A DNA stretch of 38,923 bases, taken from assembly GCA_020722065.1 (NCBI GenBank), contig DYLK01000023.1:1-38923 (forward strand). The letters run 5' to 3'. A model generated the notes under the pieces. It saw only the letters and a list, made by a program, of their open reading frames with translations, ran no database searches and was not told the DNA's origin. The DNA is from Melioribacter roseus (GTDB lineage Bacteria; Bacteroidota; Ignavibacteria; Ignavibacteriales; Melioribacteraceae). The translations under genes and the position numbers were made by a program. Below, piece after piece: positions 1 through 38,923 of this stretch. Every line of letters begins with the position of its first letter. Within the stretch, counting starts at the first letter, position 1.

Positions 1-29
1 CAATCAATCATGCAATCAACCAATCAATC
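1..29. repeat. short CAATCAA direct repeats at window edge
   Basis: The first 29 bases hold three near-identical CAATCAA(T/C)C units with two or fewer bases between them. No gene covers them. They may be the edge of a longer simple repeat cut by the window. No function can be assigned. Confidence 0.4.
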
Positions 30-64
30 TGCTCACTGATTACTGCTTTCCTGAAATACATTTA

Positions 65-102
65 TTAATACCTTCGAGGAACAAGTACCTCGAAGGTATT
101 AA
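65..102. terminator. perfect 15-bp inverted repeat downstream of the MCP gene
   Basis: Arms 65-79 (TTAATACCTTCGAGG) and 88-102 are exact reverse complements around an 8-base loop. The hairpin lies about 30 bases beyond the stop codon of the minus-strand MCP gene, where a terminator would be expected. The following minus-strand sequence is A/T-rich but has no clean U run, so it is either a weak terminator or a palindromic repeat element. Confidence 0.5.
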
Positions 103-134
103 AACCAATCCGTCTGTCCACTATTTGAATAATT

Positions 135-1715
135 TTATCTTAACATTTTTTTCGAGGAATAAGAACGACTATCATTTAAGTATTTTGTCTTGTCTTCGGA
201 AACTTTAAATTTTGAAACAAGATTTTGTAGATTGACGGTTAATCTGCTTAAATCTTCAGATGCTTGGGCAATTTGTTCAACACGAATTGCAGCATCGTGA
301 GCAACTGTGTTAATTCCTGAAATATTATGCATAATTTGTGAAATTTCCTCTGCTTCTTCTTTTCCAGCCTCCGAAACCTCATCAACAATACTCATAACTA
401 CATTTGAAGATTGAATAATTTCTTTCAACGATTTTCCAGCTTGAATAACAGACGTTTTTCCGATTTCAACTTCACTTTTCCCTTTTTTCATCGAATCGAC
501 TGCGTTTTTTGTCCCTTCTTGAATTGTTTTAATCATATCAGCAATTTCTTTTGTTGATTTAGTTGTACGTTCAGCAAGTTTTCTTACTTCGTCAGCAACA
601 ACAGCAAAACCTCGACCTTGCTCGCCAGCTCGAGCCGCTTCGATTGCAGCATTTAGTGCAAGCAAATTGGTTTGGTCAGCAATTTCATCAATAACTTGTA
701 CAATTTCTCCAATTTTTTCAGAACTTAGCCCTAATCTATTTACTATTTCAGAAGATTCTAGAACAACATCAGCAATTTTAACGATTCCTTTTTCTAACTC
801 ATTGAACACAATTCCACCTTCTTCGGCAATTTTTTTAGATTTTTTTGATTCTTCTGAAGCCGTATTCATTTTTTCTGTTGTTTGAATTATTGAAGCAGAA
901 ACTTGTTCAACCGAAGTAGTAACTTCTGAAGTTTGCGAACTCTGTTCTTGTGCACCAGCCGCCATTTCCTCGGCACTTGCTGAAATTTCGGCACTCGCAC
1001 TTGCAGTTGCTTGTACTGCGTCAGTAATGTTCTGAATAATTTGTTCTTGGATTTTCACCATTTCATTAAAAGCATCAATTATGTTAGCAATTACATCATC
1101 ATCTTTTTCTTTGTCAATCTTAATTGTTAAATCTCCTTCAGAAAACGATTTTATTGCCGAAAGAATTTGTGATGTACTTCTATCAAGATAATTTTGCAAT
1201 TCTTTTAGTATTTGGGTTTCTTTTTGGTAATCTAATGATTTACTTATATTAAGTAGTGTTCTTTTCATCATTCCTCGTAAACCAGACGTAAAAGGTTTTC
1301 TATAAAATTTGTGTTCGGAAGCATATTTTAAGGCAGTATCAGTTTCTTTCATAAATGCTTCAAATTGGTCGGTTGCATCGTTAATCTGCCAAGCCATTTT
1401 TGCAAATTCATTTGATGAGGTGATGTTTGTTGTTCTGTTTTCAAAATTACCGTGTGAAAGTTCATAAACTTGTTTCCCAAGTTCAAGAAAAGCTTCTTTT
1501 ATATACTTACTAATTTGATAATAGGAAACAACACTTAAAATTGGAATAAAAGCCGCAAAAACCACAAAAAGATATGTGAAAAATGTATAAGAAATATCAA
1601 TAAATAATATCATTATTAGAAATATTAAAATAGATATTGCTGTTATTAAGGATAGTCGCAATCCTATAAATTTTGCGAAACTATCGCCTTTATATGGTGA
1701 GAATAAATTCTTCAT
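135..1715 (-). CDS. methyl-accepting chemotaxis protein with membrane hairpin (Aer-like transducer)
   Basis: Chemoreceptor of about 526 residues that would signal to CheA/CheW. Two hydrophobic stretches (about residues 20-40 and 42-66) are joined by almost no loop, so there is no periplasmic ligand domain; this is the membrane layout of Aer. A HAMP-like linker and a second helical region follow. The cytoplasmic signalling hairpin has the conserved tip [20 protein letters not shown] near residue 350, then [18 protein letters not shown]. No C-terminal CheR-tethering pentapeptide is visible (the end is KKMLR). I chose the ATG at 1715 because AAGGTG lies six bases upstream; a GTG at 1724 in the same frame is possible. 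The start lies inside the end of the upstream PAS gene, so the two are translationally coupled. Input is probably sensed by that PAS partner (inference). Confidence 0.9.
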
Positions 1716-2211
1716 AACTAACACCTTTTTCCTTTAAAATTTCGTTTAACATATTTCCAGAAGCAGTCATTTGTTGGCTTGTTGGATATTTCTTTTCTTC
1801 AGCTAAAAGCTGTTTGTAAAGTGGAATTATTACACTATCTAAAATTCTTCTCTCGGGTTTTCTTCGGACTGAATAATATCCGACTATACTGCCTTTTTCA
1901 TTATAAACTGGTGTAATATTGGCAAAAACCCAATAAAAAGAGCCATCGCTCGCCATATTTTTTACATAAGCATTTATTTCATTCCCAGAGGCAATTGTAT
2001 CCCATAATAGTTTAAAAATAATTCGTGGCATATCTGGGTGACGAATAATATTGTGGTTTTGCCCCAACAATTCGAGATTTGAGTACTTTGCAAATTCTAT
2101 AAATATTTCGTTGCAGTAAGTAATGATACCACGTGTATCTGTTTTAGAAACGATAAAATCATCTTCTCTCATTACTTTCTCAACATTTGTTGGTGTAACT
2201 TTAGGTCTCAT
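1690..2211 (-). CDS. PAS-domain protein, Aer-type redox/energy sensor
   Basis: Soluble 173-residue protein made almost entirely of one PAS domain. After a short lead ([18 protein letters not shown]) come the features typical of Aer-class PAS domains: [20 protein letters not shown], a [20 protein letters not shown] strand pair, and GYYSVRRKP. In Aer this domain binds FAD and reads redox state. The FAD role here follows from family resemblance and is not shown by the sequence alone. There is no membrane segment and no signalling domain. A strong AAGGAG stands upstream of the ATG. The 3' end overlaps the start of the MCP gene, which has the membrane and signalling parts of Aer but no PAS, so the two products probably act as a split Aer. 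Confidence 0.88.
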
Positions 2212-2330
2212 TATTTCTCCTTAAAATAATTTTTTTTAAGCAATTATCGGCACAAATAAATAATATTTTAACATCTTGCTTTTCTTTTCATCCGAAAACT
2301 TAAAGCTATCGGGTGAAAAATTACTTGAAA

Positions 2331-3152
2331 TTATTTTTTCTGATAAACTCTAACGTAGTCTATTTCCATTTTTTGAGGGAATATTGAATCGTCTATTCCC
2401 TTCATTCCGCCCCAAGCACCGCCAATTGCAATGTTGAGAATTAAATGAAAATCTCGAAAAAAAGGCCAAGTTTTCCAATCTTTTTGTTCGTTATTGAATG
2501 TGAAATAGTGAGTAGAATCAACAAACATTTTGATCTGGTTTTCGTCCCATTCCATTGCATAAACGTGAAAAGACGAGGTTGCATCTGGAACTCGTAGAGT
2601 GTCTGTTTTTTGTGTGTTGTAAATCCAAACATAATTATTGCAGTGAATAGAAGCGTGAATCAAACTTTCGTCATAACCAACATGTTCCATAATGTCAATT
2701 TCGCCATTATCTGGCCAACTTTTGTTGCCAAGTTCCCAAATTGTGGGTAGCATCCAAATTGCAGGCCACGTTCCGCGACCGAAAGGTAATTTTGCCTTTA
2801 CTTCAATTCGTCCGTAAGTCCAATCGCCTTTACCTTTTGTAACTAATCGAGCAGATGAATAAGGATAATTTTGGTAATTATCTTTTCTTGCTTCAATTAT
2901 TAAACGTCCGTTTTCCACGCGGGAATTTTCCAATCGATTTGCAAAATATGCTTGTGCTTCGTTATTAACCCAACCTGGTGCCGCAACATCGTAATTCCAT
3001 TTTGATGAATCTGGCAAACCCGTGTAATCAAATTCATCAGCCCAAACCAATTTGTAATTTGCTAAATTGGACGAAATGTTTTCTTTCTGGGCAAAACAAT
3101 TAATTGCACTGCTTAGAATTAAAATAGTTAGAAATTTGGTAAATACTTTCAT
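2331..3152 (-). CDS. secreted glycoside hydrolase family 16 (beta-glucanase/laminarinase-like)
   Basis: Extracellular or periplasmic endo-acting glycosidase of about 273 residues. I chose the ATG at 3152, not an upstream in-frame start at 3197, because GGAG stands five bases before it and the protein then begins with a classic signal peptide (MKVFTKFLTILILSS, ending near CFAQ). The GH16 catalytic motif ExDxxE is present as EIDIME, with E151 the expected nucleophile, D153, and E156 the expected acid/base. Flanking family motifs are WADEFDYTG near the start, YGRIEVKAKLPFGRGTWPAI, and the C-terminal INIAIGGAWGG ... MEIDYVRVYQ. The exact substrate (laminarin, lichenan, agar-type) cannot be read from the sequence. 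No CAZyme cluster or TonB/SusD pair is adjacent, so it is probably a stand-alone gene. Confidence 0.93.
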   Translation of the reverse strand: MKVFTKFLTILILSSAINCFAQKENISSNLANYKLVWADEFDYTGLPDSSKWNYDVAAPGWVNNEAQAYFANRLENSRVENGRLIIEARKDNYQNYPYSSARLVTKGKGDWTYGRIEVKAKLPFGRGTWPAIWMLPTIWELGNKSWPDNGEIDIMEHVGYDESLIHASIHCNNYVWIYNTQKTDTLRVPDATSSFHVYAMEWDENQIKMFVDSTHYFTFNNEQKDWKTWPFFRDFHLILNIAIGGAWGGMKGIDDSIFPQKMEIDYVRVYQKK

Positions 3153-3208
3153 TTTATCTCCGAAATTATTGTTTATAAATTGCTTTTTAAGTTCCATAAA
3201 TAATTGAC

Positions 3209-3224
3209 TACATAAATTTATGTA
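3209..3224. promoter_or_regulatory. 16-base perfect palindrome upstream of the GH16 gene
   Basis: TACATAAATTTATGTA is fully self-complementary and lies about 57 bases upstream of the GH16 start codon, in the gap to the preceding gene. It could be an operator for a dimeric regulator. In AT-rich DNA such palindromes also arise by chance, so the call is tentative. Confidence 0.3.
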
Positions 3225-3282
3225 ATAATTGAAAATGATAAGTGGGAATTTATAAACTCGTAATTTGAAATTTGGTTTGTGA

Positions 3283-3936
3283 TTATTTTATGGAAAAGAA
3301 ATTTTCACCGTTATCTTTTGAATGAATAAGCAAAGAATCTGCTCGAACCAAATTTAGCAAAGTTCGCGATGCTCTTCTTGAAGAAATATTTGCCAATTTA
3401 CTAAGTTGTTTTGCGGTAATAAACTCGTTTTTTTCGAGAAATTCGAACACTATTCGTTCATTTTTCCCAATGGAATAATTTTTCAATTTTTCTTCGTTAT
3501 TCCTAATCATCATCAATTTTATCATTTCTTTTCCAGCGGGAACAGATTTGTCTGCGATTCTGATGTAAACTTCTGCTGTGCGAATATCGAATTTTGGGTT
3601 ATAATCTTCAATTCTATGTGGTTTGTTTTTTGATTCTTTGATAAAAAACACTGCGAGTAGTTTCTTTTTAATCTCAAAATATTCAACTTCAAAATCAATT
3701 TTGGGATTTGTGTAAAAATTGACAGTTTCCGTAATTAATTCGACAATTTCTTTTTCACTTGGAATACCGACAATTTTTCGGTTATCTCGAACTCCAAAAA
3801 TGAGAATTCCGCCTTTTGTGTTGGCAAAAGCAATTATTTCCTTTGCTATTTTTTTGTGTTCAGAGAATTTCTCTTTGAATTCCACAGTTAAGTTTTCGCC
3901 ATTTTCAATCAGCGAAAGCAAAGTTTCGAGCGTCAT
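3283..3936 (-). CDS. AlbA_2 (Schlafen-type) DNA-binding-domain protein with C-terminal winged helix
   Basis: Protein of 217 residues. The N-terminal half matches the AlbA_2 domain (once called AAA_4): LTVEFKEKFSEHKKIAKEII, AFANTKGGILIFGVRDNRKI and VGIP near residues 17-60. This domain occurs in putative transcriptional regulators and in Schlafen-like nucleases. The C-terminal part (about 155-217: FLEKNEFITAKQLSKLANIS ... RASRTLLNLVRADSL) looks like a winged helix-turn-helix. The usual central HATPase-like region of longer relatives is missing, so this is a short form. Its ATG overlaps the stop of the upstream TPR lipoprotein gene by four bases (ATGA), making it the last gene of the secA-glnB-TPR run. 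A regulatory role is likely; its target is unknown. Confidence 0.8.
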   Translation of the reverse strand: MTLETLLSLIENGENLTVEFKEKFSEHKKIAKEIIAFANTKGGILIFGVRDNRKIVGIPSEKEIVELITETVNFYTNPKIDFEVEYFEIKKKLLAVFFIKESKNKPHRIEDYNPKFDIRTAEVYIRIADKSVPAGKEMIKLMMIRNNEEKLKNYSIGKNERIVFEFLEKNEFITAKQLSKLANISSRRASRTLLNLVRADSLLIHSKDNGENFFSIK

Positions 3937-6245
3937 TTTCCTTTTGTAGAATCTGTTTCAATTGATGTGTTTTTCAGAGAATCTAAAAAATTGTTTACAT
4001 TCTTTGTTCTAAATTGTTCTGTTTTATTTACTTTATTTTTATTATCGCTAATAATTTTTGTTGAATCTGGTTTTTGTGCATTTGGCGGTTCGGGAATAGG
4101 AATTTGTTGGGAATTTGGATTTACATTTTGTTCAGATTTTTTCTCAACATTTTGTTCTTTTTTGGTGTTTGGAACTTTCAAATTTTTATTCTGATTTTTT
4201 AGTGAATCTGGTAGCGCTGCATTTGCAATCGAATCTTGAACAGCCTTTAAACGACGTTCTTTTTCCTTTATATATTTATCCCATTCCCGTATTTTTGGTG
4301 TAATTGAACGCGCAAATTCCGTTGTTCTAAAATCAGAAATAAGTTTGCGATAATTGCTAACAGCGGAATCGGGTTTTTCAAGTTTGTTCTCAAAAATCCA
4401 ACCTTTTGTATAAATAGATTTTGCGGCAGCTTGAGTTTTGGGATATTTTTTTATTATTTCATCAGATTTGATAAGAACTGAATCAAATTTATTTTCTGAA
4501 ATTAGATTGTCAATAAATTCAAAATCTTTTTCAGAAGGATCGTCTTTCTTCTCCTCAATCAAAAAGCCAAGTTTAATTGCGGCAGCTTCAGCCAAAGGAT
4601 GATCGGGGAAAGCGTGATAAACGTAATTAAACAAACTATCACTTTTTGATTTATTGCCAAACGAAAGGTAATACGAACCCAAATTGTAAAATGCGTTTGG
4701 TAGAAATTCTGAAGAATCAAATTCATTTATAATTTTATTATAATAAAACGCTGCAGAATCTGGGACATCGAGTTCAGAAAAGAACAAATTCCCTTTATTC
4801 AACAAAACTTCAGAAAGCATATTTTTCAGAGAATCAACTTGAATTTTTGGGCGAACTGGTTTTTGTGGCTCTTTTGACGCTTTTAGTTGTTTTTCCCTTT
4901 CTTCTGCCAATCTTTCATTTATTGTTTTATTTGCATCTATTCGTCCTTTTGTTGGATTTTGATTATTCATATTACGCTGCTCATTTCTATTCGCTAAATC
5001 ATCACCAGCTTCCGCTACTTTTACCGAATCTGTTTGATTACTCATTTTTTTAGCAAAAAGAAAATCTTCATACGCAAGAGAATCTTTTTTGAAATACTCA
5101 TTGTCTATTAAATATAAATATTGTTTGGTGTATTCTCGTTGCTTTTTAGATTCATCCAAATAGCTTTGAATTGTAGCCAAACGGATTTGATTTTCGTTTT
5201 TTATCTTTTCATCAGCCTTGCTTTTGCTAACCTCATTATATAAAACGTAAGCACTATCATAATCTTTATAGATTTTATCCATAATTTTGGCAAGCATAAA
5301 TTTTGCTTGTGCGGCTGAAGGTTTTGCTTTAAAAAGTGAATCAACTCGAACAAAATTATAAACTGCGTTGTTTACATCTCCAACTTCAAAGTAAGTTATT
5401 CCAAGTTCAATTTGAATTTCATCTTTGAATAAATCAAACTTATCTTCGCCTTCAATGTATTCAAGTTTTTCGATACTTGCCTTGTAATCTTTCAATTCCC
5501 TTTTGATAATTGCCGATTGCATTCTACTACGAAATTCGATATTAAAAGTTGGTTCGTGATTTAGAACTTCATCAAACCAATTTGTTGCTTCTTCAAAATT
5601 ATTCTCTTTGTAGAATATTTGACCCATTTCAAATGCCACCCGCGATTTTAGTTCTTCGTTTTCAGTAAAATCAAATAATTCCCGCAGAGCAATTGTTGCT
5701 TGTTCATTTTCCTTACGGAAAAGTAAAAAAGATATTTCGGCAATTGATGCTTGTTCAAAAAGTTCGATATTTTCTTCTTCTTTTGCTTTCTTTTTTGCAA
5801 GAGAAAGAGTTTTAATGCCTATTTCAAATTTTCTCTGTTGCAACTGAGCTTTTCCCAGCCAAATCAAATTTTCGATTAGTAATTCTGGGTTATTCTTGGT
5901 GGCAAGTTCTTCGAATTTTCTTTCTGCTTTTGGGAATTTTTGGTCAAGGTAAAATACTTTTCCCAACATTAATAAACTTTCATCAACATACGAAGAATTT
6001 GGGTGATGTTGCAAAACAAACGAAAGATTGGCTGTAATCGATTCAATTAGATTTTTTGATTTACTTGGTAGTGGCGGAAGTTTGAAGTTAAATTGATCAA
6101 ATTCATCTTGATTTTTAATTAATTCAAGAACTTCATCAAAATCGCGTTCTGCATTATAAAAAGTGTTGAAATAAGTTGTAAAATTATCATAAACGCTGCA
6201 ACTGCTTAAAAATAATAAGATTGAAAACAGAGCTAACTTTCTCAT
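3933..6245 (-). CDS. TPR lipoprotein, SprE/PorW-like (T9SS/gliding-associated family, tentative)
   Basis: Large 770-residue lipoprotein. Residues 1-16 (MRKLALFSILLFLSSC) form a type II signal peptide with lipobox LSSC, so Cys16 should be lipidated. YDNFTTYFNTFYNAERDFDE follows, a lead resembling that of SprE/PorW-type lipoproteins. Most of the chain (about 60-660) is helical repeats of TPR type, e.g. AKAERKFEEL-like and FEEATNWFDEVLNHEPTF units. The last 80 or so residues are rich in Asn, Lys, Ser and Pro and are probably disordered. PorW/SprE links cytoplasmic and outer-membrane parts of the type IX secretion system. That role is inferred here, helped by a T9SS-type cargo gene at the other end of the window. 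GAGG precedes the ATG; nine bases separate it from glnB. Confidence 0.7.
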   Translation of the reverse strand: MRKLALFSILLFLSSCSVYDNFTTYFNTFYNAERDFDEVLELIKNQDEFDQFNFKLPPLPSKSKNLIESITANLSFVLQHHPNSSYVDESLLMLGKVFYLDQKFPKAERKFEELATKNNPELLIENLIWLGKAQLQQRKFEIGIKTLSLAKKKAKEEENIELFEQASIAEISFLLFRKENEQATIALRELFDFTENEELKSRVAFEMGQIFYKENNFEEATNWFDEVLNHEPTFNIEFRSRMQSAIIKRELKDYKASIEKLEYIEGEDKFDLFKDEIQIELGITYFEVGDVNNAVYNFVRVDSLFKAKPSAAQAKFMLAKIMDKIYKDYDSAYVLYNEVSKSKADEKIKNENQIRLATIQSYLDESKKQREYTKQYLYLIDNEYFKKDSLAYEDFLFAKKMSNQTDSVKVAEAGDDLANRNEQRNMNNQNPTKGRIDANKTINERLAEEREKQLKASKEPQKPVRPKIQVDSLKNMLSEVLLNKGNLFFSELDVPDSAAFYYNKIINEFDSSEFLPNAFYNLGSYYLSFGNKSKSDSLFNYVYHAFPDHPLAEAAAIKLGFLIEEKKDDPSEKDFEFIDNLISENKFDSVLIKSDEIIKKYPKTQAAAKSIYTKGWIFENKLEKPDSAVSNYRKLISDFRTTEFARSITPKIREWDKYIKEKERRLKAVQDSIANAALPDSLKNQNKNLKVPNTKKEQNVEKKSEQNVNPNSQQIPIPEPPNAQKPDSTKIISDNKNKVNKTEQFRTKNVNNFLDSLKNTSIETDSTKGK

Positions 6246-6254
6246 TCTTCCTCG

Positions 6255-6608
<354 letters not shown>

Positions 6609-9600
6609 TTATTGTTCATCTTTTCCGTGGCAATGTTTGTATTTTTTGCCACTTCCACAATAACAAGGATCATTTCTGCCAATTTTTACTTCTGTGCGAA
6701 CAATCGGTTGAATTTTACCACGATTTTCGGCTTCGTTCGGCTTGGAATTTGATTTTAATCCCATATTTTCAACATTATCTTTTTGTGTTGTCATTCTTAT
6801 TGTTCGTCTTTGTCGGCGATTTTGAATTTCTTCCGGTGCGTGCGGAAATAGTTTGAAAGCCATTGAAATTATTTCGTTTCGAAGTGTTTCCAAAAGTGAA
6901 ATAAATAATTTGTAAGCTTCTCCTTTGTATTCAAGCAACGGATCTTTTTGTCCGTAAGCACGCAAGCCAATTCCTTCTTTCAAATCGTCCATTTCTCGTA
7001 AATGTTCTTTCCATTTTTGGTCGATAACATTTAACACAGCAAATCTTTCAATTCTTGCCAGAAGTTCGGAGCCGAGCATTTTCTCTTTTTGTTCGTAGAA
7101 TTGTTCAACTTCTAACATAATTTTATTGTGAAGTTCCGACTTGTTAAATTTTTCTTCTTCATTAAATTTAATATCAACAAGTAGATGTTGTAAAAGTGAT
7201 TGATGAATTGCTTGAAAATCGAATGTTTCGGAATTTGTTTCGAGAAGTTCATCTACATATTCGTGAACGTATTCAAAAATATCATCTTTTAATCTTTCGC
7301 CTTCCAAAGCCTTTCTTCTTCTTGTGTAGATTACTTCGCGCTGCTGATTCATAACATCATCATATTCCAACAATCTTTTTCGAATTGCAAAGTTGTTTTC
7401 TTCTACTTTCTTTTGAGCGCGTTCTACTGATTTTGTGATAAGAGAATGTTCAATTGCTTCGCCTTCTTGCAAACCAAGTTTACTCATAATTCCAGTAATT
7501 CTATCGCTGCTGAAAAGTCGCATTAAATCATCTTCAAGCGAGATGTAAAACTTTGAATTTCCTGGGTCGCCTTGTCTTCCCGAACGTCCGCGTAATTGAC
7601 GGTCAATTCGCCGAGCTTCGTGCCGTTCTGTCCCAAGAATGTACAAACCACCTTTTTCTTTTACACCAGCTCCGAGTTTAATATCTGTACCACGACCAGC
7701 CATATTTGTTGCAATAGTAACGGCGCCTGGTTGTCCAGCAAAAGCAACGATTTCGGCTTCTCGTTTATGTTGTTTAGCATTCAAAACATTGTGGGCAATA
7801 CCTTGTCTTTTTAGCATTCTGCTTAAAGTTTCGGAAACATCAACGCTCGTAGTCCCAACTAAAACGGGGCGTTGTTCGTCTTTAAGTTGTTTAATTTTTT
7901 CGATGATTGCATTGTATTTTTCACGTTTTGTTTTGTAGATTGCATCATCTTCATCATTACGAGAAATTGGTTTATTTGTTGGAATTACAACGACTTCCAA
8001 TTTATAAATTTGCCAGAATTCACCTTCTTCGGTTTCGGCGGTACCTGTCATTCCAGCCAATTTTTTGTATAATCTAAAATAATTTTGAAGAGTAATTGTG
8101 GCTAAAGTTTGGCTATCTTTTTCAATTTTTACATTTTCTTTAGCTTCAATTGCTTGATGTAATCCATCAGAATATCTTCTCCCAGGCAAAACACGACCCG
8201 TAAATTCGTCAACAATTGCAATTTTCCCATCTTCCGTAACAACATATTCATCATCTTTTTCGTATAAAGTATATGCTTTTAGCATTTGGTTGATAATGTG
8301 TATTCTATCGCTTCGTTCTGCATACAGTTTGTAAAGTTCATCCTTTTTCTGAATTCTGTCGTTTTCTGTTAGATTTGCATCATTTTCAATTTTACTTATT
8401 TCAGTTCCTAAATCGGGAATAACAAAAAATTCTTTAGCTTCGTTTGAACCGCTTGCTAATTCTTCGCGACCTTTTTCGGTTAAATCGATAGAATGTTGCT
8501 TTTCGTCGAGTGCAAAATAAAGTTCATCATCAATTTCGTGCATATATTTTGCATTTTCGCGTAAAAACTCTAATTCTGTTTCATTTAGTAGCTTTTTATT
8601 TTCTGGGTCACTCAAAATTTTCATTAATTTTTTGCTTTTTGGTGCACCTCGATATGAACGGAGAAGCAGAATTCCCGCAGTTTTTCTGCTTTCTTTATCA
8701 TTTTTTTTGATTAATTCTTCAAATTCCAACAAAAGACTTGCAACTAACGCTGATTGCTTTTTGAATAATCTTTCAACTTTCGGTTTTGTTTCATAAAATT
8801 TGGAATTATCACTTTCTACTGGACCAGAAATAATAAGTGGAGTTCTCGCTTCGTCAATTAAAACGGAATCTACTTCATCCACAATTGCATAATTATGTCC
8901 GCGTTGAACCGTAAATTCTTGCGAAATTGCCATATTATCACGAAGATAGTCGAAACCAAACTCGTTATTTGTTCCGTAAACAATATCGTAATTATAAATT
9001 ACTTTTCGTTCTTCGGGAGTCATTGTGTTGAGTATGCATCCAACAGAAAGATTGTGAAATTTATAAATTTCTCCCATCCATTCGCTATCGCGTTTTGCTA
9101 AATAATCGTTCACTGTAACAAGATGAACACCACGACCAGTAAGTGCATTAAGATAAACTGGCAATGTTGCAACAAGTGTTTTCCCTTCGCCAGTTGCCAT
9201 TTCAGCAATTTTTCCTTGATGAAGAACAATTCCTCCAATTAACTGAACATCGTATGGAACCATTTCCCAAGTTATTTTATTTCCCGCAACTTCCCATGAT
9301 TTTCCAACCAATCGGCGACAAGTTTCCTTCACGACAGCATAAGCTTCAGGAAGAATTTCGTCCAAAATTTCTTTATACTGAGAATCTAAATTTGAATTGA
9401 GTGAATCAAGTTTTTCATACAAATTTGTACGACTTTCGTCAATTTCGTCCATTTTTAATTTATTCTGTATTTCTTCAATACTCTGACGTGTTTTTTGAGT
9501 GTGATTATTTATTATTTCTTTAAATTCAATAGTTTTATTCTTTAATTCATCGTCAGATAAATTCTCTAATTCTTTCCATTTTATGTTAATTTGTTGAACA

Positions 9601-9671
9601 ATTGGTATTAATTCTTTTGTTGCTTTTGTGTTTTTATCGCCAAATATTTTCTTTATCAAACTTGTAAACAT
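6609..9671 (-). CDS. secA: preprotein translocase ATPase SecA
   Basis: Motor of the Sec pathway, which pushes unfolded preproteins through SecYEG. The length is 1020 residues against about 900 in E. coli. Visible features are the Walker A motif [13 protein letters not shown] (near 160), [19 protein letters not shown]-box equivalent [60 protein letters not shown] and [14 protein letters not shown]. At the extreme C-terminus is a SEC-C zinc motif, [19 protein letters not shown], that binds SecB or ribosomes in other species. Extra length comes largely from about 135 residues between IISGPVE and VIPDLGTEI (about 282-417), an insertion typical of Bacteroidota/Chlorobi SecA. It heads a tight run with glnB, the TPR lipoprotein and the AlbA_2 gene. 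Confidence 0.99.
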
Positions 9672-9843
9672 CTAAAATATATCTCCACTATAATTTTGAA
9701 TAATAAAGGTAACTAAACGTTGTTTGAAAATCAATTAAAGCACTTAACAATAACTATTTCAGAACTAATTTATTAATGAAATAAAAAATTAACATTAGAA
9801 AATTCAATTTTGATGTGTGTCTTTTTTAGTTAGTTTGAAATAA

Positions 9844-9866
9844 ATTGTTAACTTTCAATTAACAAT
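9844..9866. promoter_or_regulatory. perfect 8-bp inverted repeat upstream of the Oar-like gene
   Basis: ATTGTTAA (9844-9851) and TTAACAAT (9859-9866) flank a 7-base spacer, ending about 31 bases before the start codon. This is a plausible operator or promoter-proximal site in the 226-base divergent region between secA and the receptor gene. No protein partner is known, and AT-rich DNA makes chance occurrence possible. Confidence 0.35.
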
Positions 9867-9897
9867 CTATTCTAAAAAACTAAACAAAGGAGTATTA

Positions 9898-12800
9898 ATG
9901 AAGTTATTAAAAACTATTCTTTCGCTGATGATTTTGGGTTTTACCTTTCAGGCTTTTAGCCAAGGTATTACAACATCATCTTTAAGAGGAATCATTACCG
10001 ACAGCAAAGGAAATCCTTTGCCAGGGGCAAATATTATTGCTGTTCACGAACCAAGTGGAACTCAATATGGAACTGCTTCAAGATCATCGGGAACTTACGA
10101 CATTCAAAATATGAAAGTTGGTGGTCCTTACAAAATTACTGTTAGCTACGTTGGTTATGAACCATTTGTAATTACTGACCTTTTTCTCGATTTAGGTGAA
10201 CAATTCAGGATTGATTTTCCATTAACAGAAAATGCTCTTGAACTTGAGCAAATGACAGTAATTGGAAAAGAAGATGCATTATTAAACAGCTCCAGAACTG
10301 GCGCTGGAACTTTCGTTGAAGCTCGTCAAATTGAGGAACTTCCTTCGATAAAAAGAAGCACAAGAGATATTACTCGTCTTGATCCTCGCAGTGATGGCAA
10401 CTATAGTTTTGCTGGAAAAAACTGGTTATACAACAGCATTTCTTTAGATGGATCATATTTCAATAACGCTTTTGGACTTGACGATCCAGCACCTGGTGGA
10501 CAAACAGATGCAGAACCCGTTCCTTTTGATGCGGTTGAACAAGTACAAGTTTCTGTAGCTCCTTATGATGTTCGCGAAGGTGGTTTTACTGGCGCTGGCA
10601 TCAACACTGTAACAAAAAGTGGGACAAACACTTGGAAAGCATCTACTTACACTTATTATCGTGATGAAAATTTTGTTGGGAACGAAGTCTCTGGAAATCA
10701 AGTAGTAGCAAATCCTTCATTATATTATAATATGTCTGGACTTTCAGTAAGCGGTCCAATTATTCCGAACACATTATTCTTCTTTGTTAACGGTGAAATC
10801 GAAAGAAGAGAAGACCCCGCGACTGATTACGTTGCCGATAGAGATGGAAATATCACTTTCGGTGAATCAAGAGTTCGTGCAAGTGTAATGGATTCAATTC
10901 GCCAAAGAATGATTGATGTTTATAATTATGACCCAGGTAAATATGAAAACTATTCGCATTTTACACAAAACGAAAAATTATTAGCAAAAATTGATTGGAA
11001 CATTAACGAAAATAATAACTTATCGTTCCGTTACAACCGACTTGATGCAAGAAAAGATTTAGGTCCGCATCCATTTGTACTTAGTCCATATGGATCTGGA
11101 CGTGGTCCAAACGAATCAAGTCTTCCATTCCAAAATTCAGGATATGAAATAACAAACAAATTAAATTCCTACGCTTTAGAAATAAATAGTAGATTTTTAA
11201 ATTCTTCAAACAGATTATTTGTAAGTTATAATCAATTCCGTGATAGAAGAAATCCATTTAGTGAACCTTTCCCAACTATTGAAATTGCTGAAGATGGTGT
11301 TACTTATACAACATTAGGACACGAACCATTTTCTATACATAATATATTAGATCAAGATGTTTTTCAAATTACTGATAATTTTAGCTATTATTTGGATAAT
11401 CACGTAATTACTGCGGGAACAACTTTTGAATATTACAAATTCTTCAATTCGTTCAACATTTTCCGTCATGGATTATTTTTTCTTCCATATTTCTTAGATT
11501 TCGAAGGTGATGGTATTCCAAATGGAAGTACATTCTATTCATTAAATGATTTCTTTAATGAAACAGACCCAACTGACCCAATTAATTTCAGAGGAATGAT
11601 CGGGTCAGGATTATACAAAGGTGAGTTTATTGAAGTAGCACAACTTGGTTTGTATGTTCAAGATGAATATCTTCTCAGCAAAGAACTTAGTTTAACTTTT
11701 GGATTACGTGTCGATTTCCCAATGTATTTCACCGAACCAGTTGACAATCCATTTTCACGTGGTTTAACTTTACTTGATGAAAATGATAATCCAGAAACTG
11801 TTGACCAAAGCAAATTGCCTGAAGTAACCCCAATGCTTTCTCCACGAGTAGGATTTAATTGGGACGTTTCTGGTGATAGAACAACACAACTTCGTGGTGG
11901 CTCTGGATTATTTACAGGAAGAATACCATTTGTTTGGTTAGGTAACGTTATCTCAAATCCCGGAGCAAACCCAAATCTCTACCCTGCAGCTGACCCAATT
12001 GAAACTGATTATAACTCTACTTTAGCCCAATCTTTCGACTTAAATGCTGTAGTTCAAGATTTCAAATGGCCTCAAGTTTGGACAACAAACATTGCTCTCG
12101 ATCAAACTTTGCCAGGCGATATGGTGGGAACATTAGAATTTATTTACAGCAAAGATTTGAATTCAATTTACGTTCGTAATGCTGATTTGAAAGCACCAGT
12201 TCGCTATTTACCTGACGGTCGTCCATATTTTTCAGATGCAAGTGGTAACGAACTTAACCCTGACGGTGGCGCTGGCGTTTATGTGCTTGATAATACCGAT
12301 AAAGGTTACAATATGAACTTTACTGCACAATTACGCAAATTTTTTGACTTTGGTTTGAATGCAACTTTTGCTTATAACTTTATCGAAGCCAAAAATGTTA
12401 TGAAATCAACCGAAATTGCAAGTGTTCTTTGGCAAGGTAATCCAACAACTGGCGACCCAAACAAACCTGAATTGTCAGATTCTGAATTTGGACAAAAACA
12501 CAGATTTATTACTGCACTTAATTACAGAAAAGAATGGGACGAAAACTTTGCAACAACCATTGGCGTGTTTATGGAACTTGGTCAAGGCAACAGATTTGTT
12601 TACTCAGGTGGTAATAGATATTCATTTATTTATGCTGGTGACGTAAACGGAGATGGGTCAGCAGGAAACGATTTAATTTATATTCCAAAATCACAAGATG
12701 AAATTATTCTTGCTCCATATACTGATGCAAGTGGTAATGTAATTTCCGCAGATGAACAATGGGAAAGATTAAATGCGTTTATTGAACAAGATGATTATTT

Positions 12801-13149
12801 AAGCAAACATCGTGGCGAAATTGCAGAACGTTTTGGCTTAATAAATCCATGGTTTTTTAATATCGATATGAAAATTATGCAAGATTTTATGTTTCAAATG
12901 AATGGACAAGACCACAAATTTCAAGTTAGTTTAGACATTCTAAATGTACCAAATCTATTAAGTTCAGATTGGGGGGTAAGAAAAGTAGCAAGTGCTTCTG
13001 CTCTTTCTCCACTAAAACTTGTTGAATTTGATGCCTCTGGCGCTCCAGTCTTTAATTATACAAATACTTCGACATCAACCTTTATTGACGATCCAGGCAT
13101 TTTCTCGAGATGGCAAATGCAACTTGGTATCAGATATCAATTGAATTAG
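9898..13149 (+). CDS. Oar-like TonB-dependent outer-membrane receptor with carboxypeptidase-like N-terminal domain
   Basis: Outer-membrane beta-barrel of 1083 residues. A signal peptide (1-21, ending AFS) is followed by a carboxypeptidase-regulatory-like Ig fold (about 27-110: LRGIITDSKGNPLPGANIIA ... ITVSYVGYEPF). Then comes a plug (about 125-250) with SLDGSYFNNAFGLDDPAPGG and the Oar-family signature VREGGFTGAGINTVTKSGTN. The rest is the barrel, including GDVNGDGSAGNDLIYIP near the C-terminus, and it ends in an aromatic beta-signal (MQLGIRYQLN). Myxococcus Oar is needed for social development and outer-membrane vesicle chains; related proteins import or export peptides and other ligands. 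The substrate here is unknown. AAAGGAG sits five bases before the ATG. No SusD partner lies downstream; a strong terminator follows, so the gene is monocistronic. Confidence 0.95.
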   Translation: MKLLKTILSLMILGFTFQAFSQGITTSSLRGIITDSKGNPLPGANIIAVHEPSGTQYGTASRSSGTYDIQNMKVGGPYKITVSYVGYEPFVITDLFLDLGEQFRIDFPLTENALELEQMTVIGKEDALLNSSRTGAGTFVEARQIEELPSIKRSTRDITRLDPRSDGNYSFAGKNWLYNSISLDGSYFNNAFGLDDPAPGGQTDAEPVPFDAVEQVQVSVAPYDVREGGFTGAGINTVTKSGTNTWKASTYTYYRDENFVGNEVSGNQVVANPSLYYNMSGLSVSGPIIPNTLFFFVNGEIERREDPATDYVADRDGNITFGESRVRASVMDSIRQRMIDVYNYDPGKYENYSHFTQNEKLLAKIDWNINENNNLSFRYNRLDARKDLGPHPFVLSPYGSGRGPNESSLPFQNSGYEITNKLNSYALEINSRFLNSSNRLFVSYNQFRDRRNPFSEPFPTIEIAEDGVTYTTLGHEPFSIHNILDQDVFQITDNFSYYLDNHVITAGTTFEYYKFFNSFNIFRHGLFFLPYFLDFEGDGIPNGSTFYSLNDFFNETDPTDPINFRGMIGSGLYKGEFIEVAQLGLYVQDEYLLSKELSLTFGLRVDFPMYFTEPVDNPFSRGLTLLDENDNPETVDQSKLPEVTPMLSPRVGFNWDVSGDRTTQLRGGSGLFTGRIPFVWLGNVISNPGANPNLYPAADPIETDYNSTLAQSFDLNAVVQDFKWPQVWTTNIALDQTLPGDMVGTLEFIYSKDLNSIYVRNADLKAPVRYLPDGRPYFSDASGNELNPDGGAGVYVLDNTDKGYNMNFTAQLRKFFDFGLNATFAYNFIEAKNVMKSTEIASVLWQGNPTTGDPNKPELSDSEFGQKHRFITALNYRKEWDENFATTIGVFMELGQGNRFVYSGGNRYSFIYAGDVNGDGSAGNDLIYIPKSQDEIILAPYTDASGNVISADEQWERLNAFIEQDDYLSKHRGEIAERFGLINPWFFNIDMKIMQDFMFQMNGQDHKFQVSLDILNVPNLLSSDWGVRKVASASALSPLKLVEFDASGAPVFNYTNTSTSTFIDDPGIFSRWQMQLGIRYQLN

Positions 13150-13160
13150 TAAAAAAAAAA

Positions 13161-13185
13161 AGCCCAACTTTTTGTTGGGCTTTTT
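13161..13185 (+). terminator. rho-independent terminator after the Oar-like gene
   Basis: AGCCCAAC (13161-13168) pairs perfectly with GTTGGGCT (13174-13181) around a TTTTT loop and runs straight into a T stretch. An A run precedes it, so it could work in both directions. It lies 11 bases after the receptor stop codon. Confidence 0.93.
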
Positions 13186-13249
13186 AATTTCATATATACC
13201 AATTTCACACTTAACACTTCCTTAAGAAAACATCACAATTTTTATCATA

Positions 13250-13281
13250 TTTGCTTTCATTTGATTTTTTCTTTTATTTTG
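13250..13281 (+). promoter_or_regulatory. possible Bacteroidota-type promoter for topA
   Basis: TTTG at 13250-13253 and TATTTTG at 13275-13281 are 21 bases apart, close to the Bacteroidota -33 TTTG / -7 TAnnTTTG pattern but one base short at the -7 element. It lies about 30 bases before the topA start codon. Tentative, because T-rich DNA gives many partial matches. Confidence 0.25.
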
Positions 13282-13310
13282 CGTTCAAATTTTTAGAATA
13301 TTGAGGTAAA

Positions 13311-15611
13311 ATGCCCAAAAATTTAGTAATTGTAGAATCACCCGCAAAAGCAAAAACAATAGAAAAGTTCCTTGGAAATGATTTTCTTGTAACTTCTTGT
13401 TTCGGTCATATCCGTGATTTAGATAAAAAAAACAACGGAGTTGATATTAAAAACAATTTCGAACCGAATTACATAATTCCTGACGAAAAGAAAAAAGTTG
13501 TTAGCGACTTAAAAAAATACGTAAAAAAAGCAGAAATGGTTTGGTTGGCTTCTGACGAAGACCGCGAAGGAGAAGCGATTGCATGGCACTTAAAAGAAGT
13601 TCTAAAACTTAAAAAGGATAAAACAAAAAGAATTGTATTTAATGAAATAACCGAAAAAGCAATAAAAAAAGCAATTGAGAATCCAAGAGATATTGATGAA
13701 AATTTGTTCGAAGCTCAACAAGCTCGAAGAATTCTTGATAGATTAGTTGGATTTGAGCTTTCTCCCGTTTTATGGGAAAAAGTGAAACCGTCTCTTTCTG
13801 CTGGTAGAGTTCAATCTGTTGCCGTTCGGTTAGTTGTTGAAAGAGAAAGAGAAATCGATTCATTTGAATCCGAATCAAAATTCAGAGTAACTGCTCATTT
13901 TCTTACAGAATTAGAAAATGGGAAATTAGTTAAAGCAGAATTAAACACACGGTTTTCAACTGAAAAAGAGGCAACAGAATTTCTGGAAAAATGTAAATTA
14001 GCGGAATTTACAATTGACTCGGTAGAAAAAAAACCTGTAAAAAAATTCCCAACTCCGCCATTTACAACTTCAACTTTGCAACAAGAAGCATCCCGTAAAC
14101 TGAGATTTTCCCTTGTCAAAACAATGCTTGTAGCTCAAAAATTATACGAAGCCGGAGAAATTACTTATATGCGAACTGATTCCGTAAATCTTTCGGAATT
14201 GGCAATAAATGCTGCAAAAAATGAAATTGTGGAAATGTTTGGTGAAAAATATTCTCAACCACGTAAATATCAAACAAAATCAAAAAATGCCCAAGAAGCA
14301 CACGAAGCAATTCGTCCCACTTACCTAAATAAGCAAACAATTTCTGGTTCTTCTGACGAAAAAGCATTGTACGAATTAATCTGGAAACGAACAATGGCTT
14401 CGCAAATGGCTGAAGCCGAAACAGAAAAAACAATTGTAAAAATTAAAATGAATAACGATTCTAATTATTTTCTGGCAACAGGCGAAGTAATAATTTTTGA
14501 TGGATTTCTGAAATTATATATCGAATCTTCTGATGATGAATCTGATGAAAAAGAAGAAATTTTGCCTCCTTTAAAGAAAAATCAGAAATTATTCCTTAAC
14601 GAAGCTTATGCAATTGAAAGATATACTCGTCCGCCAGCAAGATATACAGAAGCTACATTAGTAAAAAAATTAGAGGAATTGGGAATTGGCAGACCTTCAA
14701 CTTACGCACCGACAATTAGTACTATCCAAAAACGCGGGTATGTAGATAAAGAAGAACGGCCAGGAAAAGAAAGAAAATATGTTCATCTTCATCTCAAAAA
14801 AAATCATATTTCAAAAAAGATAGAAACTGAAACCTACGGAGCTGATAAAGGAAAACTTTTTCCAACTGATATAGCACTTCTTGTGAATGATTTTCTCACA
14901 AAATACTTTCCCAATATTCTTGATTTTACTTTTACCGCCAAAGTTGAAGATGAACTTGATGAAATAGCAAATGGTAAAGTAAATTGGGCAAATATGCTTA
15001 AAAAATTTTATATACCATTCCACAAAAACGTTGAAGAAACAACAGAAAATAGTGAACGTGTATCGAGCGAAAAAATTCTTGGATTTGATAAAAATGGCAA
15101 ACAAGTTTCTGTTAGAATAGCAAAATATGGTCCAGTTGTGCAATTAAAAAATTTACAAAATGAAAAAGAAAAACCCGTATTTGCTTCGCTAAAAAAAGGA
15201 CAAAAACTTGAAACAATCACTTTGGATGAAGCACTTTCTCTTTTCGATTTACCTCGCGAAGTAGGAATTTTTGAAAATGAAAAAATGACTGTTGCAATTG
15301 GTAAATTTGGTCCGTATATAAAACATCAAAGCAAATTTTACTCGATTCCAAAAAATTATGACCCTTTAACAATTACTGAAAACGAAGCTATTTCGGTAAT
15401 CGAGTTAAAACGTACTTCCGATTCACAGAAAATTGTTAAAATTTTTGCTGAAGATGAAAATATTCAGATATTAAATGGACGCTGGGGAGTTTATCTAAAA
15501 GTGGGAAAAGAAAATTACAAAATCCCAAAATCTGTAGAAAAACCAGAAAACCTTACGTTTGATGAAGTAAAGCAAATTATTTCGCAACCCGTTACTAAGA
15601 AGAAAAAGTGA
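13311..15611 (+). CDS. topA: DNA topoisomerase I (type IA)
   Basis: Relaxes negative supercoils by transient single-strand cleavage; 766 residues. The TOPRIM domain starts at once (LVIVESPAKAKTIEKFLG; acidic motif ASDEDREGEAIAWHL near 80). The cleavage domain carries the catalytic Tyr286 in EITYMRTDS, and GIGRPSTYAPTI and other type IA motifs follow. The C-terminal 160 residues hold about three topoisomerase C-terminal repeats (KYGPVVQL, KFGPYIKHQSKFYSIPK, RWGVYLKVGKENYKIPK). The Cys4 zinc fingers of E. coli TopA are absent. GAGG lies a few bases upstream of the ATG. The stop codon overlaps the GTG start of the next gene, so the two are co-translated. Confidence 0.98.
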   Translation: MPKNLVIVESPAKAKTIEKFLGNDFLVTSCFGHIRDLDKKNNGVDIKNNFEPNYIIPDEKKKVVSDLKKYVKKAEMVWLASDEDREGEAIAWHLKEVLKLKKDKTKRIVFNEITEKAIKKAIENPRDIDENLFEAQQARRILDRLVGFELSPVLWEKVKPSLSAGRVQSVAVRLVVEREREIDSFESESKFRVTAHFLTELENGKLVKAELNTRFSTEKEATEFLEKCKLAEFTIDSVEKKPVKKFPTPPFTTSTLQQEASRKLRFSLVKTMLVAQKLYEAGEITYMRTDSVNLSELAINAAKNEIVEMFGEKYSQPRKYQTKSKNAQEAHEAIRPTYLNKQTISGSSDEKALYELIWKRTMASQMAEAETEKTIVKIKMNNDSNYFLATGEVIIFDGFLKLYIESSDDESDEKEEILPPLKKNQKLFLNEAYAIERYTRPPARYTEATLVKKLEELGIGRPSTYAPTISTIQKRGYVDKEERPGKERKYVHLHLKKNHISKKIETETYGADKGKLFPTDIALLVNDFLTKYFPNILDFTFTAKVEDELDEIANGKVNWANMLKKFYIPFHKNVEETTENSERVSSEKILGFDKNGKQVSVRIAKYGPVVQLKNLQNEKEKPVFASLKKGQKLETITLDEALSLFDLPREVGIFENEKMTVAIGKFGPYIKHQSKFYSIPKNYDPLTITENEAISVIELKRTSDSQKIVKIFAEDENIQILNGRWGVYLKVGKENYKIPKSVEKPENLTFDEVKQIISQPVTKKKK

Positions 15612-16183
15612 AAGATTTAATCAATCAAACAGAAGTAAAAAAAATTGTTTCCGAACGAAGAGCAATGCTATCGAAAAGCGATTTACAGAAAAAATCGCTT
15701 AGAGTTGCCAAAAACCTGCTTGAAGTTGATGAAGTAAATTATGCACAAAATATTTTGTTGTATGCCTCTAATATTTCTGGCGAAGTTGATACAAAATATT
15801 TAATTGATTTTTTGCTTGGAATGGGAAAATCAATTTCACTGCCAAGATTTAATAAATCTCAAAATAAATTTTTCAGAGGTGTTTTCCTTGGTTGGGAAAA
15901 AACAATTGCTACAGAAGATGATTTTATTGAGTCAACGGTTTCTGTCGATGATAATTTTGAAGATATTGATTTAATCATATTGCCTTCTGTAGCTGTTTCT
16001 TCTATCGGAGAAAGAATTGGTTATGGTGACGAGTTTTATTTTCAACTGCTTTCCAAAACAGTTGCTACGAAAATGACACTTGCTTTCGAATTTCAAATTT
16101 TTAAGAATTTTGAGATTTTGGGAAACGAAATATTTGTCGATAAAATTATTTCTGATAGAAGGATTTTGGGGAATTTCAGATAA
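15608..16183 (+). CDS. divergent 5-formyltetrahydrofolate cyclo-ligase family protein
   Basis: Expected to convert 5-formyl-THF to 5,10-methenyl-THF with ATP; 191 residues, the usual family length. Family features are the N-terminal basic stretch VSERRAMLSKSDLQKKS, LLYASNISGEVDTKYLIDFL followed by LPRF, the strand DLIILPSVAVSSIGERIGYG, and the terminal VDKIISDRRIL. The normally invariant glycine-rich loop and following GYYDR (phosphate/substrate binding) is changed here to GYGDEFYFQLL, so the Asp-Arg pair is missing. The enzyme may be divergent or weakened. The start is a GTG overlapping the topA stop (GTGA), so expression depends on topA. The stop lies one base from that of the convergent cheB gene. 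Confidence 0.8.
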   Translation: MKDLINQTEVKKIVSERRAMLSKSDLQKKSLRVAKNLLEVDEVNYAQNILLYASNISGEVDTKYLIDFLLGMGKSISLPRFNKSQNKFFRGVFLGWEKTIATEDDFIESTVSVDDNFEDIDLIILPSVAVSSIGERIGYGDEFYFQLLSKTVATKMTLAFEFQIFKNFEILGNEIFVDKIISDRRILGNFR

Positions 16184-16184
16184 A

Positions 16185-17192
16185 TTATCGTTTAATTTGC
16201 TTATAAACAGATTCGATTGTGTCAAACATAATCTTATGGAAATTTTCCAAAGGAACAATTCTATCGGCAATTCCTAAATCAATTACCGCTGACGGCATTG
16301 AATGAATAATAGCAGTATTTGGATCTTGCACAAGAATTTTTCCACCAACATTACTAATATGTGCTGCACCAACTGCTCCATCTCTTCCCATTCCAGTCAG
16401 AACAATACCTATTGAATTTTTACCAAAACTTTCTGCTATCGATTTAAAAAGTGGGTCAGCTGATGGACGAACAAAATTAACTAATTCCGATTGCTCTAAA
16501 TCCAATTTTTTCACCAATTTTCTAATTCTCAAATGATAATTGCCTGGAGCAAGATAAATATTTCCTTTCTCAATAATTTTGCCATTTTTTGCAATTTGCA
16601 CATTGTACGGAAGTAAATGGTTTAATCTTTCGGCGTAGCTTTCCAACATCCAATCAGGAGCATGAAGTACAACAAAAATTGCAGCTTTTTCTGTATATGG
16701 TAAATTTTTTAGAATGTTTTGTAGAGTAAGTGGACCACCTGTGCTTGCTGCAATTCCAACACCGACAAAATCAAAATCTGAAGAAATCTGCTTTTTTTCT
16801 TCTTTTACAATTGGTTGAATTGGATTTTTAATAGTTAATTCTATTCTTTTAATTAAAATATTTTTGTCAACTGGCTTTGAGAAGAAATAATTTGCTCCAG
16901 CGGCATAACTCTCTTTTTTTACTTTTTCATCAACCAAAGCTGTTGTTACAAAAATCGGAACTTTTCTATCTAACGCCCGAATTTCTTTAATTAGCGAAAT
17001 TCCATCCATCTCTGGCATGAAAATATCCACAATAACTGCATTTGGACGAAAAGCTAAAAATTTTGATAATCCTTTTCTTCCATCTTCTGCAATTATTGAA
17101 AGATAATCCTCTTTATGTAAAATTTTTGAAAATAGAAGTGCTGTTGTTTTATCGTCTTCAACAATTAATATTTTGGGTTTAATTTCAGGCAT
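16185..17192 (-). CDS. cheB: chemotaxis response regulator protein-glutamate methylesterase CheB
   Basis: Removes methyl groups from (and deamidates) chemoreceptors when phosphorylated; 335 residues. The N-terminal receiver (1-120) has acidic pocket Glu12/Asp13, phospho-acceptor Asp56 in VIVDIFMPEMDG and the conserved Lys in FFSKPVDK. The C-terminal methylesterase domain (about 142-332) has the full triad: Ser150 in GIAASTGGP, His177 in VVLHAPDW and Asp271 in TGMGRDGAVG, with spacing close to E. coli CheB. No cheR, cheA or cheW lies next to it; the MCP/PAS pair in this window is about 14 kb away. The ATG has no clear Shine-Dalgarno sequence. It is divergent from a histidine kinase gene 88 bases away, which might be its phosphodonor, though CheA is the standard one. 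Confidence 0.95.
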   Translation of the reverse strand: MPEIKPKILIVEDDKTTALLFSKILHKEDYLSIIAEDGRKGLSKFLAFRPNAVIVDIFMPEMDGISLIKEIRALDRKVPIFVTTALVDEKVKKESYAAGANYFFSKPVDKNILIKRIELTIKNPIQPIVKEEKKQISSDFDFVGVGIAASTGGPLTLQNILKNLPYTEKAAIFVVLHAPDWMLESYAERLNHLLPYNVQIAKNGKIIEKGNIYLAPGNYHLRIRKLVKKLDLEQSELVNFVRPSADPLFKSIAESFGKNSIGIVLTGMGRDGAVGAAHISNVGGKILVQDPNTAIIHSMPSAVIDLGIADRIVPLENFHKIMFDTIESVYKQIKR

Positions 17193-17280
17193 TTTTGTTT
17201 GTTTTTTTTAATTAAATTTTCTCAAACGAATAAATAATATTATTTTATAATCGATTATGTTTCAAAAATAAGGAAATTTT

Positions 17281-18267
17281 ATGCTTGATATAACAACAAT
17301 TATTCTTTTATCTCTTTTGGTTTTATTTTCTCTTGTAATTCTGTTTTTGAATAATAAAATAAAAAAATTGAAAAGAGCAAATTTAAATGATGAATTAAAA
17401 GAAGTTTATAATTTATACGAAAACTTAAAAAATGGGTATAAAAAGCTTGAAAAGCAGAACGCTTCTTTAAGCGAACAAAAGCAAAATCTTGTTCAAAAAG
17501 TTCGTGATTTGGAAAAAGCAAATTTAGAATTATTGGAAAGAAAAGAGGCTTTACAGCGAAGTAAGGAAAAAGTTGAAGACTTGCATAAGAAAAAAGAAGA
17601 ATTGTTCGCTATTGCCATTCACGACATAAAAAATCCAGTTTCCGCAATAAAAGGTTATTTGGACTTACTTGACTCCTATGATTTAACTGCTCAAGAACAT
17701 CAAGAAATTATTAGCGGATTACTTGCTTCCTCTGATAAAATTGTAAATCTTGCTCAGGAGCTTTCTGTTGCAATAACTGCAAATCCCGAAACTGAGTTTT
17801 ATGAATTTACACCAACATCACTTAACGACATTCTTCACTCAGTTTATTTACAAAATTTAACTTATGCGGAAAGTAAAAAAATTAAACTTCTAAACCAGAG
17901 TTCTACTAATTTACCAAAGGTTAATATTGATAAAGATAAAATTGAAGAAGTTATCGATAATCTAGTAAACAACGCTATAAAATACAATCATCCTGAAACA
18001 ATTGTACAGATAAAATCTTACTTTAACGCGGAAAAAATAACAATCGAAGTTATTGATAATGGAGTTGGACTTGAAGAAGAAGAGTTGAAAAATGTTTTTA
18101 AAAAAGGAGCTTTACTAAGTACTGTTCCAACTGGAAATGAAACGCGATCTGGATTAGGTCTTTGGATTGTTAAGAAAATCGTTGAAGACCACAATGGTGA
18201 AGTATCGGTAAAAAGCAAAAAAGGAAGTGGCTCAACATTTTCATTTTCGCTACCAATTATAAAATGA
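17281..18267 (+). CDS. membrane-anchored sensor histidine kinase
   Basis: Signal-transducing kinase of 328 residues. One N-terminal membrane helix (about 5-24) is followed by a long charged coiled coil (about 28-108) with no recognisable sensor domain. Next come the dimerisation/phospho-acceptor helix with His114 in AIHDIKNPVSAIKGYLDLLD and the HATPase domain: N-box IDNLVNNAIKYN, G1 VIDNGVGLEEEEL, G2 RSGLGLWIVKKIVEDHNGEV. AAGGA lies eight bases before the ATG. No response regulator follows it; the nearest receiver domain is on the divergent CheB. The stimulus is unknown. The input may come through the coiled coil from a partner protein, or the kinase may sense membrane state. Confidence 0.92.
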   Translation: MLDITTIILLSLLVLFSLVILFLNNKIKKLKRANLNDELKEVYNLYENLKNGYKKLEKQNASLSEQKQNLVQKVRDLEKANLELLERKEALQRSKEKVEDLHKKKEELFAIAIHDIKNPVSAIKGYLDLLDSYDLTAQEHQEIISGLLASSDKIVNLAQELSVAITANPETEFYEFTPTSLNDILHSVYLQNLTYAESKKIKLLNQSSTNLPKVNIDKDKIEEVIDNLVNNAIKYNHPETIVQIKSYFNAEKITIEVIDNGVGLEEEELKNVFKKGALLSTVPTGNETRSGLGLWIVKKIVEDHNGEVSVKSKKGSGSTFSFSLPIIK

Positions 18268-18491
18268 TATTATGAGAAGAGCCAGTGCATGCCTTGTCTG
18301 TGCAAAATTAATCAAATATCTGCTTTTTAAACATTCTGTTTTTTGCAGAAAATATGTGTTTAATTACCTATATATTCTTATTTAGTTAGAAAGTAACTCG
18401 AATTTTCTTCCTTTCCCTCATCAACATTAAGTCTAAAATATTGATTAAAATATTATTCATTTATATTTACTTTATAAAAAATGGAAATTAA

Positions 18492-19796
18492 ATGAACGTT
18501 GTTGAGATAATTAAAAAGAAACGAGATGGAAAATCGTTAATTCGCGATGAAATAAATTTTATTGTAAATTCCTTCACCAAAAATGAAATCCCAGAATACC
18601 AAATGTCAGCTTTTCTAATGGCTGGTTGGATAAATGGATTTTCAAAAAATGAAACTGCTTTTTTAACAGAAGCTATGTTATACAGTGGAAAAGTTGTTGA
18701 TTTATCAAATATTAAGGGGAAAAAAATTGACAAACATTCCACTGGCGGTGTTGGTGATAAAACATCTTTAATTTTGGCACCAATTGTTGCGGCTTCGGGA
18801 GTTAAAGTGCCTATGATTTCTGGTCGGGGACTTGGACATACAGGCGGAACATTGGATAAATTGGAAGCTATTCCTGGTTTTAATACTCAACAATCTTTAT
18901 CAAAATACATAAAACTGATTGAAAAACACAATCTTGCGTTAATTGGACAAACTAAAGAAATTGCACCAGCAGATAAAAGAATTTATTCGCTTCGTGACGT
19001 TACTGGAACTATCGAGTCAATTCCATTAATAACCGCAAGCATTATGAGCAAAAAACTTGCCGAAGGCGCCGATGGTTTTGTGCTTGATGTGAAAACTGGT
19101 TCAGGTGCTTTTATGAAAAAAGAAGAAGATTCCAAATTACTTGCCGAATCTCTTGTTTCAACCGCAAAGAAATTTAAAAAATCAGCAATTGCATACATTA
19201 CGGATATGAATTCTCCTTTAGGAAATTACATCGGTAATTGGTTGGAAGTTTATGAATCGCTATTGGTTTTGCAAGGTGAAAATGTTCCTCGCTTAACGGA
19301 TTTATCTCTATTGCTTGCTGGAGCAATGATAAAATTAGGTGGAAAGGCAAAAACAACTGAAGAAGGTATTGAAATTGCAAAATCAAATATTACAAACGGA
19401 AAAGCATTTGATAAATTTTTAGAAATTACAAAAGCACAAGGAGGCAATATTGATTTTCTGAAAAAGCCAGAAAGCTATCCAAAATCCAAATTTACTGAAT
19501 CGGTAACTGCTGGAAATGATGGTTTTATTTCTTCAATTGATAATTACGAAATTGGAATGGCTTCTCTTGAAACAGGTGCAGGCAGATTAAAAATAACAGA
19601 TGTTATCGACCCAAAAGCGGGAATTATTTTCAGAAAGCAACTTGGAGATAAAATAAACAAAGGCGAAATCATTGCGGAAATTTATACCGACAACAAGAAA
19701 AATATTGAAATTGCCAAAAAAAGAATTATCAATTCCATTTCAATTAATAATAGAAAACCAAAAGTAAATAATCTCATAAAAATGACTATCGAGTAA
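18492..19796 (+). CDS. pyrimidine-nucleoside (thymidine) phosphorylase
   Basis: Splits thymidine, uridine or deoxyuridine with phosphate to give base and (deoxy)ribose-1-phosphate; 434 residues, standard length. Family motifs are HSTGGVGDKTSLILAPIVAA (phosphate binding, about 84-105), the signature SGRGLGHTGGTLDKLEAIPG (about 115-135), YSLRDVTGTIESIPLITASI, and DGFVLDVKTGSGAFM. The C-terminal barrel-sandwich domain holds GAGRLKITDVIDPKAGI and GDKINKGE. Pdp and DeoA cannot be separated reliably from sequence alone, so no symbol is given. It stands alone: 224 bases precede it, in which I see no gene or clear element, and 127 bases separate it from the acyl-CoA dehydrogenase. Role: nucleoside salvage and use as a carbon source. 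Confidence 0.95.
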   Translation: MNVVEIIKKKRDGKSLIRDEINFIVNSFTKNEIPEYQMSAFLMAGWINGFSKNETAFLTEAMLYSGKVVDLSNIKGKKIDKHSTGGVGDKTSLILAPIVAASGVKVPMISGRGLGHTGGTLDKLEAIPGFNTQQSLSKYIKLIEKHNLALIGQTKEIAPADKRIYSLRDVTGTIESIPLITASIMSKKLAEGADGFVLDVKTGSGAFMKKEEDSKLLAESLVSTAKKFKKSAIAYITDMNSPLGNYIGNWLEVYESLLVLQGENVPRLTDLSLLLAGAMIKLGGKAKTTEEGIEIAKSNITNGKAFDKFLEITKAQGGNIDFLKKPESYPKSKFTESVTAGNDGFISSIDNYEIGMASLETGAGRLKITDVIDPKAGIIFRKQLGDKINKGEIIAEIYTDNKKNIEIAKKRIINSISINNRKPKVNNLIKMTIE

Positions 19797-19923
19797 AATA
19801 GATTTTGAAATTACAATCCATTTTTTTCAGTAAACTTATATTTTCTTAAAAGAAAGCCACTATCTTTATTAAATTTGGAAAACATTTTTTTAATGAACAA
19901 CTAAACAGAAAAACGGAGAACAG

Positions 19924-21066
19924 ATGAACTTTTTATTAACTGAAGAACAAAAATTAATTCAACAAACAGCCCGCGAATTTGCCGAGCAAGAAATTGCTCC
20001 ATCGGCAATTGAACGCGACAAAAACGCCGAATTTCCAACAGAAATCGTAAAAAAACTTGCTGAACTCGGTTTTATGGGAATGATGGTAGATCCCCAATAT
20101 GATGGCGCTGGAATGGATACCGTAAGCTACGGACTGGCAATGATGGAAATCTCAAAAGTGGATGCTTCTGTTGGTGTCATTATGTCGGTTAACAATTCGC
20201 TTGTAACTTTTGGGTTAGAAAAATATGGCTCGGAATTTATCAAAGAAAAATATCTAAAACCTCTTTCTCGTGGAGAAAAACTCGGAGCGTTTGCTCTTTC
20301 TGAACCTGAAGCTGGAAGTGATGCAACTCAACAACGTACAACAGCTGAAAAAGATGGAAACTTTTGGGTTCTAAATGGAATGAAAAACTGGATTACAAAT
20401 GGAAAGAATGCCGATATTTATATTGTCATTGCTCAAACCAACAAAGAATTAAAACACAAAGGAATTACTGCTTTTATTGTTGAAAAAGGAATGGAAGGAT
20501 TTACACAAGGTGTAAAAGAAGACAAACTTGGAATTCGAAGCTCGGATACTTGTTCTCTTTCATTTAATAATGTTCGCATTCCCCAAGAAAATGTTATTTG
20601 GGAAGTTGGAAAGGGTTTCAATTTTGCGATGAACACGTTGAACGGCGGACGTTATGGAATTGCATCGCAAGCAGTTGGAATTGCGATGGGTGCTTACGAA
20701 AAAGCATTAAAATATTCAAAAGAACGAAAAGCATTTGGAACTGAAATCGCAAATCATCAAGCAATTCAATTTAAACTTGCTGATATGGCTACAAAAATTG
20801 AAGCAGCTAAATTGCTTACTTTGCAAGCCTGTGCATTGAAAGATGCTGGACAAGATTATATTACTCAAGCCTCGATGGCAAAATTATTCGCATCTGAAAC
20901 AGCAGTTGAAGTTACTCGCGAAGCAGTTCAAATTCTCGGTGGTTATGGTTACGTTCGCGAATATGAAGTTGAACGAATGTATCGTGATGCAAAAATTACT
21001 GAAATTTACGAAGGGACATCTGAAATTCAAAGAATTATAATTGGTCGTTCGATACTAAAAAATTAG
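19924..21066 (+). CDS. acyl-CoA dehydrogenase (short-chain/butyryl-CoA type)
   Basis: FAD enzyme that introduces the alpha-beta double bond in acyl-CoA and passes electrons to ETF; 380 residues, standard length. FAD and substrate motifs are GAFALSEPEAGSDATQQRTT, WVLNGMKNWITNG and NTLNGGRYGIASQAVGIAMG. The C-terminal ILGGYGYVREYEVERMYRDA is followed by IYEGTSEIQR, with Glu363 in the catalytic-base position used by short- and medium-chain members. GGAG stands five bases before the ATG. No ETF genes are adjacent, but a 3-hydroxyacyl-CoA dehydrogenase lies 14 kb downstream, so beta-oxidation steps are scattered. A strong hairpin terminator follows the stop. Confidence 0.96.
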   Translation: MNFLLTEEQKLIQQTAREFAEQEIAPSAIERDKNAEFPTEIVKKLAELGFMGMMVDPQYDGAGMDTVSYGLAMMEISKVDASVGVIMSVNNSLVTFGLEKYGSEFIKEKYLKPLSRGEKLGAFALSEPEAGSDATQQRTTAEKDGNFWVLNGMKNWITNGKNADIYIVIAQTNKELKHKGITAFIVEKGMEGFTQGVKEDKLGIRSSDTCSLSFNNVRIPQENVIWEVGKGFNFAMNTLNGGRYGIASQAVGIAMGAYEKALKYSKERKAFGTEIANHQAIQFKLADMATKIEAAKLLTLQACALKDAGQDYITQASMAKLFASETAVEVTREAVQILGGYGYVREYEVERMYRDAKITEIYEGTSEIQRIIIGRSILKN

Positions 21067-21084
21067 TCTTATAATTGTTAACTC

Positions 21085-21140
21085 ACCGTTCGAGAGTTTG
21101 ATTTTCTAATCAGATTCTCGGATGGTTTTATTTTTTATTC
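21085..21140 (+). terminator. long hairpin terminator after the acyl-CoA dehydrogenase gene
   Basis: Bases 21085-21103 pair with 21108-21126 in a 19-bp stem (15 Watson-Crick pairs and 4 G-U) with a TTCT loop, followed by TTTTATTTTTTATT. It begins 19 bases after the stop codon. Parts of both arms recur inside the DUF2442 coding region 350 bases downstream (21438-21484), which is unusual. Confidence 0.8.
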
Positions 21141-21226
21141 TCGATTTCCCTTCACTTTGTCCCACTTTCTAATTGAAACTTAGTATTAAAAATTTTGCTT
21201 TATCATCATTCTAAGATTTATCTATA

Positions 21227-21279
21227 TGGCTAAAGCCAATTATGTTTTTAATTTCTTTATCAGTTCACTAAATGAACTG
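21227..21279. repeat. pair of REP-like palindromes in the intergenic region
   Basis: TGGCTAAAGCCA (21227-21238) is a perfect palindrome. CAGTTCA-CTAAA-TGAACTG (21261-21279) is a perfect 7-bp hairpin 22 bases further on. Paired small palindromes with GGCTAAAGCC cores recall REP-type repeats of Bacteroidota genomes; this is from memory and unchecked. The rest of the 324-base gap (21067-21390) holds the terminator at its left end and otherwise only AT-rich DNA. Confidence 0.45.
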
Positions 21280-21390
21280 CAATGTTTTTCTTATAAAATT
21301 ATCAGATGAGTGTAACACAACAATTGGAAAATATATTTTATTAAATAATCATTCATTAACTTTGCGTGGTCGTAAAATTCAAACAAGTTG

Positions 21391-21687
21391 ATGAAAATGA
21401 AAATTAATAAAAGCATCTATAAAATCACAAGAATTGAACCGCTCGAGAATTTCAGACTTTTAGTGGAATTCTCGGATGGTTTTTCGAACATTCTTAATCT
21501 GAATAAAATGCTAAAACACAAAGATTTTGCTTCAATAACTTCATCTGAAGAATTCAAAAAGGTTTTTATCAATAAAAAGGGTGATATTCAGTGGGAATGT
21601 GGGGCTGAAATCTGCAAAGTTTCAACTCGCAATTTGTTGGAAATGATTAAAGATGTTTCAAACCTAAAACTTCCAATAAACGTATGA
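21391..21687 (+). CDS. DUF2442 family protein
   Basis: Small protein of about 98 residues with the DUF2442 pattern: ITRIEPLENFRLLVEFSDGF, then LNLNKML (the 'L.V.FSDG....ldl' core) and a terminal acidic/aliphatic segment (DIQWECGAEICKVS). The family is of unknown function. It is often found beside DUF4160 in small mobile gene pairs that look like toxin-antitoxin modules, but no DUF4160 gene is present here. The start is taken as the ATG at 21391; an ATG at 21397 and a TTG at 21388 are in the same frame, and no clear ribosome-binding site favours any of them. Its stop overlaps the ATG of the next gene (ATGA), so it leads the coupled run that follows. Confidence 0.8.
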   Translation: MKMKINKSIYKITRIEPLENFRLLVEFSDGFSNILNLNKMLKHKDFASITSSEEFKKVFINKKGDIQWECGAEICKVSTRNLLEMIKDVSNLKLPINV

Positions 21688-22049
21688 AATACTTTCTACA
21701 CTTTTTTGTTTTGTTTTCCACTTTATTTGCCCAAAATGAATTTTCACATTGGGAAGTTAATTCTAAAATAAAAACAGAATTGATTTCATCCGCAAAAATG
21801 AACTTGTTTGTAAAAATATATAAGACAGCAATTTCCGATTATGATGGAGATAATTGCAGATTTTCTCCGACTTGCTCCAATTTCTTTTTGGAAAGTACCC
21901 GAATAACCAATTTTTTTGAAGCTAATTTGATGTTTGGAGACCGTTTTTTGCGAGATATTAACATTCTGAATTCTGATGAATACGAAAAAAACGAAAGTGG
22001 ATTTTTAATTGATTTTCCCAAATCTCGAATTTTCAGAAAAGATAACTGA
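21684..22049 (+). CDS. YidD-like protein with N-terminal signal peptide
   Basis: Protein of 121 residues. The core IYKTAISDYDGDNCRFSPTCSNFFLEST (about 44-71, written here only to show the C-x-F-x-P-x-C-S motif) matches YidD, the small membrane-associated factor that assists YidC in membrane protein insertion. Two features differ from classic YidD. A signal-peptide-like stretch, MKYFLHFFVLFSTLFAQ, precedes the domain, implying export or anchoring. The third conserved Cys, in the usual LLRCHP, is replaced (DRFLRDINIL). It therefore looks like an extracytoplasmic relative and not the housekeeping yidD. ATGA overlap with the preceding gene and TGATG overlap with the following one indicate translational coupling with two LPG-domain proteins. 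Confidence 0.75.
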   Translation: MKYFLHFFVLFSTLFAQNEFSHWEVNSKIKTELISSAKMNLFVKIYKTAISDYDGDNCRFSPTCSNFFLESTRITNFFEANLMFGDRFLRDINILNSDEYEKNESGFLIDFPKSRIFRKDN

Positions 22050-22900
22050 TGAAGTATTTTCTTAAATTTTTATTCATTTTCGCTTTTTTTACTGAATTTG
22101 GCTTTTCTCAAACAAATTTCTTTGATTATGAAAATCGTTTAAAATTTGCTAAAAATTTATTCAAAGAAAAAGATTACATTCGTTCGTTAGATGAATTTAT
22201 CGAACTTTCCAAAATCAGCTCGAATGATAGTCTGAAATTATGGTCAGCAATTTCATTAAGAAAAATGGAAAGATTTACAGAATCCGAAATTTATCTCAGA
22301 ACATTATTCGGCTTTTCTAATTTGGAAGATGAAGCCAAAACTGAGTTTTTTCGATTAAAATTTTTAACGGAAAAAGCAGACGAATTCCAAAAAAATTACG
22401 AAAACGAAGAACTTCATCCTGAAAAATATCGGTTGGAATTACTCCGACTTAAATATTTTTCTCATCTATTTTTAGATGGAAAATTGCCCGATTCAACAAA
22501 ATTCATTAATTCGTTCAAAAAAGAAAATCAGCCGGCAATTGCAAAATTCTACAACGAAAGAAAATATCGAATTGAAAAGAATTCCCAAAAAGCTGCTATC
22601 TTTTCGGCAATTTTGCCAGGTTTAGGAAAAATTTACACTGAAAATTACAGCGATGCAATAACATCTTTTCTTTTTACAAGCATTTTTTATGGACTTTCAG
22701 CATATAATTTTTCAAACGATTCCGTTTGGAAAGGAGTAATTTTTGCTGGAATTGGAGCTTATTTTCACGCAAGCTCAATTTATGGTTCGGCAGTTGCGGC
22801 ACAGCATTTTAACGCTCAGCAAAAGTTTGAATATGAACTTCGATTGAAAAAATATGCCGAAACAAACAACACATTTTTACCAAATTTTGAACCGAAATGA
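22049..22900 (+). CDS. signal-peptide protein with helical repeats and C-terminal LPG hydrophobic domain (DUF5683-like), copy A
   Basis: Function unknown; 283 residues. Signal peptide 1-20 (ends GFSQ). The middle (about 25-180) is charged and helical and may be TPR-like: FAKNLFKEKDYIRSLDEFIE, then SLKLWSAISLRKMERFTES. The C-terminal part (about 180-262) starts with FSAILPGLGKIYTENYSDAI and continues with two or three hydrophobic segments ending YGSAVAAQHFN. This LPGxGxxY... entry is typical of DUF5683/TM2-like membrane hairpins. The next gene encodes a protein of the same plan, so the two are probably an old tandem duplication. Its start overlaps the YidD-like stop and its stop overlaps the next start (ATGA). 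Confidence 0.75.
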   Translation: MKYFLKFLFIFAFFTEFGFSQTNFFDYENRLKFAKNLFKEKDYIRSLDEFIELSKISSNDSLKLWSAISLRKMERFTESEIYLRTLFGFSNLEDEAKTEFFRLKFLTEKADEFQKNYENEELHPEKYRLELLRLKYFSHLFLDGKLPDSTKFINSFKKENQPAIAKFYNERKYRIEKNSQKAAIFSAILPGLGKIYTENYSDAITSFLFTSIFYGLSAYNFSNDSVWKGVIFAGIGAYFHASSIYGSAVAAQHFNAQQKFEYELRLKKYAETNNTFLPNFEPK

Positions 22901-23709
22901 AAAATCTTTTCATAATTATTAATCTCGTTGCAATTTCAATTTTTCCGCAGATAGCCAAGCAAAAACAACTTGCAGATTCACTTTTTGCTTCCGAAAATTT
23001 CTACCAAGCCATAACTGAATATAAACGTTTACAATTTTTTGATATTCAGAATTTATACGAAACTTTTACAAACTCGCAAATTGCTAAAGCATACAAAAAA
23101 GGTAAATTTTATCAAAAATCTGAAGAATATTTCCGAAAAGCCATTGAAAGTTCTATTTCAACTGAAGAAATAAATAATCTTAAAATAGAATTGGTGAAAA
23201 TTTTTATCATCAAAAAAGAAAAGCAAAAAGCTCTTTCTCTGCTTGATTCTTTGGGAAAATCGCATTTTGAAAAAAATCAACTTGATTATTGGCGAGGTTG
23301 GACTTTTCTTTTTAATTACGATACAAAAAATTCCTTGAAATATTTTAAGCAAAGTGAAATAGCAAAATCAATTGTTGATAGTTTGGAAATTCTACGGAAA
23401 AAGGAATATTCGCCAACTTTTGCTAAAATTTCTTCCGCAATTTTGCCTGGTTTCGGACAATTTTATACTGGAAATATTACTTCTGGATTAATTTCTCTTG
23501 GTTGGAATATTTTACTTGGGGGAATTTCTGTAAATGCTTTTCTTTCTGATAGAATAATCGAAGGAATTTTGGTTACTGATTTGCTTTGGCTTCGTTTTTA
23601 TAGAGGGAATATTCATAACGCCGAGCAATTTGCATTTGAGAAAAATGTTAAATTAGCAGACAATTTATTAAAGAATTTGCAAAATAATTACAAAGGTGCG
23701 TTACCGTGA
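22897..23709 (+). CDS. signal-peptide protein with helical repeats and C-terminal LPG hydrophobic domain (DUF5683-like), copy B
   Basis: Function unknown; 270 residues. A short hydrophobic N-terminus (MKNLFIIINLVAISIFPQ) is followed by TPR-like helices (about 20-165: SLFASENFYQAITEYKRLQF; KGKFYQKSEEYFRKAIES) and the domain starting ISSAILPGFGQFYTGNITSG near residue 178. It aligns with copy A through the end of the hydrophobic region (GNIHNAEQFAFEKN here against YGSAVAAQHFNAQQ there). The 'SAILPGFGQFYTG' form is the more canonical of the two. ATGA overlap with copy A and GTGA overlap with the ACT gene place it in the middle of the coupled run. Confidence 0.75.
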   Translation: MKNLFIIINLVAISIFPQIAKQKQLADSLFASENFYQAITEYKRLQFFDIQNLYETFTNSQIAKAYKKGKFYQKSEEYFRKAIESSISTEEINNLKIELVKIFIIKKEKQKALSLLDSLGKSHFEKNQLDYWRGWTFLFNYDTKNSLKYFKQSEIAKSIVDSLEILRKKEYSPTFAKISSAILPGFGQFYTGNITSGLISLGWNILLGGISVNAFLSDRIIEGILVTDLLWLRFYRGNIHNAEQFAFEKNVKLADNLLKNLQNNYKGALP

Positions 23710-24137
23710 AATTTTCAGAAGAAGAATTAAGACAAATCGCCTTGAATGCGATTAATGAACTTGGCGAAAAAGCATCGCCAGAATTGGTAAAAAAAATAGT
23801 TGCAAAAGCTGTTGATGAATCTCAAGAAAATGTGGATTTACCAAAATCAGAAACAAAAGTTGGTTTTGATAGAGCAATTTTAACTTCTTTCGGTTTAGAT
23901 AGACCTGGTGTGGTGGCAAAAATCACGAATCTATTATTCGAGGCAAATTGCAGTTTACAAGATATTTCGCAGAAAATAATGGGCGATTTCTACACAATAA
24001 TTATGATTGTCGATTTATCATCAGGCAAATATCAAATGAAAGAATTAGATGAAAAACTACAAGAAATTGCAAACGAAATGAACATCAAAATTTTTTTGCA
24101 ACACGAAAATATATTTAGACAAATGCACAGAATTTAA
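23706..24137 (+). CDS. ACT-domain regulatory protein (UPF0237-like) with N-terminal extension
   Basis: Protein of 143 residues. The C-terminal ACT domain (about 55-143) begins [20 protein letters not shown], where the Gly-Val after Arg-Pro is the usual ligand loop, and runs through [23 protein letters not shown]0237 proteins are about 90 residues and lie next to PFL/DUF711 genes, as here. This one has about 50 extra N-terminal residues ([36 protein letters not shown]) that look helical. The start is GTG, overlapping the stop of copy B (GTGA). ACT domains bind amino acids or similar small ligands; the ligand and the output here are unknown. Confidence 0.88.
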
Positions 24138-24145
24138 GGAATAGT

Positions 24146-25507
24146 ATGAATTACGAATTTGATGAAATATTGTCCACAATAAAAATGACAGAAATTGAGC
24201 ATTTTGATATTCGAACAGTTACACTTGGAATCAGTTTGCTTGATTGCTACGACAGAAATCTTGATGTCGCAAAACAAAAAGTTTACGATAAAATATATAA
24301 ATACGGCAAAAATCACGTAAAATATGCCAAAGAAGTAGAAGATAGATACGGCATTTCCATCGCAAATAAACGAATTTCGATTACGCCAATTTCAATTCCA
24401 TTTGCTGGATTAAATCGATATGAATTTATCGAAATGGCAAAAGTTCTCGATAAAGTTGCCGAAGATATTGGAATTGATTATTTGGCTGGATTTTCTGCAT
24501 TAGTTCAAAAAGGTTTTACAAATGGCGACCGCGAACTTATTGAAGCAATTCCTATTGCTCTTTCGCAAACAAAAAGACTTTGTTCGAGCATAAATATCGG
24601 AACAACAAAAGCTGGGATTAATATGGACGCAGTAAACAAAGTAGCGGATTTAGTCAAAAAAACTGCGGAATTAACAAAAGAACAAGATTCAATCGGTTGT
24701 GCAAAATTTGTTGTTTTTATGAACGCAGTTGAAGATAATCCATTTGTAGCTGGAGCTTTTCACGGAGTTTCTGAACCCGAAGTAGTTTTAAATGTTGGAA
24801 TTAGCGGTCCTGGGGTTGTTCTTGATGCAATAAAATCAGCGGGAAATGTAGATTTACAAACACTTTCTGATGTAATTAAAAAAACTATTTTCAAAATAAC
24901 TCGTGCAGGCGAACTAATTGGACGCGAAGTTGCCGAAAAACACGGAATCCCATTTGGAATTGTTGATGTTTCGCTTGCGCCAACTCCCGCAGAAGGCGAT
25001 AGTATTGCAGATATTCTAAAAGCAATGGGAGTCGAAGATGTCGGAGCGCCCGGCACAACTGCTGCTCTTGCAATGTTAAACGATGCTGTTAAAAAAGCAG
25101 GAATGATGGCGAGCAATTCTGTTGGTGGATTAAGTGGAGCTTTTATTCCAGTTAGCGAAGACCAAGGAATGATTGCCGCTGTCCAAAAAGGAAATTTAAG
25201 TCTCGAGAAGTTGGAAGCAATGACTTCTGTTTGTTCTGTTGGATTGGATATGATTGCAATTCCAGGCGATACACCAGCGTCAACAATCGCGGGAATTATT
25301 GCCGACGAAGCTGCAATTGGTATGGTTAATGACAAAACAACTGCAGTAAGATTAATTCCAGCTTGGGGGAAAAAAGTTGGAGATGTTGTAGATTACGGCG
25401 GATTACTTGGTTTAGCCCCAATAATGGAAGTAAGAACAATCAGTAGTCAAGGTTTTGTTAGTCGCGGCGGAAAAATTCCAGCACCGAAACGAAGTTTGAC
25501 AAATTAA
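24146..25507 (+). CDS. PFL (DUF711/UPF0210) family protein
   Basis: Protein of 453 residues, the family's standard length. Characteristic stretches are [20 protein letters not shown] near the N-terminus, [20 protein letters not shown], and [20 protein letters not shown]. Further on are ENPFVAG-like [39 protein letters not shown] and [20 protein letters not shown]. The fold is related to pyruvate formate-lyase/ribonucleotide-reductase-type barrels, but the catalytic Cys-Gly radical features are not evident and no activity is established. It follows the ACT gene by eight bases, the conserved pairing for this family, so the ACT protein probably controls it or binds its ligand. It is convergent with the glycosyltransferase gene, whose stop is eight bases away. 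Confidence 0.95.
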
Positions 25508-25515
25508 GAAAAAAG

Positions 25516-26838
25516 CTATTCCAATTCACGAAGTTTTTGCAAATAAGGAAATAAGTTTTCTTTTGTTGGAATATTAACATATTCTAATTTTTCATCTTGA
25601 TAAATTTTCAGAAATGCAAATAATTTGTTTAATGATGAAATTGTATTTTCGTCTGGGAAGGCATTATCTCTCAGAAAATGAATCAATTTGAGCGTTCTGA
25701 AAGCATCAAACCAGAAAATCTTTTGTTTATTAATTTGATTTTCATCGCCCGAATTTGCTGTGATTTTTTCCCACGCTTGTACGAATTTCTGCTCAATTAA
25801 AAATTCCTTTAATTTTGGATGAATTTTTTCTGCTTCCGATAAATAATATTCTGCCGTTTCGATTTTTCCCGTTAGAAAAATGGAATTCCATTTCTTTAAA
25901 ATTTCGAAAGAATTTACAGAATAAAGTAGAAATTCATTCGTTTCATTTCTTAAAAAACGGTTTACTCGCTGACCAGTTCCAAATGGTACGCGATGCGAAC
26001 CTCGTGGCGAAGGAAACACTTTAACATCAGAAATTGAATGAATTTTGTACTTTTTGCCAAGTTTTTCCATAAAATAAAAATCTTCTGCCGCCTTTCGCTT
26101 GTTCATTCCATCAACAGAAATATAAGCATCAAAATCGCTTATCATTGTCGAGCCAATTGTGAAATATGCAAAAGGTGAATTCGCTAATTCCAATCCCAAT
26201 TTATAGTAACGTAAAAATATTTCATAGTTTACAATTGCCAACTCGAAAGGGAAAATATCTGTCGGATGTTCAAATTGCACGTAACCAGCTTTAATTTTAT
26301 TACGATTAACCGAATTGTAAATCCGAGTAAAATAATTTCGGGAAATTGTACAATCAGCATCGAGACAAGCAATGAATTTTTGTCGTTTTGATTGATAATC
26401 GAGTAAAAGTAGCGACAAATCCATTCCAATTTTACGAGCAAAACCTACTCCTGCTTCTTTTTCTGGCAACATTTTCCCTTCTGATGAGGCATCAATAACT
26501 GCCAAATTAAAAGCAGAATTGGAATTAATAATAAGATTTCGTAGGAATTTAAGAGATTTTTGATTGTCTTCAATATCATTTTGAGATGATAAATTTGAAT
26601 TATTCACGACAAAACAGATAAGAAAATGTTGTGATTTTTCTTTTTCAGCTGAATTAATTGATTCAATCAATTTAGGAAGATTTTCGAACTCCGAAAGTAC
26701 GGGAATTACAACAATAGCTTCGAATTTTCGCATTTCAGCAATTTCAATTTCCCAATCTCCAATTCCGAATTGATTGATATAATTTTTAACTCTCTGCGGC
26801 ACTAAAAATTTGTGTGTCTGAAATCCAATTTTTATCAA
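25516..26838 (-). CDS. family 2-type glycosyltransferase
   Basis: Protein of up to 440 residues with a GT-A fold. FEAIVVIPVLSEFENLPKLI (about 38-58) is the nucleotide-sugar-binding start, and FIACLDADCTISRNYFTRIY (about 155) carries the DxD metal motif. The following acceptor-side region includes FYFMEKLGKKYKIHS and PRGSHRVPFGTGQRVNRF. No membrane helices are evident, so it is cytoplasmic or peripheral. Donor and acceptor are unknown. The first start is a TTG overlapping the miaA stop (TTGA). An ATG at 26733 (residue 36), just before the GT domain, is an alternative that would remove the first 35 residues. It is the last gene of the ltaE-thioesterase-kinase-miaA run and is not in a polysaccharide locus. 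Confidence 0.82.
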   Translation of the reverse strand: MIKIGFQTHKFLVPQRVKNYINQFGIGDWEIEIAEMRKFEAIVVIPVLSEFENLPKLIESINSAEKEKSQHFLICFVVNNSNLSSQNDIEDNQKSLKFLRNLIINSNSAFNLAVIDASSEGKMLPEKEAGVGFARKIGMDLSLLLLDYQSKRQKFIACLDADCTISRNYFTRIYNSVNRNKIKAGYVQFEHPTDIFPFELAIVNYEIFLRYYKLGLELANSPFAYFTIGSTMISDFDAYISVDGMNKRKAAEDFYFMEKLGKKYKIHSISDVKVFPSPRGSHRVPFGTGQRVNRFLRNETNEFLLYSVNSFEILKKWNSIFLTGKIETAEYYLSEAEKIHPKLKEFLIEQKFVQAWEKITANSGDENQINKQKIFWFDAFRTLKLIHFLRDNAFPDENTISSLNKLFAFLKIYQDEKLEYVNIPTKENLFPYLQKLRELE

Positions 26839-27737
26839 TTCTTCAAACCATTTTCAATTATTTCAACAGCGTGTTCAAAATTCGGTTCTTCTAAAAGAGT
26901 AAAGTCAATTCCTTCTTTCTGAAATTTACGAATCCAAGTTATTTGTTTTTTTGCGAACTCGCGAATTGCTTTATCTAATTTCTGAAACATATCATTATAC
27001 GATATTTCACCTTTTAGATATTTTGAGATAAATCTATATTCCAAACCCAAAAAATTCAGTTTTTCGTGCGAAATTCCACTTTTTAGCAAATCTTCAACTT
27101 CTTTAATCATTCCATTTTCTAATCGAAATTTTAATCGAGATTTTATTCTTGAGTGAATTACTTCTCTTTCTGGCAACAAACAAATTGAAATTTTCTTTAA
27201 TTCAATTGGCTCAACAATTTGTCCAGAATCCGATTCTGCGATTAAAATTGCTTTAATAATTCTTTCTCTATTTAATAAATCAGTTTGATTGTGTAAATTT
27301 GTCCGTTTTTCCAAAAGTCGATTTCGCAATTCTTCATCAGATGTTTTCTGCAATTCAAGAATTTTTGTCTGTAGAAAATCAGTTTTCACGAGTTGATAAT
27401 TCTTAAAAATTGAGTGTAAAAACATACTTGTTCCGCCAACAAGAAATGGGATTTTCCCTTTATTTTGTATGTTTTTAACCGCAATATTGAAATCAGAAAT
27501 AAATCTAAATAAATCATATTCTTCTTCCAAATTTGCAACATCTATAAGATGATACGGAATTGCTTTTTCGCCAATTTGATAATCCGCTAAATCTTTCCCT
27601 GTTCCGATGTCAAGATTTCTGTAAACTTGTCGCGAATCTGCCGAAATTATTTCGCCATCAAAATAATTGGCAAGTTTTACGGCAAATTTTGTCTTCCCAA
27701 CTGCGGTTGGACCAAAAATTACGACTATTTTTTCCAT
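26835..27737 (-). CDS. miaA: tRNA dimethylallyltransferase
   Basis: Transfers the dimethylallyl group from DMAPP to A37 of tRNAs that read UNN codons; 300 residues, standard length. The P-loop VIFGPTAVGKTKFAVKLAN is at the start, followed by EIISADSRQVYRNLDIGTGK (substrate Asp/Ser and anticodon-recognition residues) and PYHLIDVANLEEEYDLFRF. Then come FLVGGTSMFLHSIF, the LGLEYRF motif late in the chain, and the KKQITWIRKF element near the C-terminus. The ATG overlaps the stop of the upstream kinase-like gene by one base (TAATG), and the 3' end overlaps the glycosyltransferase start, so it is translated within a coupled operon. Confidence 0.97.
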   Translation of the reverse strand: MEKIVVIFGPTAVGKTKFAVKLANYFDGEIISADSRQVYRNLDIGTGKDLADYQIGEKAIPYHLIDVANLEEEYDLFRFISDFNIAVKNIQNKGKIPFLVGGTSMFLHSIFKNYQLVKTDFLQTKILELQKTSDEELRNRLLEKRTNLHNQTDLLNRERIIKAILIAESDSGQIVEPIELKKISICLLPEREVIHSRIKSRLKFRLENGMIKEVEDLLKSGISHEKLNFLGLEYRFISKYLKGEISYNDMFQKLDKAIREFAKKQITWIRKFQKEGIDFTLLEEPNFEHAVEIIENGLKN

Positions 27738-28828
27738 TAATTAGCAATTGGAAGAACGATTGAAATTATTGTCCCGTTTTCAGAAGTTGATTTTACGGCT
27801 AATTTTCCATTATGTTTTTCGATTATTTTATCTGCAATTGCAAGTCCAAGTCCGATGTGATTTTCTTTTTGAAAAGTTGTAAATGGGTCAAAAATTAATC
27901 TTACATTTTCATCTTTTATCCCAGAACCGAAATCTTTGATAAATATTTCAGCTTTTCCAGCATCGAGATTTGTTGTAATTTCTACCAATGGACTTAAAGA
28001 AGATTCGCTGCTATTTTTGATAATCTGAAATATAGCTTCATATATTTTTTTCGTGTCGATTTTTACACTGCAAGTTTTTCCTAAATTTAATTCTATTTCG
28101 GAAAGCAAATCGGTGTTTTCAGTCAAAAATTTTGTTTTGAAAGACTCAATTGTAGAATTAAAATCGACTTTAGTAAATTCAAAATCATTATCAACTTCAA
28201 GAAATAATGAGGAATTTCTTACGGAATGATAAATTGATTTTGCATGAATTTGTAACTTTTGCAGTCTTTGATTGGATTTTTGTATTTCATTCTGACTTAT
28301 CAGAAATTCCAATTCCCGAGAACAAACATTGGCTGATTCTTTCATAGCTTTTGAAATCAACCTTGCAGCTTTTCGGGAGTCGAATTGATATTCTATTTCG
28401 GTTTTTACAATTTCTTTTGTTGTTGATTTTTCAGTTTCTTTTCCCCCTTCTGAAACAGAATTCACCAATTTCAAAATATTTTCTTTTATTTTAGGATTTT
28501 GTTCGACAAGCAAAATTAACTCTTGTTTGTCAATTGAAAACAAAAAGGAATCATATCTTGCAACAGCTTTTCCCTTTTGTTCTTCTTCAAGCAAAAAGGA
28601 AAAAGGGAAAAAATCATTTTCTTTCAAGATAATTTTCTTTTCCGCATAAAAATGAATTTCACCTTCTACAAGAAAAAAGAATTTTTCCTGTAAATCTTGT
28701 TTGGAAATTACATTTCCTTGTTTTAGCGAAAATGTATTCGGATTTATCTTCGAAAAATCCAATTCGGAAAAATTAATATTTTCAAACAATTTATTTGGTT
28801 TTAGAAACACTTCCATTTCAGCATTCAT
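27737..28828 (-). CDS. cNMP-binding-domain histidine kinase-like protein
   Basis: Protein of 363 residues with an unusual two-part plan. The N-terminal 120 residues resemble a cyclic-nucleotide-binding/CRP-type beta-roll (FSLKQGNVISKQDLQEKFFF, LVEGEIHFYAEKKIILKEND, SIDKQELILLVEQNP). After a charged linker comes a helical region with His201 in IYHSVRNSSLFLEVD, similar to the H-x-x-R-N core of kinase phospho-acceptor helices. The HATPase domain follows: N-box IFQIIKNSSES, IKDFGSGIKDENVRLIFDPF, HIGLGLAIADKII. I chose the ATG at 28828 because GGAG lies six bases upstream; an in-frame TTG at 28846 is less likely. There are no membrane helices. It is probably a soluble sensor kinase; its partner regulator is not in the neighbourhood. 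Confidence 0.8.
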   Translation of the reverse strand: MNAEMEVFLKPNKLFENINFSELDFSKINPNTFSLKQGNVISKQDLQEKFFFLVEGEIHFYAEKKIILKENDFFPFSFLLEEEQKGKAVARYDSFLFSIDKQELILLVEQNPKIKENILKLVNSVSEGGKETEKSTTKEIVKTEIEYQFDSRKAARLISKAMKESANVCSRELEFLISQNEIQKSNQRLQKLQIHAKSIYHSVRNSSLFLEVDNDFEFTKVDFNSTIESFKTKFLTENTDLLSEIELNLGKTCSVKIDTKKIYEAIFQIIKNSSESSLSPLVEITTNLDAGKAEIFIKDFGSGIKDENVRLIFDPFTTFQKENHIGLGLAIADKIIEKHNGKLAVKSTSENGTIISIVLPIAN

Positions 28829-28838
28829 TTTTTCTCCG

Positions 28839-29300
28839 TTAATCAATAATTTTTACTTCTTTATCAAAATCTCGAATTGCCAAAACAACTTCCTCGGGCA
28901 AAGGCGAAGGTTTTTTTGATTTTTTGTCAATGTGAACCAGAATTCCTTTTCCGTGCGTTAAAACTTCGCCTGTTGAACTTCGAACGACAAAATGCTCGTG
29001 TCCCCAACTTGATTTTTTCACAAACTCAATTCGAGTGTAAATTGTTAGTTCGTCATCAAGAAAAGCAGATTGATAATAATCTGCTTCGTTATGTGCCATT
29101 ATAAAAAAAGAATTACCTTGAAAATATTTTTGGAGATTATACTTTTTCACTAAATTTTTTGCATAATCTAAACGAGCATCTTCAAAATAGTTGAAATAAA
29201 CAGCATTATTACAAATTCCCAACAAATCAATTTCGTGGAATTTAACTTTTTCTTGAATTTTGTGTGTAAAAAGCTCAATATTAAAATGTTTTTTGTGCAT
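28839..29300 (-). CDS. acyl-CoA thioesterase, 4-hydroxybenzoyl-CoA thioesterase (hotdog) family
   Basis: Hydrolyses an acyl-CoA (or acyl carrier) thioester; 153 residues, a single hotdog fold. The family motif lies near residue 22: VKFHEIDLLGICNNAVYFNY followed by FEDARLDYAKNL, with the catalytic Asp of the D-x-x-G-x-x-x-N-x-x-Y pattern. The beta-sheet follows (DDELTIYTRIEFVKKSSWGH ... RSSTGEVLTHGKGILVHID). The ATG at 29300 is supported by GGAG five bases before it and overlaps the threonine aldolase stop by one base. It is closer to the YbgC/FcbC type than to the FadM or PaaI types, but the substrate cannot be fixed. Confidence 0.9.
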   Translation of the reverse strand: MHKKHFNIELFTHKIQEKVKFHEIDLLGICNNAVYFNYFEDARLDYAKNLVKKYNLQKYFQGNSFFIMAHNEADYYQSAFLDDELTIYTRIEFVKKSSWGHEHFVVRSSTGEVLTHGKGILVHIDKKSKKPSPLPEEVVLAIRDFDKEVKIID

Positions 29301-30334
29301 CAATTCTCCGACAGAATTTTTTCTAAAATCAATTTAGCCTCACGAATTTGCTCGAAAGAAACATCCAAATGTGTTACAAATCTTATATTTTGCGAACCGC
29401 CATTTCCAGCAAGAATTCCACTTTCTTTTAATTTGTCAAGCAGATTTTCAGTTGAAATTGACTTGTGTTTAAACATCAAAATATTTGTTTGAACTGCTCC
29501 CAAGTCAATTTCAATATTATCAAATTTAGCAAGGAATTCAGCTAATTCTTTCGCTTTTTGATGATCTTCAATTAATCTTGAAATATTATTTTTAACTGCA
29601 AAAAGTCCAGCAGCGGCAATAATTCCAACTTGACGCATTCCACCGCCCCAACCTTTGCGAACTCGAAAAGCCTCTTTTATGAAATTTTTTTCACCAAGAA
29701 TTACAGAACCAATTGGCGCCCCCAAACCTTTTGAAAGACAAACCGAAAGTGAATCAAAATATTTAGCGTATTCAGAAAGAGGAATTCCCGTTTCAACGTG
29801 AGCATTCCAAATTCTTGCTCCATCAAGATGCATTTTTAATGAATATTTATCTGCCAATTTTCGAAGATTTATAATATTTTCAATTGGATGAATTGTTCCG
29901 CCCGCAACATTGTGAGTATTTTCAACTTCAATTACTTTTGTTCGCGGCATATAATAAGCAGATTCTGGACGAATTAACGGTTCAATTTGCTCGGCTGTAA
30001 AAACGCCATTTTTCCCTTGAACAAGTTGAAGTTGAATTCCGCTTAATGCCGCAGCCGAACCAGATTCATATTTGAAAATATGCGATTCCTTTTCGCAAAT
30101 TACTTCATCACTTGGATTTGTATGAACATTCAAGCAAATTTGATTTCCCATTACGCCACTTGGAACAAACAAAGCACTTTCTTTCCCAAATAATTCCGCC
30201 GTAAATCTTTCCAACTCGTTTACAGTTGGGTCTTCTTTGTAAACATCGTCTCCAACTTCAGCTTCAAACATAGCTTTTCGCATATTTTCGCTTGGTTTTG
30301 TAACGGTGTCGCTTCTTAAATCAATAAATTTCAT
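29300..30334 (-). CDS. ltaE: low-specificity L-threonine aldolase
   Basis: PLP enzyme that splits L-threonine or L-allo-threonine to glycine and acetaldehyde; 344 residues, standard length. It begins IDLRSDTVTKPSENMRKAM and continues EVGDDVYKEDPTVNELE, both family hallmarks. PLP-binding parts are FVPSGVMGNQI, VENTHNVAGGTI, KMHLDGARIWNA and the Schiff-base Lys in SVCLSKGLGAPIGSVILG. RKGWGGGMRQVGIIAAAGL follows. It has a poor Shine-Dalgarno region (AAAGAAAGAA) and 64 bases of non-coding DNA before it, so a promoter may lie there. It is probably the first gene of the run through thioesterase, kinase, miaA and glycosyltransferase. Confidence 0.96.
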   Translation of the reverse strand: MKFIDLRSDTVTKPSENMRKAMFEAEVGDDVYKEDPTVNELERFTAELFGKESALFVPSGVMGNQICLNVHTNPSDEVICEKESHIFKYESGSAAALSGIQLQLVQGKNGVFTAEQIEPLIRPESAYYMPRTKVIEVENTHNVAGGTIHPIENIINLRKLADKYSLKMHLDGARIWNAHVETGIPLSEYAKYFDSLSVCLSKGLGAPIGSVILGEKNFIKEAFRVRKGWGGGMRQVGIIAAAGLFAVKNNISRLIEDHQKAKELAEFLAKFDNIEIDLGAVQTNILMFKHKSISTENLLDKLKESGILAGNGGSQNIRFVTHLDVSFEQIREAKLILEKILSEN

Positions 30335-30398
30335 TTTTATTCTTTCTTTAAATTATTTGTAAAATTAAGAAAAATAGAGTTTAGAAATTGAACAACAA

Positions 30399-31118
30399 TC
30401 AGTTTTTTGAAAAGTAAGCGAGGTTTCCAATTGTTTTTTGTTGGAAATCATATTTCAGATTTTCTAATCGGGCTGTAATTTGGGAAGTGGAATTTACAAA
30501 ACCAACTTCGCCTTTTTGCTTGAGAATATTCAGTACAATTTTCGAAAGAAAATTATTAGCTACTAAACTTGTAAAAAAAAGTGAGCCTTTTTCAGATTTT
30601 ACTTTAAAAAGTGAGTCTAAAAAGGATTTTGTGTCTTCAAAAAGGTGTATTGTTCCAAAGGAAAGTACCGTTTCAAAGACTGCATTTTGAAATGGTAAAT
30701 TGAAAACATCGGCTTGAATTAAAACTATATTTTCTGGCAAATTTCCATTGGAATTTATTAATCGAGACTTTCCTTTTTTCAACATTTCAATCGATCTATC
30801 CACAAGAACAATTGAGCGATTTTTTTCTGATTTGTAATTTTGGGCTGTAAATATAAGCGAACCGCATCCCGCATCTAAAATCCAACCAGTTTTGCGAGAT
30901 GAAATTCCCTTTTGGCAAAAATTGGAATAATTGGAGATTTCGTTTTTCCAAATTACTTTATTATAAATTGAATTACCTACGAGTTTGTCGTAAAAAATGG
31001 CTTTTTTGTCGTAATCGTGCTTTCTCTTTTCTTCATCAATTACAGAAAATATTCCTTTTTCTATTTCAGAAATGATAATTTCTGATTTTAATATTTTGTT
31101 TAATTCTTCAATTTTCAT
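30399..31118 (-). CDS. class I SAM-dependent methyltransferase
   Basis: Protein of 239 residues. An N-terminal helical part (1-70) includes YDKKAIFYDKLVGNSIYNKV, which is common in UbiE/COQ5-like methyltransferases. SAM-binding motif I is GWILDAGCGSLIFTAQNY, the acidic motif II is IVLVDRSIEMLKKGKSRL, and motif III is IVLIQADVFNLPFQNAVFET followed by VLSFGTIHLFED. No substrate can be assigned, since small molecules, quinones and lipids are all possible. Its ATG overlaps the recQ stop by 11 bases, so both are probably on one message. 64 bases separate it from ltaE. Confidence 0.88.
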   Translation of the reverse strand: MKIEELNKILKSEIIISEIEKGIFSVIDEEKRKHDYDKKAIFYDKLVGNSIYNKVIWKNEISNYSNFCQKGISSRKTGWILDAGCGSLIFTAQNYKSEKNRSIVLVDRSIEMLKKGKSRLINSNGNLPENIVLIQADVFNLPFQNAVFETVLSFGTIHLFEDTKSFLDSLFKVKSEKGSLFFTSLVANNFLSKIVLNILKQKGEVGFVNSTSQITARLENLKYDFQQKTIGNLAYFSKN

Positions 31119-33351
31119 TCAATTCTTTCATATTTTTAAGTAATCCAAGCAAATCGTTACCAATTTTACTTAAAGTCCGTTGGTTGAAACCAGGGATTGA
31201 AAGTAAGTCGATGTTGGATTTTGGCTTGTTTTCAATAATTAATTCTACAATTTCATCTGTAATTATCATTTTTTCGGGTTGATTAAATTTTTTTGCCGTT
31301 TCTTTACGCAGTTCAAGAATTTTATCTCGCAAGATATTCTTCGCCAGAATTTCAGAACGAAGAATTTTCCCGCTTAAATTTTCTTCTTTTGCTAGAATTT
31401 TCAAAATTCCTTCTTTTTCCACAATCAGATTTTGTTTAAGTAAATGTCGAATTACAAAAGATATTTCATCTTTTGAATAAAAATACAATGAACCAGAATT
31501 TGGATTTGTGTTTTTTACTTTCCCATCATTTTGAAGAAAAGAAATCAAACGAGGTTCAGAAAAAGTCGGATTTTCAGCTAAAACCTCAAGAATTTTGTTT
31601 GCTATCACTTCATCAACAAAGATTTTTTGATTTTTCAATTTCAAGCAATTATCACATTTACCACAGTTTTGTGATGAATAATCGCCGAAATAATTTGTTA
31701 TAAAACGCATTCTACATTGATTTGATTCTGCGTATTCTGTCATTTCCACAAGCTTTTGTTGCTGAAAGCTCAAATTCTTTTCAATTTCGTTTGTGTCAAA
31801 ATTCAAACTTTCGGGATTAATTCTTTCCCGCAAAAACTGAATTTGTTTAAAATTTGAATTCTCTTCAAAAGATAAAATTCCAATTGTGTCTAATTTTCTT
31901 AAAATTTCCTTTGTTTTCAGAATTCCAATCTGGCAAATTTTCGCTATTTGGAATAAATTTATCGAAGTTTCCTCAGAAAACGGCTTGCTTAAATACAATC
32001 TTGTAATTGTTGTTAAAACTTCCGCCACATCTTTTTGAGCAATTTTTTGAATATATTTTTTCAGATCTTGAGGAAAAATTAGAAATTTAACCAAAGCACT
32101 ATTTTGATTTGGTGAAAGAATTTGCAAATATTGTGCGGTTTCCAGAATTTCCAGAGATTTTTCAAGTTTATTCTGATAAATATTTTGTGTTTCAAAAAAG
32201 GCAAATAGTTGTTTGTCAATTTTTATTCGATTTGAATTTTGCGAGTAAATTGCCGTTCCAGCAAAATCATGCAAAAGTGAATAGATTTTCTTTATTTCTT
32301 CATTATTTGGGTAGGAATTTTCAATCAAAAATTTCTGCGTAAAAATATCTTTTTTGGAATAAATCAAAAAAATATTCGAATCAATTCCATCTCGTCCAGC
32401 TCTTCCTATTTCCTGATAGTAATTTTCCAACGAAGCTGTAATTGAATAATGAACGACAGTTCGAATGTTGCTTTTATCAATTCCCATTCCAAAAGCATTT
32501 GTTGCCACAATAATTTGTCGTTTATCGTCAAAAAATTCATCTTGAATTTGCTTGCGAGCTTCGTTTGTTAAACCTGCGTGATAATGTGCCGTTTTAAAAT
32601 TATTGCTATTCAAAAAAAATGAAACTTCTTCGGTCTCTTTTCTTGTTGCACAATAAACAATTGTTGGGCTAGCAAATTGATTTACAATTTTCAGTAGAAT
32701 TTCCTTCTTTTTAGATGTTTCAATAACATTCAAAGCCAAATTTGGGCGTTCAAATCCGAAAACAAAAATCTTGAAAGATTCCATTTTAAGCTGCTCAACA
32801 ATATCTTTTCGAACTTGCGGAGTTGCAGTTGCAGTAAATGCCGAGATTTTTGAAATTCCAATTGAATTGGCAAAATCGCGGATAAATCTGTAACTCGGAC
32901 GGAAATTATGTCCCCATTCCGAAATACAATGAGCTTCGTCCACAAAAAGAAAATCCCATACAAACGATTTCAATCTTTTCTGAAATTGCTGACTATTTAT
33001 TTTTTCTGGGGAAAGATAAAGGATTTTAATTTCGCCTTTTTCAATAGATTTGAAAACATTCTCAGATTCTTGATAAGTTTGGCTGCTATTTATAAAACCA
33101 GCAATTTTCCGATTTTGGTTAATTCCATCAACTTGATCTTTCATCAGCGAAATCATAGGTGAAATTACAATTGATCGATTTTCCGACATAATTGCGGGAA
33201 TCTGAAAACAGAGAGATTTTCCGCCACCAGTTGGCAAAACAGCAAGAACTTCGTTTCCAGAAATAATCGAGTCTATTATTTCTTCTTGTCCTTCGCGAAA
33301 ATTTTCGTAACCAAAAAACTCATTTAATATTTTTTTTGTGTTTCTTTCCAC
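31108..33351 (-). CDS. recQ: RecQ-family ATP-dependent DNA helicase
   Basis: 3'-5' helicase for recombination and repair; 747 residues, slightly longer than E. coli RecQ (about 610). Motifs are the N-terminal FGYENFREGQEEIIDSIISG (motif 0), Walker A VLPTGGGKSLCFQIPA (about 38-54), DEAH box FLFVDEAHCISEWGHNFRPS, FTATATPQVRKDIV, VYCATRKETEE, ATNAFGMGIDKSNIRTVVHY and QEIGRAGRDG. A Cys4 zinc site (CRMRF ... NCGKCDNC) lies near residues 547-570, followed by an RQC-like winged region and a terminal HRDC domain (SNIDLLSIPGFNQRTLSKIG). The start is GTG, with an in-frame TAA shortly upstream and no clear Shine-Dalgarno. It is divergent from the ABC transporter genes, with 77 bases between them. Confidence 0.96.
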   Translation of the reverse strand: MERNTKKILNEFFGYENFREGQEEIIDSIISGNEVLAVLPTGGGKSLCFQIPAIMSENRSIVISPMISLMKDQVDGINQNRKIAGFINSSQTYQESENVFKSIEKGEIKILYLSPEKINSQQFQKRLKSFVWDFLFVDEAHCISEWGHNFRPSYRFIRDFANSIGISKISAFTATATPQVRKDIVEQLKMESFKIFVFGFERPNLALNVIETSKKKEILLKIVNQFASPTIVYCATRKETEEVSFFLNSNNFKTAHYHAGLTNEARKQIQDEFFDDKRQIIVATNAFGMGIDKSNIRTVVHYSITASLENYYQEIGRAGRDGIDSNIFLIYSKKDIFTQKFLIENSYPNNEEIKKIYSLLHDFAGTAIYSQNSNRIKIDKQLFAFFETQNIYQNKLEKSLEILETAQYLQILSPNQNSALVKFLIFPQDLKKYIQKIAQKDVAEVLTTITRLYLSKPFSEETSINLFQIAKICQIGILKTKEILRKLDTIGILSFEENSNFKQIQFLRERINPESLNFDTNEIEKNLSFQQQKLVEMTEYAESNQCRMRFITNYFGDYSSQNCGKCDNCLKLKNQKIFVDEVIANKILEVLAENPTFSEPRLISFLQNDGKVKNTNPNSGSLYFYSKDEISFVIRHLLKQNLIVEKEGILKILAKEENLSGKILRSEILAKNILRDKILELRKETAKKFNQPEKMIITDEIVELIIENKPKSNIDLLSIPGFNQRTLSKIGNDLLGLLKNMKELNEN

Positions 33352-33428
33352 AATTCTTTATTCTAATTAACTTAAATTACTAATTCTTTTGAAACTGATT
33401 ATTCTAAAATTCGTCCAAAATAACAAAA

Positions 33429-34358
33429 ATGATAAAAATGAAAACACTTGAAATTAACAACCTAACCAAAATTTACAAATCCCGCCGACAACAACCCGTA
33501 AAAGCACTAAATAATTTCTCACTTGAATTGAAATCTGGTGAAGTGTTTGGGCTAATTGGTCCGAACGGAGCGGGAAAAACTACGCTAATAAAAATCATTC
33601 TTGGAATGACAAAAGCTGATTCTGGCGAAGTAAAAATTTTTAATACAGATTTTAATCAAATTAAAATAAAAGAGAAAATTGGATATTTGCCAGAAAACCA
33701 TAAGTTTTTGCCTTATTTAACACCAGTCGAAACTCTTAAATATTTTTCTAATCTTTCCAATAAATACGATATTTCTGAAAATGAAATTGATACAATGTTA
33801 AGTTTGGTGGGATTATTACAAGTGAAAAAGAAGAAAATCAAAACTTTTTCGAAAGGAATGATGCAAAGATTGGGAATTGCACAAGCGTTAATTCACAATC
33901 CAGATTTTATTATGTTGGACGAACCTACTGATGGAGTTGACCCAATTGGAAGAAAGGAAATTCGAAACATAATTTCCAATCTAAAAAATGATGGAAAAAC
34001 AATTCTAATAAATAGCCACTTGCTTTCCGAAGTTGAAATGATTTGCGATGAAATTGCAATTTTAAATAAAGGTGAATTGATAAAGAAAGGAAAAACATCA
34101 GAATTTCTACAAAAATCCACTTCCTTTTCAATTCAAATTAATCAAGATACAAGTGAAATTAACCTTCCATCATCAGAATTTGATATATCTTTTTTGGGAA
34201 AAATCATTAAACTGAACACACAATCGACAGAAAAATTAAATGAATTTATTGATTGGTTGCGAAAGAATTCTATTCAAATTATCTCAATTTCGCACGAAAA
34301 ATACAATCTTGAAGACTATTTTATTAAAGTAATTGACGGTGAAGAAAATGCAAAGTAG
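33429..34358 (+). CDS. ABC transporter ATP-binding protein (ABC-2 exporter type)
   Basis: ATPase subunit of 309 residues. Walker A is GLIGPNGAGKTTLIKIILG (about 40-58), the Q-loop region is IGYLPENHKFLPYLTPVETL, the signature is FSKGMMQRLGIAQALIHNPD, Walker B is FIMLDEPTDGVDPIGRKE, and the H-loop is INSHLLSEVEMICDEIAIL. About 70 residues follow the ABC core, as in NatA/GldA-like exporters. The start is the ATG at 33429, with another in frame at 33438; no Shine-Dalgarno is seen. The partner permease gene starts inside its 3' end. The substrate is unknown; the resemblance to GldA/GldF-type pairs is only at the general family level. Confidence 0.94.
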   Translation: MIKMKTLEINNLTKIYKSRRQQPVKALNNFSLELKSGEVFGLIGPNGAGKTTLIKIILGMTKADSGEVKIFNTDFNQIKIKEKIGYLPENHKFLPYLTPVETLKYFSNLSNKYDISENEIDTMLSLVGLLQVKKKKIKTFSKGMMQRLGIAQALIHNPDFIMLDEPTDGVDPIGRKEIRNIISNLKNDGKTILINSHLLSEVEMICDEIAILNKGELIKKGKTSEFLQKSTSFSIQINQDTSEINLPSSEFDISFLGKIIKLNTQSTEKLNEFIDWLRKNSIQIISISHEKYNLEDYFIKVIDGEENAK

Positions 34359-35193
34359 AATTTTAACGCTTACAAAACTAAGTTTTAAGGAAATGATTTC
34401 TAAAAAAATTGTTTGGGGAATAACGGGAATTACGATTTTAATTCTATTGGTAATTATCCTTGTTTTTAATGTATTTGATGTTGAAGAAATTTTGCCTGTA
34501 ATTAATATGAAAAAGAATCACCAGCAGACAAATATTTACGATATTGCCGCAACATTTTTTAGAACTGCCGTCTCTGTTCCAATGTATATTGGCGGAATTT
34601 TTCTGTCAATTTTCACAATTTCAACTTTAATTCCCACAATTCTTGAAAAAGGAACAATAGATTTCTTCCTTTCTCGTCCAATTAAGCGATATGAAATAAT
34701 TCTTGGGGAATTCCTTGGCGGAAGTTTAATGGTTTTAGCAAACATCATTTTCTTGATTTTAGGAACTTGGATTTTGATTGGATTTTATCTTGGAAATTGG
34801 GAAGTTTCATTTTTGTTCGTAATTCCACTGACAATTGTAACTTTTTTAGATTACTTTGCTTTGATAATCTTATTTGGCGTCCTTTGGCAAAATTCAATTT
34901 CTGCAATGATGATAAGTTATATTATTTTCTTTGTTTTAGGACCAATTTTAGAAAATCGCGATGTTTTTATAATTTTTCTTGATGGAAAAGCTTGGGAATA
35001 CACACTTAATACATTGTATTACATTTTCCCACAATCACACAGCATTTTACAACTTACAACTCGAGTTACAACATCCGAACTACGGCAAATCAATTTAGCA
35101 GAATTAAACTACTTGCCTGTTTTCGTTACATTTTTACAGAGTTTTATTTATCTTGGCTTGGCAATTTTCGTCTTCAGAAAAAAGGATTACTAA
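34348..35193 (+). CDS. ABC-2-type transporter permease
   Basis: Membrane subunit of about 281 residues with six predicted membrane segments. The first begins WGITGITILILLVIILVFN (about 20-38). The next group includes YIGGIFLSIFTISTLIPTIL followed by the conserved EKGTIDFFLSRPIKRYEIIL, the cytoplasmic loop typical of NosY/ABC-2 permeases. The remaining helices run to the end (LGLAIFVFRKKDY). The ATG at 34348 has GGTGA shortly before it and lies 11 bases inside the ATPase gene; an in-frame TTG at 34333 is less likely. Together the two genes make a simple exporter. A 65-base gap separates it from the next gene. Confidence 0.92.
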   Translation: MQSRILTLTKLSFKEMISKKIVWGITGITILILLVIILVFNVFDVEEILPVINMKKNHQQTNIYDIAATFFRTAVSVPMYIGGIFLSIFTISTLIPTILEKGTIDFFLSRPIKRYEIILGEFLGGSLMVLANIIFLILGTWILIGFYLGNWEVSFLFVIPLTIVTFLDYFALIILFGVLWQNSISAMMISYIIFFVLGPILENRDVFIIFLDGKAWEYTLNTLYYIFPQSHSILQLTTRVTTSELRQINLAELNYLPVFVTFLQSFIYLGLAIFVFRKKDY

Positions 35194-35258
35194 ATCTTTT
35201 TTATTTAACTCAAAAAGTCTAATTTTGGATGTAGTTTTTAAAACAAATTAGGTAAAAA

Positions 35259-36200
35259 ATGGAACCAATTACAAAATTAGAAGATTTACTTTCTGGTGTT
35301 ACCGAAAATAAAATAAGAAAAGCCGAAAAAATTGCAATTATTGGTGCAGGAACTTTGGGACAAGGAATTGCCCAAACAATTGCTTCCTCAGGATTGGATG
35401 TTAAAATTGTTGAAGTAAATGATGAAACAAAGCGGCAATCTGAATTACAATTAACTGAAACGATGGATAGAGAAATAGCCCGTTGGAGTATGACTTCAAG
35501 CGAAAAGAAGGCAATACTTTCAAGAATTTTCTGGCATACAAGTTTAAAAAATCTTACAAAATGCGATATTATTATTGAATCAGTTTCAGAAGATATTTCC
35601 TTAAAAAAGAAAATTTTTGCTGAATTAGAAACAATTGCAAAACCCGAAGCAATTTTTGCATCAACAACTTCTACTTTAAGTTTAGAAGAAATTGCAAAAG
35701 TAACGCAACGTCCCGATAAATTTATGGGTTTGCATTTCTTAAGTCCTGTTCCCAAAGTAAAATTAGTTGAGTTAATTAGAACTATTGACACAAGCGACAA
35801 TACTCTTTCCAAGATTAAAAAATTCGTTTCAATTATTGGCAAAACTCCAATTGAAGTTTACGAATATCCAGGCTTTGTTACAACACGAACAATAGTTCCA
35901 CTATTAAACGAAGCAATGCACATTTTATTAGAAGGATTAGCCTCCGCTGAAGACATTGACACAGCAATGAAATTGGGTTACAATATGCAAATCGGTCCGC
36001 TTGAGCTTGCTGATTCGATGGGATTAGATGAAGTTTTAACTTGGATGCAACAACTCTGGAATTCCCTTGGCGAACCAAGATACAGACCTTGCCCGCTTTT
36101 AAGAAAACTTGTACGCGAACGCAAACTCGGGAAAAAAACAGGCGAAGGCTTTTTTAAGTATGATCATAATGGAAAAATAATTTCAGAAAGAGGTAATTAA
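35259..36200 (+). CDS. 3-hydroxyacyl-CoA (3-hydroxybutyryl-CoA) dehydrogenase
   Basis: NAD(P)-dependent oxidoreductase interconverting 3-hydroxyacyl-CoA and 3-oxoacyl-CoA; 313 residues, about 30 more than classic Hbd. The Rossmann motif is IAIIGAGTLGQGIAQTIASS (about 26-45), preceded by about 24 extra N-terminal residues of no known role. The substrate domain has IIESVSEDISLKKKIFAELE, FASTTSTLSLEEIA and the catalytic His in GLHFLSPVPKVKLVEL. The C-terminal helical domain has YPGFVTTRTIVPLLNEAMHI, GPLELADSMGLDEVL and GKKTGEGFFKYD. AGGT precedes the ATG. The stop overlaps the acetate kinase start (TAATG), an uncommon pairing. Confidence 0.94.
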   Translation: MEPITKLEDLLSGVTENKIRKAEKIAIIGAGTLGQGIAQTIASSGLDVKIVEVNDETKRQSELQLTETMDREIARWSMTSSEKKAILSRIFWHTSLKNLTKCDIIIESVSEDISLKKKIFAELETIAKPEAIFASTTSTLSLEEIAKVTQRPDKFMGLHFLSPVPKVKLVELIRTIDTSDNTLSKIKKFVSIIGKTPIEVYEYPGFVTTRTIVPLLNEAMHILLEGLASAEDIDTAMKLGYNMQIGPLELADSMGLDEVLTWMQQLWNSLGEPRYRPCPLLRKLVRERKLGKKTGEGFFKYDHNGKIISERGN

Positions 36201-37408
36201 TGAAAGTTTTAGTCTTGAATTGCGGAAGCTCGTCTATAAAATATCAAATGATTCAAACAGAAACCGCTTCTCCGTTAGCAAAAGGAAATATTGAAAGAAT
36301 TGGAATGGCTTCTGCTATTTTAACTCACGAACCAACTGGTGGGGAAAAAATTAAAATAGTTGGTGAAATTCTCGATCACAAAAGTGCAATCGAATATGTA
36401 ATTGCCGTGTTATTAAGCAAAAATCACGGCGTAATAAAAAATATAGATGAAATTGATGCTGTCGGGCACAGAGTTGTACACGGTGGTGAAACATTTACTG
36501 GATCAGTGTTAATTACAGATGCAGTTTTAAGTGCAATAAAAGATAATATTGAACTTGCCCCGTTGCATAATCCAGCAAATATAAAAGGAATTGAAGCCGC
36601 TAAAATTCATCTTGGCGATAAACCGCAAATTGCAGTTTTCGATACGGCTTTTCATTCACACATGCCAGATTTTGCTTATTTATATGGAATTCCACTTGCA
36701 CTTTATAAAAAGCACAAAATAAGAAGATATGGTTTCCACGGGACTTCCCACAGATATGTATCAAAAAGAGCATGTACAAGATTAGGGAAACCATTAGAAG
36801 AACTGAAAATTATTACCGCTCATTTAGGAAACGGAGCAAGTATTGCCGCAATTAAAAATGGTATTTCAGTTGATACTTCAATGGGATTTACACCACTTGA
36901 AGGTTTGCTAATGGGAACACGTTCGGGCGATATGGACCCATCTGTAATTCTTCATATTATGGCAAAAGAAGAACTTTCCATTATGGACGCCAATACAATG
37001 TTAAACAAACATAGTGGATTAATTGGTTTAAGCGGTGAAAGTAGCGATATGCGTGAAATTGAAGAAGCTGTTCAAAAAGGAAATAAAAAAGCCGAAACAG
37101 CTTTTAATGTTTTTACATATAGAATTAAAAAATATATTGGAGCCTATGCTGCCGCAATGGGTGGTTTAGATGCTGTAGTTTTTACTGGCGGAATTGGCGA
37201 AAACTCAGTCCTTGTTCGGGAAGAAGTTTGTAAAGATTTAGGCTTTTTAGGAATTGATTTCGATTTTGAAAAGAATAAAACCGCAAAAGACGAAGCAATC
37301 CTTACAAAAGAAAATTCCAAAGTAACAGTACTAAGAATTCCAACAAACGAAGAATTGGTAATTGCCCTTGATACTGAAAAAATTGTAAACGACATTAAAA
37401 CAGAATAA
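36200..37408 (+). CDS. ackA: acetate kinase
   Basis: Makes ATP and acetate from acetyl phosphate and ADP, or the reverse; 402 residues, standard length. Motifs are the N-terminal VLVLNCGSSSIKYQMI, GHRVVHGGETFTGSVLIT, IAVFDTAFHSHMPDFAYLYG and IRRYGFHGTSHRYVSKRA. Also present are ITAHLGNGASIAAIKNGISV, DTSMGFTPLEGLLMGTRSGD, the adenosine-binding VFTGGIGENSVLVRE, and a terminal IPTNEELVIALDT. The ATG overlaps the dehydrogenase stop and is served by GAGGT five bases upstream. The expected partner, phosphate acetyltransferase, is not in the window. A terminator follows. Confidence 0.98.
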   Translation: MKVLVLNCGSSSIKYQMIQTETASPLAKGNIERIGMASAILTHEPTGGEKIKIVGEILDHKSAIEYVIAVLLSKNHGVIKNIDEIDAVGHRVVHGGETFTGSVLITDAVLSAIKDNIELAPLHNPANIKGIEAAKIHLGDKPQIAVFDTAFHSHMPDFAYLYGIPLALYKKHKIRRYGFHGTSHRYVSKRACTRLGKPLEELKIITAHLGNGASIAAIKNGISVDTSMGFTPLEGLLMGTRSGDMDPSVILHIMAKEELSIMDANTMLNKHSGLIGLSGESSDMREIEEAVQKGNKKAETAFNVFTYRIKKYIGAYAAAMGGLDAVVFTGGIGENSVLVREEVCKDLGFLGIDFDFEKNKTAKDEAILTKENSKVTVLRIPTNEELVIALDTEKIVNDIKTE

Positions 37409-37436
37409 CACAATATTTTTATTTTCTATAAAATTT

Positions 37437-37465
37437 AAAGACGGTTTAATGCCGTCTTTTTTTTT
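37437..37465 (+). terminator. rho-independent terminator after ackA
   Basis: AAAGACGG (37437-37444) pairs with CCGTCTTT (37452-37459) around a 7-base loop and is followed by a T run. The rest of the 294-base gap up to 37702 is AT-rich. It should hold the promoter of the next gene, but I see no clear motif or repeat there. Confidence 0.93.
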
Positions 37466-37702
37466 ATAAAAACATTTTCAATAAAAAATCAAATTTACGC
37501 CTACAAAAACTTTCCTTAACTTAAAAGAAATACTTCCGACAAATAATAAATAATTTAATATTGTATCTAATTATCTTATTTATTTATAACACCTTAGGGA
37601 AGTAAAATTTAACATAAAAATTATAATTTTAAGTAGATTTTGTTTGGAAATAAATTAATATGTAGTTAACTTTACTCATTCACTAAATACACAGGAGGTC
37701 AA

Positions 37703-38056
37703 ATGAATATTTTTCCCATTAAACGGGAAACACAAAATTACCCACCAATAGCAAAGAGTAAAAACTATTACTATTCTATTCCATTGGATTGGTGGCAGAC
37801 AAGTTCTTCTCACAATTTTGAAAATGTAAATAATATAGTTGCTCTGCGTGAAGCTAAAAATTTACCAAAATTACAAATTGTACATGGAGAATGGGAAATT
37901 AATAAAGGCGATTACAGAGTAAAGGATTTTTCTAAAAAAGATTATGTTTACTATCGCGAACTTCGCCAAAAACTTTGGAGTTATTCAATAATTCCTTTTA
38001 TATTAATTACAGTTTTAACTGTAGCGTTTATCTCAAATTTAATTGAAAAAATTTAA
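37703..38056 (+). CDS. small membrane protein of unknown function
   Basis: Not recognised; 117 residues. The N-terminal part (1-88) is hydrophilic and rich in Tyr, Trp, Asn and Lys (e.g. SIPLDWWQTSS; IVHGEWEINKGDYRVKDF). There is one C-terminal membrane helix (about 93-112, IIPFILITVLTVAFISN) followed by LIEKI, so it looks tail-anchored with the N-terminus probably in the cytoplasm. There is no signal peptide and no Cys. An exceptionally good AGGAGGT stands five bases before the ATG, suggesting high expression. It lies 22 bases upstream of a T9SS-type secreted protein gene, so the two may be co-transcribed. It may be specific to this lineage. Confidence 0.8.
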   Translation: MNIFPIKRETQNYPPIAKSKNYYYSIPLDWWQTSSSHNFENVNNIVALREAKNLPKLQIVHGEWEINKGDYRVKDFSKKDYVYYRELRQKLWSYSIIPFILITVLTVAFISNLIEKI

Positions 38057-38078
38057 CCATATTTTTATAGGAGCAAAT

Positions 38079-38923
38079 ATGAAAAAAATAATAACTTTAT
38101 TAATGTTACTTGTGTCTGTTGGTTTTGCACAGTCTTATCATACTATTACAATAGACGGAAACGAAGATTTTACTCCTTCAGATGAAGGCTTTGCTACAAC
38201 AAGCGGAAGCCACCAAGATTATAATCAAACAGGATATATAACTTGGGATGCTACAAAATTATATATAGGCTATAAAGGAGCTACTCCTGCTGGATCATTA
38301 ACAGACAATGATAGAGTAATCCATATTTATATTGATACAGACCCTCAAACTACACCAACAAATGGAACTGGAACAACCGATGGGGAAACATGGAGATGGG
38401 ACCCTACTCTTCCTTTTACAGCAAATTATCATTATGTTTTTAAAACTATTGATAATTCTGAATTTAAAAGAGCATATTCTGGTGGAGCTTGGACTGACGC
38501 TACATTTACCACTGTAAATTATAAAAATACTTCTACTTCATATTGGGAGTTGAGCATTTTATTAAGCGATTTAGGTTCTCCAACTCAAATATATGTATGT
38601 ACTTATATTGAAGAAGATTGGGGTGGGGGTAATATTAGTTTAGGCATTCCATCAGATTTATTTACTAATACTTCTACTCAAGGTTCAATAACTTTTAATA
38701 GCCATTGGTGGGGATTTAACTTAACTAGTGGTGTTACACCAAATGCTTCAGGAAATCATGATTCAGCTCTCCCCGTTGAACTAACCACATTTACAGCTAC
38801 TTCTAATGGAAGTGAAGTTGTGCTAAATTGGCAAACTGCTACAGAAGTTAACAATTATGGATTTGAAATAGAAAGGGCGGTTACTTCGACAAGCTCAGTA
38901 ACCGAATGGGGAAAAATTGGTTT
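38079..38923 (+). CDS. secreted protein, probable T9SS cargo, 3' end outside window
   Basis: The open frame runs from the ATG at 38079 (AGGAG nearby) to the window end: 281 codons, incomplete. The signal peptide is KKIITLLMLLVSVGFAQ. Next is a beta-rich domain of about 210 residues starting ITIDGNEDFTPSDEGFATTS. GYITWDATKLYIGYKG and IHIYIDTDPQTTP resemble CBM9/DOMON-like carbohydrate- or surface-binding folds. Then comes ALPVELTTFTATSNGSEVVL followed by NWQTATEVNNYGFEIER, the module that in Ignavibacteria/Bacteroidota commonly precedes a C-terminal T9SS sorting domain, so export through the outer membrane is likely. The sorting domain itself would lie beyond the window. A 27-base palindromic element (38878-38904) is read through in frame just after it. 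Confidence 0.85.
   Translation, partial: MKKIITLLMLLVSVGFAQSYHTITIDGNEDFTPSDEGFATTSGSHQDYNQTGYITWDATKLYIGYKGATPAGSLTDNDRVIHIYIDTDPQTTPTNGTGTTDGETWRWDPTLPFTANYHYVFKTIDNSEFKRAYSGGAWTDATFTTVNYKNTSTSYWELSILLSDLGSPTQIYVCTYIEEDWGGGNISLGIPSDLFTNTSTQGSITFNSHWWGFNLTSGVTPNASGNHDSALPVELTTFTATSNGSEVVLNWQTATEVNNYGFEIERAVTSTSSVTEWGKIG
38878..38904. repeat. palindromic repeat of TTCGACAAGCTCAG type inside a coding region
   Basis: Arms CGGTTACT (38878-38885) and AGTAACCG (38897-38904) are perfect reverse complements around TCGACAAGCTC. The core TTCGACAAGCTCAG matches a small palindromic repeat seen in many bacterial genomes (from memory, unchecked). Here it is read in frame, giving AVTSTSSVTE in the linker of the secreted protein. 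Confidence 0.6.

Follow-up and report, generated by a model that had tools for sequence, protein, structure and literature searches.

The window analysed here, a stretch of 38,923 nucleotides from Melioribacter roseus, raises the question of what a YidD-like protein might do on an unexpected side of the membrane: canonical YidD assists YidC from the cytoplasmic side, and here a YidD-like protein (Y) with an export-like N-terminus is encoded together with two tetratricopeptide repeat (TPR) proteins (T1 and T2). Open reading frames place the three genes at 21684-23709 (Table 1), overlapping at the junctions TGATG (Y/T1) and ATGA (T1/T2); this agrees in coordinates, junctions and domain plan (signal peptide, then YidD or TPR-LPG) with the three coupled frames of a preliminary description, which had also read the overlaps as implying fixed stoichiometry, something that overlaps alone do not imply. 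Overlaps on both flanks of the cassette were absent from that description; an upstream DUF2442 gene overlaps Y via ATGA, and a downstream ACT-domain gene overlaps T2 via GTGA. Compared with the near relative L134, dN/dS was 0.34 for Y, 0.12 for T1 and 0.16 for T2.

Table 1. Features of the Y-T1-T2 cassette, in window positions.
Feature	Position	Strand	Basis
Y: exported-type YidD paralogue, 121 aa	21684..22049	+	PF01809, TIGR00278; conserved beside T1/T2
Y: signal-peptide-like N-terminus, residues 1-16, ending ...LFA|Q	21684..21731	+	model helix, hydrophobicity, Q17
Y: CRFSPTC motif (C58, C64)	21855..21875	+	alignment A7
T1: 283-aa TPR protein ending in an LPG domain	22049..22900	+	A2/A4 alignments, tree, TPR structures
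T1: SAILPGLGKIYT motif at the start of the hydrophobic domain	22604..22639	+	invariant residues, 13 rows
T2: 270-aa TPR protein ending in an LPG domain	22897..23709	+	AlphaFold2 model, PDB TPR folds, A3/A8 alignments
T2: SAILPGFGQFYT motif at the start of the hydrophobic domain	23434..23469	+	invariant residues, 51 rows

Y shares the YidD domain with its canonical counterparts, matching Pfam YidD (E 3e-10, 40 bits, above the cut-off of 27) and, barely, TIGR00278 of NCBIfam (41 bits, cut-off 40), and it retains conserved R residues and the C-x-F-x-P-[TS]-C motif with the first two cysteines, both of which are kept in 51 of the 52 rows of alignment A7. The third canonical cysteine, which had been described as lacking, corresponds to D91 in an alignment with E. 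coli YidD; 61 of the 64 named cassette copies have an aspartate here, the others having C (2) or E (1). Cassette copies differ from canonical YidD also in lacking the C-terminal GG-x-DPVP, as the E. coli alignment demonstrates for Y, and in their extended N-terminus, which places 63-88 residues before the first cysteine in 63 named copies, whereas most of 48 canonical copies have 23 and E. coli YidD has 30. In Y this extension forms a helix at residues 2-14 of the predicted model, with a KD19 hydrophobicity peak of 1.29, and Q17 is common to 50 of 52 rows. By a hydrophobicity rule, each of the 63 named cassette copies that have the motif carries a hydrophobic stretch 35 or more residues before the first cysteine, and none of 48 distinct canonical copies does (58 loci, minus 8 that the script filter could not read and 2 duplicates). 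By its signal-like N-terminus, Y appears to leave the cytoplasm. The model of Y (pLDDT 78) gave nothing meaningful in a fold search (best E 3.1), and a sequence search found no solved YidD structure.

The alternative that Y is the genome's only YidD, an ordinary copy whose start was wrongly called and whose neighbours are unrelated to it, which the preliminary description had itself raised, would account for the YidD label that NCBIfam would give Y. The start, however, is not mis-assigned, since the frame above ATG 21684 is open for just 11 codons (a 132-aa open frame), this ATG is the first start, and the MKYFL start region is shared with L134. Moreover, a canonical yidD is present elsewhere in the same genome; a check for such a second gene near rnpA had been proposed, and neither rnpA nor yidC was adjacent to it within the 9 kb read. 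In E. coli, yidD does adjoin rnpA/yidC; yidD gene order is treated in PMC10502375, and PMC3573977 presents YidD as assisting YidC when proteins are inserted into the inner membrane. In a YidD tree, a single branch with 100/97 support separated 40 canonical rows (39 distinct genes, L226 and L332 being the same gene) from 53 cassette rows; with only 85 columns, just this main split is used, and no root was inferred. Nine cassette rows that failed the motif filter had been dropped (L235, L236, L271, L274, L287, L289, L291, L292 and L293). Both YidD types occur in 49 of 57 family genomes and the cassette type in 53, the four genomes without it being 68-89% complete; at least two YidDs were found in 23 of 25 genomes, and the remaining two, which have a single YidD, are the pair of order members that lack full-length T2. 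The second yidD, the tree split and the N-terminus test, together with the conserved gene order and the fusions described below, leave the mis-started single YidD a negligible probability, and we regard it as ruled out. Copies that score just above the TIGR00278 cut-off, including that of the window, are probably mislabelled as YidC helpers.

T1 and T2 share one architecture, a signal-like N-terminus followed by TPR helices and a hydrophobic domain with the motif SAILPGxGxxYT, and their profiles match each other at E 1e-31; these profiles and a tree mark them as old paralogues with related histories. Invariant residues cluster in the motif, comprising S186, P190, G191, G193, K194 and Y196 in all 13 rows for T1, and P184, G185, G187 and Y190 across 51 rows for T2. 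The AlphaFold2 model of T2 (pLDDT 93.8) is entirely helical, with a TPR solenoid preceding the hydrophobic LPG segment; the tandem helix-turn-helix solenoid is supported by this model and by TPR matches in the PDB, where a fold search recovered general TPR folds, including PilF, with one match at E <0.001. The A4 profile of T1 also matches TPR structures. The short segment SAILPGxGxxYxG is common to T1, T2 and DUF5683 (PF18935), a family of unknown function, yet the DUF5683 scores of 21.3 (T1) and 16.7 bits remain below the cut-off of 26.7, only 23-25 of 151 positions match, and T1 and T2 add the TPR part. A TPR solenoid is likewise shared with PilF, BamD, MamA and PorW/SprE, with weak matches far under family cut-offs; this likeness is that of TPR proteins in general, and T1 and T2 differ from such periplasmic scaffolds in their C-terminal LPG segment and their YidD neighbour. 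The LPG helices are modestly hydrophobic (KD19 about 0.9-1.3), and for this reason they may not span the membrane. By a rule-based assignment, 6 of 11 chlamydial T proteins have a lipobox-like start.

The conserved neighborhood shows that Y-T1-T2 is a tightly packed unit in Ignavibacteriales. A scan of public genomes found the three genes in this order at 63 of 68 named loci, the remaining five being four cuts at contig ends and one T-Y arrangement; all 11 further family genomes inspected keep the order too, as does G109, and many of the named loci come from these genomes. The full cassette is jointly missing in 2 of 12 sampled order members. Eight control regions around other YidD matches (L046-L053) contained no T1 or T2 match at E 1, with the YidD frame itself recovered in seven of them. 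The co-occurrence that the preliminary description had proposed to look for thus holds, and the unit is more widespread than supposed there. In the sampling beyond the named scan, which covered the window's phylum, Spirochaetota, Chlamydiota and WOR-3, YidD with one or two T proteins occurs in other Bacteroidota, and T-like partners were detected, at the thresholds used, in 93 of 120 WOR-3, 76 of 198 Spirochaetota and 60 of 79 Chlamydiota genomes. At loci that were hand-picked or best-scoring, YidD lies near T in 15 of 20 Spirochaetota (2 divergent), 14 of 15 Chlamydiota and 13 of 15 WOR-3 cases, counting a 16-bit YidD match (L260) as absent; the five Spirochaetota loci with T and no nearby YidD include some on short contigs. 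Single-ORF fusions of YidD, TPR and LPG parts occur in two genomes (L116, L232). The chlamydial copies L201 and L274 are without the conserved cysteines, and their chemistry therefore need not be that of YidD.

The earlier suggestion of a dedicated complex, extracytoplasmic or in the membrane, is partly supported, insofar as gene order, joint absence, fusions and the related histories of T1 and T2 all mark a conserved unit. Our tentative reading, to which we give somewhat less than an even chance, is that Y, T1 and T2 assemble into a single complex, exported and attached to the membrane, that handles hydrophobic or lipidated envelope clients, by a mechanism inferred as follows. T1 and T2 would be anchored through their C-terminal hairpin and hold their TPR part in the periplasm, and the YidD domain of Y would lie at the periplasmic membrane surface; there, Y could help hydrophobic or lipidated clients to enter, leave or cross between membranes, and in some lineages a LolA-like carrier might deliver or collect those clients.

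That carrier could also be made the center of the system, with Y-T as a receptor or release site in lipoprotein or lipid trafficking that, for example, replaces LolB. At 11 of 145 loci, in Bacteroidota, Spirochaetota and WOR-3, the upstream gene that overlaps Y is LolA-like (the 145 are loci and not independent genomes, as named loci and the separately opened regions often share genomes), one genome has a LolA-like+YidD fusion in a single frame (L254), and all five PDB sequences that profile A9 of this family matched at E <=5 carry LolA-type names (E 2e-4 to 0.07). Its resemblance to the LolA superfamily (PF03548, DUF4292) nevertheless consists of weak profile matches: Pfam LolA is below cut-off in the member shown, the best E among the 11 is 2e-4, and hhalign gave E. 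coli LolA 9% against 15% for an unrelated control, which makes the assignment weak. Furthermore, by the clustering used, 134 of the 145 loci have no LolA-like gene beside the cassette, including the window and the other Ignavibacteriales loci and 11 of 11 Chlamydiota loci, and we consider this trafficking role unlikely. Sorting of small "sm" membrane domain proteins as the clients of the system is improbable as well; these proteins are multi-copy, with variable N-terminal parts and some Cys/Ser/Gly-rich tails. Of 33 genomes, 10 have them, and these 10 are the very genomes in which sm and LolA-like genes accompany the cassette, with further copies away from it in G751 and G564; but there are few copies per genome, and sm was not found in the other 23 genomes, each of which carries Y together with T.

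Assembly of a secretin (type II secretion or pilus) would agree with the secretin-type gene in 11 of 11 Chlamydiota regions opened, with a secretin match no more than some 3 kb from T in all 15 Chlamydiota genomes, and with PilF among the general TPR matches of the T2 model; such a role is weakened, to the point of being very improbable, by 8 of 62 genomes tested that have no secretin match and are all cassette carriers. The envisaged link to assembly of type IX secretion (T9SS) fares worse still and is scarcely credible: SprA_N was detected in all 20 Bacteroidota and 11 of the 12 WOR-3 tested, but in 0 of 15 Spirochaetota and 0 of 15 Chlamydiota cassette carriers (one of the former, G653, has YidD and T in divergent orientation), whereas the two cassette-free Ignavibacteriales, G263 and G268, both have it. 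Since all 30 carriers of these two phyla are without SprA, a general T9SS role is ruled out, a lineage-specific link in Bacteroidota aside. An anti-phage defence system was rejected, as four proteins matched none of the PADLOC families.

Returning to the envelope complex, an apparently exported YidD that travels with dedicated helical partners in four sampled groups looks like undescribed cell-envelope machinery. In the accessible portions of the literature on YidD with tetratricopeptide, LolA or YidC, no description of a Y-T unit was found; a Leptospira study with YidD and LolA reports, in its accessible part, only yidD and lolA transcripts. The fuller version is conceivable but doubtful: an ancient, exported lineage of YidD would act at the periplasmic face, joined by TPR-LPG anchors and partly by a LolA-like carrier, and would insert or pass on hydrophobic or lipidated proteins, small multi-copy membrane clients among them. 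If such a lineage with dedicated partners exists, the YidD domain would act on the other side of the membrane too, and the Y-T cassette offers a small, concrete gene set for deletion and purification. In L268, T and YidD are divergent and a lipobox-like start is present, and in L263 a barrel-like ORF is in frame with YidD.

The cassette genes of the window, comprising the exported-type YidD paralogue Y and the two TPR proteins T1 and T2 with their C-terminal LPG hydrophobic domains, join at the letters TGATG (Y/T1) and ATGA (T1/T2); the chain of overlaps runs on into a DUF2442 gene upstream and an ACT-domain gene (named by eye) downstream, so the unit is defined by its conservation and not by overlap alone. 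The draft genome (2.38 Mb) has relatives in the public scan that are labelled Melioribacteraceae and Ignavibacteriales; one, a metagenome-assembled genome labelled Melioribacter roseus (L134), has a T2 90% identical to that of the window, and the comparison indicates purifying selection on Y (dN/dS 0.34), T1 (0.12) and T2 (0.16). The DUF2442 gene also has a weak DhiA-antitoxin match; small proteins similar to its product by eye form a cluster at 30 of 102 Bacteroidota loci, some genomes being counted twice. The ACT-domain and PFL/DUF711-like clusters occur at 74 and 72 Bacteroidota loci, respectively, and at no locus of other phyla.

Cassette genes and their neighbors in the window
Feature	Position	Remarks
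DUF2442 gene	21388-21687	PF10387 27.8 bits, cut-off 23.9; overlaps Y start by ATGA
Y ORF	21684-22049	
T1 ORF	22049-22900	
T2 ORF	22897-23709	
ACT-domain gene (GTG start, overlaps T2) and 453-aa PFL/DUF711-like gene	23706-25507	names by eye

Y scores above the PF01809 cut-off, and above that of TIGR00278 by one bit. The preliminary description had asked whether a second, canonical yidD is present near rnpA, and the genome contains a second copy (C39:16404-16595; 105.7 bits vs. 40.9 for the cassette copy). Read by eye, its flanks hold an MCE/ABC-transport set and, on the opposite side, an unrelated ORF, and neither rnpA nor yidC was seen in the surrounding 9 kb; the yidD of E. coli K-12 sits between these two genes (canonical gene order: PMC10502375). 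YidD aids YidC in the insertion of inner-membrane proteins (PMC3573977). Among 57 family genomes, a low-scoring YidD was found in 53, a canonical one in 52 and both in 49; the four genomes that lack the low-scoring type are 68-89% complete, and of the five that lack a canonical copy, four carry the low-scoring type. Cassette YidD without a canonical one was observed in G125, G129, G137 and G160; G129, at 98% completeness, may have lost the canonical gene.

In an unrooted tree of 93 YidD domains (53 cassette domains and 40 canonical rows from 39 distinct genes; 85 columns, several long rows), all canonical copies, including one each from Spirochaetota, WOR-3 and Chlamydiota carriers, fall on one side of a single branch with 100/97 support. 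All 63 named cassette copies that have the motif show a hydrophobic stretch 35 residues or more before the first Cys, and 0/48 distinct canonical copies do (58 control loci, minus 8 unread by the script’s filter and 2 duplicates), a control that supports the export reading; the distance from the start to the first Cys is 63-88 residues in cassette copies, vs. 23 in most canonical ones. The distinction initially drawn between Y and ordinary YidD thus holds: Y is an exported-type YidD, as predicted from its signal-like N-terminus, and is separate from canonical YidD. Position 17, right after the hydrophobic stretch, is Gln in 50/52 rows; by analogy with the N-terminal Gln left by signal peptidase I in Bacteroidetes, a pattern that does not extend to the whole FCB group (PMC5837995), this may hint at processing.

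The gene neighborhood proved conserved, as the preliminary description had proposed to check. The order Y-T1-T2 is kept in 11/11 other family genomes and in G109 of another family; no T1 or T2 match occurred in eight control regions around other YidD matches (L046-L053; YidD ORF recovered in seven). Among 197 class genomes, strong full-length T2 matches were found in 20/20 family members and 10/12 other members of the order, with scattered occurrences beyond it (G109, G220, G203, G292; weaker in G273); a looser tally at E 0.001 gives 175/197, mostly weak partial matches. Further T1 matches below E 1e-16 among 296 phylum genomes came from G105, G218, G006, G378 and G409. At least two YidDs are present in 23/25 genomes checked; the two with a single YidD, G263 and G268, are the same two order members that lack full-length T2. 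In the named scan, 63 of 68 loci have all three genes; L160, L187, L191 and L193 end at contig edges, and in L201 (Chlamydiae) T precedes Y. Gaps of at most 40 bases separate Y from T1 in 59/63 loci (37 overlapping) and T1 from T2 in 61/63 (39 overlapping), counts that the choice of first-start ORFs biases towards overlaps; three loci have Y-T1 spacings of 557-784 bases. The Y, T1 and T2 at L114 in G203, from another family, are of Ignavibacteriales type, suggesting that the unit was transferred as a whole; a stray contig is also possible, because this assembly has 6% contamination.

In-depth sampling covered four phyla. Profile searches recovered T-like proteins in 76/198 Spirochaetota (E 1e-9), 60/79 Chlamydiota (E 1e-5; some TPR-only) and 93/120 WOR-3 genomes (E 1e-6; some weak). 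T has a YidD nearby in 15/20 hand-picked Spirochaetota loci (two pairs divergent), and in 14/15 Chlamydiota and 13/15 WOR-3 loci, the best-scoring ones; some of the loci without YidD near T sit at contig ends.

T1 and T2 match each other in profile-profile comparison (99.9%, E 1e-31), and in the PDB they match TPR proteins generally. The T2 model (pLDDT 93.8) begins with a helix and continues with TPR helices up to about residue 170; the LPG segment comes next, and then two helices, one hydrophobic (194-216) and one long (220-264). The LPG helices show modest hydropathy. A quick T tree (75 rows, SH-aLRT only, several long rows) places 24/28 T2 rows from Bacteroidota, Spirochaetota and WOR-3 in one set (support 98), and 25/28 T1 rows in a set of lower support (88) that also includes three T2 and four single-T rows from Spirochaetota; the duplication therefore looks older than the present spread in most lineages.

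YidD, TPR and LPG parts are fused in single ORFs of 400 aa (L232) and 427 aa (L116) in Bacteroidota; at L233, L234 and L236, Y accompanies a single T. At L263 (4455-5924, minus strand), a YidD domain preceded by a second signal-like stretch is in frame with an exported ORF, barrel-like by eye (489 aa), either a fusion or a mis-read start. A LolA-like gene directly precedes and overlaps Y (first-start ORFs) at 11/145 loci (Bacteroidota 4/102, Spirochaetota 2/21, WOR-3 5/11, Chlamydiota 0/11), ten of them with a gene for a small membrane protein (sm) ahead of it; the LolA-like gene of G378 is not accompanied by sm. A single ORF of 364 aa at L254 combines YidD with the LolA-like part (HMM E 2e-7), and T1 and T2 come after it. 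Assignment to LolA is uncertain: the family profile reached five PDB sequences, every one of them LolA-type (best E 2e-4); Pfam LolA and DUF4292 stay below cut-off in the member shown, and hhalign gives 9% against E. coli LolA and 15% against an unrelated control. Proteins of the sm family occur in 10/33 genomes searched, the same ten whose cassette is joined by both a LolA-like and an sm gene. The sm domain is multi-copy with varied N-terminal parts (CsgG/LpoB-like and LSm-like by eye; L304, L305, L306, L339-L358), and in some WOR-3 genomes the proteins end in Cys/Ser/Gly-rich tails.

The cassette is a conserved, exported-looking and sometimes fused unit apart from canonical YidD; its YidD belongs to an exported-type lineage of its own within the family, and no description of the partner system was found in the open papers searched. 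Of the dedicated envelope complex envisaged at the outset, the conserved unit stands on gene order and fusions. Y and T may form a membrane-anchored periplasmic complex, with the YidD domain at the periplasmic face of either the inner or the outer membrane, where it would assist hydrophobic or lipidated clients, the TPR arms providing docking surfaces; we infer this mechanism tentatively, as a serious possibility somewhat short of an even chance. The suggested T9SS-related role is excluded as a general function: SprA_N was found in 20/20 Bacteroidota tested (18 cassette carriers and 2 genomes that lack it) and 11/12 WOR-3 genomes, but in 0/15 Spirochaetota and 0/15 Chlamydiota. A secretin match was missing in 8/62 genomes tested, all cassette carriers. 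The WOR-3 genomes matched by SprA_N, a type IX secretion marker, include G459, G824 and G741.

The Chlamydiota regions (L201, L312-L321) show T-then-Y order, and L320 has T without Y; cassette YidD lacks the conserved cysteines at L201 (5743-6126) and L274. A GspD-type secretin gene is present in 11/11 Chlamydiota regions opened, and a lipoprotein-type signal starts the chlamydial T in 6/11 by rule, and in more by eye.
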